From: Pseudoxanthomonas helianthi
Lineage (GTDB): Bacteria; Pseudomonadota; Gammaproteobacteria; Xanthomonadales; Xanthomonadaceae
DNA: 64,000 bases
Reading direction: 5' to 3'
Assembly (NCBI RefSeq): GCF_017939625.1
Contig: NZ_JAGKTC010000004.1
Location: 208,460 to 272,459 of the forward strand
This document shows, piece after piece, positions 1-64,000 of the stretch (position 1 is the first letter of the stretch; every line of letters begins with the position of its first letter). The translations under genes and the position numbers were made by a program. The notes beneath the pieces were generated by a model. The model did no database searches, was not told the DNA's origin, and was given only the letters and a program-made list of their open reading frames with translations.

Positions 1-140
1 AGGCTGTTGTCGCAGGCGAAGGCCACGACCTTGCCGTCCAGGTACAGCGAATACTCGCCGAACATCTTCTTGTGGGTCAGCCGTGCGCCGAATCCGGCCT
101 GCTCGTGGATGTAGTCGATGTAATCGCTGTCTGTCGCCAT
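1..140 (-). CDS. TfoX/Sxy N-terminal domain protein (partial)
   Basis: Only the first 46 codons lie in the window; the gene runs off the left edge. The ATG is at 140 and the peptide begins MATDSDYIDYIHEQAG, followed by LTHKKMFGEYSLYLDGK and VVAFACDN. The K-x-M-F-G-E-Y-x-x-Y pattern is the signature of the TfoX N-terminal domain, found in competence regulators (Sxy/TfoX) but more often in small stand-alone proteins of unknown role. It sits 13 bp behind the YjbR-like gene in the same direction, so the two are probably cotranscribed. Domain assignment is good; a competence role cannot be inferred from this fragment. Confidence 0.8.
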   Translation of the reverse strand, partial: MATDSDYIDYIHEQAGFGARLTHKKMFGEYSLYLDGKVVAFACDNS

Positions 141-153
141 GGTCCGATCCTCT

Positions 154-543
154 TCATTCGCGACGCCGGGGCCTGGATACTTGCGCCTGCCCGGCGATTT
201 CTGCCTGCCGCCGCTTCGACAGGCCCGCCAGCGCCCGATCATAGGACCAAGCGATCAGTTCCTTCAGATAATCGGCCGGTACCGTGCGCACGTCGACGAT
301 GGTGACCCAGCGGTAGCGCCCCATGTAACGGGCCGGCTTGATACCCGGAATGCCGGTCAACTCCAGGAATCGCTCGGAAGTCACGCGGATGCTGAAGCGC
401 CAGCGCTCGGGCTCGCTGGTCTTGAAATACGCGAAGCTGCGCTTGTCGACGGAATACACCAGGATGTTGCCTGGCGGACCGATCGACTTCGATGTTGCCG
501 CGGGGAACCCGCCACAGAAGGCCTTTACCGCCGCGACGTCCAC
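154..543 (-). CDS. MmcQ/YjbR family protein (DUF419)
   Basis: 129 codons. The sequence contains the order typical of the YjbR/MmcQ fold: an early F-C-G-G-F-P turn, I-L-V-Y-S-V-D-K-R-S-F-A-Y-F in the middle, and a C-terminal helix L-K-E-L-I-A-W-S-Y-D. These small double-wing proteins are common in bacteria and have no firmly established reaction. The first available start is GTG at 543, preceded by GGAG about 10 bases upstream, so GTG is preferred. It reads toward the TfoX-like gene with a 13-bp gap, suggesting a two-gene unit. The C-terminus is rich in Arg. Confidence 0.8.
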   Translation of the reverse strand: MDVAAVKAFCGGFPAATSKSIGPPGNILVYSVDKRSFAYFKTSEPERWRFSIRVTSERFLELTGIPGIKPARYMGRYRWVTIVDVRTVPADYLKELIAWSYDRALAGLSKRRQAEIAGQAQVSRPRRRE

Positions 544-617
544 GCCACGCTCCGCCGGTCTTCACCGCGCTGGCCGGGTTTTCCGATCAGATCGCACATG
601 GGCCGCCTCGACGCATG

Positions 618-1022
618 TCACTCGACGCCCGGCAGCGAGTAGGCGAACTCGTACAGGTGCTTGCCGTTGTCGATGACGATCTTGAAATCGCCGCTGATTC
701 CAGCCAATCCATCCGTGCCGGAATCGGGCACGACCTTGACCGAAAGGCTGGGGGCGCCACGCACCATCGTGCCGACGTGGTACAGCGCGAACGAACCCTG
801 CCGGTCGTCCAGCGTACCGGCCACGCGCTCGACGGCGGTATATACCCCGGAGCCCTGCGCTTCGCCCATCGCGGTGATCATCTGCCCCTGCGTGGTCGCA
901 ACCAGGTCACCGGTGATCTGCTTGTCGATGCTCATGCGGCCCAGCTTGGCGGCTGTAGCCACGCCTTCGAATTCGAGCGGCTTGAGCGAAACGGTGAACT
1001 CGCCTTTGGCAATTTTGGACAC
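618..1022 (-). CDS. DUF3224 domain-containing protein
   Basis: 134 codons starting from GTG at 1022, chosen because GGAGG lies 7 bases upstream and the protein then begins V-S-K-I-A-K-G-E-F, matching how DUF3224 proteins normally start; an in-frame ATG at 1124 would add a 34-residue tail unlike the family. DUF3224 members are small beta-barrel proteins related to allene-oxide-cyclase-like folds with no known substrate. Recognisable features are M-S-I-D-K-Q-I-T-G-D-L, G-S-G-V-Y-T-A-V-E-R-V-x-G-T-L and G-S-F-A-L-Y-H-V-G-T-M. It occupies the place behind recA where relatives carry recX. Confidence 0.8.
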   Translation of the reverse strand: MSKIAKGEFTVSLKPLEFEGVATAAKLGRMSIDKQITGDLVATTQGQMITAMGEAQGSGVYTAVERVAGTLDDRQGSFALYHVGTMVRGAPSLSVKVVPDSGTDGLAGISGDFKIVIDNGKHLYEFAYSLPGVE

Positions 1023-1066
1023 GCGCACCTCCGGTTCGTGGAAACAAACGCCGGGACAAACCGACA

Positions 1067-1093
1067 GCGGCACCCTTGCATGAAGGGTGCCGC
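1067..1093. repeat. Perfect 11-bp hairpin upstream of the DUF3224 gene
   Basis: GCGGCACCCTT and its reverse complement flank a GCATG loop. It lies 45 bp upstream of the DUF3224 start, between that gene and recA. There is no T-run on either side, so it is either a weak terminator/attenuator or a short palindromic repeat. Confidence 0.6.
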
Positions 1094-1155
1094 GAAAAGC
1101 TTCATCCCTGAAAAAACGCTCCATCACAGCCTTTGCCCATCCATGGGCTGGAAGC

Positions 1156-1183
1156 GGGGCGCCCGCTGACGATCGGGCGCCCC
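1156..1183 (-). terminator. Hairpin 8 bp after the recA stop
   Basis: GGGGCGCCCG and CGGGCGCCCC form a perfect 10-bp GC stem with an 8-nt loop just past the recA stop codon. No uridine tract follows on the minus strand, so termination would be weak or depend on Rho. The stem could also protect the 3' end of recA mRNA. Confidence 0.55.
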
Positions 1184-1191
1184 GCCCCGCA

Positions 1192-2226
<1,035 letters not shown>

Positions 2227-2394
2227 TGTTGGATCCTCGGGGTTTGTAGTTTTGGATTGCGGTCAGGCTAGACCCGGGCCATCGCAAAAGCTGCGACTTG
2301 GACGGGCTGGGTTGAAATTAGATCGGCGCGGGAGAGCAGGTAAGCAGGTAATGACGGCTGGGATCGTAGGAAAAACCTGATTCGTGCATGCGCT

Positions 2395-2475
2395 TTTGTA
2401 GAGTCGAGCTTGCTCGACTGCTTTTCGTCCGGTCGCAAAGAGGCAAGAGCAGTCGAGCAAGCTCGACTCTACAAA
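2395..2475. repeat. GTAG-headed REP pair (copy a), lexA-recA gap
   Basis: Two inverted 24-bp palindromic units, 2398-2421 and 2449-2472, each with a GTAG head followed by a GTCGAGCTTGCTCGAC hairpin. They face each other across 27 bp and are flanked by TTT/AAA. Heads and layout resemble the SMAG REP family described in Stenotrophomonas maltophilia. The same unit occurs in five other gaps of this window. Confidence 0.9.
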
Positions 2476-2490
2476 GGCGGATGGAGGCGC

Positions 2491-3135
2491 TCACCGGTTC
2501 GGCCTCACCAGGCCGCAGTACAGGCCTTCGATGGCGAACTCCTGGTCCGGCAGCACTTCGATCGGCGCGTAGTCGGGATTGCGCGGCAGCAGGCGGATGC
2601 GGTCCTTGCCGATCTTCAGCAGCTTGACCGTGATCTCGTCGTCGATGCGGGCGACCACGATCTGCCCGCTGCGGGCGTCGCCGGTGCGGTGCACGCCGAT
2701 CAGGTCGCCATCGAAGATGCCTTCATCGCGCATCGAATCGCCTTTCACCTTCAGCAGGTAATCGGGCGAAGGCGAGAAGAAGACGCGGTCGAGCACCACG
2801 TAGTCGTGCAGCTCCGGATCGGCGCCGATCGGGGTACCCGCCGCGACCCGGCCCAGCACCGGCAGGCGCAGGGCGTCGTCGTTGGCGGCAGCCGGCAAAT
2901 CGAGTGAGTGCTGCGGCGGCTGCGGGGCCTTCAGCACGCGGATGCCGCGTGCGCGACCCGGCAGGCGCTCTATGGCGCCAGCGGCCTCCAGCGCATCCAG
3001 GTGGTACTGGGCCGCACGTACGCCCTTGAAGCCGAAGGCCTTGGCGATTTCGGTCTGCGAGGGCGGCATGCCCTCGACCTCGACGCGCTCGGCGATCAGG
3101 TTGAGGATCGCCTGCTGGGTGTCGGTCAGGTTCAT
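2491..3135 (-). CDS. lexA: SOS repressor LexA
   Basis: 214 codons. Represses SOS genes by binding palindromic operators and cleaves itself when RecA filaments form. The N-terminal winged-helix domain includes P-P-S-Q-T-E-I-A-K-A-F-G-F. The S24 peptidase domain has the Ala99-Gly100 scissile bond in V-A-A-G-T-P, catalytic Ser134 in K-G-D-S-M and Lys171 in I-T-V-K-L-L. ATG at 3135 is chosen because M-N-L-T-D-T-Q-Q is the normal start of Xanthomonadaceae LexA. The operator lies 2 bp from this ATG and contains the -10 element, so the gene is autoregulated and its message probably leaderless. Order pncC-lexA-recA matches Xanthomonas. Confidence 0.98.
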   Translation of the reverse strand: MNLTDTQQAILNLIAERVEVEGMPPSQTEIAKAFGFKGVRAAQYHLDALEAAGAIERLPGRARGIRVLKAPQPPQHSLDLPAAANDDALRLPVLGRVAAGTPIGADPELHDYVVLDRVFFSPSPDYLLKVKGDSMRDEGIFDGDLIGVHRTGDARSGQIVVARIDDEITVKLLKIGKDRIRLLPRNPDYAPIEVLPDQEFAIEGLYCGLVRPNR

Positions 3136-3137
3136 GA

Positions 3138-3156
3138 TTAGTAGTATTACTACTAA
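3138..3156 (-). promoter_or_regulatory. LexA operator of lexA
   Basis: TTAGTAGTATTACTACTAA is a perfect 19-bp palindrome around one central base. It matches the TTAG-N6-TACTA operator known for Xylella and Xanthomonas LexA. It covers the predicted -10 hexamer, so bound LexA would block RNA polymerase directly. Confidence 0.95.
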
Positions 3157-3172
3157 CAAAGTGAGCCGTCAA
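3144..3172 (-). promoter_or_regulatory. Sigma-70-type promoter of lexA
   Basis: On the minus strand, TTGACG (3172-3167), a 17-bp spacer and TAATAC (3149-3144) form a near-consensus promoter. Only 8 bases separate the -10 from the ATG at 3135, so transcription should begin at or within a few bases of the start codon. The -10 lies inside the LexA operator. Confidence 0.75.
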
Positions 3173-3231
3173 GCGATTGTCCGCCCTCTCGTGGGAGGGT
3201 CGAGGGCGTTACCCCGACCTGCCCTGATCTC

Positions 3232-3741
3232 TCAGGCCAGCAGCCCGTCCAGCCCCCGCAACGCCGTCGCCACGGTCTGCCGCCGCACCGCGTCGCGGTC
3301 GCCTTCGAAATGGAAAACCTCGGCACGGGCGTAGCCACCGCGACGTTTCCAGCCGATCCACACCGTACCCACCGGCTTGTCGGCGCTGCCGCCGCCGGGC
3401 CCGGCGATGCCGGTCACCGCGACGGCGACGCTGGCGCCGGAATTGACCAGTGCCCCGGAAACCATTTCGACCACTGTTTCCCGGCTCACCGCGCCGTGTT
3501 CTTCCAGCGTCTGCGGACGCACGCCCAGCAGGGCCTGCTTGGCCTCGTAGCTGTAGGCGGCCATGCCGCAGTCGAACCAGTCCGAGGAACCGGCGATGTC
3601 GGTCACCGCCTTGGCGATCCAGCCGCCGGTGCAGCTTTCCGCGGTGACCAGGCGTTCGTGCGCCGCGCGCAGGCGCGTGCCGAGATCTTCGGACAGGCGG
3701 TGGATCGCGGCGTCGTCGGGAATGGGGGCGCTTACGTTCAT
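3232..3741 (-). CDS. pncC: Nicotinamide-nucleotide amidohydrolase (CinA C-terminal type)
   Basis: 169 codons, the stand-alone CinA C-terminal domain without the N-terminal MoaB-like half. The family deamidates nicotinamide mononucleotide to nicotinate mononucleotide in pyridine-nucleotide recycling. Diagnostic motifs: T-A-E-S-C-T-G-G near residue 40, G-A-V-S-R-E-T-V, V-A-V-T-G-I-A-G-P-G-G-G and P-V-G-T-V-W-I-G. It lies upstream of lexA in the same direction with a gap of about 100 bp holding the LexA operator and promoter. The cinA-lexA-recA arrangement is conserved in Xanthomonas and relatives. Often annotated as competence/damage-inducible protein CinA. Confidence 0.95.
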   Translation of the reverse strand: MNVSAPIPDDAAIHRLSEDLGTRLRAAHERLVTAESCTGGWIAKAVTDIAGSSDWFDCGMAAYSYEAKQALLGVRPQTLEEHGAVSRETVVEMVSGALVNSGASVAVAVTGIAGPGGGSADKPVGTVWIGWKRRGGYARAEVFHFEGDRDAVRRQTVATALRGLDGLLA

Positions 3742-3789
3742 TCGCCCATCGTAGCGGCGATTCGCCCCCGTACAACCGGCGCAAACGAA

Positions 3790-3811
3790 ACGGCCCGCCG
3801 AAGCGGGCCGT
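3790..3811 (-). terminator. Rho-independent terminator of the TonB receptor gene
   Basis: ACGGCCCGC and GCGGGCCGT form a 9-bp stem with a 4-nt loop, 24 bp past the receptor stop codon. On the minus strand it is followed by TTCGTTTG, a moderately T-rich tail. Confidence 0.8.
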
Positions 3812-3834
3812 CCGTTGCGATGCTCGCGCCGGTT

Positions 3835-6501
3835 TCAGTAGCGCACGCGCAAGGTCATGCCGTACATGCGGGGCGCCGCCGGGAAGGCATCGAAGGTGTT
3901 CAGTGCATTGCCCGGGTCGGGGAACAGCGCCTGCAGCGGACCGTCGAAACCGACCTGCACGTACTCGGTGTCGGTAATGTTCGTGCCCCACAGTTCCACC
4001 ATCCAGCGCTTGTCGCTGGATCCGATGCCGAAGCGCGCATTGACCACCGTGTAGGCGTCCTGGTGCTTCTCCACATCCAGGTCGGAACCGGTGTTGTATT
4101 CGCCCATGTACTTGGCGCCGATGTTGAAGCGCCCGACCAGGCGGCCGGTGATGTCCCAGTCGTAGGTCGCCGACAGCGAACCCGACCACTTCGGCGCGAA
4201 CGGCATGGTCGAGCCCGGCAGCTTGTACAGCGCACCCGAGTTGCGCAGCGGCGTGCGCTCGACGAAGTCGCCGCCGGGAATGTTCTTGCCGAACTGGGTA
4301 TCGGCGTACATCACGCCTCCCTGCAGCATCAGCCCCTTCACGGCCTGCGGCTGCCACAGGATCTCGGCGTCCAGGCCCGACGAGGTCACCTTCGGGATGG
4401 AACGCACCACGAAGCTGGTGCCGAGGAAACTGTTGAGCTGGAAGTCCTCGTATTCCTGGTGGAACAGCGTCGCGTTCAACAGCAGGTTGCCGTCGGCCCA
4501 GGTGGTCTTCGCGCCCAGCTCGTAGCTGTTGACGAATTCGGCCGGGAACGAGGTGTCGGCGACCGGGGTGATGCCGGCGCCGCTGGTCGACAGGCCATCG
4601 GCCGACTGCACCCGGTCGAAGTTGAAGCCGCCGCCCTTGTAGCCGCGCGCGGCGGACAGGTAGGTCATCACGTGCTCGTTCCAGCGGTAGGCCGCCTTCA
4701 GCGTGCCCGACCATTCCTTCTCGTCGCTGTCCTGGAAGGTGTGGCGGCCGTTGTGCAGCGCGTTGGCCCAGGGCAGGCACATGTAGCCGGCGATCTGCGG
4801 GCCGGCCGACGCCATGATCGCGTTCTGGGTAGCGGCCGGCAGGCCGGCGAACACGGTGCTGCGCGAACTCAGCGCCGCGCGCAGCCGGGCGTAGCGGTTC
4901 GGGTTCAACGGGTTCTGGTCGGTCAGCGCGCCGGTGCAGGCGAGGCTGCCGTTCGGATTGCTGTAGGTCGATTCCAGGTCCTTCTTCTCGCCGGTGTAGC
5001 GCAGGCCCAGGGTGATGTCGAGCGCTTCGGTCGCGTGCCAGGTGTTGTTGGTGAACAGCGCCAGGCTCTTCGCGTTCTGCTTGTAGCGGTCCAGCGCCCC
5101 GAGCCCGGCGAAGCCGGTGCCGAACGCGGTGCCGCCGACCTGGGCCAGGAACGCGGCCGGCGACAGATTGGCCGGATTGTTCAAGGGCACCCCGGCCGCG
5201 GCCAGGCTTTGCCCGACCAACTGGTACACCAGGGTGGAGACGTAGGGCTCGTAATGCGCGCCGAGGCGGTAGCTGTCGTTGCGCTTCAGGTCTTCGTCCG
5301 AATAGAACAGGCCGAACATCCAGTCCAGCTTGTCGGTGCTGCCGGTCAGGCGCAACTCCTGGCTGAAGGTCTTGAAGCCGCTGAACGATTCGTTCTTGTC
5401 GGCGTTGCGGTAGATCAGGTCCGCGGTGCTGAAGTCGTAGTCAAGGCCGTTGATCGTCTGCCAGTCGCGCGAGGCGGTGATCGAGGTCAGGGTCGAACCG
5501 CCGAACGCCGACAGGTCCCAGTTGATCTCCGCCGAAACGCCCTTGTCCTTGATGTCCTGGGTGGTCGCGCGGTTGGCGTAGGCGACCCGGTCGAACGGAT
5601 CGTCGCCCGGTGCCGCCACCGCCTTGCCGCCGGCCAGCAGGTTCAGCAACGCTGCGGTGCCGCCGACCGTGGTCTGCACCGCGGTACAGCAATTCTCTTC
5701 GCGGCTGGTGAAGTCGCCCGACAGCAGGATTTCCAGGTTGTCGGTCGGTTCCAGCAGCAGCTTGCCGCGCAGGGTGTGGAAGTTCTGGTCGTAGTCGTCG
5801 GTCTCGGTGCGCGGGCCGTTGCCGGTGCGCACGTCCATCCAGCCGTCGCGCTTGCGCTTGGCCGCGTACACGCCGAAGGCCGAGGTTTCGCCCAGCGCGT
5901 CGTTGTAGCTGGCGGAGACGCCGAGCGCACCGTAATTGCCGGCGGTGAGTTCGGCTTCCGCGCTCTGCGTGTAGCTGGGGCGGCGGGTCACCACGTTGAT
6001 CACGCCGGCCGAGGTGTTCTTGCCGAACACCGTGCCCTGCGGCCCCTTCAGCACCTCGATGCGCTCCAGTTGGCCCAGGTCGCCGAAACCCACGCTGTTG
6101 CGCGGCCGGTACACGCCATCGATGACCACGCCGACCGACGATTCCAGGCCGACGTTGTCGCCAACCGTGCCGATGCCGCGAATGCGCGCGGTGGTGATGG
6201 CTTCGTTCTGGGTGCTGGTCACGGTCAGGCCCGGCACCAGGATCTGCATGTCCTTGATGTCGCGCACGCCGGTGTCCTGCAGCAGCTGTTCGTCCAGCGC
6301 GGTCACCGAGATCGGCACGTCCTGCATGGCCTCCTCGCGCTTCTGCGCGGTGACCTTCAGCGCGCCCAGGGTGGTCGGCTCGTCCTGGTCGGCGGCCGGC
6401 TTCTGCGGCTGCGCGTCCTGCGCATGGGTCTGCGGAGCGGCGCACAGCGTGGCGAAAATGGCTAGTGCGAGTGCGCAATGTTGCGGCTTCGAAACGATCA
6501 T
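3835..6501 (-). CDS. TonB-dependent outer-membrane receptor
   Basis: 888 codons. Imports a scarce ligand, probably an iron complex or glycan, across the outer membrane using TonB energy. A signal peptide ends near A-P-Q-T-H-A-Q-D. A short linker with L-K-V-T-A-Q-K-R-E-E (TonB-box-like) precedes the plug domain (M-Q-D-V-P-I-S-V-T-A, then R-I-R-G-I-G-T-V and L-K-G-P-Q-G-T-V-F-G-K-N-T-S-A-G). The large beta-barrel ends in an aromatic residue (R-V-R-Y), as expected for BAM-dependent proteins. ATG at 6501 is preferred because GAGGGG lies upstream and a clean signal peptide follows. It stands alone, divergent from mutS, with no transporter or regulator beside it to reveal the ligand. The plug sequence resembles the iron-complex receptors abundant in Caulobacter and sphingomonads. 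Confidence 0.93.
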   Translation of the reverse strand: MIVSKPQHCALALAIFATLCAAPQTHAQDAQPQKPAADQDEPTTLGALKVTAQKREEAMQDVPISVTALDEQLLQDTGVRDIKDMQILVPGLTVTSTQNEAITTARIRGIGTVGDNVGLESSVGVVIDGVYRPRNSVGFGDLGQLERIEVLKGPQGTVFGKNTSAGVINVVTRRPSYTQSAEAELTAGNYGALGVSASYNDALGETSAFGVYAAKRKRDGWMDVRTGNGPRTETDDYDQNFHTLRGKLLLEPTDNLEILLSGDFTSREENCCTAVQTTVGGTAALLNLLAGGKAVAAPGDDPFDRVAYANRATTQDIKDKGVSAEINWDLSAFGGSTLTSITASRDWQTINGLDYDFSTADLIYRNADKNESFSGFKTFSQELRLTGSTDKLDWMFGLFYSDEDLKRNDSYRLGAHYEPYVSTLVYQLVGQSLAAAGVPLNNPANLSPAAFLAQVGGTAFGTGFAGLGALDRYKQNAKSLALFTNNTWHATEALDITLGLRYTGEKKDLESTYSNPNGSLACTGALTDQNPLNPNRYARLRAALSSRSTVFAGLPAATQNAIMASAGPQIAGYMCLPWANALHNGRHTFQDSDEKEWSGTLKAAYRWNEHVMTYLSAARGYKGGGFNFDRVQSADGLSTSGAGITPVADTSFPAEFVNSYELGAKTTWADGNLLLNATLFHQEYEDFQLNSFLGTSFVVRSIPKVTSSGLDAEILWQPQAVKGLMLQGGVMYADTQFGKNIPGGDFVERTPLRNSGALYKLPGSTMPFAPKWSGSLSATYDWDITGRLVGRFNIGAKYMGEYNTGSDLDVEKHQDAYTVVNARFGIGSSDKRWMVELWGTNITDTEYVQVGFDGPLQALFPDPGNALNTFDAFPAAPRMYGMTLRVRY

Positions 6502-6729
6502 GCGGTTCCCCTCCCGGATTCGTCGATTGGCAGCATGGCACTGCCATGCGAACGTCCGCCGCCCCTCCCTGCGGTCAGCCGATCGCGATGCCAACGCCAA
6601 TTAGTGAAATTAACAGCATATTTACGTTACATCATCTTGCATTGCATCCATACCGGCTTCGCCCCGGGAGAATGGCAAACCTAAGCGGACCGGCTAGACT
6701 TCCCGACCGCATTCCCCACCATCGACTTC
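6502..6729. other. Divergent gap between the TonB receptor gene and mutS
   Basis: 228 bp with no gene. The segment around 6600-6640 is AT-rich compared with the surroundings and probably holds the receptor promoter, but I cannot fix -35 and -10 elements. No Fur-box-like 19-mer is evident. Confidence 0.4.
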
Positions 6730-9351
6730 GTGACCCGCCTCGCACCGCACCAGGCCGCGCCCGATCCGGCCGCTTCCGGCCACACGCCCCTGATGAAGCA
6801 GTACTTCGCCGCGAAGGCCGAGTACCCCGACCTGCTGCTGTTCTTCCGCATGGGCGATTTCTACGAGCTGTTCTACGACGACGCCCGCAAGGCGGCGCGG
6901 CTGCTCGACATCACCCTGACCCAGCGCGGCGCCTCGGCCGGCCAACCGATCCCGATGGCGGGCGTTCCGCACCACTCCGCCGAAGGCTACCTGGCGCGGC
7001 TGGTGGCGCTGGGCGAATCGGTCGCCATCTGCGAGCAGATCGGCGATCCGGCCCTGGCCAAGGGCATCGTCGAACGCAAGGTGGTGCGGATCATCACCCC
7101 CGGCACGGTCACCGACGAAGCTTTGCTCAACGAACGCCGCGACACCCTGCTGATGGCCGTGTCGCGCGGCAAGCAGGGTTACGGCCTGGCCTGGGCCGAC
7201 CTCGCCGGCGGGCGCTTCCTGGTCAACGAGGTCGACAACGCCGACGCGCTGGAAGCAGAGCTGGCGCGTCTGGAACCGGCCGAACTGCTGCTGCCCGACG
7301 AGGAAGGCTGGCCTGCGTTCCTGCAGGGACGCAGCGGCATCCGTCGCCGCGCGCCGTGGCTGTTCGATGCCGACAGCGGCCGTCGCCAGTTGCTGCAGTT
7401 CTTCGGCCTGCACGACCTGACCGGCTTCGGCATCGACGACAAGTCCCTGGCCACCGCCGCGGCCGGCGCCCTGCTCGGCTACGTGCAGGAAACCCAGAAG
7501 CAGCAACTGCCGCACCTGAGCGCGATCGCGGTGGAATCGGCCGGCGACGCCATCGCGATGAACGCCGCCACGCGCCGCCACCTGGAACTGGACACGCGCG
7601 TCGATGGGGACACGAAGAACACGTTGCTCGGCGTGCTCGACACCACGATCACGCCGATGGGCGGGCGCCTGCTGCGGCGTTGGCTGCACCGTCCGCTGCG
7701 CGACCGCCGCGTGCTCGGCGAACGCCACCAGGCGGTTTCCACGCTGATCGAAAGCCGCGGCGACGATGCCCTGCGCGAACGCTTCCGTGCGCTCGGCGAC
7801 GTCGAACGCATCCTGACCCGGGTAGCGTTGAGGTCGGCGCGGCCGCGCGATCTTTCCACGTTGCGCGACGCGCTGGCCATGTTGCCGGCGATCCGCGACG
7901 TGCTGGCGCCGCTGGATTCGCCGCGCCTGGATTCGCTTTCGCGGGAACTCGGCGAACACACCGGCGTCGCCGCCCTGCTCGCCCGCGCGGTCGCGCCGCA
8001 GCCGCCGCTGAAGCTGGCCGACGGCGGGGTGATCGCCGAAGGCTTCGACGCGGAACTCGACGAATTGCGCCGGCTCAGCACCCACGCCGACCAGTTCCTG
8101 GTCGACCTGGAACAACGCGAACGCGAAAGCAGCGGTATCCCGACGCTGAAGGTCGGCTACAACCGCGTGCACGGCTACTACATCGAGATCAGCAAGGGCC
8201 AGGCCGACAAGGCGCCGGTGCATTACACCCGCCGCCAGACCCTGACCGGCGCCGAGCGCTACATCACCGAGGAACTCAAGCAGTTCGAAGACAAGGTGCT
8301 GTCGGCGCGGGAGCGTTCGCTGTCGCGCGAGAAGCTGCTGTACGAAGAACTGCTGGATGCGCTGAACCGCGAGCTCGAGCCGTTGAAGCGCTGCGCCGCC
8401 GCGTTGAGCGAACTCGACGTGCTGGCCGCCTTCGCCGAACGCGCGCAGGCGCTGGACTGGTCGCAACCGGAACTGACCGCCGAACCGGGCCTGCGCATCG
8501 AACGCGGCCGCCACCCGGTCGTCGAAGCGGTGCGCGAGGAACCGTTCGAACCGAACGACCTTTGCCTGGGCGAAGACCGCCGCATGCTGGTCATCACCGG
8601 CCCGAACATGGGCGGCAAGTCGACCTACATGCGCCAGAACGCGCTGATCGTGCTGCTTGCCCACATCGGCAGCTTCGTGCCGGCGTCGAAGGCCGTGATC
8701 GGCCCGATCGACCGCATCCTGACCCGCATCGGCGCCGGCGACGACCTCGCCCGCGGGCAATCGACCTTCATGGTCGAAATGGCCGAGACCAGCTACATCC
8801 TGCACCACGCCACGTCGCAGTCGCTGGTGCTGATGGACGAAATCGGCCGCGGCACTTCGACCTACGACGGCCTTGCCCTCGCCGATGCGGTCGCACGCCA
8901 CCTGGCCGCGAGCAACCGCTGCTACACCCTGTTCGCCACGCATTATTTCGAATTGACCGCGCTGGCTGGCGAACCCGGCAGCGGCATCGCCAACGTCCAC
9001 CTCGACGCGGTCGAGCACACCGACGCCAGCGGCGCGGAAACCCTGGTGTTCATGCACGCGGTGAAGGACGGCGCTGCGGACCGCAGCTTCGGCCTGCAGG
9101 TCGCCGCACTCGCCGGCCTGCCGAGGACCACCCTGCAACAGGCCCGCCGTCGCCTCGCCGAACTGGAACAACGCGGCCGCGAAACCCACGCGGCCCAGGT
9201 TTCGCCGCAGGCGCTGGACGCGCCTCAGCAGTTCGGCCTGTTCGCACCCGCGCCCTCGGCCGCACAAGAAGCGCTCGCCGCGCTGGACCCGGACGAACTG
9301 ACCCCGAAGCAGGCGCTGGAAGCGCTGTACCGGCTCAAATCGCTGCTCTAG
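6730..9351 (+). CDS. mutS: DNA mismatch repair protein MutS
   Basis: 873 codons, the usual MutS size. It recognises mispairs and recruits MutL for methyl-independent strand repair in this lineage. The mismatch wedge G-D-F-Y-E has Phe44 and Glu46; the ABC ATPase has Walker [10 protein letters not shown] at 624-632 and Walker [11 protein letters not shown] with Asp703 and Glu704. The C-terminal end [14 protein letters not shown] matches the dimerisation tail of gammaproteobacterial MutS. The first start is GTG at 6730, giving a 21-residue lead before L-M-K-Q-Y-F, similar to Xanthomonas. It is followed after 62 bp by the AAA+ gene in the same direction. Confidence 0.98.
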
Positions 9352-9413
9352 GCGCCTCCGGAATCACGTATTCATTGCGATAGACTCGCCGCAGACAAGG
9401 CCAAGGGGGATGC

Positions 9414-12400
9414 ATGGTCGGCGCGATCTGGTTTGTGTGCGGCCTGGTTGTGGGCCTGGTTGTCTATTCCGTATTCAAGCGTCGCCCGCCCGGATCCGGA
9501 AAGACGTCTGCTCCTGCGGACAACCTGCCGTCGAGCGATGCGGACGTCGTTGAAGACGATCCGAGGCCAGTGCAGGAAAGGCTTTTGCAGCTGAAGCGCG
9601 AAGTCGAAGCGCAGGACGAACACATCCAGCGACCGGCGGATCTGCTTGCCAATCCGCAGTTCAATGAAGCCGTTGCGCTGCTGGCGGGGCCGCACTACCA
9701 ATCCGGCGACGTATTGGACTACCTCGGTGCGCAGGGATACGTGTTGCCTTCGATGGCGGCGGTGGCGTTGCCCAGGCGTCAGGATACCGACCCGGCCGCC
9801 GTCGTGGCGACGGTTCCGCGCCTGGGCGGATATGCCCTCCATTTCGTCCTCGACTATCTGCAAACCCTACCGAATGCGGACCTGCTGCATGCCTTGCTGA
9901 AACATGCGCGGGAATGGTGGTGGGACTTCCAACCGTTTCGCCAGCGCCTGCAACAGTACTTGCGCTGGGCGACGGAACAACCCAATGCGGAAGATTCCGT
10001 CGACTTCAACGACGTGAACGACGAAGCCCTTCAAGTCGCGAAAGAGACGCTGAAGCATTTTCGCGACCTGGTTCCCGCCCGCTTCCTGCAGCTCGTCGAC
10101 GAGGAACAGGTGCGGCGCCGGGAATTGCGCGTGCTGGGGGGATTCGGGCGGGTGCTCGCCGCGCCGTCGGGGCGCCGGTTTGCCCATCCGCGACTGCAGG
10201 AACAAATCGACCTCGTCGACAAGTCGCTGCGACGCGACGGCGGCGCCGGTTCGGTACTGGTATCCGGCGAACATGGCGTGGGCAAGAGCGTACTGATCGA
10301 CGCCGCGTGCGAGCGTTTGCTCGCGGATGGCTGGCTGGTATTCGAGGCCTCGGCTGCGGAAATACTTGCCGGACAAAGCCATGTCGGCGAGCTCGAAGGC
10401 CGGATACGCGAGATGCTCCATGTGCTGCACCGGCCCAGGGCGATCTGGCGTGTGCCCGATTTCCACGACCTTCTGAAGAAAGGTGCGCATTCGCAGGATC
10501 CGCGCGGCATCCTGGACCTGGTCATGCCCGCGATAGAACGCCGCGAACTGCGCGTACTGGGGGAAATCGCGCCGCGGCAGCTGGCGCAATTGACGGTCGC
10601 CCGGCCCCAGGTCCATCAGTTGTTCGACGTTGCCCACTTGCCCCCCGCCGATCCGGAGACGGTACGCATGCTGACCGGCGAATGGGCGAAGGCCCAGGCG
10701 ATCCAATGGCGCCAGCCGGTGGCAGACGCCGCGACACTGGCGGAAGCCGAGCGCATCGCAGCGCAGTTCTTCCCCGAGCAACATGAACCCGGCCGCGTCC
10801 TGCGCCTGCTGGACGATGCGCTGCAGGCGGCCACCACCACGCATCCGCCCGCCCTGCCGATGGATGCCGACGACCTGATGCAGGCAGTGGCCGCGCGCAG
10901 CGGCCTGCCCTTGGACGTGATCGACGATCGCCAAAGCCTGGACTTGGCCAAGTTGCGCGATTTCTTCCTGCAGCGCGTAATGGGCCAGGACGAAGCCGTC
11001 GAATGCCTGCTCGACCGCATCGCCATGGTCAAGGCCGGGTTGACCGACAGTAGCCGCCCCATCGGCGTGTTCCTGTTCGCGGGCCCGACGGGCACGGGCA
11101 AGACGGAGTTGGCCAAGGCGTTGGGCGAATTGCTGTTCGGCAGCGCCGAGCGGGTCCTGCGCCTGGACATGAGCGAGTTCCAGACCGAAGACTCGGCATG
11201 GCGACTGCTCGATGATGGTTCGCCCGACGCCCGCTCGCTGGTCACGCGCATTCGCGAACAGCCGTTCTCGGTGCTGTTGCTGGACGAATTCGAGAAAGCC
11301 CATCCACGCGTGTGGGACTTGTTCCTGCAGGTGTTCGACGATGCCCGCCTCAGCGGACGCAGCGGCAACACCGTCGACTTCCGCCATTGCTTCATCATCC
11401 TGACCAGCAACGCGGGCTCGACCATCCAGCGCAATGCCGGGCCGGGCTTCACCGCTTCAGGGGGCCATTACTCGCGATCGGCGGTGGAGAAGGCGATCTA
11501 CGAGACATTCCGCCGCGAATTCATCAACCGGCTGGACCGTGTCGTATTGTTCAACCCGCTCGACCGCGGCCTGATGCGCGGGATCCTGCACAAGGAACTG
11601 GACCGCGTGTTGACCCGTCGCGGCCTGCGCATGCGCGATTGGGCGATGGAATGGGAGCCGTCCGCCATCGAATTCCTGCTCGACAAGGGATTCACTCCCG
11701 ACCTTGGCGCTAGGCCCTTGCGCCGCGCCATCGAACACCACCTGCTCGCACCGCTCGCACGCCGCATCGTCGAGCACCGCGCTCCCGAAGGCGGCCAGTT
11801 CCTGTTCGTGCGCAGCGCCGGAAACGAGCTGGAAGTCCTTTTCATCGACCCGAATGCCCGTAACGAAACGCCGGTTGCAACGGCCGCGCCAGCAGCGGAA
11901 ACGCATGACCTGCGTGGACTGATGCACACGCCTGCCACCGGACCGTCGGTGGTGTCCTTGCTGCAGCGCAGCCTGTCGGCCCTGCAGGAACGCGTGGACA
12001 TGGCGGATTGGCAGGAAGACCGCGCCACCGACTTCGGGGAATTGTCGGCGGACGGTTTCTGGTCTCGTCCTGACCGATTCGCGGTACTGGACCGGATCGA
12101 GCGTCGCGATCGTATCGAAAGCGCGCTCGATAGCGCCCAGCGCATGCATCGGCGACTGTCGCCGACCCAGGGCAACGCCGCGTTCTGCGCCCAACTGGCA
12201 CAATTGCTTTACCTGCTGGACCTGGCCGTCAATGCCGTAATCGAAAGGCGCCCGCAAGATGCGTTGCTGGTGGTGGACGCGGGTGGCGCCGAAACTAGGG
12301 CGACGACGGAAAGCCGGGACTGGTGGACCCAATTGCTGGCCATGTACGGCGCGTGGGCCGCGCGCCGCAACATGCGCATCGAAGTCCTGAAGCAGGATGC

Positions 12401-12734
12401 GGAGCGCGCCTGTGCATGGCTTGCCGTTTCCGGCTTCGGCGCATACGACTGCCTACGCCCGGAAGCGGGTCTGCATGTGCTGGAGCTGGAACAACCCGAC
12501 CAGACCATTCGCCGCATCAGCGCGCAAGTACGGATCGACCCGGACCTGCCCGGCCAACCCCGCGTCCAGGCGGCAGCCTCGGGAAACTCGGGCCAGGAAC
12601 CTCGCGTCTGCCGGCGTTACCGCCCCATGCCGTCACCGCTGGTGCGCGACGGCGTGCGCGGCTGGCGCACAGGACGACTGGATCGCGTGATGAATGGCGA
12701 ATTCGACGTAATGCCGGCCGAAAGCGACGGCTGA
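9414..12734 (+). CDS. Membrane-anchored ClpB-like double AAA+ ATPase with a C-terminal release-factor-2-like domain
   Basis: 1106 codons. Residues 1-22 form one transmembrane helix (W-F-V-C-G-L-V-V-G-L-V-V-Y) and lead into a charged cytoplasmic part. The first AAA+ module has Walker A G-E-H-G-V-G-K-S at 285-292, but its Walker B is altered (A-I-W-R-V-P-D-F-H-D), so it may bind rather than hydrolyse ATP. The second is intact: G-P-T-G-T-G-K-T at 557-564, L-L-L-D-E-F-E-K-A-H with Asp624/Glu625, sensor I-L-T-S-N-A-G-S, and a ClpB D2-small segment with I-N-R-L-D-R-V-V. There is no Clp-R N-domain or M-domain coiled coil. From about residue 860, F-W-S-R-P-D-R, then D-A-G-G-A-E-T, W-W-T-Q-L-L-A-M-Y-G-A-W-A and A-Y-D-C-L-R-P-E-A-G-L-H align with RF2 domains 1 and 2. 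The GGQ core has shrunk to S-G-N-S-G-Q (SGQ at 1059-1061), after which the RF2 C-terminus resumes. Substrate unknown. Confidence 0.85.
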   Translation: MVGAIWFVCGLVVGLVVYSVFKRRPPGSGKTSAPADNLPSSDADVVEDDPRPVQERLLQLKREVEAQDEHIQRPADLLANPQFNEAVALLAGPHYQSGDVLDYLGAQGYVLPSMAAVALPRRQDTDPAAVVATVPRLGGYALHFVLDYLQTLPNADLLHALLKHAREWWWDFQPFRQRLQQYLRWATEQPNAEDSVDFNDVNDEALQVAKETLKHFRDLVPARFLQLVDEEQVRRRELRVLGGFGRVLAAPSGRRFAHPRLQEQIDLVDKSLRRDGGAGSVLVSGEHGVGKSVLIDAACERLLADGWLVFEASAAEILAGQSHVGELEGRIREMLHVLHRPRAIWRVPDFHDLLKKGAHSQDPRGILDLVMPAIERRELRVLGEIAPRQLAQLTVARPQVHQLFDVAHLPPADPETVRMLTGEWAKAQAIQWRQPVADAATLAEAERIAAQFFPEQHEPGRVLRLLDDALQAATTTHPPALPMDADDLMQAVAARSGLPLDVIDDRQSLDLAKLRDFFLQRVMGQDEAVECLLDRIAMVKAGLTDSSRPIGVFLFAGPTGTGKTELAKALGELLFGSAERVLRLDMSEFQTEDSAWRLLDDGSPDARSLVTRIREQPFSVLLLDEFEKAHPRVWDLFLQVFDDARLSGRSGNTVDFRHCFIILTSNAGSTIQRNAGPGFTASGGHYSRSAVEKAIYETFRREFINRLDRVVLFNPLDRGLMRGILHKELDRVLTRRGLRMRDWAMEWEPSAIEFLLDKGFTPDLGARPLRRAIEHHLLAPLARRIVEHRAPEGGQFLFVRSAGNELEVLFIDPNARNETPVATAAPAAETHDLRGLMHTPATGPSVVSLLQRSLSALQERVDMADWQEDRATDFGELSADGFWSRPDRFAVLDRIERRDRIESALDSAQRMHRRLSPTQGNAAFCAQLAQLLYLLDLAVNAVIERRPQDALLVVDAGGAETRATTESRDWWTQLLAMYGAWAARRNMRIEVLKQDAERACAWLAVSGFGAYDCLRPEAGLHVLELEQPDQTIRRISAQVRIDPDLPGQPRVQAAASGNSGQEPRVCRRYRPMPSPLVRDGVRGWRTGRLDRVMNGEFDVMPAESDG

Positions 12735-12772
12735 TGCCGGCGCAACTTGACGGTGGACGTCGGCTGCCATCT

Positions 12773-13177
12773 CTACAGCGCGCGGATATCCGCCGGCGGG
12801 TTCATCCAGTTGTCGTGGCGTCCGTCCATGTAGCGGACTTCGCCCGAAAGCAGTTCGTCGATGCTGGCGTCGTCCAGCGTGTTGACGTGGATCGCCAGGT
12901 AGTCGCCGCCGGCTTCGGGGATGTGCCCGTGGCCGTACACGGTCACGCCGCAACGGGTGCAGAAGCGGTGGTGCAGGTTGCCCTCGCCCCAGTCCTTGCC
13001 GTAATCGCCGAGCGCGGCTTCGCCGGCGAGCAGTTCGAAATCGGTGGCGCGTGCGCTCCAGTTGCGGATCTTGCTGCAGTAGGTGCAATTGCACCGCCCG
13101 GTGCCTTCGGCGAGGTCGAGCGAAGCCTGGTAGCGGACCGCGCCGCAATGGCAACTGCCGTGGTAGGTCTTCTGCAT
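12773..13177 (-). CDS. GFA/CENP-V domain zinc protein
   Basis: 134 codons. Belongs to the family named for glutathione-dependent formaldehyde activation, though most members have no proven reaction. The zinc ligands are visible: C-H-C-G near residues 9-12, C-N-C-T-Y-C at 29-34 and C-T-R-C-G at 73-77. ATG at 13177 is preceded by AGAGGA. The upstream GST gene ends at 13191, so the ribosome-binding site overlaps its stop codon and the two are almost certainly one operon. A GST next to a GFA protein fits a glutathione-linked detoxification role, which is inference from context. Confidence 0.9.
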
Positions 13178-13190
13178 GTGCGTGGTCCTC

Positions 13191-13835
13191 TTATGCGGCA
13201 GCGCGCGGCTGCAGGGGATGGGGATAGGTTTTCGCCAGTTCCTCGTCGCGCGCGGTGGCGCGCTGCGCGGCGGGGCGCGCGTAATGGCGCTGGGCGAATT
13301 CGACGAAGGCCGGCCGTGGCTCGATGACGCCGGTGCGCAGGTAGAACCCGAGCAGCGCCGCCATGTACAGATCGGCGGCGCTGAAGCGTTCGCCGAACAC
13401 ATGCTCCTTGCCGGCGACCGCCTGCTCCAGCGTGCGCAAGGCATCGGCTTCGCTGCCATAACCGGCGCTCGCCGGCGGCGCCAGTGCGCCGGCCTGCTTG
13501 GCGGTGAACAGCGATTCCACCGGTCCGGCCAGGAAGAACAGCCAGCGGTAGTAGCTGCCGCGTTCCTTCGATCCGACCGGCGGCGCCAATCCCTTGTCGG
13601 GCGCAAGGTCGGCCAGGTACGTGCAGATCGCCGCGTTTTCGGTGATCACGGTGTCGCCATGGCGCAACGCCGGTACCTTGCCCATCGGGTTGATCGCCAG
13701 GTAGTCCGGCGCCTTCATCGTCGTGCCGTACTCGAGCACGACTTCCTCGTACGGCAACCCGGTTTCCTCGAGCATCCAGCGGGTCACCCGACTGCGCGAA
13801 ACCGGATGGGTGTAGAAGGTCAGCGTCTCGTTCAC
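13191..13835 (-). CDS. Glutathione S-transferase family protein
   Basis: 214 codons with the standard two-domain layout: an N-terminal thioredoxin-like domain containing M-G-K-V-P-A-L-R and [11 protein letters not shown] (glutathione-binding E-N/S-x-A-I pattern), and an all-helical C-terminal domain with [12 protein letters not shown]. Likely conjugates or reduces electrophiles with glutathione in the cytoplasm. It leads an operon with the GFA-type protein. The divergent 66-bp gap separates it from the WYL regulator's 3' end, so regulation cannot be read from the sequence. Confidence 0.93.
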
Positions 13836-13901
13836 GGCAGGCTCCGTTGTGGGAAGAGGCCTGCAGTCTGCGCCGGTCCTGCTGCCATCCGCTGTCAGCA
13901 G

Positions 13902-14591
13902 TCAGACCGCGTGGCGCAGTTCCTGTTCGCGCCAGCGGCGCAACAGCTGGTGGCGCTGTTCGGGGTAGCGCTGGCCAGTGCCTTCCAGCCAGCGCACGCG
14001 GTCGGCGCGGAAATGGCGGAAGTCGCGGCGCAGCTCGCACCAGGCCGCGAGCAGGCGCTTGTCGTCGAGGAAGGCCATCGCGAACGGCCAGACCACGCGC
14101 TCGGTCGTGCGGCCTTCGGCATCGGCGTAACCCATGCGCACGACGTGGCCCTCGCGGATCGCACGGCGCAACGTGGGCAGCCACGGCTCCGGTTCGGTCG
14201 GATGCCAGTCCGGTGCGAACAGGCCGCTGGTTTCGACCTGCAGGCGCAAGGTGTCCGGCAGCACGCTGACGATGCGGTCGAGTGCGTGGCCGGCGGCCGT
14301 GGCCAGTTCGGGATCCGCGTGCGTGGCGACCCAGTGCGCGCCCAGCGCCAGCGCTTCCAGTTCCTCGGCGGAGAACATCATCGGCGGCAGCAGGAAGCCG
14401 GGCCGCAACTGGTAGCCGACGCCGGGATCGCCGACGATGTCGGCGCCCTGCCCGCGCAACGCCTCGATGTCGCGATACAGCGTGCGCAGGCTGACTCCGA
14501 GTTGCTCGGCCAACTGCGCGCCGCGCACCGGGCGGCGACGGCGACGCAGATCGTCCAGCAGGTTCAACAAGCGGGTGGCGCGTGAGGTCAT
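13902..14591 (-). CDS. WYL-domain transcriptional regulator (YafY type)
   Basis: 229 codons. An N-terminal HTH_11 DNA-binding domain ([18 protein letters not shown], residues about 28-45) is followed by a linker ([21 protein letters not shown]) and a WYL-type ligand-sensing domain with a C-terminal extension. Such regulators are usually repressors or activators responding to nucleotide-like ligands or single-stranded DNA. It reads toward the GST-GFA pair in the same direction with a 66-bp gap and could control it, though no operator can be identified. ATG at 14591 fits the normal family start. Confidence 0.92.
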
Positions 14592-14753
14592 CGCGGCGAA
14601 CAGAAGGGCCCGCCCCAGCATAGCCGGCCGCACCGCGATCGCGGACAAGCTGAATGGAAGGCGGGGGCCTGGCCTGGCCGCGTCGCCGGAACGACGCCAT
14701 AGGCGCGCTACCATCGCGCTTCCGGCCACCACCACCACCCAAGGAAGCACCCG

Positions 14754-15380
14754 ATGAGCAACGACAGCCTCGCCGACCTCCTGTTCCAGCAACTGCAGGG
14801 CGCTCCGCTGCAGCAGATCTCGCAGCAGCTCGGCACCGGCCAGATGCAGACCTCCAACGCCGTCGGCGCGGCGCTGCCCTTGCTGCTGGGCGCACTGGGC
14901 AAGAACGCCGCCCAACCCGGCGGCGCGGAAGCCCTGTTCGGTGCGCTGCAGAACGATCACGCCGGTGGCCTCGACCTCGGCGGCATCCTCGGCTCGGTGC
15001 TGGGCGGTGGCGCGCCGACCCGGCAGACCGATGGCGGCGCGATCCTCGGCCATATCTTCGGCGCCAGCCAGCCGCGTGCGGAAGCCAGCCTCGGCCAGGC
15101 CACGGGCCTGGGCGGCGACAAGACCGCGATGCTGCTGAAGATCCTCGCCCCGATCGTGCTCTCGTTCCTCGCCCAGCGTTTCCTCGGCGGACAGGGCGGC
15201 GCGGCGACCGACGCCAGCGGCCTCGGCCAGATCCTCGGCCAGGAACGCCAGGTGCAACAACAGCAGGGCGGCCTGGGCGGCGGCTTGCTCGGCGCAGTGC
15301 TCGACCAGGACGGCGATGGCCAGCTCGGGCTGGGCGACATCCTGAAAATCGGCGGCGGGCTGCTGGGCGGCGGCCGCTGA
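14754..15380 (+). CDS. DUF937 domain-containing protein
   Basis: 208 codons, strongly Gly-, Ala- and Gln-rich. DUF937 repeats are recognised by I-S-Q-Q-L-G-T-G near the N-terminus and A-L-P-L-L-L-G-A-L. The middle has a hydrophobic segment [13 protein letters not shown]. Near the end lies [12 protein letters not shown], which looks like a calcium-binding EF-hand or dockerin loop, a common feature of longer DUF937 proteins. There is no signal peptide. Function is unknown. Spacing of 162 bp from the divergent WYL gene; a purine-rich AAGGAAG precedes the ATG. Confidence 0.85.
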
Positions 15381-17700
<2,320 letters not shown>

Positions 17701-17727
17701 CGCGATTCATCGCGGGGTATTGCAGAA

Positions 17728-17752
17728 ACGCCGGCAGTGATGCCGGCGTTTC
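17728..17752 (+). terminator. katG terminator
   Basis: ACGCCGGCA and TGCCGGCGT pair around a GTGA loop, followed by TTCCGT. It lies 28 bp after the katG stop codon. Confidence 0.75.
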
Positions 17753-17800
17753 CGTATCCAGCGCCCCACCCTCACGCATGTCGGTCATCTCTCTTTTGCT

Positions 17801-17894
17801 CGTCATCCCAGCGAAAGCTGGGATCCATTGCGCCTTTGTCCCACTTCTGCAGGAAGCAACAGCAACATGGATCCCAGCTTTCGCTGGGATGACG
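17801..17894. repeat. 28-bp perfect inverted repeat (CGTCATCCC type REP pair)
   Basis: Arms at 17801-17828 and 17867-17894 are exact reverse complements. Each arm is itself a hairpin, CCCAGCGAAAGCTGGG, with a GTCAT head. The CGTCATCCC-type palindrome is widespread in proteobacterial genomes. It sits between katG and the convergent hslR. Confidence 0.85.
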
Positions 17895-17947
17895 GCAGCC
17901 ACGGAAACGCTGATCCGACATTCGGGGGTCACGACGAACCAAGACGG

Positions 17948-18343
17948 TCACATCGCGTCGATATCCCCCAGCGCCTGGATCAACCGCCGCGCCCGCTTGT
18001 CCGGCTTGCTGCTCGGCGGACGGTAGCCGCCAGCCTCGGCTCGGCGCTGCGCACGCTGTTCCTCGCGACGCTGTTTCGATGCAGCGCTTTCGGCATACAA
18101 CGCCTGCGCGACCGGCGCCGGCCCACGCGTGCCGCTGAGGGCGACGACTTCGATCTCGAAAGTCTCTTCGGCGCGCGTCACCCGCAATGCATCTCCGACC
18201 CGCACTGCCCGGGCCGGCTTGGCGCGTTGTCCGCCCACGTCGACCTTGCCGGTTTCGACGGCATGCTTGGCCAATGCCCGCGTCTTGTAGAAACGCGCGG
18301 CCCAGAGCCAGATATCGAGGCGGATGGCTGGGGTTTCGGTCAC
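17948..18343 (-). CDS. hslR: Heat-shock protein 15 (S4-domain RNA-binding protein)
   Basis: 131 codons from GTG at 18343. Hsp15 binds 50S subunits that carry a stalled peptidyl-tRNA and helps recycle them. The S4 domain starts [15 protein letters not shown] and continues with [12 protein letters not shown], the family signature. The basic C-terminal tail with [10 protein letters not shown] is also typical. The start is uncertain: the in-frame TTG at 18382 would add 13 residues, and neither has a good ribosome-binding site; GTG gives a lead before R-L-D closest to E. coli Hsp15. Head-to-head with the NTF2-like gene. Confidence 0.85.
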
Positions 18344-18443
18344 GGGAAAGACTTGCCGGATTTGCGGCGTATTATCCGCCAATACGGTGGGCGCGCCGTA
18401 AAGGCACGGTCATTACGCACTCGACACGACCGGAGGAACTGCG

Positions 18444-18956
18444 ATGCAACCGTTGCGCTCCTTTGCTTTCGCCACCGTGCTGCTGGTCGGCGCATCTGCC
18501 GGCAGCCCCGCCGCGGAAACCTCGGTGCAATCCGTGCCCGACAAGGCGTTGCAGGCCATGCTCGACCGGTACGCCGAAGCGGCAACCCTGTTCTACGACG
18601 GCAAGCCCGAGGCGGTGAAAGCGCTGTGGTCGCATGCGGACGACGTAACGCTGTCGGGCGCGGCCGGCGGCGATACGGCAAAGGGATGGAACGACGTGAG
18701 CTCAAGGCTCGATTGGGCGAGCTCACAGTTCCTGGGCACGAATGGCAGCAAGACCATCGAGCAGATCCAGACCGCCGTCGACGGAAACTTCGCCTACATC
18801 GTGCAGTACGAGCACATCCGTTATCACCGGCCCGGCCAGTCGGAAGTCGCCAGGCGGGATTATCGTGTGACCACGATCTTCCGGCACGAGCCGGAGGGTT
18901 GGCGTGTGGTCCACCGCCATGCCGATACGCTGATGACGAGGCAGGACATCAAGTAA
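18444..18956 (+). CDS. Exported NTF2/SnoaL-like protein
   Basis: 170 codons. A signal peptide (T-V-L-L-V-G-A-S-A-G-S-P-A-A-E) precedes a cone-shaped NTF2-like domain with A-L-W-S-H-A-D-D-V-T-L-S-G and a closing sheet Y-R-V-T-T-I-F-R-H-E-P-E-G-W-R-V-V-H-R-H-A-D. The final W-R-x-V-H-x-H is the hallmark of SnoaL/DUF4440-type folds. Probably periplasmic; the reaction or ligand is unknown. GGAGGAAC lies 5-12 bases before the ATG at 18444, a strong ribosome-binding site. The promoter is shared with divergent hslR. A second NTF2-like exported protein lies at 63160. Confidence 0.82.
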   Translation: MQPLRSFAFATVLLVGASAGSPAAETSVQSVPDKALQAMLDRYAEAATLFYDGKPEAVKALWSHADDVTLSGAAGGDTAKGWNDVSSRLDWASSQFLGTNGSKTIEQIQTAVDGNFAYIVQYEHIRYHRPGQSEVARRDYRVTTIFRHEPEGWRVVHRHADTLMTRQDIK

Positions 18957-19027
18957 AGGTTCAACGACACAATCGATTTTCCCGTCCCAGGCACGAGCCG
19001 AGTCGATTCTGCAACTAGGCAGCAAGC

Positions 19028-19113
19028 GTAGGATGGGTGGAGCGTAGCGATACCCATCGATACAATCTTGCAAGGCGATGTTGGGTATCGCGCTTCGCGC
19101 TCACCCAACCTAC
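19028..19113. repeat. Inverted repeat with GTAGG ends between 18956 and 19205
   Basis: GTAGGATGGGTGGAGCGTAG at one end pairs imperfectly with GAGCGCGAAGCGCGATACCC and the CCCAACCTAC end on the other. This is a REP-like palindrome pair of another family. The rest of the 248-bp gap holds no gene. Confidence 0.7.
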
Positions 19114-19204
19114 AGGAGCCATCTCTGTTATCGCTTGATCGGCCTGGGCACCCTTCAGTTATCGTAGCCCACCACCTTCACCCGGCTGCACCGCGAGAAC
19201 ACGC

Positions 19205-19867
19205 ATGGGGAACTTCCCGACCGATATCTACACCGAGCCCAGCCCCGTCGATGTCGACACGCTGGCCAACCTCGGCCCGTTGAAGCCGCTGGCCGGCATC
19301 TGGACCGGCGCCGATGGGCTCGACACCAAACCGAAGGCCGCGGGGCCGAAGCAGCAGACCTACGTCGAACGCATGGAAATGCAACCCATCGATCCGGTCA
19401 CCAACGGCCCGCAACTGCTGTACGGCTTGCGCTACCACACCACCATCACCAAGCCCGCGCAGGTCAAGCAGTACCACGAACAGGTCGGCTACTGGCTGTG
19501 GGAACCCGCTACCAGCACCGTCATCCATACCGTGGCCATCCCGCGCGGCGTGATCGCCATGGCCGGTGCGGTGGTCGCGCCCGATGCGAAGCAGTTCACC
19601 CTGGTCGCTACCGCCGGCCTCGACGACTGGGGCATCTGCGCCCTGCCCTTCCTCAACCACGCCTTCCGCACCACCGAGTTCCGCATCGACGTCACCGTAT
19701 ACCAGGACGGCAGCTGGGGTTACGACGAGGACACCGTGCTGCAGATCGTCGGCCAGAGCGAACCGTTCCACCATACCGACCACAACCTGCTGAAGAAGGT
19801 CGGCGAGGCCACTCCAAACCCATTGGCGCTGCAGGCAGCGGCGGCGACACAAACGGAACCCGCCTGA
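19205..19867 (+). CDS. Nitrobindin-like heme-binding beta-barrel protein
   Basis: 220 codons. N-terminal L-A-G-I-W-T-G-A-D-G and an all-beta pattern match the fatty-acid-binding-like THAP4/nitrobindin family (PF08768). In nitrobindins the G-x-W-x-G motif begins the barrel and a C-terminal histidine binds haem; here P-F-H-H-T-D-H-N-L-L offers candidate ligands. The barrel is longer than the minimal nitrobindin because of inserts such as Q-P-I-D-P-V-T-N-G-P. No signal peptide, so cytoplasmic. It is followed after 4 bp by the histidine-phosphatase lipoprotein gene, suggesting coexpression. Confidence 0.75.
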   Translation: MGNFPTDIYTEPSPVDVDTLANLGPLKPLAGIWTGADGLDTKPKAAGPKQQTYVERMEMQPIDPVTNGPQLLYGLRYHTTITKPAQVKQYHEQVGYWLWEPATSTVIHTVAIPRGVIAMAGAVVAPDAKQFTLVATAGLDDWGICALPFLNHAFRTTEFRIDVTVYQDGSWGYDEDTVLQIVGQSEPFHHTDHNLLKKVGEATPNPLALQAAAATQTEPA

Positions 19868-19871
19868 CCGG

Positions 19872-20702
19872 ATGCGCCGATATCTCGCCACGCTGATGTT
19901 GCTGGCCCTTTCCGCCTGCGCGAACACAGCACAGCGCGCCGACGGCACGACCCGCTTCATCGTCGTGCGCCATGCCGAAAAGACCGACGATGGCAGCCGC
20001 GATCCCGCGCTTAACGCCAAGGGCCAGGCGCGTGCGCAAGCGCTGGGCGAAACATTGGCCGGCGAGCCCTTGCAGGCCGCCTATAGCACCGACTTCCAGC
20101 GCACCCGGCAGACCGCGCAACCCGCCGCGCAGGCCCACCAGATCGAAGTCACGACCTACGACGCCAAACAACCGGCCGCGGAATTCGCGACACAACTGCG
20201 CCAGCGACATGCCGGGGGCTCGGTGCTGGTGGTCGGCCACAGCAATACCGTGCCCGACATCGTCGCCGCGCTATGCGAATGCAAGGTGCCGTCGCTGGAC
20301 GAAACCGAATACGACCGGCTTTCGATCGTCGAGATCGCTGCCGGCAAGCCGCCGCGACTGATCCAGCGCCGCTACGGTTCATCCGAACGCGAAGCGGTCG
20401 CCAATGCGGATTTCGAAATGGGTGCCGGCGAACAGGTGTCGCTGGGCGGCCTTGGCATGCTGCGCTACGAGAAACTGGTCGGCGATTCGCGCTGCCCGCC
20501 GGATGTGCAATGCATCTGGGCCGGCGATGCCGAGGTGCAATTCAGCTGGACACCAAACGCCGGCGAGCCCGAGAGCTTTTCCCTCCACACAGGGGCCGAA
20601 CCGCGCAGCCGGTCGCTGGCCGGTTATGTGCTGGAACTGAAATCGCTGGGCCGCGGCGACGGCCCGCGTGCCGCGCTGAAGCTGCGCCCCGGGAATCCCT
20701 GA
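19872..20702 (+). CDS. Histidine-phosphatase superfamily lipoprotein
   Basis: 276 codons. Lipoprotein signal peptide with lipobox L-S-A-C (Cys16). The phosphoglycerate-mutase-like catalytic core has the R-H-A/G motif in F-I-V-V-R-H-A-E-K, Arg in T-D-F-Q-R-T-R-Q-T-A, and the second His in V-L-V-V-G-H-S-N-T-V. After about residue 180 comes a separate domain of unknown function containing R-C-P-P-D-V-Q-C-I-W-A-G-D-A, a cysteine pair seen in several exported proteins. Likely a periplasmic phosphatase. It follows the nitrobindin-like gene by 4 bp. Confidence 0.85.
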   Translation: MRRYLATLMLLALSACANTAQRADGTTRFIVVRHAEKTDDGSRDPALNAKGQARAQALGETLAGEPLQAAYSTDFQRTRQTAQPAAQAHQIEVTTYDAKQPAAEFATQLRQRHAGGSVLVVGHSNTVPDIVAALCECKVPSLDETEYDRLSIVEIAAGKPPRLIQRRYGSSEREAVANADFEMGAGEQVSLGGLGMLRYEKLVGDSRCPPDVQCIWAGDAEVQFSWTPNAGEPESFSLHTGAEPRSRSLAGYVLELKSLGRGDGPRAALKLRPGNP

Positions 20703-20811
20703 CGCTCGATTGCCGTCCCGGTGATCGGGGGCAAACAGATTGTTGCAGCGGTGCCTGTACAAAGCCCCTGCGAACCGTGGAATCCTGCCCGCCTCGCCAA
20801 GGAGAACCGCC

Positions 20812-21675
20812 ATGACCACGATCATCGCCCCCCGCGTCCACGACCTGGGCGGCTTCCAGGTCCGCCGCGCCGTGCCGACCCTGCAGGCGCGCAGCGTCGG
20901 CCCGTTCGTGTTCGTCGACCACATGGGGCCCGCCCTGTTCGAACCCGGCCGCGGCATCGACGTGCGCCCGCACCCGCACATCGGCCTGGCCACGGTGACC
21001 TTCCTGTGGGCTGGCGCGATCCAGCATCGCGACACCCTGGGTTCCGAGCAGGTGATCCGCCCCGGCGACGTCAACTGGATGACCGCCGGCCGCGGCATCG
21101 CCCATTCCGAACGTACGCCGGCCGACGTGCGCAGCCACGGCGGCGACGTGCACGGCATGCAGACCTGGGTCGCGCTGCCGCAGCGCGACGAGGAAGTCGC
21201 GCCGGAATTCCACCACCACCCCGCCACGACCCTGCCGGTGCAGCAACGCGGCGGCGCGCGCATCCAGCTGATCGCCGGCCGCGGCTTCGGCGAGGAAGCG
21301 CCGGTGCGCGTATTCGCCGACACCTTCAATGTCGCCCTCGACCTGCAGCCCGATGCCGAACTGGCCATCGACGACGATGCGGTCGAACGCGCGCTCTACG
21401 TGCTGGAAGGCGATGCGCAACTGGACGGTGCCGACATCCCCGAAAAGCACCTCGTCGTGCTCGACCGCGGCACCCGTCCGGTGCTGCGCGCGAAGACCCC
21501 GCTGAAGGCGATGCTGCTGGGCGGCGAACCGCTCGACGGCCCGCGCCACCTGTGGTGGAACTTCGTTTCCAGCTCGAAAGAGCGCATCGAACAGGCCAAG
21601 CAGGACTGGCAAGCAGGCCGCTTCGGCAAAATCCCGGGCGACGAGACCGAGTTCATCCCGCTGCCGGATCACTGA
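20812..21675 (+). CDS. Pirin family protein
   Basis: 287 codons. Bicupin metal-binding protein. The N-terminal cupin has the metal ligands in R-P-H-P-H-I-G-L-A-T-V-T and Q-H-R-D-T-L-G, with G-D-V-N-W-M-T-A-G-R-G-I-A-H-S-E-R-T following, the pirin signature. Bacterial pirins include quercetinases, but many have no known substrate. ATG at 20812 has AAGGAGA upstream; an in-frame codon at 20740 would add residues unlike pirin. It stands alone ahead of a large repeat-rich gap. Confidence 0.93.
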   Translation: MTTIIAPRVHDLGGFQVRRAVPTLQARSVGPFVFVDHMGPALFEPGRGIDVRPHPHIGLATVTFLWAGAIQHRDTLGSEQVIRPGDVNWMTAGRGIAHSERTPADVRSHGGDVHGMQTWVALPQRDEEVAPEFHHHPATTLPVQQRGGARIQLIAGRGFGEEAPVRVFADTFNVALDLQPDAELAIDDDAVERALYVLEGDAQLDGADIPEKHLVVLDRGTRPVLRAKTPLKAMLLGGEPLDGPRHLWWNFVSSSKERIEQAKQDWQAGRFGKIPGDETEFIPLPDH

Positions 21676-22241
21676 GACACTCCTTCGCCCACGTCTTTCG
21701 CAGTTGCCGTTGCGGTTGCTTTTCAGAACCCATCCGCAGCGGCGGAGCCGGTGGGAAAACCCCGCAGGGGCGACGCGCAGAGCCTGCCCCGCACTCGATA
21801 CGGGGAGGCGCGTCGTTTTCGGAAGGCACAGGGATGTGCCGTCCGAAAATTCCCCCCGGCTCCGCGAACCCTTCGTGCGCAGCACGAAGGGCGCGGGGAA
21901 GGGTGTGTTTCTTTGGTTACTTGACCAGCCCTTCGGGCTGTTGAAAAGCGCCTCTTTGCACAAGCAAAGAAAGTAACCCCCCGCGCGTCAGCGCGAAACG
22001 CTTTTGCTTCATGCTGATAAAAGCAGATCATTACTGTGTTCGGGATGACAAGCGAGATGACAAGCGAAGGGCGATTCCCGCCTTCGCGGGAATGACGAGT
22101 AAAGCGTTGGCAGCCAAGGTCACTCCCACAAAGTCATAACGACACTAACGAAATTTCAACATTCGCCTGCGGCGCTTCCGTTATTTTCCGGCCACCGTCG
22201 CCCGCGACGGCACCCGTAAAACAACCAGACAAGGGGGCACC
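21676..22241. other. Repeat-rich gap between pirin gene and aqpZ
   Basis: 566 bp without a credible gene. It holds several hairpins: TTTTCGGA...TCCGAAAA enclosing GGCAC/GTGCC (about 21813-21846), CCCTTCGTGCGCAGCACGAAGGG (about 21869-21891), CAGCCCTTCGGGCTG, CTTTGCACAAGCAAAG (about 21954-21969), and a CGTCATTCCCGC-type palindrome at 22069-22097. The TTTCTTTGGTTACTT and CAAAGAAAGTAAC segments are a familiar motif pair in Xanthomonadaceae gaps. Probably a composite of palindromic elements. Confidence 0.5.
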
Positions 22242-22961
22242 ATGGCATTGGGCAAGAAACTCGCGGCCGAGTTCCTCGGCACGTTCTGGCTGGTCCTGGG
22301 CGGTTGCGGCAGCGCCGTGCTCGCGGCCAAATTCGGCGGCGACGGCAATCCACTGGGCATCGGCCTGCTGGGCGTGGCCCTGGCCTTCGGCCTGACCGTG
22401 CTGACCGGCGCCTACGCGTTCGGCCACATCTCCGGCGGCCACTTCAACCCGGCGGTGAGCTTCGGCCTGTGGGCCGGCGGCCGCTTCTCCGGCAAGGAAC
22501 TGTTGCCGTACATCGTCGCTCAGGTCCTCGGCGCCATCGCGGCGGCCTTCATCCTGTACCACATCGCCAGCGGCGCGGCCGGCTTCGCCATCGACCCGAC
22601 GGCGGCAGGCGCCTTCGCCACCAACGGCTACGACGCCCTGTCGCCGGGCGGCTACAGCGCGGCGGCGGCGTTCCTGTGCGAAGTGGTGCTGACCGCGTTC
22701 TTCCTGATCGTGATCATGGGCTCCACCCACAGGAACGCACCGGCCGGCTTCGCGCCGATCGCCATCGGCCTGGCGCTGACCCTGATCCACCTGATCAGCA
22801 TCCCGGTCACCAATACCTCGGTGAACCCGGCGCGCTCGACCGGCGTGGCGCTGGTGGTCGGCAATGGCGCGGTGTCGCAACTGTGGCTGTTCTGGGTTGC
22901 GCCGATCCTCGGCGGCCTGATCGGCGGCATCGCCTACAAGTGGCTGGGCCGCGACGACTGA
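22242..22961 (+). CDS. aqpZ: Aquaporin Z
   Basis: 239 codons, six transmembrane helices plus the two half-helices carrying N-P-A motifs: H-F-N-P-A-V-S-F-G (about residue 68) and [10 protein letters not shown] (about residue 195). The selectivity filter residues expected for water channels are consistent: Phe in the first helix region and Arg after the second N-P-A. Inner-membrane water channel in osmoregulation. AAGGGG precedes the ATG. A strong terminator follows, so this is a single-gene unit. Confidence 0.97.
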
Positions 22962-22982
22962 ACACGTTGTCTGGTGGTGAAG

Positions 22983-23011
22983 AAAAAGCCGGGCAATGCC
23001 CGGCTTTTTTG
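22983..23011 (+). terminator. aqpZ Rho-independent terminator
   Basis: AAAAAGCCGGGC and GCCCGGCTTTTTT form a strong stem around AAT with a six-T tail, 22 bp after the stop codon. Confidence 0.95.
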
Positions 23012-23034
23012 TTCTCCCGCACCTGCCTAGCCTT

Positions 23035-23149
23035 GTAGAGCCGAGCATGCTCGGCTGCTCTTGCTTTCGTAGAAGCAGCGCTTGTCCCGGCTTGCTTTTC
23101 GTCATTTGCCGCAAGATCAAAAGCATGCCGGGACAAGCCCGGCATCTAC
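23035..23149. repeat. Degenerate GTAG-headed REP units
   Basis: A single unit at 23035-23058 (GTAGAGCCGAGCATGCTCGG) is followed by a facing pair of a variant: GTAGAAGCAGCGCTTGTCCC at 23069 and the reverse of GTAGATGCCGGGCTTGTCCC ending at 23149. These are related to, but distinct from, the GTCGAGCTTGC family. Confidence 0.75.
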
Positions 23150-23176
23150 AAGAACAGAAGCAAAAGCTTGCTGCCC

Positions 23177-23253
23177 GTAGAGTCGAGCTTGCTCGACTGC
23201 TTTTTGCTCGAACGCGCGTCAGATGAAGAGCAGTCGAGCAAGCTCGACTCTAC
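23177..23253. repeat. GTAG-headed REP pair (copy b)
   Basis: Units 23177-23200 and 23230-23253 are the same facing palindromes as copy a in the lexA-recA gap. The right unit ends 10 bp before the MHS transporter stop codon. Confidence 0.9.
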
Positions 23254-23262
23254 AAAGCATTA

Positions 23263-24549
23263 TCAACGCGCTACATCGCTAGTCGCCGCTTTGCGCGGCA
23301 TCAGCAGCAACGCCAGCAAGGTCAGTACGCCCGCAGCGGTCAGGTAGTAACCGACGTAGGGCAAGCCATGCGCGTCGCCGAGCTTCTTCGCCACGTACGG
23401 CGTCATCGATGCGCCGATGATGCCGGCCAGGTTGAACGCCAGCGACGCGCCGGTGTAGCGCACGCGGGTCGGGAACAGTTCCGCCAGGATCGTCCCGCAC
23501 GGCCCGTAGGTCAGTCCGATCACCACCATGCCGGCGATCAGGAACGTCCATGCGCTGCCGGCGAACCACGCGCCATAGACCAGCCCGAAGCCGCAGATCA
23601 GCACGGTGGCCAGCAGCATCGCCTGCCAACGGCCGAAGCGGTCGGCGAACCAGGCGGAAACCGGAATGCCGGCGGCGAAGAACAGCACCGCAACCATCTG
23701 CATCAGCAGGAACTGTTCACGCGTGTAGCCCAGCTTCGACGTGGCCCAGCCCAGGGTGAACACCGTCATCAGGTAGAACGTGGCGAAGGTCGCGACCAGC
23801 GCGAACGTGCCGGTGATCAGCGCGCGCGGATGCCGCGACAGCACCGACCACATCGGCACGCGCTCGCGTTCGCCCTTGTCCAGCGTCTTCTGGAAATCCG
23901 GGGTTTCGGTGATGCGCAGGCGCACCCACAGGCCGACGAACACCAGCAAGGCGCTGGCGATGAACGGCACGCGCCAGCCCCAGGCGAGGAATTGCGTGTC
24001 GTCCATCAGTTCGGTCAGCAGCAGGAACACGCCGGTCGAACACAGGAACCCGATCGGTGCGCCGAGCTGCGGAAACATGCCGTACCACGCGCGCTTGCCC
24101 GGCGGCGCGTTCTCCGTAGCCAGCAGCACCGCCCCACCCCACTCGCCGCCCAGGCCCACGCCCTGGCCGAAGCGGCACAGCGCCAGCAGCGCCGGCGCGA
24201 CCACGCCGATGCTGGCATAGGTCGGCAGCAGGCCGATCGCCACGGTCGACAGGCCCATGGTCAGCAGCGCGGCGACCAGCGTGGCCTTGCGCCCGATGCG
24301 GTCGCCGAAGTGGCCGAACAGCGCCGAACCCACCGGCCGGGCGAAGAACGCCAAAGCGAACGTCGCGAACGACTGCAGCATCGCGGCGTTCGCATCGGCC
24401 TCGGGGAAGAACAGCTTGGGAAAGACGATCACCGCCGCGGTGGCGTAGATGTAGAAATCGAAGAACTCGATGGTGGTGCCGATCAGGCTGGCGAACAGCA
24501 CGCGCGCGGCGGAGTTGGTGGTCGGGTTCGTCGCTGCGACTATCGTCAT
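23263..24549 (-). CDS. MHS-family MFS transporter (metabolite:H+ symporter)
   Basis: 428 codons and about 12 transmembrane segments. The family includes ShiA, ProP and KgtP. The MFS loop motif G-H-F-G-D-R-I-G-R-K appears between helices 2 and 3, with its counterpart S-A-W-F-A-D-R-F-G-R-W in the second half. The MHS start S-L-I-G-T-T-I-E-F-F-D-F-Y-I-Y and G-L-G-G-E-W-G-G-A are diagnostic. The substrate cannot be told from sequence; dicarboxylates, osmolytes or aromatic acids are all possible. ATG at 24549 fits the family start better than an in-frame codon near 24675. It is divergent from ald, with the 263-bp repeat element between them. Confidence 0.93.
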   Translation of the reverse strand: MTIVAATNPTTNSAARVLFASLIGTTIEFFDFYIYATAAVIVFPKLFFPEADANAAMLQSFATFALAFFARPVGSALFGHFGDRIGRKATLVAALLTMGLSTVAIGLLPTYASIGVVAPALLALCRFGQGVGLGGEWGGAVLLATENAPPGKRAWYGMFPQLGAPIGFLCSTGVFLLLTELMDDTQFLAWGWRVPFIASALLVFVGLWVRLRITETPDFQKTLDKGERERVPMWSVLSRHPRALITGTFALVATFATFYLMTVFTLGWATSKLGYTREQFLLMQMVAVLFFAAGIPVSAWFADRFGRWQAMLLATVLICGFGLVYGAWFAGSAWTFLIAGMVVIGLTYGPCGTILAELFPTRVRYTGASLAFNLAGIIGASMTPYVAKKLGDAHGLPYVGYYLTAAGVLTLLALLLMPRKAATSDVAR

Positions 24550-24680
24550 GGGAAGGAGGCCTGTCGGTGTCGGCCGATTTTGGCAGATCGGACCGGCGGA
24601 TTCCGCCTGCCGCGGTGCGGCACGGCCCGGCGGGCGGGTCCGCGTAGAATCCGCCGACCCGCCGGCGCTCCCCACGCCAA

Positions 24681-24943
24681 GGGCCTGCTAAGGCTATCTG
24701 GACAGGCCACGCCACGCTTGGGTGCGTGCGGGGCAAGGAAGAACGAGAGAACTTATGTCGATAAGTGACCGAGTGATGACGCAGCCCCGCGCGCACCCAA
24801 GCGCGGCTCTTCGGGTTGCCGTGCCTAGCCGCCAAGCGGCCGCGCGCGGCTTGGGCAGCCGGCCAGCCTGCCGCAGCGCCACGCACAACCACCTGACTGC
24901 TAGGCACGACAACGTGGCCTGTCCAGATAGCCTTAGCAGGCCC
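24681..24943. repeat. 263-bp nested inverted-repeat element upstream of ald
   Basis: Outer arms 24681-24711 and 24913-24943 are perfect 31-bp reverse complements. Inside, 24716-24734 pairs with 24784-24802 (18 of 19 plus a possible G-U in RNA) around a loop holding ACTTAT-GTCG-ATAAGT (24751-24766). A third stem pairs 24815-24829 with 24899-24913 (14 of 15), closing over a GC-rich hairpin with CCAAGC and GCTTGG. The right end lies 21 bp before the ald start codon. No target-site duplication or open frame is visible. It could be a MITE-like element or a structured leader RNA. Confidence 0.85.
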
Positions 24944-24964
24944 TGACCGCAACCGGAGAACACC

Positions 24965-26080
24965 ATGCTTGTCGGCGTCCCCAAGGAAATCAAGAACCAC
25001 GAGTACCGCATCGGCCTGACCCCGGCCGGCGCGCGCGAGCTGGTCGCCAACGGTCACCAGGTCATCGTGCAGCGCGACGGCGGCAAGGCCATCGGCTTGA
25101 CCGACGAACAGTACGCCAAGGCCGGCGCGCAGATCGTCGACACCGCCGAAGAGGTGTTCGCCCGCGCCGACATGATCGTCAAGGTCAAGGAACCGCAGCC
25201 GGTCGAATGCGCGATGCTGCGCCCGGGCCAGGTGCTTTACACCTACCTGCATCTCGCCCCCGATCCCACGCAGACCGCCGCATTGGTGAAGTCGGGCGCC
25301 ACCTGCATCGCCTACGAAACCGTCACCGACGCACGCGGCGGCCTGCCGCTGCTGGCGCCGATGTCGGAAGTGGCCGGGCGCATGTCGATCCAGGCCGGTG
25401 CGCACGCGCTGGAGAAGGCGCAGGGCGGCTCCGGCGTGTTGCTCGGCGGCGTGCCCGGAGTGAAGCCCGGAGAAGTGCTGGTGATCGGCGGCGGCGTGGT
25501 CGGCATCAACGCCGCGCGCATGGCGGCGGGACTCAATGCGCACGTCACCGTGCTGGATCGTTCGCTGGACCGGCTGAAATACCTCGACGAGCTGTATGGC
25601 CACCAGCTGACCACGATCTACTCGACCCGCGATGCCATCGAGGAACGCCTGCCATACACCGATCTGGTGATCGGCGCGGTGCTGATCCCCGGCGCTGCGG
25701 CACCAAAGTTGGTCTCGCGCGAACAGCTGAAGCTGATGCGTCCGGGTTCGGTGCTGGTCGACGTGGCCATCGACCAGGGCGGCTGCTTCGAGACCTCGAA
25801 GCCGACCACGCACCAGGACCCGACCTACGAAGTGGACGGCATCATCCACTACTGCGTCGCCAACATGCCCGGCGGCGTCGCCCGTACCTCGACCTTCGCC
25901 CTGACCAATGCCACCCTGCCCTTCGCCGTGCAACTGGCCAACAAGGGCGCGCTGCAGGCGTTGCTGGACGATGAGCACCTGCTCAACGGCCTGAACGTTT
26001 TCGACGGCAAGGTCACCTATCGCGCGGTCGCCGAGGCGCTCGGGTACGAGTACGTGCCTGCGAGAAAGGCGTTGGGCTGA
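24965..26080 (+). CDS. ald: Alanine dehydrogenase
   Basis: 371 codons, full length. NAD-dependent interconversion of L-alanine with pyruvate and ammonia. Starts [15 protein letters not shown], the family signature; substrate-binding Arg15, Lys75 and catalytic His96 in [12 protein letters not shown]-binding [13 protein letters not shown]; and catalytic Asp in [15 protein letters not shown] lies 7 bases before the ATG. The 263-bp nested inverted repeat is directly upstream and would be part of the 5' leader if transcription begins before it, so it may affect expression. Confidence 0.98.
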
Positions 26081-26087
26081 TGCTCTT

Positions 26088-26156
26088 GTAGGAGCGGGCC
26101 TGCCCGCGATGCTTTGACCCTCCAATGAAGGGCACGCGGGCAAGCCTCGCTCCTAC
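26088..26156. repeat. GTAGGAGCG-type REP pair after ald
   Basis: Units 26088-26112 (GTAGGAGCGGGCCTGCCCGC) and the facing 26132-26156. The right unit's GTAG head, read on the minus strand, supplies the TAG stop codon (26155-26153) of the methyltransferase gene. Confidence 0.85.
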
Positions 26157-26761
26157 GAATTCTTCTCGTACACGTACACCGTCGCCGGCGGCACGTTGCG
26201 CAGCACGAACTCGCCCTTGCGCACCTTCAGGCCAAGCTCGGCGACTACCCGGTCCGACACCGGCGCGCGCGGACCATAGGTGAACTGGACGAAACGCCCG
26301 CCCTCGCGCAGGCAGTCGAAGGCCGAGGCGAGGATGTCGCGCTGCATCGCCTTCTCCATCGACAGCAGCCCCAGCCCGGATACCACCGCGTCGGCGGGGC
26401 CGCCCTGCAGGTAACCCGCCGACGCGGCCGCCGCACGCAACCGGGTCGCGTCTCCTTGCACCACCCATGCTTGCGGAAACTCCTCGCGCAGGTGTCGATG
26501 CAATTCGGGGTTCAATTCCAGCACCAGCAGGTCCTGGTCGGCGATGCCGTGTTCCCGGATCGAGCGGGTCAGCGCGCCGGTACCGCCGCCCAGTTCGATC
26601 ACCCGCCGGGCGCCCGCCGGCATTTCGGCCATCATCGCCACGCCCAGCTCGGGGCTGGACGGCGTCACCGAAGCGACGCTGCGCGGGTGCAGCAACCATT
26701 GCCGGAAGAAGGTCCAGCGCGAACGCTTGCGATCCCTGCAGGCGGCCGGACCCGAACTCAT
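26153..26761 (-). CDS. PmtA-like class I SAM-dependent methyltransferase
   Basis: 202 codons. The early segment [19 protein letters not shown] is the signature of the phospholipid N-methyltransferase-like group, followed by the SAM-binding [13 protein letters not shown] and D-L-L-V-L-E-L-N. It could methylate phosphatidylethanolamine at the membrane, but many members act on unknown substrates. The ATG at 26761 overlaps the rlmKL stop codon by four bases, implying translational coupling. The last four codons and TAG stop coincide with a REP palindrome. Confidence 0.85.
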
Positions 26762-28902
26762 GCGCCTTCGCCCGGCCGGCGCAGGCGCCAGCAGCGGTGG
26801 ATGCGCGGATTGCGTTCGAAGTCGGGGGGCAGGGTCATGCGGCTAATTTCCTCGAATCCGGCAAAGGTAGCAACCGCGTCGTTATTGAATCGGAAACGGC
26901 GGAAATTGTTGCTGAAATACAGGGTGCCGCCCGGCGCCAGCCGGGCCACCGCCGCGCGCAGCAGGCGTACATGCTCCTTCTGCACGTCGAAATCGTCGGC
27001 CCGCGCGGAATTGGAGAAGGTCGGCGGATCGTAGAAGATCAGGTCGTACTGCCCGCGGTCGGCCTCCAGCCAGCCGACCGCATCGGCCTGCACCAACTGG
27101 TGCGCCGCGCCGCCCAGGCCGTTGAGCTGCAGGTTGTCCGCGCACCACTGCAGGTAGGTCGCCGACAGGTCGACCGAGGTCGTGGCCGCGGCACCGGCCA
27201 CCGCGGCCTGCACGCTGGCCACGCCGGTGTAGCAGAACAGGTTGAGGAAGCGCTTGCCCTTCGCCTCGCGCGCCATCCGCGCACGCAGCGGGCGATGGTC
27301 GAGGAACAGGCCGGTGTCGAGATAGTCGAACAGGTTGACCTTCAACCGCGCGCCGTTCTCGCGCACGACGATGGCCTCCTCGCGTTCGGCGAAGCGGCCG
27401 TACTTGCTGCCGCCCTTGCCGCGTTCGCGCGACTTCACCGCGACCCGTTCCGACGGCACCGCGAACGCCTCGCGCGCGGCGGCCAGCAATTCGCCGAAAC
27501 GGCGCCGCACGTCGGTCTCGGGGATGCTCGCCGGCGCGGCGTATTCCTGCACGTGCAGGAAGGTGCGGCCATCGCCGCCGTCTTCGGTGTAGACGTCGAT
27601 GGCCGCGGCGTATTCGGGCAGGTCGGCATCGTAGGCGCGATAGCAGGTCACGCTTTCGCGCTCGCGCCACGGTTTCAGCTTCTTCAGGTTCTTGCGCAGG
27701 CGGTTGGCGACCATCTGCGCGCCTTCCGACAGCGGGCGCGGCTCCGATTCGGGCTTCGCCGCGAAGATCGGATCGCAGACGATCAGCGCGCACTCGATCG
27801 CGCCGTTGAACAGCTGGTACTTCTTCGTCGCGCGCAGGCCGGTGGCGAAGGCCAGTTCCTGGCTGCCGCACAGCAGGCTGGCGCGCCATTGCGGCACGGC
27901 GCGCTTCAGCGCATCGCCGAGCATGCGATAGAGGCCCGCATCGGCGGCCAGTCGCTCGTCGTAGGGCGGGTTGCACACCACCAGGCCGCGCTCGGAGGCC
28001 CGCGCCTGCAACTGCGCCGCATCGCGCACTTCGAATTCGATCAGTCCGGCCAGGCCGGCCAGCACCGCGTTTTCCTTCGCCCCGCGGATCGCCCGCGGAT
28101 CGAGGTCGCCGCCGAAGAACACCGGCTTCAGCGCCGCGCGACCCGCCTGTTCGCGCGCGACCGCGTCGGCGAACAGTTCTCGCCAGGTCTTCGCATCGAA
28201 GCCGAGCCAACGGGTCGGCAGCACGTTGCCGTAACGCTGCAAGCCGGGTGCGACGTCGGCGGCGATCAGCGCGCCTTCGATCAGCAGGGTGCCGCTGCCG
28301 CACATGGGGTCGAGCAGCGCACCGCCGTCGCGGTACGCCTGCGGCCAGCCGCCGCGCAGCAGCACCGCCGCGGCGAGGTTTTCCTTCAGCGGCGCCTCGT
28401 TCTGTTCCTTGCGCCAGCCACGCCGGTGCATCGGCCCGCCGGACAGGTCGATCGACAACGTCGCCCTGCCCTTGCGCAGCGACAGGTTGAGGCGCACGTC
28501 CGGGTTCTCGACGTCCACCGACGGACGCGGCAGGGCGAAGTTGCGGAACTGGTCGACGATGGCGTCCTTGATCTTCTGCGCGGCGTAACGCGCATGGGTG
28601 ATCGCCTCGCCGGACACGTGCGCGTCCACCGCGATGCTCAGTTCGGCCGACAGGTGCTTCTGCCAGTTCACCTCGGCAGCGCCGTCGTACAGCGCCTGCT
28701 CGTCCGGGCAGGCGAATTCGGTGATCGGCCACAGCACGCGGCTGGCCAGCCGCGACCACAGCACCGCGCGCTGCGCATCGACCGCCTCGCCTTCGGCATT
28801 GACGCCGGCGATGGTCGCGCTGGCCTTGGCCACGCCGAGCGCAAGCAGCTCGTCGGCGAGCAGGTATTCCAGGCCTTTGGCGCAGGAGACGAAGAATTTC
28901 AC
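26758..28902 (-). CDS. rlmL: Bifunctional 23S rRNA methyltransferase RlmKL
   Basis: 714 codons. The N-terminal half (RlmL) makes m2G2445 and the C-terminal half (RlmK) m7G2069 in 23S rRNA. Starts [15 protein letters not shown], followed by a THUMP domain (about 45-160), then [13 protein letters not shown] (SAM site) and [11 protein letters not shown] (catalytic N-P-P-Y) of RlmL. The RlmK half has [13 protein letters not shown] and D-P-P-T-F-S-N-S. The fused architecture is typical of gammaproteobacteria. It overlaps the PmtA-like gene by four bases. Confidence 0.97.
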
Positions 28903-28965
28903 AAAAACTCCGAATTTCGGTTCCGTCAGCCCAGCGGTTTTTAACAGCCGGATGGCTGATCAAGC

Positions 28966-29038
28966 CGGGATCCATTTTGCCGTTGTCTTTGGAAGCAACA
29001 GCAAAATCAAGATGGATTCCGGCTTTCGCCGGAATGAC
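28966..29038. repeat. Degenerate CGTCATTCC-type REP pair
   Basis: The right unit 29011-29038 (GGATTCCGGCTTTCGCCGGAATGACG) is a clear palindrome with GTCAT head; the left partner around 28966-28974 (GGGATCCAT) is eroded. Lies between the alpha/beta hydrolase and rlmKL. Confidence 0.6.
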
Positions 29039-29040
29039 GA

Positions 29041-29601
29041 TCAAAGGCGGGAAAGCAAAGCCGCGAAGGCTTCGGCTGACGCTTCGACATGGCTCGACAG
29101 CCGATGCGAATCGTCCACCAGCAACAGCCGCGCCTTGCGCGGCAGCGCCCATTGCACGACATCGACCGCGGGGATCAGCTCGTCATCCCAGCCGTGCAGG
29201 ATCGACAACGGCACGTCGGCCACGTCCAGCGCCGGCAGGGGGCCCATCCTCAGCGCCGGCGCCATCAGGAACACGCCGCGCACCGGCACTTCCAGCGAAA
29301 TGCGTCCGGAAATGTACGCGCCGAGGCTGGAGCCGGCCAGCACCAGCGGCCCGCGTGCGGCAGCCTTCGCGGCCAGTTCGCGCAGGCGCAGCAGGCGAGC
29401 CGGCACGTCGCCGAGGTCGCTGATTTCGCGCTTCGCATCCAGGTCGGTGTAGTCCGGCCGTTCATGGGTCCAGCCGAAGCGCTCGGCGACCTCGGCCAAT
29501 GCGGTGACCTTGGTCGCGTCCGGGCCGCTTTCGAAGCCGTGCGAAAGGATGCAATGGCCGCGTGGCCGCGAGGCGATGTCTGTGTCGGAAGCCGGGGCCA
29601 T
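29041..29601 (-). CDS. YqiA-like alpha/beta hydrolase
   Basis: 186 codons. Compact alpha/beta hydrolase: oxyanion region S-H-G-F-E-S-G-P-D-A-T-K near residue 22, nucleophile elbow L-V-L-A-G-S-S-L-G-A-Y (Ser about 95), acid in H-G-W-D-D-E-L-I-P, and His in L-L-V-D-D-S-H-R-L. The G-F-x-S-x-P-x-x-x-K pattern matches the YqiA/YcfP esterase group. Cytoplasmic; substrate unknown. The ATG at 29601 is divergent from the amidase gene at 29656. A CGTCATTCC-type REP lies at its 3' end. Confidence 0.88.
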   Translation of the reverse strand: MAPASDTDIASRPRGHCILSHGFESGPDATKVTALAEVAERFGWTHERPDYTDLDAKREISDLGDVPARLLRLRELAAKAAARGPLVLAGSSLGAYISGRISLEVPVRGVFLMAPALRMGPLPALDVADVPLSILHGWDDELIPAVDVVQWALPRKARLLLVDDSHRLSSHVEASAEAFAALLSRL

Positions 29602-29655
29602 GGTGCGCTTCGGTGTGGAAACCAGGCCAGTTTACCGGAGTGCTAGCATGCGGCC

Positions 29656-30222
29656 ATGACCTTCGAAGCCCCGTCCGTGATCGCCGAACCCCTGCCCTAT
29701 GAGGCGAAACTGGCGTCGCGGCTGCTGGGGGACATCGATCTGGTGGTGATCCACTGCACCGAGCTGCCCGACCTGGCCATGGCACGGGAATACGGCGAAC
29801 GTGCGCTGTACGACTCCGGCACCGGCAACAGCGGCCACTACTACATCGACCGCGACGGCAGCGTGCACCGGTATGTCGCCGAGGATCGCGTCGCCCACCA
29901 CGTGCGCGGTTACAACCCCCGCTCGGTCGGCATCGAACTGGTCAACACTGGCCGCTACCCGCACTGGCTCGCCGCCGGCCACCAGGCCATGGACGAGCCT
30001 TACACCGAGGCGCAGATCGCCTCGCTGATCGAATTGCTGCGCCAACTGTCCGCGGCGCTGCCGAACTTGCGCTTCATCGCCGGGCATGAAGACCTGGACA
30101 CGACGCAGGTGCCGGCCAGCGACGACGAAACCGTGTCGGTCCAGCGCAAGCTCGATCCGGGCCCGTTGTTCCCCTGGGCGCGTGTATTGAATGAAGTGGC
30201 CCTGAAACGCCTGCTTCCCTGA
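29656..30222 (+). CDS. N-acetylmuramoyl-L-alanine amidase (Amidase_2/AmpD family)
   Basis: 188 codons. Zinc amidase that cuts the bond between N-acetylmuramic acid and the peptide stem. The Amidase_2 motifs are present: V-V-I-H-C-T-E-L (first zinc His), G-H-Y-Y-I-D-R-D-G-S-V-H-R-Y-V, A-H-H-V-R-G-Y-N-P-R-S-V-G-I-E-L, and R-F-I-A-G-H-E-D-L with a downstream D-P-G-P-L-F-P-W. No signal peptide, so it probably acts in the cytoplasm on recycled anhydromuropeptides like AmpD. Single-gene unit with a palindrome behind it. Confidence 0.93.
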   Translation: MTFEAPSVIAEPLPYEAKLASRLLGDIDLVVIHCTELPDLAMAREYGERALYDSGTGNSGHYYIDRDGSVHRYVAEDRVAHHVRGYNPRSVGIELVNTGRYPHWLAAGHQAMDEPYTEAQIASLIELLRQLSAALPNLRFIAGHEDLDTTQVPASDDETVSVQRKLDPGPLFPWARVLNEVALKRLLP

Positions 30223-30231
30223 AGACAGCCC

Positions 30232-30262
30232 GTGGGAGTGGTGGCTACGCCACCACTCCCAC
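30232..30262. repeat. Single palindrome after the amidase gene
   Basis: GTGGGAGTGGTGGC and its complement flank TAC. It lies 10 bp after the stop codon. It may act as a terminator or be one unit of the GTGGGAGC REP family. Confidence 0.75.
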
Positions 30263-30295
30263 ATCCAGGGTTCAAGAGGGCCGGACGCCCCCCGG

Positions 30296-30301
30296 TATAA
30301 T
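30296..30301 (+). promoter_or_regulatory. Predicted -10 element of tesB
   Basis: A consensus TATAAT followed by TCGCCC sits 28 bp upstream of the TTG start. No convincing -35 at the normal spacing. The same TATAATTCGCC string occurs before the glycine riboswitch. Confidence 0.5.
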
Positions 30302-30329
30302 TCGCCCATTCCCGCCGGAAATCCCCACC

Positions 30330-31223
30330 TTGTCCCCCACCCCCGAACCCGTCGTCTCCGAACTGATCGAGCTGCTGTCGCTGGAGCGGCTCGAGGCCGA
30401 CCTGTTCCGCGGCCAGAGCCGCGACATCGGCACCAAGTACGTGTTCGGCGGCCAGGTGCTGGGCCAGGCGCTGTCGGCGGCGCAGGCTACCGTCGACGGC
30501 GACAGCGGCCGCCGCGCGCATTCGCTGCACGCCTACTTCCTGCGCGCCGGCGACATCGACGCGCCGATCGTCTACGACGTCGACCGCACCCGCGATGGCG
30601 GCAGCTTCTCGGTGCGCCGGGTCAGCGCGATCCAGCACGGCAAGGTGATCTTCTTCTGCGCGGCTTCGTTCCAGGGCGAGGAAAGCGGCGCCGAACACCA
30701 GCTGTCGATGCCCGAAGTGCCGCGCCCGGAAGACATCGAACCCGCGCCGGCACTGCCTGCCGAAGTGATGGCGAAACTGTCGCCGAAGGTGCAGCGCTGG
30801 CTGTCGCGGCGCGGGCCGTTCGAATTCCGCCACGTGTATCCGCGCGACGAACTGAATCCGCCCAAGCGCCCGCCGTTCCAGCAGGTGTGGTTCCGCCTGT
30901 GCGAGCCGGTCGGCGATTCGCCGGAACTGCACCGCGCGCTGCTCGCCTACGCCTCCGATTTCCAGCTGCTGGGCACGGCCAACTTCCCGCACGGCATCAG
31001 CTACTACCAGCCGAACGTGCAGATGGCTTCGCTCGACCATGCGCTGTGGTTCCACCGCCCGTTCCGTGCCGACGACTGGCTGCTGTATTCCATCGACAGC
31101 CCCAGCGCGCAGAACTCACGCGGCCTGGCGCGCGGACAGATCTTCGACCGCCACGGCCGGCTGGTCGCCAGCACCGCGCAGGAAGGGCTGATCCGCGTAT
31201 TGCCGACGGAGGCGAAGAACTGA
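30330..31223 (+). CDS. tesB: Acyl-CoA thioesterase II
   Basis: 297 codons. Double hot-dog thioesterase that hydrolyses medium- and long-chain acyl-CoA. Shows the TesB signature F-R-G-Q-S-R-D-I-G-T-K-Y-V-F-G-G-Q-V-L-G-Q-A, then H-S-L-H-A-Y-F-L-R-A-G-D, and in the second half S-L-D-H-A-L-W-F-H-R-P-F-R-A-D-D-W and S-R-G-L-A-R-G-Q-I-F. The start is TTG at 30330, the only one giving a complete N-terminus. Its stop overlaps the start of the DUF2007 gene by one base, so the two are translated together. Confidence 0.97.
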   Translation: MSPTPEPVVSELIELLSLERLEADLFRGQSRDIGTKYVFGGQVLGQALSAAQATVDGDSGRRAHSLHAYFLRAGDIDAPIVYDVDRTRDGGSFSVRRVSAIQHGKVIFFCAASFQGEESGAEHQLSMPEVPRPEDIEPAPALPAEVMAKLSPKVQRWLSRRGPFEFRHVYPRDELNPPKRPPFQQVWFRLCEPVGDSPELHRALLAYASDFQLLGTANFPHGISYYQPNVQMASLDHALWFHRPFRADDWLLYSIDSPSAQNSRGLARGQIFDRHGRLVASTAQEGLIRVLPTEAKN

Positions 31224-31717
31224 TGCGCCAGGTATTCACCAGCCAGCGCCTGGAAACCGTCGAGGGTGTCGCCAAGTTGATGGAAGACGCCGGCATCGCC
31301 GTGCACATCAGCAACGGGCGCTCGTACAAGGGCGGCATGGGCGGGCAGTTCAGCTTCAGCGACCCGAAACCGGCCCGCAAGCAGCCGGCATTGTGGATCA
31401 AGCGCCCCGAAGACCAGCCGCGCGCACGCGAAATCCTGCGCGAAGCCGGCCTGCTGGATTCGACCCGGCCGGACCAGGGCCTGAACTACGTGTTCCGCGA
31501 CAACGAGGACGAAGCGCCACGCCGCGGCAACTGGGGTTGGCGCGTCCGCGTCGCACTGCTCGCGCTGATCGCGGTGATGGCCTTCCTGACCCTCAACCGT
31601 TTCCGCCACGCGCAGCAGGCCCGCCAGCAGGCCGCGCCGCAGGTCCAGCAGCAACAGCAGAAGCCGGAGGCGCAGGAAGAAGAGGAAGTGCGCGTGCGGT
31701 TGACGCCGACGAAATGA
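31223..31717 (+). CDS. DUF2007 membrane protein ('pathogenicity-like' protein)
   Basis: 164 codons. The ATG at 31223 overlaps the tesB stop (TGATG). The N-terminal 90 residues form a DUF2007-like domain (M-R-Q-V-F-T-S-Q-R-L-E-T-V-E-G-V-A-K-L-M-E-D-A-G-I) resembling PII-like signal-transducing folds. A single transmembrane helix follows at about 108-124 (V-A-L-L-A-L-I-A-V-M-A-F-L). The C-terminal tail is rich in Gln and Glu, with runs of each, and is probably disordered. Xanthomonas homologues are labelled pathogenicity-like, but no activity is established. Confidence 0.82.
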   Translation: MRQVFTSQRLETVEGVAKLMEDAGIAVHISNGRSYKGGMGGQFSFSDPKPARKQPALWIKRPEDQPRAREILREAGLLDSTRPDQGLNYVFRDNEDEAPRRGNWGWRVRVALLALIAVMAFLTLNRFRHAQQARQQAAPQVQQQQQKPEAQEEEEVRVRLTPTK

Positions 31718-31727
31718 CCGAGAGCCT

Positions 31728-31757
31728 TGTCATCCCGACCGCAGCGCAGGGATGACA
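31728..31757. repeat. GTCATCCC-type palindrome
   Basis: TTGTCATCCC and GGGATGACAA flank CGACCGCAGCGCA, forming a 10-bp stem 11 bp after the DUF2007 stop codon. Confidence 0.7.
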
Positions 31758-31784
31758 AAAGGATTTCTGTGCAATACGGGCCAA

Positions 31785-31818
31785 CGAAAAACCCGCGCCT
31801 TCCGGCGCGGGTTTTTCG
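31785..31818. terminator. Bidirectional Rho-independent terminator
   Basis: CGAAAAACCCGCGCC and GGCGCGGGTTTTTCG pair around TTCC. T-runs on both sides let it serve the tesB-DUF2007 unit on the plus strand and the EF-hand gene on the minus strand. Confidence 0.92.
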
Positions 31819-31837
31819 TTTCCGTCATGCGCTTCGG

Positions 31838-32398
31838 TCAGGGCTTCGGCGGGGGCGCATCGATCGGGCCGCCGCGCATCTGGTGCGCCGGCTTCGCCGC
31901 GTCGAACTCGGCGCGGCTCAGCTTGCCGTCCTTGTCGGCATCGGCCTTGGCGAACCATTCGTCGCGATGTTGCTTCATGCGTTGCTCGCGGTCGGCCTTG
32001 TCCAGGTAGCCGTCCTTGTTCGCGTCCATCTCGTCGAAGCGTGAGGCCATCGGGCCCTTGGCGGCTTCGGCCTTGCTGATGCGGCCGTCCTTGTCGGTGT
32101 CGAGTTCGGCGAAGCGGTCGTACATGCCGCCGTTGCGACGACGCATGCCGTCGCGATGCGGGCGTTCGCTGGCGTCCAGCTTGCCGTCCTTGTTCTTGTC
32201 CAGGCTGTCGAACTTCTCGGCCAGGCGCGGGACCTTCGCCGCTTCGGCGCGATCGATCGCGCCGTCGCCGTTGGCGTCCAGCTTCGCGTGCACGCGCGGC
32301 GCGTCCTTGGCGGCGTCGGACTGGGCTGCGGCGAACGCGGCGCCGCCGGCGGTCAGGCTGGCCAGCACGGCGACGACCAGCAGGGGCTTGTGTTTCAT
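31838..32398 (-). CDS. Exported EF-hand calcium-binding protein with five loops
   Basis: 186 codons. A signal peptide ends near G-G-A-A-F-A-A-A-Q. Five 12-residue EF loops follow: D-A-N-G-D-G-A-I-D-R-A-E (41-52), D-K-N-K-D-G-K-L-D-A-S-E (67-78), D-T-D-K-D-G-R-I-S-K-A-E (100-111), D-A-N-K-D-G-Y-L-D-K-A-D (125-136, Asp at the last position) and D-A-D-K-D-G-K-L-S-R-A-E (153-164). The tail ends P-P-P-K-P. Likely a periplasmic calcium sensor or buffer. ATG at 32398 is preceded by GAGGA and starts a clean signal peptide. Divergent from bpt. Confidence 0.9.
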   Translation of the reverse strand: MKHKPLLVVAVLASLTAGGAAFAAAQSDAAKDAPRVHAKLDANGDGAIDRAEAAKVPRLAEKFDSLDKNKDGKLDASERPHRDGMRRRNGGMYDRFAELDTDKDGRISKAEAAKGPMASRFDEMDANKDGYLDKADREQRMKQHRDEWFAKADADKDGKLSRAEFDAAKPAHQMRGGPIDAPPPKP

Positions 32399-32574
32399 GG
32401 CGATTCCTCGGTGGATGGCGGCAGGTTGCCGACCCCCGGGAAAACGCATGGCCGCGCGCCGGGTTGACGCCGGCGCAACACGTTCAGGCTGCGGACGGTC
32501 TCCACTCCGGCGACGCGCCCGACGCAGTATGCTGACCGCATGCGCCCCGCCTTCGCCAACCACGCAATCGCCTG

Positions 32575-33327
32575 ATGGGTACCGACAGCGCCAGCTCCGG
32601 CGACGACCTGCGCCTGTTCCACACCGGCGAGCACCCGTGCGGCTACTGGCCGGAACGCACCGCGCGCGACCTGGTGCTGGACCCGCGCGACCCGCGCCTG
32701 CCGAAGTTCTACCCGACCGCGCTGGGCTGGGGTTTCCGTCGCTCCGGCGACCTGGTCTACCGGCCGCACTGCCAGCACTGCCAGGCCTGCGTCGCGGTGC
32801 GCATTCCCGTGCACGATTTCCGCCCCGACCGCGGCCAGCGCCGCTGCGCCGCGCGCAATGCGCACATCGAATCGCGCATCGTCGCGGCCGAGCGCAACGA
32901 GGAACACTTCGCCCTGTACCGGCGCTACCTGGCGGCGCGCCACCGCCACGGCGGCATGGACGACCACAGTCCGCTGGAATTCGACCAGTTCCTGATCGGC
33001 AGCTGGTCGCAGGGCCGTTTCCTCGAGCTGCGCGACCGCAGCGACGACGGCCACGGCAAACTGGTCGCGGTCGCGGTCACCGACGTCGTGCCCGGCGCGC
33101 TGTCGGCGGTCTATACCTTCTACGATCCCGATTACGAAGCGAACGGCCTGGGCACGCTGGCGATCCTGCGCCAGCTGGAATGGGCGCAGCGCGAATACCG
33201 CAGCCACCTGTACCTCGGCTACTGGATCGACGGCCACCGCAAGATGGACTACAAGCGCCGTTACCACCCGCTGGAATGGTTCGATGGCCGCGAGTGGCGG
33301 CGCGATACGCTGCCGCAGCGCGGCTGA
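32575..33327 (+). CDS. bpt: Aspartate/glutamate leucyltransferase
   Basis: 250 codons. Adds leucine from Leu-tRNA to proteins with N-terminal Asp or Glu, marking them for ClpS/ClpAP degradation (N-end rule). Diagnostic residues: [11 protein letters not shown] near the start, the Cys-rich [24 protein letters not shown], and [14 protein letters not shown], which closes the GNAT-like fold. Sometimes labelled arginyltransferase (ATE1-like); the bacterial Bpt group is the better match. Single gene. Confidence 0.95.
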
Positions 33328-33369
33328 GCGCGACATGCCGGCGCAATGCGGGCATGCCAGAATCGGTGC

Positions 33370-34590
33370 ATGCGCCTTTCCATCCTGCTGTTCCCGGTGT
33401 TTGCCCTGGCCGCCTGCACGACGATGACCCGCGGCGACGAGGCGCCGTCCGTGGCCGGCGCGAAAACGCTGCGCGTGGCGACCTACAACACCTCGCTGTA
33501 TTCGGACGACGCGGGTGGCCTGGTCCGTGAACTGGAAGGCGACAGCGCCCACGCGCGCAAGATCGCCGCGGTGCTGCAGAAGGTGCGTCCCGACCTGGTG
33601 CTGTTGAACGAATTCGATTACGACGAGTCCGGGCGCGCCGCGGACCTGTTCCAGCGCAAATACCTGGAAGCCGCGCAACCCGGCGGCGGCGAACCGTTGC
33701 GCTACCCGTACCGTTACCTCGCCCCGGTCAACACCGGCGTACCCAGCGGGCTCGACCTGGACGGCAACGGCGCCACCGGCGGAAACGGACGCAACCGCGG
33801 CAACGATGCCTGGGGCTACGGCCTGCATCCGGGGCAATACGGCATGCTGGTGCTGTCGCGTCATCCGATCGATGCGGAGCAGGCACGCACGTTCCGGTTG
33901 TTGAAATGGAGCGCCCTGCCCGACGCGACGCCGCCCATCGATCCGGCTTCGCGCCGCGCGTTCTATCCCGACGCGATCTGGCGGCAATTGCGCCTGTCTT
34001 CGAAATCGCACTGGGACGTGCCGATACGCACGCCGGGCGGCGTGGTCCATTTCCTGGTCTCGCATCCGACGCCGCCGGTGTTCGATGGCCCGGAGGATCG
34101 CAATGGCCTGCGCAACGCCGACGAAATCCGCCTGTGGCGGGAATACCTGTCGCCCGGAGACAAGCCCTGGCTATGCGACGACGCCGGACGTTGCGGCGGA
34201 CTCGCCGAAGGCGAACGCTTCATCATCGCCGGCGACCTCAACAACGATCCCGTCGACGGCGATGGGCGCCACGACGCCATCGTCGAGCTGCTGGAACATC
34301 CGCGCGTGATGCGCATGGCCACGCCGCGCAGCGAAGGCGGCGCGGAGACCGCGCGGGACTATGCGGCGAAGGGCATCGTGCATCGCGGCGCGCCGGAGCA
34401 CGTTACCGGCGACTTCGGTCCGAAGGCCGGCGCGATGCGCCTGGATTACGTGCTGCCTTCGGTCGGCTTCGCCCTGAAAGACAGCGGCGTGTTCTGGCCG
34501 AAGAAGAGCGATCCCGATGCCGCCATCGCCGACGGCAGCGACCATCATTTGGTGTGGGTAGACCTGCAACTGCAGGAGCGGGCCCCGTAG
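33370..34590 (+). CDS. Endonuclease/exonuclease/phosphatase family lipoprotein
   Basis: 406 codons. Lipoprotein signal with lipobox L-A-A-C (Cys16). The EEP fold shows L-R-V-A-T-Y-N-T-S at the first strand, L-V-L-L-N-E-F-D-Y-D (metal-binding Glu), I-I-A-G-D-L-N-N-D-P (catalytic Asp/Asn) and G-S-D-H-H-L-V (final His). Long inserts rich in Gly, such as D-L-D-G-N-G-A-T-G-G-N-G, resemble those of large exported EEP proteins. Probably a periplasmic or surface phosphodiesterase/nuclease; substrate unknown. The TAG stop at 34588-34590 is formed by the GTAG head of an adjoining REP palindrome, so the last codons may have been reshaped by that insertion. Confidence 0.87.
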   Translation: MRLSILLFPVFALAACTTMTRGDEAPSVAGAKTLRVATYNTSLYSDDAGGLVRELEGDSAHARKIAAVLQKVRPDLVLLNEFDYDESGRAADLFQRKYLEAAQPGGGEPLRYPYRYLAPVNTGVPSGLDLDGNGATGGNGRNRGNDAWGYGLHPGQYGMLVLSRHPIDAEQARTFRLLKWSALPDATPPIDPASRRAFYPDAIWRQLRLSSKSHWDVPIRTPGGVVHFLVSHPTPPVFDGPEDRNGLRNADEIRLWREYLSPGDKPWLCDDAGRCGGLAEGERFIIAGDLNNDPVDGDGRHDAIVELLEHPRVMRMATPRSEGGAETARDYAAKGIVHRGAPEHVTGDFGPKAGAMRLDYVLPSVGFALKDSGVFWPKKSDPDAAIADGSDHHLVWVDLQLQERAP

Positions 34591-34659
34591 AGTCGAGCTT
34601 GCTCGACTGCTCTTGCTTCTCGTCAAGAAAGAAAAGCAGTCGAGCAAGCTCGACTCTAC
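34587..34659. repeat. GTAG-headed REP pair (copy c)
   Basis: Units 34587-34610 and 34636-34659. The left head overlaps and supplies the stop codon of the upstream lipoprotein gene; the right unit ends 3 bp before the stop of the minus-strand gene at 34663. Confidence 0.9.
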
Positions 34660-34662
34660 GGA

Positions 34663-34989
34663 TCACGCGACCGGCGTGATCGGCGGCGTCGCGGGCGTCG
34701 CCGGCTTCACCATCGGGCGCGGGCCGAAGCCGAAGCTGCTGCCGTCGCTGTGCGCGGACACGATCATGCGGATCATGCTGCTGGGCACCATCAGCTCCAG
34801 CTCGACGTTGTGCCCATCGGGGCTCTGCCCCACCAGGGTCATCTCGGTGAACGCGCCGGCGGTGTCGATTTCCTTGCAGAAGATGTGCGGGCCCTCGGCC
34901 TGTCCGGTCAGATAGGGCTTGACCGCATCGCCGAGCGCTTCCAGCGCCTGCGGGAAGAAAAACACTGCGTAGCCTTCGCTTGCGTTCAT
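34663..34989 (-). CDS. Small protein encoded behind purT
   Basis: 108 codons, ATG at 34989. No family recognised with confidence. The N-terminal part (Y-A-V-F-F-F-P-Q-A-L-E-A-L-G-D-A-V-K-P-Y) looks amphipathic and the middle G-P-H-I-F-C-K-E-I-D-T-A-G is well conserved in style. The C-terminus is Pro/Thr/Ala-rich, ending P-A-T-P-A-T-P-P-I-T-P-V-A. No signal peptide. It follows purT by 10 bp and is almost certainly cotranscribed with it. Confidence 0.7.
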   Translation of the reverse strand: MNASEGYAVFFFPQALEALGDAVKPYLTGQAEGPHIFCKEIDTAGAFTEMTLVGQSPDGHNVELELMVPSSMIRMIVSAHSDGSSFGFGPRPMVKPATPATPPITPVA

Positions 34990-34999
34990 GGATTGCGCC

Positions 35000-36184
35000 T
35001 TACTCGAGTCCGATGGTGATGGCGGCGGCCGCCTCGCGCGCAGTCGCGCGGGCGGCGTCGATTTTTTCCCCGCGCGCCAGGGTCACGCCGACCCGGCGAT
35101 GGCCTTCGACGCGGGGCTTGCCGAACAACCGCAACGCGGTATCCGGTGCCTGCAAGGCCGCTTCGACATTCGAGAACATCGGCACGCCATGGCCGTGGGC
35201 CAGCATCGCGCACGAGGCCGACGGACCGTTCTGACGGATGACGGGAATGGGAAGTCCGAGAATCGCCCGCGCGTGGAGGGCGAATTCCGACAATTCCTGC
35301 GAGACCAGCGTGACCAGGCCGGTATCGTGCGGACGCGGCGAAACCTCGCTGAACCACACCTCATTGCCCTTGACGAACAATTCCACGCCGAAGAGGCCCC
35401 AACCGCCGAGATCGTCGGTGACCGCCTTCGCGATCTCCTGCGCGCGTTGCAGCGCGCGCGGCGACATCGGCTGCGGCTGCCAGCTTTCGCGGTAGTCGCC
35501 GTCCTTCTGCAAATGGCCGATGGGTTCGCAGAAGCTCGTGCCGTCGGCGTGGCGCACGGTCAGCAGGGTGATCTCGTAGTCGAAGTCGATGAAGCCTTCG
35601 AGGATGCAGCGGCCGGCACCAGCACGTCCGCCGGTCTGCGCGACTTCCCAGGCCGGGCCGATCTCGGCTTCGCTGCGGACGATGCTCTGGCCATGGCCCG
35701 AAGACGACATCACCGGCTTGACCACGCAGGGCAGCCCGACCGCGGCGATGGCCTCGCGGTACTCGGCCTCCGTATCGACGAAGCGGTACGGCGAAGTCGG
35801 CAGGCCCAGCGTTTCCGCGGCCAGGCGGCGGATGCCTTCGCGATCCATGGTCAGGCGGGCGGCGCGGGCGGTGGGCACGACCTTCTGGCCACGGTCGCGC
35901 TCGAGTTCCACCAGGGTTTCGGTGTGGATGGCCTCGATCTCGGGTACGACCAGGTGTGGCTTTTCCTGGTCGATCAGCGCCCTTAGCGCGGCGGGGTCGA
36001 GCATGTCCAGCACATGGCTGCGGTGCGCGACCTGCATCGCCGGGGCATTGGCGTAGCGGTCGGCGGCGATGACCTCGACCCCCAGCCGCTGCAGTTCGAT
36101 GGCGACCTCCTTGCCCAATTCGCCCGAGCCGAGCAGCAGGACGCGGGTGGCGGACGGGCTGAGCGGGGTACCGAACTGGGTCAT
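35000..36184 (-). CDS. purT: Formate-dependent phosphoribosylglycinamide formyltransferase
   Basis: 394 codons. ATP-grasp enzyme that makes formyl-GAR from GAR, formate and ATP, the folate-independent route for step 3 of purine synthesis. Starts with [20 protein letters not shown]-grasp features include [14 protein letters not shown] and [12 protein letters not shown]. The C-terminal part [16 protein letters not shown] and [14 protein letters not shown] are diagnostic. Upstream it is divergent from the SPFH operon. Confidence 0.97.
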
Positions 36185-36257
36185 GGCGGACGGATCGTCG
36201 AGGGGGCCGCCATTCTAGCCAGCGGGCCGGCAGCCCGCCGACGAACGGTTATTGAAC

Positions 36258-36276
36258 TTGATATCAATTTGATATC
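36258..36276 (+). promoter_or_regulatory. Paired TTGATATC repeats upstream of the SPFH operon
   Basis: TTGATATC occurs at 36258-36265 and 36269-36276, start to start 11 bp, one helical turn. The first copy is part of the palindrome TTGATATCAA (36258-36267). This AT-rich patch in GC-rich DNA lies 30 bp before the SPFH start codon. It could be an operator, possibly for the Arc-type protein in the operon, and may overlap the promoter. Confidence 0.55.
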
Positions 36277-36305
36277 TACTTTTGCCGAACCCGGAGGAAC
36301 CACCC

Positions 36306-37190
36306 ATGAAAGAGAACCCCATCCGCTCGCTGCCCGGCATCCCCTTCCTGCTCGGCGTACTGGTCGTTGGCCTGCTGGCCGGCTGGCTGGTCGTCACCGG
36401 CATCGGGCCCGACCTCAAGGGCGTCGGTCCGGCATCGCCGGCCAGGCTCCTCGCAGGCATCGTCGTCGGCATCGTCGCCTTCCTCAGCCTGATCGGCCTG
36501 TACACCGTGCAACCCAACCAGGCCGCGGTGCTGAGCCTGTTCGGCAAGTACATCGGCACGGTCAAGGACAACGGCCTGCGCTGGAACAACCCCTTCTACG
36601 CCAAGCGCAAGGTCAGCCAGCGCGTGCGCAACTTCGAATCCGGCAAGCTCAAGGTCAACGAACTGGACGGCAGCCCGATCGAGATCGCCGCGGTGATCGT
36701 GTGGCAGGTGGTGGACAGCGCCGAGGCGGTGTTCAACGTCGACGACTACGAAAGCTTCGTCCACATCCAGTCCGAATCCGCGCTGCGCACGATGGCCACC
36801 AGCTATCCGTACGACCAGCACGAGGAGGGCCAGGTCGCCCTGCGCAGCCACGCCACCGAGATTTCCCAGCACCTGAAGGACGAACTGGCCGAACGCCTCG
36901 CCGATGCCGGCGTGCAGGTGCTCGACGCGCGCATCAGCCACCTCGCCTATGCGCCGGAAATCGCCCAGGCCATGCTGCAGCGCCAGCAGGCCAACGCGAT
37001 CATCGCCGCGCGCACCCGCATCGTCGCCGGCGCGGTCGGCATGGTCGAAATGGCCCTGGCCGAACTGCAGAAGAACGGCGTGGTGCAGCTCGACGAGGAG
37101 CGCAAGGCGGCGATGGTCAGCAACTTGCTGGTGGTGTTGTGCGGCGAACGCGCGACCCAGCCGATCGTCAACGCCGGCACGTTGTACTGA
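36306..37190 (+). CDS. SPFH/Band 7 domain membrane protein
   Basis: 294 codons, first gene of an overlapping operon. Two N-terminal transmembrane helices ([14 protein letters not shown], about 13-29, and [14 protein letters not shown], about 51-68) are followed by an SPFH domain: [24 protein letters not shown], and [19 protein letters not shown] helical region and short tail complete it. Related to flotillin/stomatin scaffolds of membrane microdomains. ATG at 36306 has GGAGG 9 bases upstream. Partners are an Arc-type protein and a DUF4177 protein. Confidence 0.92.
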
Positions 37191-37202
37191 GCGGCCGGCA
37201 TC

Positions 37203-37388
37203 GTGGCAGAGAAGAAAGCCTATCCGCTGCGCATCAACGCCGAGGTCCTCGCCGCGGCGCAGCGCTGGGCCGACGACGAGTTGCGCAGCCTCAACGCGCA
37301 GATCGAGTACGCGCTGCGCGACGCGCTGCGCAAGGCGGGACGGCTGCCGAACAACAAGCCGGACAACGAAGAAGGAGAGGAACCATGA
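37203..37388 (+). CDS. Arc-family ribbon-helix-helix protein
   Basis: 61 codons, GTG start at 37203. The ribbon-helix-helix fold is recognised in [17 protein letters not shown] and [20 protein letters not shown], like the Arc DNA-binding domain. The acidic tail ends E-E-G-E-E-P. It sits 12 bp after the SPFH gene and its stop overlaps the DUF4177 start by four bases. In many bacteria an Arc-type gene follows SPFH in exactly this position. It could regulate its own operon through the TTGATATC repeats, which is inference. Confidence 0.85.
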
Positions 37389-37564
37389 GCAAGCGCTGGA
37401 CCTACCAGGTGATCGAAGTGAAGCTGCAGATGTTCGGCAAACCCATCACCGAACGCGCGCAGGAAGAACTGAACCGTGTCGGCCAACTCGGCTGGGAACT
37501 GGTGTCGGCCGTCCAGTCCGAGGCCATGGATTCGATCCGCCTGTTCCTGAAAAAGGAAGCATGA
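37385..37564 (+). CDS. DUF4177 domain protein
   Basis: 59 codons. DUF4177 is recognised by W-T-Y-Q-V-I-E-V-K near the start and [15 protein letters not shown] at about 29-43; family members are about this size and have no known reaction. Its ATG overlaps the Arc stop and its stop overlaps the start of the CPBP gene (ATGA at both junctions), so translation of all three is coupled. Confidence 0.85.
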
Positions 37565-38367
37565 GGATGCAGTCCGCCGCCCTGCCCTCGCCGTGGAAAC
37601 CCGACCTGAAGGTCGCGGCGGTTTTCGCCGTCGTTGCCGGCTTGGCCACGGCTGCGCTGATTCCATACCTGATGCAGATGATGCCGGACAGGTTCGCGCG
37701 CATCCCGGTGCCGCTGTGGGTGCTGGTGGTCGCGCAGGCGATCCAGGCTTGCATCGTACTGGGCGGCCTGTCCCTGCTCGGCCTGCGCATGGGCCACCGC
37801 GTCGGCCTGGGCGCGCCCCTGCTGCAGCACTGGATCAATCGCCAGCCGCTGGAGAAATCCGGCCTGAAGCCGTTGAATTCCGCCCTGCTCGGCGCGCTCG
37901 CCGCCGTGCTGGTGATCGGCGCATCGATGGCGATCGATCCGTTCCTGCCGCCCATGCAGCATCCGCCGGCCGAAGTGGGGGGCGCGCAATCGGCGTTCAA
38001 CGGATTCCTCGCTTCTTTTTATGGCGGCATTGCCGAAGAACTGCAGTTGCGCCTGTTCCTGATGACCTTGCTGGTGTGGATTGCCGCAAAGGTCAAGGGC
38101 GCGCAGCCGCGCGACGCCACCTATTGGAATGCCATCATCGCCGCTGCCCTCCTGTTCGGCGCCGGCCACCTCCCCGCCGCAAATCACGTGTGGGGGCTCG
38201 ACGCGATGGTCGTGATACGCACCGTGCTGCTCAACGCGCTGGCCGGCGTGGCCTTCGGCTGGCTGTACTGGAAACGCGGCCTGGAAATGGCCATCGTCGG
38301 CCACTTCGCCGCCGATATCGTGCTGCACGTGCTCGGACCGCTGCTCTCGCACGGAGCCTCGCCGTGA
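37561..38367 (+). CDS. CPBP family intramembrane metalloprotease
   Basis: 268 codons, about eight transmembrane helices. The CAAX-protease-and-bacteriocin-processing (ABI/CPBP) motifs are present: E-E-L-Q-L-R in G-G-I-A-E-E-L-Q-L-R-L-F, followed by F-G-A-G-H-L-P-A and a late H-F-A-A-D. These supply the glutamates and histidines expected for catalysis. Homologues process prenylated peptides or bacteriocins, but this protein's substrate is unknown. ATG at 37561 overlaps the DUF4177 stop; its own stop overlaps the next gene's GTG. Confidence 0.85.
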   Translation: MRMQSAALPSPWKPDLKVAAVFAVVAGLATAALIPYLMQMMPDRFARIPVPLWVLVVAQAIQACIVLGGLSLLGLRMGHRVGLGAPLLQHWINRQPLEKSGLKPLNSALLGALAAVLVIGASMAIDPFLPPMQHPPAEVGGAQSAFNGFLASFYGGIAEELQLRLFLMTLLVWIAAKVKGAQPRDATYWNAIIAAALLFGAGHLPAANHVWGLDAMVVIRTVLLNALAGVAFGWLYWKRGLEMAIVGHFAADIVLHVLGPLLSHGASP

Positions 38368-38915
38368 GGGACCGTGACGCCACGCAGGACTTCCCGCTGC
38401 AGCCGTTGCATGCGGCCTCCTGGGCCATCCTAGTCGCCATCGTCGCGGCCGTCGTCATTGGCGTGCTGTTCGTGCCACGGCACCAGGCCACGCCGATGCC
38501 GCCCTGGTTGCCGCTGCTGCTCGTGCTGGCGGTGGGGATCCCCCTGCTCGCACTGCGTCGCCGTCGCATCCGCGTCGACGGACGCGAACTTTGCGTGGCC
38601 GCGACCTTCTATACCCGGCGCACCCCGATCGATGCGCTCGACCTGGACCACGCGCGTGTCGTGGATCTGGCCGAACGCACCGAGTTGAAGCCGACGCTGA
38701 AGACCAACGGCTTCAACCTGCCCTTTTTCCAGGCAGGCCACTATCGCCTGCGCAACCGCAACAAGGCGTTCTGCCTGCTGACCGGCCGCGAACGCGTGCT
38801 GGTCCTGCCGCAACGCGACGGGCGATTCATCCTGCTCAGCCCCGAGAAACCCCAGGCGCTGCTCGATGCCCTGCGCGCATCCGGCCCATTCCCGCAAAGT
38901 CGTCCGTTCCGGTGA
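38364..38915 (+). CDS. Two-helix membrane protein with PH-like domain
   Basis: 183 codons from GTG at 38364, overlapping the CPBP stop (GTGA). Two adjacent transmembrane helices at about 20-35 (I-L-V-A-I-V-A-A-V-V-I-G-V-L) and 47-62 (W-L-P-L-L-L-V-L-A-V-G-I-P-L-L) precede a cytoplasmic domain with R-R-R-I-R-V-D-G-R-E-L, T-F-Y-T-R-R-T-P-I-D and L-L-S-P-E-K-P-Q-A-L-L-D-A-L, a pattern like bacterial PH (bPH2) domains. It is the fifth overlapping member of the SPFH operon. Function unknown. Confidence 0.75.
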   Translation: MRDRDATQDFPLQPLHAASWAILVAIVAAVVIGVLFVPRHQATPMPPWLPLLLVLAVGIPLLALRRRRIRVDGRELCVAATFYTRRTPIDALDLDHARVVDLAERTELKPTLKTNGFNLPFFQAGHYRLRNRNKAFCLLTGRERVLVLPQRDGRFILLSPEKPQALLDALRASGPFPQSRPFR

Positions 38916-38931
38916 AGCTTAAGGAGACCCC

Positions 38932-39126
38932 ATGTCCGCTTCAGGTTCGCGAGCCTACTGCCGCGTATCGGCATTGATCTTCAGCGTGGTCGCGCTGCTG
39001 CAGGTGTATCGCGCGTCGCTCGGTTTGCCGCTCGCCGTCGGGCAATTCGAAATACCCGTTGCGGCTTCGTGGTTCGCCGCAGTGGTAGCTGGCGCAATGG
39101 CGATCTGGGGCTGGCGGCAGCGCTGA
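38932..39126 (+). CDS. Small two-helix membrane protein
   Basis: 64 codons. Two hydrophobic stretches, V-S-A-L-I-F-S-V-V-A-L-L-Q-V-Y and A-A-S-W-F-A-A-V-V-A-G-A-M-A-I-W-G-W, span most of it. AAGGAGA lies 7 bases before the ATG, a strong ribosome-binding site. It follows the PH-like gene by 16 bp and is probably the last gene of the SPFH operon. No family recognised. Confidence 0.7.
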   Translation: MSASGSRAYCRVSALIFSVVALLQVYRASLGLPLAVGQFEIPVAASWFAAVVAGAMAIWGWRQR

Positions 39127-39162
39127 CTGGCGGGGCCGCAGATGCACCGCTAAGCTGCGCCG

Positions 39163-39957
39163 ATGCGCGGCCAGCCCTTGGATCTCCTGAATACGCCCGA
39201 CATCGAACTGTGGCCGGCGCGCCTGTTGCGCGCGCGAGGCAACGCCGACGCACGGGTGCTGGCGCGCGCGCAATACCTGTTGCGCCGCAAGCGCGACGGT
39301 CGTTACCTCGCTGCCACGGTGCCGGAAGGCATCGTTCCGTTGCTGCCGCGCTGGACGCAAGACATCGATGCCGACGCCGCGCTGGACGCGCTGGCGTTGC
39401 GCACCGATCGCCGGTTCGACATCGACGCCCTGGGTTGCCTGCCGCTGAATCGCCTGCGCGAACGCCTGCATGCGCTGGGGCTGGACGAAAGTTATGGCGA
39501 ACGCGTCGGCCTGGACCTGGTGCCGGAACCCGCCGCCCTCGCCTTCGCCGGCTTCGACCGCTACCGCCGGCCACTGTGGCTGACCGCCGCCGCCGCGCGC
39601 GCGTGGGAGGCGATGCGCCGCGCCGCCGCGGACGACGACGTGGTGCTGGAAGCGATCTCCGGATACCGCAGCCACGACTACCAACTCGGCATCTTCGAAC
39701 GCAAGCTCGCGCGCGGACAGACGGTCGAACAGATCCTGACCGTCAACGCAGCACCGGGTTACAGCGAACACCACGGCGGCGACGCGCTCGACATCGGCAC
39801 GCCAGGCGAACCGCCGGCCGAAGAGTCGTTCGAACGCACCGCAGCCTTCGCGTGGCTGCGCGACCGTGCCGGCGAATTCGGCTTCGTCATGAGCTATCCG
39901 CGCGACAACCCGCATGGCATCGTGTACGAGCCGTGGCATTGGCGCCACATCGCTTGA
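39163..39957 (+). CDS. VanY-like D-Ala-D-Ala carboxypeptidase (M15B)
   Basis: 264 codons. Zinc peptidase domain in the C-terminal half: E-A-I-S-G-Y-R-S-H-D-Y-Q (substrate motif), G-Y-S-E-H-H-G-G-D-A-L-D-I-G (zinc His and Asp), and Y-E-P-W-H-W-R (catalytic Glu and last zinc His). The N-terminal 130 residues are Arg/Leu-rich and do not match a family I know. No signal peptide is evident, which is unusual for an enzyme acting on peptidoglycan; it may act on cytoplasmic precursors or recycled peptides. Single gene, with a REP pair behind it. Confidence 0.9.
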   Translation: MRGQPLDLLNTPDIELWPARLLRARGNADARVLARAQYLLRRKRDGRYLAATVPEGIVPLLPRWTQDIDADAALDALALRTDRRFDIDALGCLPLNRLRERLHALGLDESYGERVGLDLVPEPAALAFAGFDRYRRPLWLTAAAARAWEAMRRAAADDDVVLEAISGYRSHDYQLGIFERKLARGQTVEQILTVNAAPGYSEHHGGDALDIGTPGEPPAEESFERTAAFAWLRDRAGEFGFVMSYPRDNPHGIVYEPWHWRHIA

Positions 39958-39966
39958 TCGTTCGTC

Positions 39967-40110
39967 GTGGGAGCGACGTCAGTCGCGAATTCGAAGCCCT
40001 GTTTCATCGGAATCGACGAAGGCATGGGAAGCAGCGCAGTACTGTTTTCAGCTGTCCGGCGACGCCTGGCAGACCATCGCTTCGTTGATCGCGACTGACG
40101 TCGCTCCCAC
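39967..40110. repeat. GTGGGAGCG-type REP pair
   Basis: Unit 39967-39990 (GTGGGAGCGACGTCAGTCGC) faces 40088-40110. The arms are separated by 97 bp and flank the gap between the VanY-like gene and the glycosylase gene. Confidence 0.85.
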
Positions 40111-40137
40111 ATCGGGTGATACATCAGGACGTAGCAA

Positions 40138-40818
40138 TCAATCCTGCGAACGATTGGTCTTCGACGCAGTGACGTCCTCGCCCTCGCCGTCGGCGATGCG
40201 CCACAGGTACAGCCCTGCGTAAGTGCGGTACGGTCCCCATTTCTCGCCACGTGCCTGCAACTGCTTCGGCGTCGGCATCTCGTCCAGCTTGTCCACCACC
40301 TGCGCGCCCTTGCGCACGCCCAGGTCGTCGATCGGGAGGACGTCGGGCCGGCCGAGGCGGAACATCAGCATCATTTCCACGGTCCAGCGTCCGATGCCGC
40401 GGATCGGCACCAGCGCGGCCACGATCTCGTCGTGGTGCATCGTCGCCATCTGCCGCAACGAGGGTATTTCGCCGCGCGATTCGCGCAGCGCAAGATCGCG
40501 CAGGGCCAGGGTCTTGTTGCCCGACACCCCGCAGGCGCGCAGCGCATCGTCGTCGATGCGCCCCAATGTGTCGTGGTGCAGGCGCCGGCTGCCGATCGCT
40601 GCCTCGACCCGCCCGACGATGGTCGATGCGGCCTTGCCGCTGAGCTGCTGGAACAGGATCGCCCGCGCCAGCGCATCGACCGGATCGAACGGCTTGCGCC
40701 AGCCTGCCTCCGGCGCGAGGTAGCCGATGCGCTTCATCCACGCGCCTAGCTTGCGGTCGCGTTTGCTCAGGTGATCGAAAGCGGCTTCGGTGTCGAAGCC
40801 CCGGGCATGTCTTGGCAT
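40138..40818 (-). CDS. AlkA-type DNA-3-methyladenine glycosylase
   Basis: 226 codons. HhH-GPD base-excision glycosylase that removes alkylated purines. The helix-hairpin-helix and catalytic segment reads I-R-G-I-G-R-W-T-V-E-M-M-L-M-F-R, followed by P-D-V-L-P-I-D-D-L-G with the catalytic Asp. The earlier L-F-Q-Q-L-S-G-K-A-A-S-T-I and C-G-V-S-G-N-K-T match AlkA-like proteins. ATG at 40818 is chosen because upstream in-frame sequence runs into the adjacent REP pair. Divergent from nothing; it faces the VanY gene. Confidence 0.93.
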   Translation of the reverse strand: MPRHARGFDTEAAFDHLSKRDRKLGAWMKRIGYLAPEAGWRKPFDPVDALARAILFQQLSGKAASTIVGRVEAAIGSRRLHHDTLGRIDDDALRACGVSGNKTLALRDLALRESRGEIPSLRQMATMHHDEIVAALVPIRGIGRWTVEMMLMFRLGRPDVLPIDDLGVRKGAQVVDKLDEMPTPKQLQARGEKWGPYRTYAGLYLWRIADGEGEDVTASKTNRSQD

Positions 40819-40868
40819 GCGCGCATCGTAGCGCGATGCGGCCCTATCCTGTTTGCGTAAACGCTTTC

Positions 40869-40948
40869 GTGGGAGCGGCCTCGGCCGCGAATGCTCTTCA
40901 GCGGCCATCGAATTGCGCAAAAGCATTCGCGGCCAAGGCCGCTCCCAC
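40869..40948. repeat. GTGGGAGCGG-type REP pair
   Basis: Arms 40869-40895 and 40922-40948 are near-perfect reverse complements, each with an internal hairpin (GCGGCCTCGGCCGC). Same layout as the 39967 pair but with a different loop. Confidence 0.9.
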
Positions 40949-40954
40949 GAGAGC

Positions 40955-41329
40955 CTAGCGACGCAGCGCGTCGAACGCCCACAGCAGCCAGCCCAGCATC
41001 AACGCGATGCCGCCCAGCGGCGCCGGCTTCGTGGTGAAACCCCACCATGCATTCGCCGCAAGACTGCCCGAAAACAACAGCGTGCCCAGCAGCAACAGGC
41101 CGAGGCCGGTGCGGGCCAGGGTGCGATTGGCGCGCGGCCCAAGGCAGGCCAGGGCGAGGCCATGGCCGAAGGCGTACAACGCGGCGTTCTGCAGGTTGCC
41201 CTGCAGATGCGCGTCGGCGACGCCGTGCGCGGCATAGGCCGACAACGCGATCGCGGCCGCGGCGAGCACGCCACCGATGAAGGCGAACAACGAAGGCTTG
41301 CTGCGCTGGCGCGAAAGCGGATCGAACAT
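40955..41329 (-). CDS. DUF423 family membrane protein
   Basis: 124 codons, four predicted transmembrane helices. Family signature: F-I-G-G-V-L-A-A-A-A-I-A-L-S-A-Y-A-A-H-G near the start, and L-L-L-G-T-L-L-F-S-G-S-L-A-A-N-A-W and P-L-G-G-I-A-L-M-L-G-W-L-L-W-A later. DUF423 (YgdD-type) proteins are small inner-membrane proteins of unknown role. ATG at 41329. A REP pair lies 6 bp beyond its stop. Confidence 0.9.
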   Translation of the reverse strand: MFDPLSRQRSKPSLFAFIGGVLAAAAIALSAYAAHGVADAHLQGNLQNAALYAFGHGLALACLGPRANRTLARTGLGLLLLGTLLFSGSLAANAWWGFTTKPAPLGGIALMLGWLLWAFDALRR

Positions 41330-41383
41330 GGCGGAGCCTCGGGTGATTTGGCGTCCTGCCGGGATTTCGTTGGGCCCGAAACG

Positions 41384-41409
41384 CGACGCGCCGCAGATGC
41401 GGCGCGTCG
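41384..41409 (-). terminator. Hairpin after the SRPBCC gene
   Basis: CGACGCGCCGC and GCGGCGCGTCG form an 11-bp stem with loop AGAT, 19 bp past the stop codon. On the minus strand it is followed by CGTTTCG, so termination is plausible but not strong. Confidence 0.65.
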
Positions 41410-41427
41410 GGTTCCAGGCGACCGGGC

Positions 41428-42519
41428 TTACTTGACGGCCCAGTAGATGTCGTACTTGCTGTCCATCGAAGTGAACGGCGCGTCGGTGCCGCTGTTCCAG
41501 GTTTCGTACGGACGGTCGGTGACTTCGTAGCCGTAGGTCGTCGCCCAGGCGCGCAGCGCGTCGCGGGCGGCGTTCAGGCCGGACATGTAACCGGTGAAGT
41601 TGCCGGTCGCGGCGCGATGCGGCTTGGTGTTGACTACCTTGACCGGTGCGCCGCCGCTGATCGTCGCGGTCAGCGTGCCCGGCTCGACGCCGGCCTTGCT
41701 GACGGGCTGGGCCACGTCGAAGGCGTACTTGTCGGCGCCCATGTCGGTGGTGATGATGCGGACCGGACCCGCGGCGGTGAGGCCGTTGGCTTCCATCACG
41801 CGCTTGATCCATTCCTGGTTCGACTTGATCGAAGCCTTGATCGCGTCGTTGTTCAGGTCGATGTTGCCGGCGTTGACCACCAGCAGGTCTTCGGCGGGCA
41901 CGTCGACGACCTTCAGGCCGACCAGCTTGCTGCCCTCCTCGCGGTAATCGGAGTTCGGCACGGTCGCCAGCAGGTTGGTCAGCTTGCCGAGGCTGGTCTT
42001 CATCGCGTCGCCGACCTGGCGGCTGACGTACATGCCGGCGTAGCGGCCGACCAGGTTCCACCACTGGTACTTCACGTCGTAGATCTGGGTGATCTTGACG
42101 TTGCGGTTGTTCTTGCCGGTCGGCTCCAGCTTGAAGGTCGTGGTCTTCTCGCTACCGAGCTTCTTGTCGACGATCGAAAAGACCACCTGGCCGCCCGCGC
42201 CCTGCGCGGGACGCTCGCTGCCGGTGATTTCCCAATGGCCCTTGCCGAATTCGGGAGTGTCGAAATCGACGCGCGCGCCGACGCCTTCGTGGTTCTCGCC
42301 GCCGCCCGAGTACTTCACGCTCGGCGACTTCGCCGGCAGCAACTGGTTCCAGTCCTTCATCCGGCGCACGTTGTTGAGCGTGTCGTAGACGATGGTCATC
42401 TTGCGGTTGGTTTCGACGCTTTCCGACAGGCGACGCTCGGACGGAAGCACGAATCCGACAATCAAGAACAGCGCCAGAACCAGTCCCAACGCGATCAGGA
42501 ACTCAAGCAAACGGGTCAT
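41428..42519 (-). CDS. Membrane-anchored SRPBCC protein with GyrI-like domain
   Basis: 363 codons. A single N-terminal transmembrane helix (F-L-I-A-L-G-L-V-L-A-L-F-L-I-V-G-F-V-L) anchors a polyketide-cyclase-like SRPBCC domain (V-Y-D-T-L-N-N-V-R-R-M-K-D-W-N-Q, residues about 45-180). The C-terminal part (V-G-L-K-V-V-D-V-P-A-E-D-L-L-V-V to the end) resembles GyrI-like effector-binding domains. Both folds bind small hydrophobic ligands. Probably located on the outer face of the inner membrane. Single gene. Confidence 0.8.
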   Translation of the reverse strand: MTRLLEFLIALGLVLALFLIVGFVLPSERRLSESVETNRKMTIVYDTLNNVRRMKDWNQLLPAKSPSVKYSGGGENHEGVGARVDFDTPEFGKGHWEITGSERPAQGAGGQVVFSIVDKKLGSEKTTTFKLEPTGKNNRNVKITQIYDVKYQWWNLVGRYAGMYVSRQVGDAMKTSLGKLTNLLATVPNSDYREEGSKLVGLKVVDVPAEDLLVVNAGNIDLNNDAIKASIKSNQEWIKRVMEANGLTAAGPVRIITTDMGADKYAFDVAQPVSKAGVEPGTLTATISGGAPVKVVNTKPHRAATGNFTGYMSGLNAARDALRAWATTYGYEVTDRPYETWNSGTDAPFTSMDSKYDIYWAVK

Positions 42520-42717
42520 TCAGGAATCTCCAGGGGCCGGCGCCGGCCGGGACGTGACAAAGCAGGCCCGCATCCTAGCAGGCCGCGCCGCCGAGGTCAG
42601 CCTCCCGGGCGGGCGAAGAAGGACGGCGAAGCAGACCAATCGCGACCCTTGCGGCCACTGGTACGCCGGGATGCTGCGCCGCGCCAGAGATCGTCCGGAA
42701 GCGACGCGCGTCGCCGG

Positions 42718-43359
42718 TTACACCAACTGCAATTCGAACGCTTTCAGCACGGCCCGCGTACGGTCGCGTACGCCCAGCTTGCTGAGGATGTTCGACACGT
42801 GGTTCTTGATCGTGCCCTCGGCCACGCCCAGCGAATTGGCGATTTCCTTGTTGGAAAAGCCGCTGGCCATCAGGCGCAGGATCTCGGTTTCCCGGTCGGT
42901 CAGCGGGTCCGGCCGGTCCAGGCTGACGAAGTCGTTGCGCATGTGTTCCAGGCCCGAGAGCAGGCGCTGGGTAACTGCCGGCTGTACCAGCGAGCCGCCT
43001 TCGGCCACGGTGCGGATCGCGCCGACCAGCTGCTCCAGCGACACGTCCTTGAGCAGGTAGCCCTTGGCCCCCGCCTTCAACCCGGCCAGCACCAGCTGGT
43101 CGTCGTCGAAGGTGGTCAGGATGATGCTGGGCGGCAGCTGCCCGGCGCGGGCCAGCGCCTGCAGCGCCTCGAGGCCGGACATCACCGGCATGCGCATGTC
43201 CATCAGCACCACGTCGGGCCGGACCTGCGGGATCAGTTCGACCGCCTGCTGGCCGTCGCCGGCCTCGGCCACCACCTCGATGCCGTCGTCGAGGGCCAGC
43301 AGCGAACGGATGCCCTGGCGCACCAGGGTCTGGTCGTCGACCAGGCAGACTCGGATCAT
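42718..43359 (-). CDS. LuxR-type response regulator
   Basis: 213 codons. Receiver domain with D-D-Q near residue 8-10, phospho-acceptor Asp54 in V-V-L-M-D-M-R-M-P and Lys in G-Y-L-L-K-D-V. The C-terminal LuxR/FixJ helix-turn-helix includes L-T-D-R-E-T-E-I-L-R-L-M-A and I-A-N-S-L-G-V-A-E-G-T-I-K-N-H-V. Its start overlaps the kinase stop by four bases. Together they form a DesK/LiaS-type two-component system; the signal is not evident. Target genes unknown. Confidence 0.95.
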   Translation of the reverse strand: MIRVCLVDDQTLVRQGIRSLLALDDGIEVVAEAGDGQQAVELIPQVRPDVVLMDMRMPVMSGLEALQALARAGQLPPSIILTTFDDDQLVLAGLKAGAKGYLLKDVSLEQLVGAIRTVAEGGSLVQPAVTQRLLSGLEHMRNDFVSLDRPDPLTDRETEILRLMASGFSNKEIANSLGVAEGTIKNHVSNILSKLGVRDRTRAVLKAFELQLV

Positions 43360-44600
43360 GCGGCACCTCGGGTAGTGGATTCTTCTGGGTCGGTCGGAGC
43401 AGCGGCGGCGTGCAGTTCGCCGTCGTGCCAGGGCTCAAGGACGCCCAGCGGCATGCGCAGGCGCAACTGGAAGCCGCGCCCGGCGCCCGGATCGATGGAG
43501 ACGTCGCCGCCATGCAGGCGCAGGCGCTCGCGCAGGCCGCGCAAACCGTTGCCGGCGACCACCTGCTCGGCGCCGCGCCCGTCGTCGCGGGCCTCGATCA
43601 CCACCTGCCCGTCCTCGCGGCGGCAGTCGATCCACAGGCGGCTGGCGCCTGCGTGGCGCACGGCATTGGTGATGATTTCCTGCGTGCAGCGCAGCAGGAC
43701 ATGCGCGCGTTCGGGGTCGTCCAGGGCCAGGCCCGGTTCGATGTTCATGCGGATGTCCAGCGAAGGCACGCCTTCGGCCAGCGGCAGCAGGGCCGAGGCC
43801 AGGTCGATGGTGTCCTCGCCGCGCAGCTGGCTGACCGCCTCGCGCACGTCGGTCAGCAACAGCTTGGCCAGGGTGTGGGCCTGGCGGACGTGTTCCTGGG
43901 CGCGGCCTTCGGTGACGTGGCCGGCGACCTCCAGGTTCAGGCTCAGCGCGGTCAGGTGGTGGCCGAGCAGGTCGTGCAGTTCGCGGGCGATGCGGGTGCG
44001 CTCGTTGACCCGGGTGCTTTCGGCCAGCAGGGCGCGGGTCGCGCGCAATTCGGCGTTGAGCCGGCGCTGCTCCTCGCGCGCGGCCGCCTGTTCGCGGGCC
44101 ACGTAGGCGGTGACCAGCACGAAGGCGGCGAAGCCGACGTAGAACAGCGCCTGGAATACCGCCTCCCAGAAACTGAAGATGCCCAGCGCCATGAACGACG
44201 GCACCAGGAACACGTGCGCCAGCACCAGCCACGCGGCCGCGTAGCGCAGGGTCAGCAGCCAGGGCAGCACGCCGGCCACGATCAGCATCAGCAGCGCGCC
44301 CAGGCCGGTCTTGGTGAACAGGCCGACCGCCACCGCCGACGCGGTCAGCAGCACCAGCAGCGGCACGTCCCACAGCGAGGCCCGCGCCCGCGACGAGGCC
44401 AGCGAGCGCGTCGCCAGCCAGTAGCTGGCGCCGAACAGCAGGTAGGCGGTGATCGCCATCGGCACGTTGATGCCCTGCTCGTCCACCCCGCTGGACGGCG
44501 GCAGGAACCAGGCGTTGCCGACGATGGGAATGCCGACCAGCGCCCAGGTGTAGAGGCCGGCGGCGCGCAGCAGGCGGGTATGGCTGAGACGGGACCACAT
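43356..44600 (-). CDS. DesK/LiaS-type sensor histidine kinase
   Basis: 414 codons. The N-terminal part has five to six transmembrane helices (residues about 15-167). The HisKA_3 dimerisation domain holds phospho-acceptor His209 in R-I-A-R-E-L-H-D-L-L-G-H-H-L, and the HATPase domain has T-N-A-V-R-H-A-G-A (N-box) and D-D-G-R-G-A with G-N-G-L-R-G-L-R-E-R. Such kinases often sense membrane fluidity or cell-envelope stress. The gene overlaps the response regulator by ATGA, so both are translated together. Confidence 0.95.
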   Translation of the reverse strand: MWSRLSHTRLLRAAGLYTWALVGIPIVGNAWFLPPSSGVDEQGINVPMAITAYLLFGASYWLATRSLASSRARASLWDVPLLVLLTASAVAVGLFTKTGLGALLMLIVAGVLPWLLTLRYAAAWLVLAHVFLVPSFMALGIFSFWEAVFQALFYVGFAAFVLVTAYVAREQAAAREEQRRLNAELRATRALLAESTRVNERTRIARELHDLLGHHLTALSLNLEVAGHVTEGRAQEHVRQAHTLAKLLLTDVREAVSQLRGEDTIDLASALLPLAEGVPSLDIRMNIEPGLALDDPERAHVLLRCTQEIITNAVRHAGASRLWIDCRREDGQVVIEARDDGRGAEQVVAGNGLRGLRERLRLHGGDVSIDPGAGRGFQLRLRMPLGVLEPWHDGELHAAAAPTDPEESTTRGAA

Positions 44601-44748
44601 GCCCCCATCTTAGGCGCAACCCGCTGCGGCCACGCCGGACGGAAGTCATGGCGCGAGTGAATTTCCGGTCAGGCCGGCGCCGGGCAACCATGCGATAATC
44701 CGCCGCGGCCGCACACGGCCATGCAAGCCCCCATTGGAGTTCCCGGTA

Positions 44749-45345
44749 ATGTCGATCGTCATCCGCGACGTGCGCGAGCACGAGCTGGATTCGGTACTGG
44801 CCCTCAACAACAACGCCGGCCTGGCGATCCTGCCGCTGGATGCGCAGCGCCTGCGCCGCTTCCACGAACAGGCCGACTACTTCCGCGTCGCCGAACGCGA
44901 CGGCAACCTCGCCGGCTTCCTGGTCGGCTTCGGTTCGGACAACGACCACGACAGCAGCAACTTCGCGTGGTTCCGCCAGCGCTATCCGCAGTTCTTCTAC
45001 ATCGACCGCATCGTCGTCGCCAGCCGCCGCCGCGGCGGCGGCGTCGGCCGCGCGTTCTACGCCGACGTGCAGAGCTTCGCCGAGCTGCGCTACCCGCAGC
45101 TGGCCTGCGAAGTGTTCATCGACCACGGCGCCGACCCGGCGCTGCTGTTCCATGGCAGCTTCGGCTTCCGCGAAGTCGGCCAGCACGCGATGGAAGGCCT
45201 CGGCGTGCGCGCCAGCATGCTGATGAAGGAGCTGTGCAGTTATCCGTGGGTGCGCGACACCTACGGCGACGCCCTGCCCGATCTGCCGTGGACGCGCGCG
45301 CGCCGCAAGTCCGTGGCCACCGAGCAGAGGCCGACCGGCACATGA
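44749..45345 (+). CDS. GNAT family N-acetyltransferase
   Basis: 198 codons. The acetyl-CoA-binding motif A is I-D-R-I-V-V-A-S-R-R-R-G-G-G-V-G-R-A-F-Y (about 90-108). Motif B is seen in F-H-G-S-F-G-F-R-E-V-G. Acceptor unknown. ATG at 44749 is used because the upstream TTG lacks a ribosome-binding site. Its stop overlaps the minC start by four bases (ATGA), so it is probably transcribed with minCDE, which is an unusual partner for that operon. Confidence 0.9.
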   Translation: MSIVIRDVREHELDSVLALNNNAGLAILPLDAQRLRRFHEQADYFRVAERDGNLAGFLVGFGSDNDHDSSNFAWFRQRYPQFFYIDRIVVASRRRGGGVGRAFYADVQSFAELRYPQLACEVFIDHGADPALLFHGSFGFREVGQHAMEGLGVRASMLMKELCSYPWVRDTYGDALPDLPWTRARRKSVATEQRPTGT

Positions 45346-46109
45346 GCGCGACTTCCGCAGCCACCGGCTACGAACAGGCCGGCGAACTGAAAATCGGCCA
45401 GGTCGGCATCGCCAACCTGCGCATCCGCACCCTCGACGTGGCCCAGCTGGTGCAGGAAATGCACGAGCGGGTGCAGCGCGCGCCGAAGCTGTTCGGCCGC
45501 GCCGCGGTGATCGTCGACTTCGGCGGCCTGAGCCAGCTGCCCGACGCGGCTACCGCGCGTTCGCTGCTCGACGGCCTGCGCGACGCCGGCGTGCTGCCGG
45601 TGGCGCTGGCCTACGGCACCAGCGAAACCGAAAGACTTTCCGAACAGCTCGGCCTGCCGCTGCTGGCCAAGTTCCGCGCGCAGTACGAGCGCGTCGGCGA
45701 GCCGGCACCGGCCGCCGCGCCCGCGCCCGTCGCCGAAGCACCGAAGGCCGCCGCGCCGAAGCCGCCGGCCGCCAGCAGCCAGCCCGGCCTGGTGCAGAAG
45801 CCGCCGGTGCGTTCCGGCCAGCAGCTGTACGCCGAAAACCGCGACCTGACCGTGCTGAGCTCGGTCGGCGCAGGCGCCGAGGTCATCGCCGACGGCTCCA
45901 TCCACATCTACGGCCCGTTGCGCGGCCGCGCCCTCGCCGGCGCGCAAGGCAACACCGACGCCCGGATCTTCTGCCGCGAATTCCGCGCCGAACTGGTCGC
46001 CGTCGCCGGCCACTACATGGTGCTGGACGAAGTGCCGAAGGAACTGCACGGCAAGCCGGTGCAGGTGTGGCTGGAGAAGGACCAGCTGAAGATCGCGGCG
46101 CAGGAATAA
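45342..46109 (+). CDS. minC: Septum site-determining protein MinC
   Basis: 255 codons. Inhibits FtsZ assembly at the poles. N-terminal domain (residues 1-115) with L-K-I-G-Q-V-G-I-A-N-L-R-I-R; an Ala/Pro-rich linker (about 122-150); C-terminal beta-helix domain with V-R-S-G-Q-Q-L-Y-A-E-N-R-D-L-T-V-L, G-A-E-V-I-A-D-G-S-I-H-I-Y-G and G-R-A-L-A-G-A-Q-G-N-T-D-A-R-I-F-C, the MinD-binding part. Heads minCDE. Confidence 0.96.
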   Translation: MSATSAATGYEQAGELKIGQVGIANLRIRTLDVAQLVQEMHERVQRAPKLFGRAAVIVDFGGLSQLPDAATARSLLDGLRDAGVLPVALAYGTSETERLSEQLGLPLLAKFRAQYERVGEPAPAAAPAPVAEAPKAAAPKPPAASSQPGLVQKPPVRSGQQLYAENRDLTVLSSVGAGAEVIADGSIHIYGPLRGRALAGAQGNTDARIFCREFRAELVAVAGHYMVLDEVPKELHGKPVQVWLEKDQLKIAAQE

Positions 46110-46148
46110 CCCCGAACAAAACAGACGCATCACCGAAGGAGAACCGCA

Positions 46149-46958
46149 TTGACTGAAATCATCGTCGTCACGTCCGGCAAGGGCGGCGTGGGCAAGACCA
46201 CCACCAGCGCCAGCATCGCCTGCGGCCTGGCCCGCCGCGGCAAGAAGGTCGCGGTCATCGACTTCGACGTCGGCCTGCGCAACCTCGACCTGATCATGGG
46301 TTGCGAGCGCCGCGTGGTCTACGACTTCGTCAACGTGACCCAGGGCGAAGCCACGCTGAAGCAGGCCCTGATCAAGGACAAGCGCTTCGACACCCTGTAC
46401 ATCCTCGCCGCCTCGCAGACGCGCGACAAGGACGCGCTGACCAAGGAAGGCGTGGAGAAGGTGCTCAAGGACCTGGCTGCCGACGATTTCGACTACGTGG
46501 TCTGCGACTCGCCGGCCGGCATCGAGAAGGGCGCCTACCTGGCGATGTACTTCGCAGACCAGGCGGTGGTCGTGGTCAATCCGGAAGTGTCGTCGGTGCG
46601 CGACTCCGACCGCATCCTCGGCCTGCTCGACTCCAAGACCCGACGCGCCGAGAACGGCGAGAACCTCAAGGCCAACCTGCTGCTGACCCGCTACAACCCG
46701 GCGCGCGTCGAGGGCGGCGAAATGCTCAGCATCAAAGACGTCGAGGAAGTGCTGGGCCTGAAGACCATCGGCGTGATCCCGGAATCCGGCGACGTGCTCA
46801 ACGCGTCGAACAAGGGCGAACCGGTGATCCTCGACTTGGAATCCCCGGCCGGCCAGGCCTACGACGACACCGTGGCGCGGTTGCTCGGCGAAGACCGGGC
46901 GATGCGCTTCACCACCGCGGAGAAGAAAGGCTTCTTCAGCAAGTTGTTCGGAGGTTGA
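46149..46958 (+). CDS. minD: Septum site-determining ATPase MinD
   Basis: 269 codons from a TTG start at 46149 with GAAGGAGA upstream. Membrane-cycling ATPase that recruits MinC and is displaced by MinE. Deviant Walker [10 protein letters not shown] at about 10-18, [10 protein letters not shown], and the amphipathic C-terminal membrane-targeting helix [11 protein letters not shown]. Second gene of minCDE, with a 39-bp gap after minC and only 2 bp before minE. Confidence 0.98.
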
Positions 46959-46960
46959 AC

Positions 46961-47215
46961 ATGGGCCTGTTCGATTTCCTGAAGGCGAAGAAGAACACCG
47001 CCGAAACCGCGAAGAGCCGCCTGCAGATCATCATCGCGCAGGAACGCACCTCGCGCGGCGCGCCCGACTACCTGCCGTTGCTGCGCCGCGAACTGCTGGA
47101 AGTGATCAAGAAGTACGTCAACGTCGACGCCGACGCGGTCAAGGTCGACCTGATGAAGGACGGCGACCACGACGTGCTCGACATCTCGGTCGCGCTGCCG
47201 GAAGGTCCGGCCTGA
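46961..47215 (+). CDS. minE: Cell division topological specificity factor MinE
   Basis: 84 codons. Drives MinD oscillation by stimulating its ATPase. N-terminal membrane-binding helix M-G-L-F-D-F-L-K, the MinD-contact strand [10 protein letters not shown], then [13 protein letters not shown]. Starts 2 bp after minD; GGAGG overlaps the end of minD. A GC-rich hairpin lies just past the stop and may end the operon. Confidence 0.98.
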
Positions 47216-47223
47216 TGCTTCCG

Positions 47224-47247
47224 CGGGAGCGGGCCCGCCCGCTCCCG
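47224..47247 (+). terminator. Palindrome after minE
   Basis: CGGGAGCGGGC and GCCCGCTCCCG form a stem just past the minE stop. No T-run follows, so it may be a REP unit of the GTGGGAGC type used as a weak terminator. Confidence 0.5.
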
Positions 47248-47258
47248 CGATTCCACGC

Positions 47259-47744
47259 ATGAACGCGCAAGTCGCCGCCGTCGAGCCCGAAGTCCTGCGC
47301 CTGCGCGATCTGGACTTCGCCGCCGTGGCCGCGTTGCTCGCCCGCCACGGGCTGGAACTGCACCGCGTCGAGGACGATGCGCCGATACCCGGCAGTTTCT
47401 GGGGCGAACCCGAAGCCGGCGTCATCGCCCACCGCGTGTACGCGCGCGGCGACACGCCGATCCATTCGCTGCTGCACGAAGCGGGCCACTTGATCGTGCT
47501 GCCGCCGGAGAAGCGCGCCGCGGTGCACACCGACGCGACCGATTCGGTAATCGAGGAAGACGCCACCTGCTGCCTGCAGATCATCCTCGCCGACGAACTG
47601 CCCGGCGTCGGCCGCGAGCGGCTGATGGCGGACATGGATGCGTGGGGTTACACGTTCCGCCTCGGCTCCACGCAGGCATGGTTCGAACGCGACGCCGAGG
47701 ACGCGAAGGCCTGGCTGCTCGAACGGAACCTGCCCGCCGCCTGA
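47259..47744 (+). CDS. Small HEXXH (zincin-like) protein
   Basis: 161 codons. S-L-L-H-E-A-G-H-L-I-V-L at about 69-80 is an H-E-x-x-H zinc-protease motif, and I-E-E-D-A-T-C-C-L-Q-I may supply the downstream ligand. No signal peptide or transmembrane helix. Similar small proteins are predicted cytoplasmic metallopeptidases of unknown target. It starts 43 bp after minE on the same strand, past a palindrome. Confidence 0.75.
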   Translation: MNAQVAAVEPEVLRLRDLDFAAVAALLARHGLELHRVEDDAPIPGSFWGEPEAGVIAHRVYARGDTPIHSLLHEAGHLIVLPPEKRAAVHTDATDSVIEEDATCCLQIILADELPGVGRERLMADMDAWGYTFRLGSTQAWFERDAEDAKAWLLERNLPAA

Positions 47745-47837
47745 GGCGATGAGCCGTTTCGCATTGCAACAACCCTTGCGGCAGCCCGTCGCGCGCACTA
47801 GCCTGCCGTTTCCGCATCCGTCGCACGAGGCTCGCCC

Positions 47838-49799
47838 GTGAAGTCACGCCACCTGTTGCTCGCCCTTGCCGTTGCCGCCGGCCTCGTCGCGCTGTCCGCC
47901 TGCAAGAAGGAACAGCCGGCCGAAAGCGCGGGCGTACCGGCGCCACCGAAGGGCGAGAGCGCCGACGAATTCATCGCCCGGGTCAACGACGAATACCGCG
48001 ACCTGTACGCCGAACTCAGCTCGGCGCAGTGGTTGTCGCAGACCTACATCAACGGCGACACCGAACTGGTCGGCGCCAAGGCCAACGAGCGTTTCTTGAC
48101 CCGGCTCAATGGCTGGATAGCCCAGTCCGCGCGCTTCGAAGGCAAGCCGATGAAGCCGGAAACCGCGCGCGCCATCAAGCTGCTGAAGCTGATGAGCGAC
48201 AAGCCCGCGCCGAAGGACCCGAAGAAACTGGCCGAACTGACCGAGATCGCCGTGCGCATGGACGGCATGTACGGTGCCGGCAAGTACTGTACCGGCGAAG
48301 GCGAAGCGAAACAGTGCCGCGACATCGGCCAGCTGTCCAAGGTGCTGGCCAGCAGCCGCGACTACGACCAACAGCTCGACGCCTGGCAGGGTTGGCACAC
48401 GATCTCGGTGCCGATGCGCAACGATTACCAGCGCTTCGTCGAACTGGTCAACGAAGGATCGCGCGACATGGGCTTCGCCGACGCGGGCGAAGTGTGGCGC
48501 AGCGGCTACGACATGAGCCCGGCCGAGATCGCCACCGAAACCGACCGCCTGTGGGGCCAGGTCAAGCCGCTGTACGAGCAATTGCATTGCTACACCCGCA
48601 CGCAACTGGAAAAACAGTACGGTGCGCGCGGCCAGGTCGACGGCGGCATGCTGCCCGCGCACCTGCTGGGCAACCTGTGGCAGCAGGACTGGGGCAACCT
48701 GTGGGACCTGCTGCAACCCTATCCCGATGCCGGCAGCCTCGACATCACCGAGGCGCTGCAGGCGCAATACCAGGCGGATTTGCAGAAGGAACTCGCCAAG
48801 GCCGGCCCCAGTGCCGACATCGGCAAGAAGTACGAAGCCGAACGCGCGGCCGACCTGGACGTGGCCAGGCAGATGACCGAGCGCGCCCAGGACTTCTACA
48901 CATCGCTTGGCATGCCGAAACTGCCGCAGGGCTACTGGGAAAAAACCCAGTTCATCCAGCCGCGGGACCGCGACGTGGTCTGCCACGCCAGCGCCTGGGA
49001 CATGAACATGGCCGGCGACGTGCGCACCAAGATGTGCATCCAGCCGAACGAGGAAGACTTCACCACGATCTACCACGAGCTGGGCCACGTCTATTACTAC
49101 CTGGCCTACAACAAGCTGCCGCCGCTGTTCCAGAGCGGCGCCAACGACGGCTTCCACGAAGCCATCGGCGACACCATCGTGCTGGCCATGACCCCGCAGT
49201 ACCTGCATTCGGTGGGCCTGGTCGGCGAACAGCAGCAAAGCAACGAGGCGCTGATCAACGCGCAGATGCGCATGGCCCTGGCCAAGGTGTCGTTCCTGCC
49301 GTTCGGCCTGATGATCGACCGCTGGCGCTGGGGCGTGTTCGACGGCTCGATCAAGCCGGACCACTACAACCAGGCCTGGTGGCAGTTGAAGGCGAAGTAC
49401 CAGGGCGTCGCGCCCGCCACGCCGCGTGGCGAGGAATTCTTCGATCCGGGCGCGAAGTACCACGTGCCCGGCAACACGCCGTACACGCGCTATTTCCTCT
49501 CGCACATCCTGCAGTTCCAGTTCTACAAGGGCCTGTGCAACGCCGCCGGACAGAAGGGTCCGCTGTACGACTGCACCTTCTACGGCAACAAGGCCGCCGG
49601 ACAGAAGTTCTGGGCGATGCTGGAGAAAGGCTCCAGCCAGCCGTGGCAGCCGACGCTGAAGGAATTGACCGGCAGCGACAAGCTCGATGCCACGCCGCTG
49701 CTGGAATACTTCGCCCCGCTGCAGGCGTGGCTGAAGAAAGAGAACGAAGGCAAGCAGTGCGGCTGGCAGGTGCCTGCCGGAACGGGCAAACAGGGATGA
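47838..49799 (+). CDS. M2 family peptidyl-dipeptidase (ACE-like) lipoprotein
   Basis: 653 codons from GTG at 47838 with GAGG upstream. Lipoprotein signal with L-S-A-C-K-K. The M2 zinc motif H-E-L-G-H lies at 413-417 (I-Y-H-E-L-G-H-V-Y-Y-Y) and the third ligand Glu441 in G-F-H-E-A-I-G-D. The C-terminal H-V-P-G-N-T-P-Y-T-R-Y-F-L-S-H-I-L-Q-F-Q-F matches angiotensin-converting enzyme active-site residues. Releases dipeptides from the C-terminus of peptides. Bacterial ACE homologues are known from Xanthomonas. Single gene. Confidence 0.95.
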   Translation: MKSRHLLLALAVAAGLVALSACKKEQPAESAGVPAPPKGESADEFIARVNDEYRDLYAELSSAQWLSQTYINGDTELVGAKANERFLTRLNGWIAQSARFEGKPMKPETARAIKLLKLMSDKPAPKDPKKLAELTEIAVRMDGMYGAGKYCTGEGEAKQCRDIGQLSKVLASSRDYDQQLDAWQGWHTISVPMRNDYQRFVELVNEGSRDMGFADAGEVWRSGYDMSPAEIATETDRLWGQVKPLYEQLHCYTRTQLEKQYGARGQVDGGMLPAHLLGNLWQQDWGNLWDLLQPYPDAGSLDITEALQAQYQADLQKELAKAGPSADIGKKYEAERAADLDVARQMTERAQDFYTSLGMPKLPQGYWEKTQFIQPRDRDVVCHASAWDMNMAGDVRTKMCIQPNEEDFTTIYHELGHVYYYLAYNKLPPLFQSGANDGFHEAIGDTIVLAMTPQYLHSVGLVGEQQQSNEALINAQMRMALAKVSFLPFGLMIDRWRWGVFDGSIKPDHYNQAWWQLKAKYQGVAPATPRGEEFFDPGAKYHVPGNTPYTRYFLSHILQFQFYKGLCNAAGQKGPLYDCTFYGNKAAGQKFWAMLEKGSSQPWQPTLKELTGSDKLDATPLLEYFAPLQAWLKKENEGKQCGWQVPAGTGKQG

Positions 49800-49910
49800 T
49801 TGGCGAAGGCCGGCGCAAGCCGGCTTTCGTTTTGATGTGCCCCGGCGACTTCGGGATCCGCCCCTGATCGCCGATTTCCCCTACCGCATCTTCAGGACGA
49901 TACTTCCGCC

Positions 49911-50984
49911 ATGAACGCCCAGCCCGACTTCGCCCCGCAGCCTCCCGAAACCGCCACTGCCCTGCCCGCGCGCTACTACGTCGATACGGCGATGGCGGCA
50001 ATCGACCGGCGTGCGATCTTCGACCGTGCCTGGCAACTGATCGCCCATGTCTCCCAACTGCGCGAACCCGGCGACCACGCCATCGCCGACCTCGCGGGCT
50101 TGCCGGTGATCGCGGTGCGCGGCGCCGACGGCGACATCCGCGTCTTCCACAATGTCTGCCGGCATCGCGCCGGCCCGCTGGCGCAATGCGACGGACTGGC
50201 GGCGAAGGCGTTGCGCTGTCGCTACCACGGCTGGACCTACACCCTGGAAGGCCAGCTGCGCTCCGCGCCGGAAATGAAGGACGCGCGGGATTTCGACGTC
50301 GCCGGGATCCGCCTGCCGCAATTGGCGGTGATGGTCTGGCAGGGGCTGGTGTTCGCCGCCGTCGACGAAACGCACGCACCGGCCTTCGAAGCATTCGTCG
50401 AAGGCATCGATGCGCGCCTCGGCGCCGAGCGCGGGCTGGAGCGCTACGGCAACCACCATCGGGTGAGCTACGACATCGCCTGCAACTGGAAGGTCTACGT
50501 CGACAACTACCTCGAGGGCTATCACGTTCCGCACGTGCATCCGGGCCTGAACCGGCTGCTCGACTACCGCAGCTACCGCACCGAGCTGATGCATTGGCAT
50601 TCGCTGCAATGGAGTCCCCTGGAAAGCGACGATTCGCTGTACGGCAACGGCGACGCGCTGTATTACTGGCTGTGGCCGAACACGATGCTCAACATCCTGC
50701 CCGGCCGCCTGCAGACCAACCGCGTGGTGCCGCTGGGCGTGGACCGCTGCCGGGTGATCTTCGACAGCTACTACGACCTCGCCGGCGACGATGCGAAGCG
50801 CGAAGCCGACCTCGCCTTCAGCGATGAAGTGCAGCACGAAGACCTGGGCATCTGCGAGGACGTGCAGCGCGGCTTCGCTTCCGGCAGCTACGTGCCGGGT
50901 CGGCTGAACCCGCTGCGGGAGACCGGCGTGCACCACTTCCACGAGCTGCTGCGCGCGGCCTACCGCGCCGACGCTGGCGCATGA
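49911..50984 (+). CDS. Rieske aromatic-ring-hydroxylating oxygenase alpha subunit
   Basis: 357 codons. The Rieske 2Fe-2S ligands are Cys83/His85 and Cys103/His106 in C-R-H-R-A-G-P and C-R-Y-H-G-W. The mononuclear iron site is in D-N-Y-L-E-G-Y-H-V-P-H-V-H (Asp198, His205 and His208 or His210). The domain layout resembles choline-monooxygenase and glycine-betaine demethylase (GbcA) subunits as well as other quaternary-amine oxygenases. It lacks a reductase neighbour. Its stop overlaps the start of an APC permease, which suggests that substrate uptake and oxidation are linked. Confidence 0.9.
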   Translation: MNAQPDFAPQPPETATALPARYYVDTAMAAIDRRAIFDRAWQLIAHVSQLREPGDHAIADLAGLPVIAVRGADGDIRVFHNVCRHRAGPLAQCDGLAAKALRCRYHGWTYTLEGQLRSAPEMKDARDFDVAGIRLPQLAVMVWQGLVFAAVDETHAPAFEAFVEGIDARLGAERGLERYGNHHRVSYDIACNWKVYVDNYLEGYHVPHVHPGLNRLLDYRSYRTELMHWHSLQWSPLESDDSLYGNGDALYYWLWPNTMLNILPGRLQTNRVVPLGVDRCRVIFDSYYDLAGDDAKREADLAFSDEVQHEDLGICEDVQRGFASGSYVPGRLNPLRETGVHHFHELLRAAYRADAGA

Positions 50985-52291
50985 GTGCCCCCCTCCCAGC
51001 CTCCCCGCGCGGGCGGGGGGAGGAGAAAAAGACACTGGGCTTGTGGGCGGCGATCGCGCTGGTCGTCGGCAACATGATCGGCAGCGGTGTGTTCCTGTTG
51101 CCGGCGTCGTTGGCGCCATACGGCGGGGTGAGCCTGGTCGGCTGGGCGATCACCCTCGCCGGCGCGCTGGCGCTGGCCTTGACCTTCGCCCGGCTGGCGA
51201 TGCGCTGGCCGCAGACCGGCGGGCCGTACGTGTTCGCACGCAATGCCTTCGGCGAAGTGCCGGGGTTCCTGATCGCGTGGAGCTACTGGGTGTCGATCTG
51301 GTGCGCCAACGCGGCCATCGCGGTGGCCTTCGCCGGCAGCATCGGCGCGCTGTTCCCGCAGGCGACGGCGACGCCGCTGCGCGGCGCGGCCTGCGCGCTG
51401 GGCGCGCTGTGGCTGTGCGTCGGGGTCAATGTGCTCGGCGTGCGCGAGGCCGGGCGCGTGCAGCTGCTGCTGACCGTGCTGAAGTTCGTGCCCTTGCTGT
51501 TGTTCGCGGGCATCGCGCTGTGGTTCGTGCAGCCGCAGCACTTCGTCGCACCGTTCAATCCCAGCGGCGAGTCCCTGCCGCATGCGATCAACGCGACCGC
51601 CGCGCTGACCCTGTGGGCGCTGCTCGGGCTGGAGGCCGCCACGGTTCCCGCCGGCGCCATCGAAAACGCCGAACGTACCGTGCCGCGCGCGACCGTGGTC
51701 GGCACCCTGCTGGCGGGCGTGGTCACGGTGCTCGCGGTCAGCGCGGTGCTCGGCTTGTTGCCTGCGTCGCAACTGAAGGATTCGACCGCACCGATGGCCG
51801 ATGCGGCGCGCGCGCTATGGGGCCCATGGGCCGGCCTCGGCATCGCCGCGGTCGCGGCGGTTTCCTGCCTCGGCGCGCTGAATGGCTGGGTGCTGTTGTC
51901 CGGGCAGGTGCCGTTTGCCGCCGCCCGCGACGGCGTGCTGCCGTCGCCACTGGCCAAACTGGACGGCAACGGCACGCCGGCAGTCGGCGTGCTGGCCAGC
52001 GGCGTGCTTGCCTCGCTGCTGGTCGCGGCGAATTACAGCCGCTCGCTGGCGCAGTTGTTCACCTTCTCGATCCTGCTGTCCACTGCCGCCACCCTGTTGC
52101 CCTATCTCGCCGGCACCGCCGCATGGTTGCTGCGCGGCGAACGTCGTGGTCGGCTGCTTGCCTTGGCCGGCCTGCTTTACAGCGCCTACGCGCTGTTCGG
52201 CATCGGCCACGAATCGCTGCTGTGGGGCATCGCGCTGCTGCTCGCCGGCCTGCCGGTATACGCCTGGATGCGTTACGGCAGAAACCGATAA
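50981..52291 (+). CDS. APC-superfamily amino acid permease
   Basis: 436 codons, about 12 transmembrane helices. The first helix has the APC signature V-V-G-N-M-I-G-S-G-V-F-L-L-P. Similar to AdiC/YjeH-type transporters. ATG at 50981 overlaps the Rieske stop by four bases. The first 15 residues, S-A-P-L-P-A-S-P-R-G-R-G-E-E-K, are encoded by a GC-rich palindrome and do not match the family; functional sequence begins at about residue 17. Probably imports an amine or amino acid used by the oxygenase (context only). Confidence 0.9.
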   Translation: MSAPLPASPRGRGEEKKTLGLWAAIALVVGNMIGSGVFLLPASLAPYGGVSLVGWAITLAGALALALTFARLAMRWPQTGGPYVFARNAFGEVPGFLIAWSYWVSIWCANAAIAVAFAGSIGALFPQATATPLRGAACALGALWLCVGVNVLGVREAGRVQLLLTVLKFVPLLLFAGIALWFVQPQHFVAPFNPSGESLPHAINATAALTLWALLGLEAATVPAGAIENAERTVPRATVVGTLLAGVVTVLAVSAVLGLLPASQLKDSTAPMADAARALWGPWAGLGIAAVAAVSCLGALNGWVLLSGQVPFAAARDGVLPSPLAKLDGNGTPAVGVLASGVLASLLVAANYSRSLAQLFTFSILLSTAATLLPYLAGTAAWLLRGERRGRLLALAGLLYSAYALFGIGHESLLWGIALLLAGLPVYAWMRYGRNR

Positions 52292-52293
52292 TC

Positions 52294-52355
52294 GTAGGGT
52301 GGGCCCTGGCCCACCGTCACGACGCCTCGCAATGGCCGGCCAAGGCCCGCCCTAC
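52294..52355. repeat. GTAGGGTGGGCC-type inverted repeat
   Basis: GTAGGGTGGGCCCTGGCCCACC at 52294 faces a degenerate partner ending GGCCCGCCCTAC at 52355. Another REP family, between the convergent permease and Bcr/CflA genes. Confidence 0.7.
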
Positions 52356-52400
52356 GGTTCAATTGTTCCCGGCCTACCGGTGTACGCGTGATGCGCTACG

Positions 52401-53669
52401 TCAGAGTTCGTCGGTAGGCTCCAGCGCCGCGGGCGCGACCGGACAACGCAACCTTCGCGCATGCACGCGCATTTCCCAACGCCACAACAGCCACGCCAGC
52501 AGGCTGAGCGCTCCGGCCGCGAGCGCGAGGCGGAACAAGTCGTCGCTGAGCCATGGCGACAGCAAACCCGCGACCGCCGCGTTCAACAGCAGGCTGATGA
52601 AGGCCTGCATCGAAGATGCCGCACCACGCGACTGCGGGAACATGTCGAGGATCGCCAGGGTCAGGATCGGAAACACCAGGGCGATGCCGAACGAGTTCAA
52701 CGCCACGGGCAGCACGGTCGGCAACACCGTGGGCGAATCCGTCCAGGCGTGGTAGGCGAGGTTCGCCAGCACCGCCAGTCCGCAGCAGGCGAAACCGATT
52801 CGGACCTGGGCCATGCCGCCGACCCTGCCGGCCATGCGTCCGGATGCGAACGCGCCGATCATCATCCCGCCGATCATCGGCACGAAGAACCAGGCGAAAC
52901 CGTTCTGCCCCAGCTTCAGATGTTCGATCACCAGCGCCGGCGCCGAGGCGATGTACAGGAACAGCGCGGCGAAATTGAAGCTGCCCGCGAAAGCCAGGCG
53001 TACGAAGCGCGCGTCGCCCAGCATCGCCGCATAGCCGCCGAGCATCGGCGCGATGCGCAGCGGTTGCCGCGCGGCCGGCGCATGGGTTTCCGGCAACCGC
53101 CACAGCACCGCGGCGATCATCGCCAGCGCGAACAACGCCAGGAACCAGAAGATCGCCGGCCAGCGCGCCCAGCCCAGCAGCCACGCGCCGATGATCGGCG
53201 CGACCGCCGGCGCCACGCCGAAGATCATCGATACTTGGCTCATCAGCCGCTGCGCATCGTCCCCGTGCAGCACGTCGCGGACCACCGCGCGGCCGACGAT
53301 CAGGCCGACGCCCGCGGACAGTCCCTGCAGCACGCGGAACGCCAGCAGCGTCGGCAGGCTGTTGGCCAATGCGCAACCCACCGAGGCGATGCCGAACACC
53401 GCGAGCCCGGCCAGGATCACCCGACGCCGGCCCAGCGCGTCCGATAGCGGGCCATGCACCACGCTCATCAGCGCGTAGGCCAGCAGGTAGGCGCTGATGG
53501 TCTGCTGCATCGCCAGCTTGTCGGCGCCGAACTGCGCGCCGAGTTGCGGGAACGCCGGGAAGATCGTGTCGATCGAGAACGGCCCGAGCATCGCCAGCGC
53601 ACCCAGCACCGGGGCGAGTTTGCGGGTCAGCGCCGAAGACTTCGACGTCGCGGCTGCGGATTCGTTCAT
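52401..53669 (-). CDS. Bcr/CflA family MFS drug exporter
   Basis: 422 codons, 12 transmembrane helices. Typical start: L-A-P-V-L-G-A-L-A-M-L-G-P-F-S-I-D-T-I-F-P-A-F-P. Motif A is G-P-L-S-D-A-L-G-R-R-R-V-I-L-A-G (loop 2-3), motif C-like G-A-S-...-P in helix 5 region. Exports bicyclomycin, chloramphenicol-like or other hydrophobic drugs, or sulfonamides; substrate not predictable here. ATG at 53669 is preferred; in-frame upstream codons would lengthen the tail by 40 residues unlike the family. Confidence 0.92.
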   Translation of the reverse strand: MNESAAATSKSSALTRKLAPVLGALAMLGPFSIDTIFPAFPQLGAQFGADKLAMQQTISAYLLAYALMSVVHGPLSDALGRRRVILAGLAVFGIASVGCALANSLPTLLAFRVLQGLSAGVGLIVGRAVVRDVLHGDDAQRLMSQVSMIFGVAPAVAPIIGAWLLGWARWPAIFWFLALFALAMIAAVLWRLPETHAPAARQPLRIAPMLGGYAAMLGDARFVRLAFAGSFNFAALFLYIASAPALVIEHLKLGQNGFAWFFVPMIGGMMIGAFASGRMAGRVGGMAQVRIGFACCGLAVLANLAYHAWTDSPTVLPTVLPVALNSFGIALVFPILTLAILDMFPQSRGAASSMQAFISLLLNAAVAGLLSPWLSDDLFRLALAAGALSLLAWLLWRWEMRVHARRLRCPVAPAALEPTDEL

Positions 53670-53718
53670 TGGCTGTATTCGACGGAAAGCCGACTCGTCA
53701 GGCGAGGCCTGCGGGCGC

Positions 53719-54570
53719 TCAATGCGCGGGTTTCGCCGCCACGGGCTTGGCCGGCTGCGGCGATGCGACCGGCGCGGAAGCCGGCACATGCGCCGCGGGC
53801 GTCGCGGGCGTCACGCGCGCCGGAACCGCGGGAAGCGACTGCAGCCGCCCGACTTCCTCCACCGCGATCGCCTCGGCGCGCTTCTGTTCGGGCCAGTACA
53901 GGAACACGAAATCGCCGATGGTGCCCAGCAGGCGCGCCGCGCCCGGCTGCGCCTCGTGGGTGTGCGCCAGGGTGATGCTCACCGCATGGCCCCCGCCGTT
54001 GCGGATCGCTTCCGCCTTGCGCTGTACGTAGCCCACCGTCAGCCACAGCGTGGCCCAGATCACGCCGAGCAGCACGCCGGTCGGGAACGAAAAACCCGAC
54101 CAGCCGAACACGCGCTGGAGGAAATTGGGGGTCTTCTCCCGGTACGGGAACGGCAGCAGCAGGCGCCCCCACCAGCGATCGCGCATCCGTCCGTAATAGC
54201 CCGGCCCCTTGTCGCGCGCGTATTCGTGGAAATTCAGCACCAGCATCAGCAGCATCGCCAGCGCGACGATCAGCAGGTAGGCCGGATCCCTCAGGCCCAC
54301 GGTGATGTAGTCGCTCGGATCCATGTAGTCCATCACCGGGATGCCGAAGCTGGCGAAGAACCAGTAACTGGCCCACAGGCCCAGCGCGGAAACGCCCAGG
54401 TAGAACAGGGTCAGCGCGTGCGCCGGTTCGTGGCGCAGCACGCCCAGCAGCCAGTCCGCCCAGGAAAAAGGCGGCGGCGTGGCCGGTGCAGGTGCGGATG
54501 CGGCGGCAGGTTCAACGGATGCGTCCGCCGCGGGCAGCGGCAAGGTGGCGGCTTCGGTTTCGGTGGTCAT
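53719..54570 (-). CDS. Conserved membrane protein of unknown function
   Basis: 283 codons. An Ala/Pro-rich N-terminal segment (about 1-35) precedes three to four transmembrane helices: L-T-L-F-Y-L-G-V-S-A-L-G-L-W-A-S-Y-W-F, A-Y-L-L-I-V-A-L-A-M-L-L-M-L-V-L and G-V-L-L-G-V-I-W-A-T-L-W-L-T-V. A cytoplasmic or periplasmic part follows, then a long Ala/Pro-rich tail. No family recognised. It lies 50 bp upstream of the Bcr/CflA gene in the same direction and follows the anti-sigma gene after 30 bp, so it may be a third gene of that transcription unit. Confidence 0.7.
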   Translation of the reverse strand: MTTETEAATLPLPAADASVEPAAASAPAPATPPPFSWADWLLGVLRHEPAHALTLFYLGVSALGLWASYWFFASFGIPVMDYMDPSDYITVGLRDPAYLLIVALAMLLMLVLNFHEYARDKGPGYYGRMRDRWWGRLLLPFPYREKTPNFLQRVFGWSGFSFPTGVLLGVIWATLWLTVGYVQRKAEAIRNGGGHAVSITLAHTHEAQPGAARLLGTIGDFVFLYWPEQKRAEAIAVEEVGRLQSLPAVPARVTPATPAAHVPASAPVASPQPAKPVAAKPAH

Positions 54571-54600
54571 GCGGGCATGGTAACCGAGCCCGCAAGCGGG

Positions 54601-55341
54601 TCAGCGCCAACCGGCGTCGCGGGCGGCGCGTTCGGCGCGGGCATCGAGCATCTGCTGCTGGCGGGCATCGACTTCGGCCAGCACCGACGCCGGCAAGGCG
54701 CTCGCCGCCTGGCGAAGCTCGCCTTGCTGCCTTTCGGCCTCGCCCAGCGCGACCACGTTCCAGCGACCGTTGCCTCGGCAGGCCAGGCCGCCCAGGGGCT
54801 GCGTGCCCTGCGCGGTGAAAGTGCGGCAATAGCGACCTTCACTGTCGCGGAAACTCAGGCCGACCGCGAGCGCGTCGCCGGGACGCGCGTCGGCGGCGAG
54901 TCTGCCATCGAGTGTCTTCGCCAGTTCGCTGCCTGCGACCAGCGCGCCATCCTGCATGCGCACCGGTCCCTGCGCCGGCGCATGCAGGAATTGCGCGCCG
55001 AACACCGTGCCCAGCAACACCGAAGCCGCCAACGCGCCCCACTCGGGCCAGCGCCACTCGCGCACGCGCCGGATCGTGCCGCGTGGACGGAGCGGCACGA
55101 TGTTGTCGGCGGGCTTTTGCTCCTGTGCCATGCCCAGCGTCGCCAGCAGGCGCTGCGGCGGCGCTTCCTCGGCGACCGGCGCGAACGCCGCGCGCAGGCG
55201 CTCGCGCAGCGCGCGTTCGCGTTGCGCGCGATCGGCCAGCGCCGGATCGGCGGCGACCACGCGCGCGACTTCCGCGGCTTCGGTCTCGCCGAGCTCGCCG
55301 TCCAGCCACGCCAGCAATCGTTCTTCGCTCACGCCCGTCAT
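54601..55341 (-). CDS. Anti-sigma factor
   Basis: 246 codons. The N-terminal 60 residues are a helical anti-sigma domain (E-E-R-L-L-A-W-L-D-G-E-L-G-E-T-E-A-A-E-V, then A-L-R-E-R-L-R). A single transmembrane helix at about 103-119 (A-L-A-A-S-V-L-L-G-T-V-F) divides it from a periplasmic domain with C-R-T-F and L-A-C-R. This layout fits a membrane-bound regulator that keeps the ECF sigma factor inactive. It lacks an obvious zinc H-x3-C-x2-C motif. ATG overlaps the sigma stop by four bases. Confidence 0.88.
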   Translation of the reverse strand: MTGVSEERLLAWLDGELGETEAAEVARVVAADPALADRAQRERALRERLRAAFAPVAEEAPPQRLLATLGMAQEQKPADNIVPLRPRGTIRRVREWRWPEWGALAASVLLGTVFGAQFLHAPAQGPVRMQDGALVAGSELAKTLDGRLAADARPGDALAVGLSFRDSEGRYCRTFTAQGTQPLGGLACRGNGRWNVVALGEAERQQGELRQAASALPASVLAEVDARQQQMLDARAERAARDAGWR

Positions 55342-55850
55342 TCGCCTTCTCCCAACATCTGTTGCAACGCCGTCCGCGCCCGCGCCAGCCGGCTGGTCAG
55401 CGTACCGATCGGCACTTCCAGCGCGGCGGCGGCTTCCTTGTAGGCAAGTCCTTCCACCAGCACCAGCATCACCGCTTCGCGTTGTTCTTCCGGCAGGCGC
55501 GCCATCGCCGCTTCGACCGACATCGCCTGATCGCGACGGTCGAACGGCGATTCGCCAACGTGCTCGCCGAGTTCCTCGGGCGCCAGCACCTGGCCGCGCC
55601 GCCGGCGCGCCCGCACCTCGTCCAGCCATGCATTGCGGACGATGCCGAACACCCACGCTTCCAAACCATGGCCATCTCCGTCGGATTCCTCGCGAAACTG
55701 ACCGGCACGCGCCAGCGCGCGCTCGAGTGCGATCTGCACCACGTCGTCGGCGTCGTGCGCGTTGCCGGCCAGGCCGCGCGCGAAGCGGCGCAACCGCGGC
55801 AGCAGTTCGCACAGGCGCTCTCGCATCGCGGGTTCTGTCGCTCGATTCAT
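55338..55850 (-). CDS. ECF RNA polymerase sigma factor
   Basis: 170 codons. Regions 2 (L-L-P-R-L-R-R-F-A-R-G-L-A and A-D-D-V-V-Q-I-A-L-E-R-A-L) and 4 (L-P-E-E-Q-R-E-A-V-M-L-V-L-V-E-G-L-A-Y-K-E-A-A and V-P-I-G-T-L-T-S-R-L-A-R-A-R) are clear; there is no region 1 or 3. Overlaps its anti-sigma gene. The start codon at 55850 lies 7 bases from the CGTA of a predicted ECF promoter, so the message may be leaderless; M9 at 55826 is an alternative start but has no ribosome-binding site. A matching promoter before the gene at 57583 suggests the sigma controls both. Confidence 0.93.
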   Translation of the reverse strand: MNRATEPAMRERLCELLPRLRRFARGLAGNAHDADDVVQIALERALARAGQFREESDGDGHGLEAWVFGIVRNAWLDEVRARRRRGQVLAPEELGEHVGESPFDRRDQAMSVEAAMARLPEEQREAVMLVLVEGLAYKEAAAALEVPIGTLTSRLARARTALQQMLGEGE

Positions 55851-55857
55851 CTGGCTA

Positions 55858-55883
55858 TACGTTCGAGGATGCCGGTTTCTTCC
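55858..55883 (-). promoter_or_regulatory. Predicted ECF-type autoregulatory promoter
   Basis: On the minus strand, GGAAGAAACC (55883-55874), 12 bp, CGTA (55861-55858). An identical -35-like block and -10-like block with the same 12-bp spacing lie at 57511-57536. Shared spacer start GCATC makes chance less likely. Confidence 0.65.
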
Positions 55884-55969
55884 ATCGGCCGGGAAATTCT
55901 TCCGCGTTCATACCGGACTCAGGCGCGAGGCGCGCACCGCGCTTAAGCTGCGCGCGACTTCACCCGCCC

Positions 55970-57253
55970 ATGTTACGCATGCGCCACCTGTTCCGCCCAC
56001 TGCTGGCCATCGCCTGCGCCTGCCTGACGGCGATGCCCGCCCACGCGCAGCAGACGTTGGCGCAGCTGGGCCGCAACCTGCCGTCGACCGTCGACCGCGC
56101 CTTGCAGGTGCCGGCGCAGGCCCTGCAAGGCGTGCGCGAAACCATCGACCCGGTCACCGGCGAGGTACTGGAACCGCTGCTCGACCGCGCCCGCGAAAGC
56201 CGCCGGCTGTTGCGCCGTTTCCCCGATCGGCTCGATACCGATCCCTTGGGCGAACTGGTGATGAAGCGGCAACTGATCGCACTGGCGCCCTCGCCCGACG
56301 CATTGGCGCGCATCGTCGGCGCGGGTTTCGTGGTCGCGGAAAGGCGCCCGCCGGACGATCTGGGACTGGAACTCGTGGTGTTGCGCGCACCGGCCGCGCT
56401 CGACACGCGCGCCGCGCTGGCCCTGCTGCGGCGGCTGGATCCGACCGGCAGTTACGAGTTCGATCACGTCTACCAGCGCAGCGGCGGCGGAATGCAATCG
56501 GGAAGCGCCGTTGCCGCGACCGCGCCGACCGACGCACGCGAAGTGCGCGTGGGCCTGATCGACGGCGGCGTCGATGCCGCGCACCCGGCGCTGGCGAAAA
56601 CCGACGTGCATGCCTGGGGCTGCAACGGCAAGCGCGTGCCCGACGCGCATGGCACGGCGGTCGCTTCGCTGTTGATGGGCGGCGCGAACGCGCAGGCCGG
56701 CGGCGTCCTGTATGCGGCCGATATCTGGTGCGGCCAGCCGGTGGGCGGTGCGACCAGCGTGCTGGTCGAAGCGCTGGCGTGGATGGCCCGCGAGAAAGTG
56801 CCGGTGATCAACATCAGCCTGGTCGGGCCGGACAACGCGATACTGCGTCGCGCGACGGAGGCATTGAACCAGCGCGGCTTCGTGTTGATCGCCGCCGTCG
56901 GCAACGACGGCCCCGCCGCACCGCCGCTGTACCCGGCCGCGTATCCGGGCGTGATCGGGGTGACCGCCGTCGATCGGCGCGGCCGCGTGTTGCCGGAAGC
57001 CGCGCATGGACGGCAGGTGGATTTCGCCGCGCTCGGCAGCGGCCTGCGCGCGGCGCGTCCACACGATAGCTGGGCGACGGTGCGCGGCACTTCGTTCGCC
57101 GCACCGTTGGTCGCGCACCGTGCCGCATTGCAGGTCGACGCGCCGCGCGCCGGCAATGCCGAAACCGTGCTGCAGGCGCTTGCGCGCAGCGCACGCAAGA
57201 CCGGCGGCAGCGTACGCGACGACACCTACGGGTTCGGCATCCTCGAGAACTGA
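55970..57253 (+). CDS. Exported S8 family serine peptidase (subtilase)
   Basis: 427 codons. A signal peptide ends near A-M-P-A-H-A-Q-Q. The N-terminal 190 residues carry a predicted pro-region with hydrophobic repeats. The catalytic triad of a subtilase is present: Asp198 in V-G-L-I-D-G-G-V-D, His227 in D-A-H-G-T-A-V-A-S-L, and Ser375 in G-T-S-F-A-A-P-L-V-A. Oxyanion Asn is likely in A-A-V-G-N-D-G-P-A-A-P. Periplasmic or secreted. Divergent from the ECF sigma gene with 119 bp between; this may suggest a regulatory link in a stress pathway, but it lacks the clear promoter motif. Confidence 0.92.
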   Translation: MLRMRHLFRPLLAIACACLTAMPAHAQQTLAQLGRNLPSTVDRALQVPAQALQGVRETIDPVTGEVLEPLLDRARESRRLLRRFPDRLDTDPLGELVMKRQLIALAPSPDALARIVGAGFVVAERRPPDDLGLELVVLRAPAALDTRAALALLRRLDPTGSYEFDHVYQRSGGGMQSGSAVAATAPTDAREVRVGLIDGGVDAAHPALAKTDVHAWGCNGKRVPDAHGTAVASLLMGGANAQAGGVLYAADIWCGQPVGGATSVLVEALAWMAREKVPVINISLVGPDNAILRRATEALNQRGFVLIAAVGNDGPAAPPLYPAAYPGVIGVTAVDRRGRVLPEAAHGRQVDFAALGSGLRAARPHDSWATVRGTSFAAPLVAHRAALQVDAPRAGNAETVLQALARSARKTGGSVRDDTYGFGILEN

Positions 57254-57273
57254 GCTTTACCGGGCCCAACTCC

Positions 57274-57299
57274 GTGGGAGCGAGCTTGCTCGCGAATGC
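57274..57299. repeat. Single GTGGGAGCG-type REP unit
   Basis: GTGGGAGCGAGCTTGCTCGC-type palindrome (57274-57299) just after the subtilase stop. Unlike others of its family it has no facing partner. Confidence 0.8.
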
Positions 57300-57314
57300 T
57301 TCGCTTCGTTTTTC

Positions 57315-57390
57315 GTAGAGTCGAGCATGCTCGACTGCTTTTTGCCTAACGATGCCGCAACGAAGAGCAGTCGAGCAAGCTCGACTCTAC
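57315..57390. repeat. GTAG-headed REP pair (copy d)
   Basis: Units 57315-57338 (loop variant GAGCATGCTC) and 57367-57390. They lie in the 329-bp gap between the subtilase and the Ala-rich protein. The rest of the gap holds the predicted ECF promoter. Confidence 0.9.
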
Positions 57391-57510
57391 GAAAGCACGG
57401 CAACCTCAAAATCCGATGAGGGAAGGCTGGTTCTCTCAATACGACTCTTGCGGGACCCGGACCCGCATTCCCGAAAACTGAACGATTTCTGAGTTCTTAC
57501 GTACCCGGAG

Positions 57511-57536
57511 GGAAGAAACCCGCATCGCGGTTCGTA
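57511..57536 (+). promoter_or_regulatory. Predicted ECF-dependent promoter
   Basis: GGAAGAAACC (57511-57520), 12 bp, CGTA (57533-57536). Matches the element before the ECF sigma gene in both blocks and spacing. Expected start near 57543, about 40 bp before the ATG at 57583, which has AAGGAGA upstream. Confidence 0.65.
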
Positions 57537-57582
57537 ACCCCTTCAACGCTGCGGATTGGCCGCGGCCGAAAGGAGACGAACC

Positions 57583-58401
57583 ATGAAGACCTCGTTGCTG
57601 TTCACCGCCATCCTCGCCACCAGCCTGTTCGCCGCCACCGCGCAGGCGCAAAGCGCCTCCGCCAGCGGCAACGCCCAGGCCGCGGCGCAGGGTTCGCTGC
57701 AGGCGGATCGTTCCGGCGTGGACGCCGCGGCTTCGAAGACCACGCAAGCCGCCGCCAACGCCCAGGGCCAGGCCAGCGGCGCGCTGCAGCACGGCGCGTC
57801 CACCACGGCGCAAGCCGCGACCAAGGCCACCGCCCAGGCTTCGACCACGCTCGACGCCTCCGGCACCAAGCTGGCCCGGCGTTACGCCGAAGCCGCCGGC
57901 TCGGTCGCTGCCGCCGCCGAAATCGTCGGCGACCTGCACAGCGGTGCGGACGGCCAGGCCGCGATGAGCTACGGCTCGATCGACAACACCCTGGCGCTGG
58001 CTTCGCAACTGGTCGCCGATGGCCATGCCGCCAGCCTCGATGGAGGCGTCGACATGGTGCAGGACCTGCGTGCCGACGGCCTCGGCTGGGGCAAGGTCGC
58101 GAAGCAGCTGGGCTACAACCTGGGCAACGTGGTGTCCGCCGCGCACGATACCGGCGCGCAGGTCGGCCACGGCGTCGGCAACGCGGTTTCCTCGGTGACC
58201 TCGGGACTGACTTCGTCGAACCAGGTCGGCATCAACGCCAGCACCCGCCAGGGCAGCGTCAATGTCGGCGCCGATACCGCCACCTCGGTCAGGGCCCGCA
58301 CCGAACGCCCGTCGCTGGACGCGCAAGGCAGCGGCCGCGTCAACATCGGCGTGGACGCGCGCCCCAGCCTGCCGCTGGTCCGCCCGCTGCTGGGCCACTG
58401 A
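57583..58401 (+). CDS. Ala/Gln/Ser-rich exported protein
   Basis: 272 codons. Signal peptide (T-S-L-L-F-T-A-I-L-A-T-S-L-F-A-A-T-A-Q-A-Q-S). The first 95 residues after the signal are low-complexity Ala-, Gln-, Ser- and Thr-rich with repeated A-Q-A-A and G-Q-A-S; then an amphipathic helical core and a C-terminal part with S-R/N-x-G-S-V-N-V-G-A-D-T, and S-G-R-V-N-I-G-V-D-A-R, beta-like repeats. No family recognised. It has a predicted ECF promoter and is followed after 76 bp by an outer-membrane protein gene. Could be a surface or periplasmic structural protein. Confidence 0.75.
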   Translation: MKTSLLFTAILATSLFAATAQAQSASASGNAQAAAQGSLQADRSGVDAAASKTTQAAANAQGQASGALQHGASTTAQAATKATAQASTTLDASGTKLARRYAEAAGSVAAAAEIVGDLHSGADGQAAMSYGSIDNTLALASQLVADGHAASLDGGVDMVQDLRADGLGWGKVAKQLGYNLGNVVSAAHDTGAQVGHGVGNAVSSVTSGLTSSNQVGINASTRQGSVNVGADTATSVRARTERPSLDAQGSGRVNIGVDARPSLPLVRPLLGH

Positions 58402-58477
58402 GCCACGCAGGGATCGTCACCCTTCCCTGGCCAGGCACATGGACGCGCCTGGCCACTCTTCCTCCGCAAAGGCTCCC

Positions 58478-59287
58478 ATGACTCTTCGCATCGTTTACGC
58501 CGCCCTCGCGCTGGCGCTGTGCGGCACCGCCCAGGCCCGCGATGGCTTCACCCTCGGCGCCGGCGTCGATTACAGCAGCGGCAAATACGGCAGCGACACG
58601 CGCACCGATATTTTCGCCGTGCCGGTCACCGCGACCTGGACCCGCGGCATCTTCCGCGCCCGCGTCAGCGTCCCGTGGCTGCGCGTTTCCGGCGATCCGA
58701 ACGTGGTGCCGGGCGTCGGCGGCGTGGACAACGACAACCCGCTGGGCCGCGGCCGCCTGCCCTTGCTCGGCGGCAGCGATCCGACTACCGGCAACCAGGT
58801 CGAACGCGGCACCGCATCGGGCATCGGCGACGTCACCACCGCGCTGACCTGGTCGCTGCCGATGGGCCAGCGCGCCGGCATCGATCTTGGCGTCAACGCC
58901 AAGATCGCCACCGCCGACGAGGACAAGGGCCTGGGCACCGGCGCCAACGACTACGGCGCCAGCATCGACCTGTATCGCGACTTCGACGGCACGATGCTGT
59001 TCGGCGGCGTCGGCCAGACCCGCCTGGGCGATTCGAAATACATCGACCTGGACCGGGTGAACAGCGGCAACCTCGGCCTGAGCCGGGTGGCCGGCAACGG
59101 GCGCGTCGGCGCGATGGTCGAATACCGCAGCGCCAGCACCCGCGACCGCGACGATCGCCGCGACGCCACGCTGTTCTATTCGCGGCCGACGAACAGCGGC
59201 GGACGCGTGCAGTTGTACGCCAGCCACGGTTTCACCGACGGCGGTCCGGACTGGGGCGCAGGCGTGTCGGTCAGCAAGGGCTTCTGA
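58478..59287 (+). CDS. Putative outer-membrane beta-barrel protein
   Basis: 269 codons. Signal peptide (A-A-L-A-L-A-L-C-G-T-A-Q-A-R). The mature part is made of alternating strands with many aromatic/Gly turns: G-A-G-V-D-Y-S-S-G-K-Y-G, V-T-A-T-W-T-R-G-I-F-R-A-R-V-S-V-P-W, T-A-L-T-W-S-L-P-M-G-Q-R, V-G-A-M-V-E-Y-R-S, and it ends in phenylalanine (S-V-S-K-G-F), as expected for BAM substrates. Similar to transporter-like outer-membrane proteins of unknown ligand. AAAGG precedes the ATG. It may be cotranscribed with the Ala-rich gene. Confidence 0.78.
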   Translation: MTLRIVYAALALALCGTAQARDGFTLGAGVDYSSGKYGSDTRTDIFAVPVTATWTRGIFRARVSVPWLRVSGDPNVVPGVGGVDNDNPLGRGRLPLLGGSDPTTGNQVERGTASGIGDVTTALTWSLPMGQRAGIDLGVNAKIATADEDKGLGTGANDYGASIDLYRDFDGTMLFGGVGQTRLGDSKYIDLDRVNSGNLGLSRVAGNGRVGAMVEYRSASTRDRDDRRDATLFYSRPTNSGGRVQLYASHGFTDGGPDWGAGVSVSKGF

Positions 59288-59299
59288 GACCCCGCTTTT

Positions 59300-59375
59300 G
59301 TAGAGTCGAGCTTGCTCGACTGCTTTTCGCCTGAAGGTCCGGAAAGCACGAGCAGTCGAGCAAGCTCGACTCTAC
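59300..59375. repeat. GTAG-headed REP pair (copy e)
   Basis: Units 59300-59323 and 59352-59375, the same pair type as copies a-d, between the outer-membrane protein gene and the convergent small gene. Confidence 0.9.
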
Positions 59376-59389
59376 CCACCTGCATCGAT

Positions 59390-59803
59390 CTACGATTCCG
59401 CCTCGCTCTCGCCGGCCGCCGCATTCGCGCGCATCTCGGTTTCCAGCTTCTGCTCGAACTGTTCCAGCGTCATGCCCTGCGCGGCCGCCTCGATTACCGC
59501 GGTGTCGCGCAGTTCATCCGAATAGACCAGCCGCACCGGCAGCCCCTGCGCCTCGTGCAGGGCGGCGGCGCGCTTGATCATCGCCAGCACTTCGGCGGCG
59601 CTGTCGGAACTGCCGGCGATGCGCCCGTCCATGCCCAGCACCCAGACCCCGGCCTGGCGCACGATGCCGGCCAGCAGTTCCCCCTGCGGGTTGCGCAGTT
59701 CGGCATGCGCTTCGACCTTGGGCGCGTTGGCCCGGGCCTGGTTGATCGCCTTCTGCAGCTTGCGTTTCTTCGCGTCGCGGCGGGCCTTGGACTGGATCGA
59801 CAT
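59390..59803 (-). CDS. Small conserved protein
   Basis: 137 codons. The N-terminus is very basic (K-A-R-R-D-A-K-K-R-K-L-Q-K-A), which may bind nucleic acid. The middle has G-V-W-V-L-G-M-D-G-R-I-A-G-S-S-D and the C-terminus is acidic (A-A-G-E-S-E-A-E-S). No known family that I can name; similar proteins appear in Xanthomonadaceae. Divergent from the riboswitch-gcvP unit. Confidence 0.75.
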   Translation of the reverse strand: MSIQSKARRDAKKRKLQKAINQARANAPKVEAHAELRNPQGELLAGIVRQAGVWVLGMDGRIAGSSDSAAEVLAMIKRAAALHEAQGLPVRLVYSDELRDTAVIEAAAQGMTLEQFEQKLETEMRANAAAGESEAES

Positions 59804-59880
59804 GGGAATTCCTGAACACGGCGGGCGCCGCGGGGGGCCGACATGCTACCCGTTGCCCGGCGTGGCTGCCCGGCACCGGC

Positions 59881-59886
59881 TATAAT
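59881..59886 (+). promoter_or_regulatory. Predicted -10 element before the glycine riboswitch
   Basis: Consensus TATAAT 16 bp before the first aptamer. No good -35 at normal spacing was found. It starts a TATAATTCGCC string identical to the tesB -10 region. Confidence 0.55.
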
Positions 59887-59901
59887 TCGCCGGCAATTCC
59901 C

Positions 59902-60099
59902 GGTGGGAGAAGCGCGGGCCCCGGCCTTCGCTGCCGAAGGCGCAAACGCCCGTAATCGCTCAGGCCGAATACCACCGTCGCAACACAACTCTGGAGAGAC
60001 CGGCCGGCCGCGAGGCGGGAGCCGGCGCCGAAGGGGCACGAAGCCGGCGTTCATCGGAACGCCGCCGCTTCCAAACTCTCAGGCAAAAGGACAGAGGGG
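59902..60099 (+). promoter_or_regulatory. Tandem glycine riboswitch
   Basis: First aptamer about 59902-59976: GGTGGGAGA, GCCGAAGGCGCAA, CTCAGGC and closing ACCACC. Second aptamer about 59990-60099: CTCTGGAGAGACC, GCGCCGAAGGGGCACGAAG and CTCTCAGGCAAAAGGACAGAGGG. The characteristic GCCGAAGG and CAGGCAAAAGGACAGAG elements identify the gcvT-type glycine aptamer; two copies in tandem give cooperative sensing. It lies 52 bp upstream of gcvP and probably turns on expression when glycine is abundant. Confidence 0.96.
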
Positions 60100-60151
60100 C
60101 AAGCGCGCGCCAGCGTGCGCGACCACTTCTGCCCCTTTCCGGATGCCCCTC

Positions 60152-63049
<2,898 letters not shown>

Positions 63050-63068
63050 GCCGCCTCGACAGGTCGAG

Positions 63069-63095
63069 AAAAAGCCCCGCACGACGGGGCTTTTT
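63069..63095 (+). terminator. gcvP Rho-independent terminator
   Basis: AAAAAGCCCCG and CGGGGCTTTTT form a GC stem with loop CACGA, and a T-run follows. It is 19 bp after the gcvP stop. Confidence 0.95.
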
Positions 63096-63159
63096 CTTTG
63101 CCGGGCCCCACGCCCGGCTGCGACAATCCCTTTCCCAATTCGCAACGAAAGGAATCCGG

Positions 63160-63687
63160 ATGCGCCCCGAATGCAAGATCCTGGCCACCGCCGCATCGAT
63201 CGCCTTCGCCCTGCCCTTCGCCGCATCGGCGGGACACAACGAGGCGAAGGACGTGGCCGCGATCCAGGACGTGGTGGAGAAGTTCCGGACTTCGATCATC
63301 CAGCGGGACAAACCGACCTTCACCGGCCTGTTCTTCTCCGAGAAGCCCGAGCGGGTGACCTGGCAGTTCGTCGTGGACGATGCCCGCCTCGCCCGGGTGC
63401 AAAAGACCAAACCCGAGGCACGCAAGGCCCGCCACCTGGCCAAAGTGAACTACCTGACGTTCATCGACTCGATCGTCTCCAGCGAGAAATCCAGCGAAGA
63501 AGTCTTCTCCGACATCCGCATCGACACAGACGGGGAAGTCGGCTCGGTCGATTTCGATTACCAGTTCCTGGCGGACGGCAAGCAGACCAACTGGGGCCGC
63601 GAAAAGTGGCATCTGCTCCGTACCGAAGCCGGCTGGAAGATCATTTCGGTGATCTGGTCCGTCCACGATCCGGTCGGAGACCGATGA
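63160..63687 (+). CDS. Exported NTF2/SnoaL-like protein (second copy)
   Basis: 175 codons. Signal peptide (A-A-S-I-A-F-A-L-P-F-A-A-S-A-G-H). NTF2-like fold: A-I-Q-D-V-V-E-K-F-R-T-S-I-I-Q-R-D-K-P-T-F-T-G-L-F-F and a closing sheet E-K-W-H-L-L-R-T-E-A-G-W-K-I-I-S-V-I-W-S-V-H, with the W-K-I-x-x-x-x-W-S pattern of DUF4440/SnoaL proteins. AAAGGAAT precedes the ATG. The 3' end overlaps the convergent DUF763 gene by 47 bp. Confidence 0.82.
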   Translation: MRPECKILATAASIAFALPFAASAGHNEAKDVAAIQDVVEKFRTSIIQRDKPTFTGLFFSEKPERVTWQFVVDDARLARVQKTKPEARKARHLAKVNYLTFIDSIVSSEKSSEEVFSDIRIDTDGEVGSVDFDYQFLADGKQTNWGREKWHLLRTEAGWKIISVIWSVHDPVGDR

Positions 63688-64000
63688 CGCCACGCTGCGG
63701 AGCCCCCATCGGCGGCGGCTCCCAGCCGAACACGCTGCGGCCGCCGTAGGCGTGCGAATCGCGATGCTCCCGCGCGATGAGGGCGTCCACGGAAGGGCCG
63801 CGCGCGTTGCGCTCCAGCACGCGCGCCTGCGCGTCGAGCCGGCGCAGCGCGTGCATCTGCTCGTCGCGGCCGAGCTTCGCGTTGCGGACCGCCGTCTTCA
63901 ACGTGGCGAGGGTGTGGTCGTAGACCCGGGTCGGCACCGGGAACGGATGCCGGTCCTTGCCGCCATGCGCGAACGAGAAGCGCGCGGGATCGCTGAAGCG
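63641..64000 (-). CDS. DUF763 domain-containing protein (partial)
   Basis: The C-terminal 119 codons are in the window; the gene extends past the right edge. Characteristic segments are R-F-S-F-A-H-G-G-K-D-R-H-P-F-P-V-P, T-R-V-Y-D-H-T-L-A-T-L and L-G-R-D-E-Q-M-H-A-L-R-R-L-D, then G-P-S-V-D-A-L-I and H-A-Y-G-G-R-S-V-F-G. DUF763 proteins of bacteria and archaea have no established role. The C-terminal 15 residues lie in the overlap with the convergent NTF2-like gene. Confidence 0.85.
   Translation of the reverse strand, partial: RFSDPARFSFAHGGKDRHPFPVPTRVYDHTLATLKTAVRNAKLGRDEQMHALRRLDAQARVLERNARGPSVDALIAREHRDSHAYGGRSVFGWEPPPMGAPQRGVIGLRPDRGRTRSPK

Follow-up and report, generated by a model that had tools for sequence, protein, structure and literature searches.

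In the window, the whole 64,000-nucleotide stretch of Pseudoxanthomonas helianthi DNA that was analysed, one open reading frame appears to join a membrane anchor and two AAA+ modules to a body resembling a peptide chain release factor (RF). This raises two questions: whether such a fusion is a genuine gene, and what an RF body could do behind an ATP-driven motor. The features that bear on both are the following.

6730..9351, +, mutS, 63 bp upstream of the fusion gene on the same strand
9414..12734, +, whole fusion gene: TM anchor, N-terminal region, D1, D2 and headless RF body, 1106 aa
9414..9473, +, predicted N-terminal membrane anchor, residues 1-20, then KRR (hydrophobic 17-mer)
9561..10118, +, partly conserved region, residues 50-235 (family alignment)
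10131..10838, +, D1 AAA+ module, residues 240-475 (hhalign against Clp D1)
10266..10289, +, D1 Walker A GEHGVGKS, residues 285-292 (motif)
10371..10397, +, D1 pore loop GQSHVGELE (motif, alignment)
10446..10463, +, former D1 Walker B WRVPDF, Asp replaced by Pro (motif, alignment)
10941..11813, +, D2 AAA+ module and D2-small domain, residues 510-800 (Pfam)
11082..11105, +, D2 Walker A GPTGTGKT (motif)
11205..11234, +, expected site of the D2 pore loop (GYVG), here LLDDGSPDAR (alignment)
11271..11300, +, D2 Walker B VLLLDEFEKA (motif)
11442..11450, +, PGF at the position of the xGF loop of ClpA/ClpC (alignment)
12009..12233, +, RF domain 1-like helical domain (FWSRPDR), residues 866-940 (profile, alignment)
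12246..12548, +, RF domain 2-like (PCRF) part, residues 945-1045 (Pfam, profile-profile, Foldseek)
12549..12608, +, short variable linker at the place of RF2 domain 3 with GGQ (alignment)
12612..12707, +, RF domain 4-like tail, RRYRPMPSPLVRDGVRGWRTGRLDRVMNGEFD (alignment, hhalign)

The fusion gene and its family

The frame at 9414-12734 starts with ATG and runs through 1106 codons with no internal stop. The first-pass annotation had described it as one frame carrying an anchor, two AAA+ modules and an RF2-like body without GGQ, and both the frame and this arrangement turned out to be kept across a family. Of 397 genomes from the order, 22 (its own included) carry a homologue of residues 841-1106 outside the ordinary RF2 genes, with identities of 39-59% over these residues, own copy excepted. 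Because of these homologues a chance resemblance is rejected, and the 1106-aa fusion is confirmed as a genuine gene of a conserved family. The open frame measures 862-1254 aa in 21 of the 22; the remaining one (G408), with only 276 aa, abuts the end of its contig and was left out of the fetched member set. An extra full-length member (L021) lies outside the order, in a Candidatus Eisenbacteria MAG. The survey for homologues with anchor, AAA+ and PCRF parts, which had been proposed earlier, yielded members with all three, 21 of which were aligned. L068, which is split into two frames, was excluded from the A1 and A2 alignments and from the counts of 21, and L062, a near-duplicate of L061, was excluded from A2. 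Two candidates per genome were scored in the class search with A2 and four in the class search for cousins, so that the resulting counts are lower bounds. The distribution of the gene is patchy, also within the genus, where it was found in none of the 36 other genomes (up to 12 candidates scored per genome). Members at 37-61% identity with the window protein still retain the RF body, which argues for a selected function of this body.

GGQ-less RF fusions also occur in two further architectures. Architecture A, that of the window, is TM-anchored, B is without anchor, and C is the second gene of three-gene tandems.

The claimed transmembrane anchor is supported by an N-terminal hydrophobic 17-mer in 21/21 aligned members, the weakest being that of L071 (mean hydropathy 1.46). 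By the positive-inside rule, the KRR that follows the predicted anchor would leave the bulk of the protein in the cytoplasm. Residues 50-235 gave no Pfam match among the best 25 of 33 families.

The release-factor body

The C-terminus had been called RF2-like, with a comparison to RF1 and RF2 as the check; Pfam, profile-profile and Foldseek comparisons all returned release factors, and a PCRF fold with domains 1 and 2 is supported. The Pfam family PCRF (PF03462) matched the whole protein with E 2.2e-7, above the curated cut-off, and was matched in 21/21 members; the NCBIfam model prfB matched residues 947-1023 with E 1.1e-7, far below its cut-off. Among the 23 matches listed to sequences of solved structures, the 21 with E<=1e-5 were all RF2 and the other two had E >1. 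Profile-profile comparison with RF2 gave E values from 1e-13 to 2.5e-17, and the 23 Foldseek rows with E<=0.001 were all RF2, RF1 or mtRF1 except 8akn_W, whose title names just a terminating ribosome. The RF core that is invariant in the family consists of FW, M-Y..W, E-x-G-x-H, R-x-Y and V-x-D, the last two being common to RFs and family in 21/21.

The GGQ columns are gapped in 21/21 members, as the claimed loss of GGQ predicted, and catalytic domain 3 is absent. Of the residues that read the stop codon, SPF is not kept and HTS is gapped in 21/21, and the recognition-helix residues are also changed. The earlier statement that a ribosome-binding shape is retained holds for the fold, but does not extend to the residues of the SPF loop, HTS or the recognition helix. 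Since both the GGQ domain and the stop-codon-reading residues are missing, the fusion should not work as a release factor and should not terminate translation. The motif strings quoted in the first-pass annotation are all in the sequence, but DAGGAET and SGNSGQ are not family features. The former falls in a variable stretch in which only W of RF2's GGTEAQDW is kept (20/21); the latter, read as a collapsed GGQ core, belongs to the variable linker and is absent from the other members.

Behind the linker, the RF2 C-terminus had been said to resume with V-R-D, R-T-G and G-E-F-D, and this tail is indeed nearly invariant and positioned as RF2 domain 4. The hhalign alignment with -glob 0 reaches RF2 column 359, whereas the local run ends at column 196. 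The 42-column tail alone aligned with RF2 columns 320-357 (score 22.5, E 0.003, prob 10.5), a score reached by 0/100 shuffles (max 19.6). These alignments, together with the R-x-Y and V-x-D common to RFs and family, give modest support for an RF domain 4 equivalent after the linker.

Out of 41 RF candidate frames picked for comparison, 32 were kept by their SPFD/SPYD or PxTE motifs (12 RF2, 20 RF1), the discarded ones being eight wrong frames and one duplicate. The unrooted tree has three clades, RF1, RF2 and the fusions; being unrooted, it does not place the point of GGQ loss. In the profile comparison the fusions scored higher with RF2 than with RF1, and RF2 is weakly favoured as the source of the body. 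The source genome has two PCRF loci besides the fusion gene, one with SPFD and GGQ, as in RF2, and one presumed RF1, assigned by PCRF score alone; the fusion is therefore an additional protein.

The sister architectures were compared in the same way. In B, the segment GVLGGRIRSR of L122 resembled a dead GGQ by eye; this remnant was rejected because the second member differs (GQFEGRVRSR) and because the hhalign scores of the middle segment (RF2 15.1, RF1 15.0) lie below those of shuffles (max 20.4 and 20.7, 60 each). The second tandem genes (C2) matched the family profile A1 with prob 93.4, E 2.5e-7 and score 55 and RF2 itself with only prob 44.7 and score 37.5, against at most 23.1 when RF2 or the B profile was shuffled; with fewer sequences nothing was found. 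The third genes of three-AAA tandems (C3) were not accepted as RF-like (hhalign against RF2 22.7, prob 1.4; 30 shuffles <=20.0).

The fusion shares with RF2 the order of domains 1, 2 and domain-4-like tail, the PCRF match and the domain 1-2 fold; it differs in lacking domain 3 with GGQ, SPF and HTS, in its altered recognition helix, and in that its RF body follows a membrane anchor and a Clp motor in one chain. Like PrfH (RFH) and ArfB (YaeJ), it is an RF-derived bacterial protein. PrfH, a divergent RF relative, keeps the catalytic Gln and is without the N-terminal domain, and ArfB is the GGQ domain alone plus a tail, according to PMC6514570. On that description the fusion family is the reverse of PrfH, with the N-terminal RF part kept and the catalytic part absent, and it is without exactly the domain that makes up ArfB. 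Full-text literature searches listed no description of such a fusion.

The two AAA+ modules

Against 12 Clp D1 sequences, the D1 module gave prob 99.6, E 4.6e-24 and score 158.7 in hhalign (20 shuffles <=20.8). Its Walker B is altered, as had been claimed: the Asp is lost in 21/21 members, with Pro in 20 and His in one. The D1 pore-loop aromatic is present in 20/21 (Y 18, F 2), the window copy alone having His. The D2 module matched AAA_2 (E 4.3e-36) and ClpB_D2-small (E 3.6e-15). It had been described as intact, which is right for Walker A and Walker B but not for pore loop 1: GYVG is absent from 35/35 fusions and cousins, whereas the 18 ordinary Clps used as comparators have GYVG (17) or GYIG (1). 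Two C3 rows (L074, L075) have another Tyr near the missing GYVG.

The xGF loop, which in ClpA/ClpC is the ClpP-binding loop, is present in 35/35 fusions and cousins and in the 4 comparators taken as ClpA/ClpC-type, and absent from 13/13 ClpB-type and 1/1 ClpV-type comparators, these types being assigned by eye. In the D2 tree the fusions group with a ClpA-type sequence (support 99), and the 35 fusions and cousins form a clade (support 72). TIGR02639 is co-linear with residues 285-795 (model 213-729) at a score below its cut-off. The ClpB middle domain is absent: the ClpB model aligns from residue 457 onward, and D1 and D2 are adjacent. Since the xGF loop is present and the middle domain absent, the motor seems closer in type to ClpA/ClpC than to ClpB, contrary to the initial description. 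ClpB shares the D2 and D2-small match and differs in having a middle domain and GYVG and in lacking the xGF loop. With ClpA/ClpC-type Hsp100 proteins the fusion has in common two AAA+ modules, the absent middle domain, the D2 Walker motifs and the xGF loop; it differs from them in that D1 has lost a functional Walker B, D2 has no pore loop 1, and an anchor and an RF body are added. No Clp_N match was seen among the best 25 of 33 Pfam families.

A defence-system reading was rejected, the five PADLOC matches all being confined to the AAA stretches.

Possible roles of the fusion

Our preferred reading, held tentatively, is that the protein is a membrane-anchored ClpA/ClpC-type double-ring ATPase whose GGQ-less RF2-like body docks a translation-related partner near the inner membrane, where D2 remodels or releases it. 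Its basis, demonstrated by sequence comparison, is the conserved fusion itself, an RF body that has lost both the GGQ domain and the residues for reading stop codons, a D1 with a broken Walker B, and a D2 that keeps its catalytic motifs but not its pore loop. D1 would bind ATP without hydrolysing it and act as a scaffold, and D2 would hydrolyse ATP without the usual polypeptide grip. The RF body probably serves for docking, without catalysis, and may bind ribosomes; its partner would be either the region of the ribosome where translation factors bind or some protein with affinity for RF2 domain 1. Binding at the A site in the manner of RF2 is doubtful, since the codon-contacting residues are not kept. 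Moreover, if the protein is a hexamer like Clp, it would present six RF bodies at once, which is unusual for a ligand of the ribosome, and the patchy gene distribution also speaks against this reading.

A strong contender, itself held as possible, takes the RF body as a mere protein-interaction or oligomer-capping domain that has lost its link to the ribosome, in a protein remodelling a membrane-associated complex. The loss of decoding residues and GGQ in 21/21 agrees with it, as does the fact that much of the strongest conservation lies in VLDRIERRDRIE, RGWRSGRLD and similar stretches, by eye not RF hallmarks. The joint retention of domains 1 and 2 and the domain-4-like tail, which a simple interaction patch would not need, argues the other way. 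In the two sister architectures, some members have MoxR and DUF5682 genes nearby and, in one case, a vWA gene, a context which also fits this contender; MoxR-vWA pairs are usually read as protein-complex remodelling (PMC7159879). DUF5682 exceeded its cut-off in 14/28 fusion holders (A 9/22, B 2/2, C 3/4) against 2/32 hand-picked non-holders (Fisher p 0.00025, with kinship and genome size as confounders), and was not found in the window genome itself; this association is a lead only.

A broader extension of the docking reading, which we consider rather unlikely, would place the family as a fifth bacterial RF-derived kind beside RF1, RF2, ArfB and PrfH: a body without catalytic insert on Clp-type rings, in three architectures, of which A would tether or sense inner-membrane ribosomes and translate this into ATP-driven remodelling, perhaps with handover to ClpP. 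More boldly, the ancestor of the RF body may have been a decoding domain into which GGQ was never inserted, with which the unrooted tree is compatible.

It is unlikely that the RF body is an adaptor bringing translation-linked substrates (nascent chains stalled at the membrane, for instance) to a ClpP-docked motor. The universal xGF at the ClpP-loop position, the nearly universal D1 pore-loop aromatic and the D2 grouping with a ClpA-type sequence would suit this adaptor, but GYVG is missing throughout, the loop of the window's subfamily is PGF in 17/21 instead of the usual I/L/V-G-F, and the large C-terminal domain might clash with ClpP. Very improbable is a headless body that takes the place of RF2 on ribosomes or RF partners (RF3, ArfA), so that termination is slowed until ATP brings about its release: RF2 is the closest homologue, yet the lost codon-reading residues make competition at the A site unlikely. 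A decaying relic or frame artefact, to which the patchy distribution, the two frames of L068 and the His of the window copy might point, is hardly credible, being contradicted already by the family conservation, as the other fetched members have long open frames and catalytic and structural residues invariant down to 37% identity.

Bacterial RF relatives are catalogued by their catalytic GGQ domain. This family has instead retained the other half and mounted it on a motor, so that GGQ-based surveys would miss it. If the RF body still contacts ribosomes, translation would be directly and physically connected to a membrane-located remodeller of the Hsp100 type; otherwise the family would exemplify a core translation factor recycled as an adaptor. 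The conserved Clp-RF combination could link protein-remodelling machines with the ribosome, and the common absence of the D2 pore loop raises the question of how a Clp ring functions without its usual grip.

A mobile-element reading was set aside, since plasmid matches (9 records, <=54% of the query, three annotated prfB and the others unannotated under the match) and phage matches (5 records without annotation) were merely partial and viral contigs gave 0 matches. Finally, mutS was not detected at 9/22 fusion loci, where several stretches are short and the gene caller missed the L055 fusion gene itself. At the other 13 it lies upstream on the same strand, with a gap of 48-63 bp in 5 of them; a functional link was set aside, and the adjacency is taken as inherited gene order.

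Relationship of the C-terminal part to release factor RF2

The fusion gene encodes a membrane anchor, two AAA+ modules (D1 and D2) and a C-terminal body related to RF2.

window 9414-12734, + strand: fusion gene, a single open frame of 1106 aa

Pfam models predicted AAA_2 (residues 548-709, E 4.3e-36), ClpB_D2-small (716-795) and PCRF (965-1022, E 2.2e-7, above the Pfam cut-off), and the NCBIfam models for prfB (947-1023, E 1.1e-7) and for Clp proteins matched under their curated cut-offs. The window genome has three PCRF loci including the fusion gene; one of the two others carries SPFD and GGQ as in RF2, and the remaining one would, by score alone, be RF1. With residues 841-1106 as query against the sequences of solved structures, phmmer placed 21 RF2 sequences on top (E 5.5e-7 to 1e-5), and the remaining two matches had E >1.

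Family members were aligned as 21 C-termini (mean column identity 58%) and 20 full lengths (59%). Searched singly, all 21 C-termini matched PCRF. Their profile matched 12 RF2 with a probability of 98.1-99.0 and E-values from 1.4e-13 (local) to 2.5e-17 (-glob 0), and 20 RF1 with a probability of 96.5 and an E-value of 8.6e-10. Real RF2 scored 94-97, compared with 16 for reversed RF2 and at most 18.7 for 30 column-shuffled RF2. The local alignment ended inside domain 2 (RF2 column 196); under -glob 0 it covered RF2 domains 1 and 2, skipped the GGQ domain and resumed in domain 4. The 42-column tail alone was placed correctly on RF2 columns 320-357 with modest values (score 22.5, E 0.003, probability 10.5), a score reached by none of 100 shuffles (maximum 19.6).

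An AlphaFold model of the RF2-like body, built from two sequences only (pLDDT 62.6), gave 23 Foldseek matches at E<=0.001, with RF2 (5mgp_z, E 5.5e-7) on top. By title or phmmer listing these were RF2, RF1 or mtRF1 chains, except 8akn_W, whose title names a terminating ribosome only. TM-scores were low (0.23-0.27) and rmsd high, which we put down to domain placement in the model and to its unreliable tail. Profile and structural matches thus bear out the first-pass annotation, which had read the C-terminal part as following the order of RF2.

The loss of GGQ, also proposed there, was seen as a gap at these columns in 21/21 sequences. In all 21, SPF was not kept and HTS was gapped, and from the recognition-helix motif GGTEAQDW the W alone was retained (20/21). 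The retained core consists of FW of domain 1, M-Y..W, G..A, E-x-G-x-H, R-x-Y and V-x-D. By what is established for release factors, neither hydrolysis of peptidyl-tRNA nor stop-codon reading of the known kind would be expected of the fusion protein.

Motor modules and related architectures

A short hydrophobic anchor forms the N-terminus in 21/21 members, as first annotated. D1 was identified as Clp D1 by profile (probability 99.6, E 4.6e-24). It has a Walker A motif, and the reported alteration of its Walker B proved to be a replacement of Asp by Pro (20/21) or His (1/21). The D1 pore-loop aromatic is present in 20/21 members; the window copy, the exception, alone has His for Tyr/Phe (window 10371-10397, residues 320-328).

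Two cousin architectures were found. Architecture B (L122 and L166; 916 and 918 aa) has the order D1-D2-RF2-like body and no visible anchor; PCRF matched L122 with E 4.9e-16, and the pair matched RF2 with a probability of 98.3 (E 2e-14). Architecture C, from four genomes, consists of three different genes for Clp-like AAA+ proteins in tandem.

L074:6146-14579, - strand: tandem
L075:5072-13451, + strand: DUF3686 (ATPase involved in DNA repair) gene, one small frame, then tandem
L123:23-8722, - strand: tandem
L165:2977-11724, + strand: tandem

The RF-like C-terminus of the second C gene matched the window family (probability 93.4, E 2.5e-7), and the C-terminus of the third gave no significant match to it.

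The second AAA+ module had been described as intact. This holds for Walker A and B, kept in 21/21, but not for the pore loop: GYVG is missing from the 21 members and all 14 cousins, including all three genes of the C tandem, with a nearby Tyr in two sequences of the third C gene. The 18 Clp comparators have GYVG (17) or GYIG (1). At the ClpP-loop position of ClpA/ClpC, xGF occurs in 35/35 members and cousins; among comparators typed by eye, it is present in 4 ClpA/ClpC-type sequences and absent from 13 ClpB-type and one ClpV-type sequence. When the pore-loop columns were left out of the D2 tree, the 35 sequences formed one clade (weak support, 72) adjoining a ClpA-type sequence (support 99). 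The xGF distribution and this placement suggest that the motor is ClpA/ClpC-like rather than ClpB-like, as it had been named.

Proposed mechanism

The best-supported mechanism sees the protein as an inner-membrane remodeller powered by ATP, in which the first ring would be passive, the second active yet grip-less, and the RF2-like body would serve as docking module. The docking partner may be translation-related (the ribosome or an RF-binding protein), a tentative reading that we rate somewhat short of even; a partner unrelated to the ribosome is a serious rival, rated only slightly lower. No description of such a fusion was found among the matches listed in the open full-text literature. The main survey of release-factor evolution is PMC6514570. 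The passages covered of PMC7159879 and PMC8195603 do not contain the term "release factor"; PMC8195603 mentions another fusion, of a death-like domain to a Clp-like ATPase.

Distribution and gene neighbourhoods

A homologue of the C-terminal part was found in 22/397 genomes of the order (window genome counted), from four families, and one further full-length member in a Candidatus Eisenbacteria MAG. The phylum search (398 genomes) gave three long-frame members, window genome counted, and the class search (369 genomes) six hits with two true members including the window genome, all from the same order. None of 36 other same-genus genomes had a full-length match. Stretches of <=1.5 kb downstream of mutS, fetched from 24 same-genus genomes, had no trace of the fusion gene; they carried katG, genes of GST type or of other kinds, or nothing that was recognised. 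Because of this distribution and these mutS-downstream stretches, the fusion gene is considered patchy, with repeated loss or gain.

window 15547-17700: katG, downstream of the fusion gene

katG directly follows mutS in 15 of these 24 relatives, so the fusion gene is located between two genes that adjoin each other elsewhere. The order mutS-fusion gene occurs in 13/22 loci, with a gap of 48-63 bp in five. In the window, mutS (6730-9351) lies 63 bp upstream of the fusion gene start (9414) on the same strand.

L166:331-4774 and 7790-10546: MoxR, DUF5682 and vWA close to the RF-fused Clp gene
L074:16656-19900: MoxR and DUF5682 close to RF-fused Clp genes

In L166 the B gene is preceded, at about 3-7.5 kb, by the genes for MoxR, DUF5682 and a vWA protein of CoxE type; in L074 about 2-4 kb separate MoxR and DUF5682 from the nearest C gene. 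None of the three was found within the fetched stretch around the L122 B gene. DUF5682 was commoner in genomes with RF-fused Clp genes than in hand-picked genomes without them.

The intergenic segment at about window 17800-17950, with frames reading IPAKAGIH, WIPAFAGMT and PSFRWDDG, resembles a common dispersed repeat.
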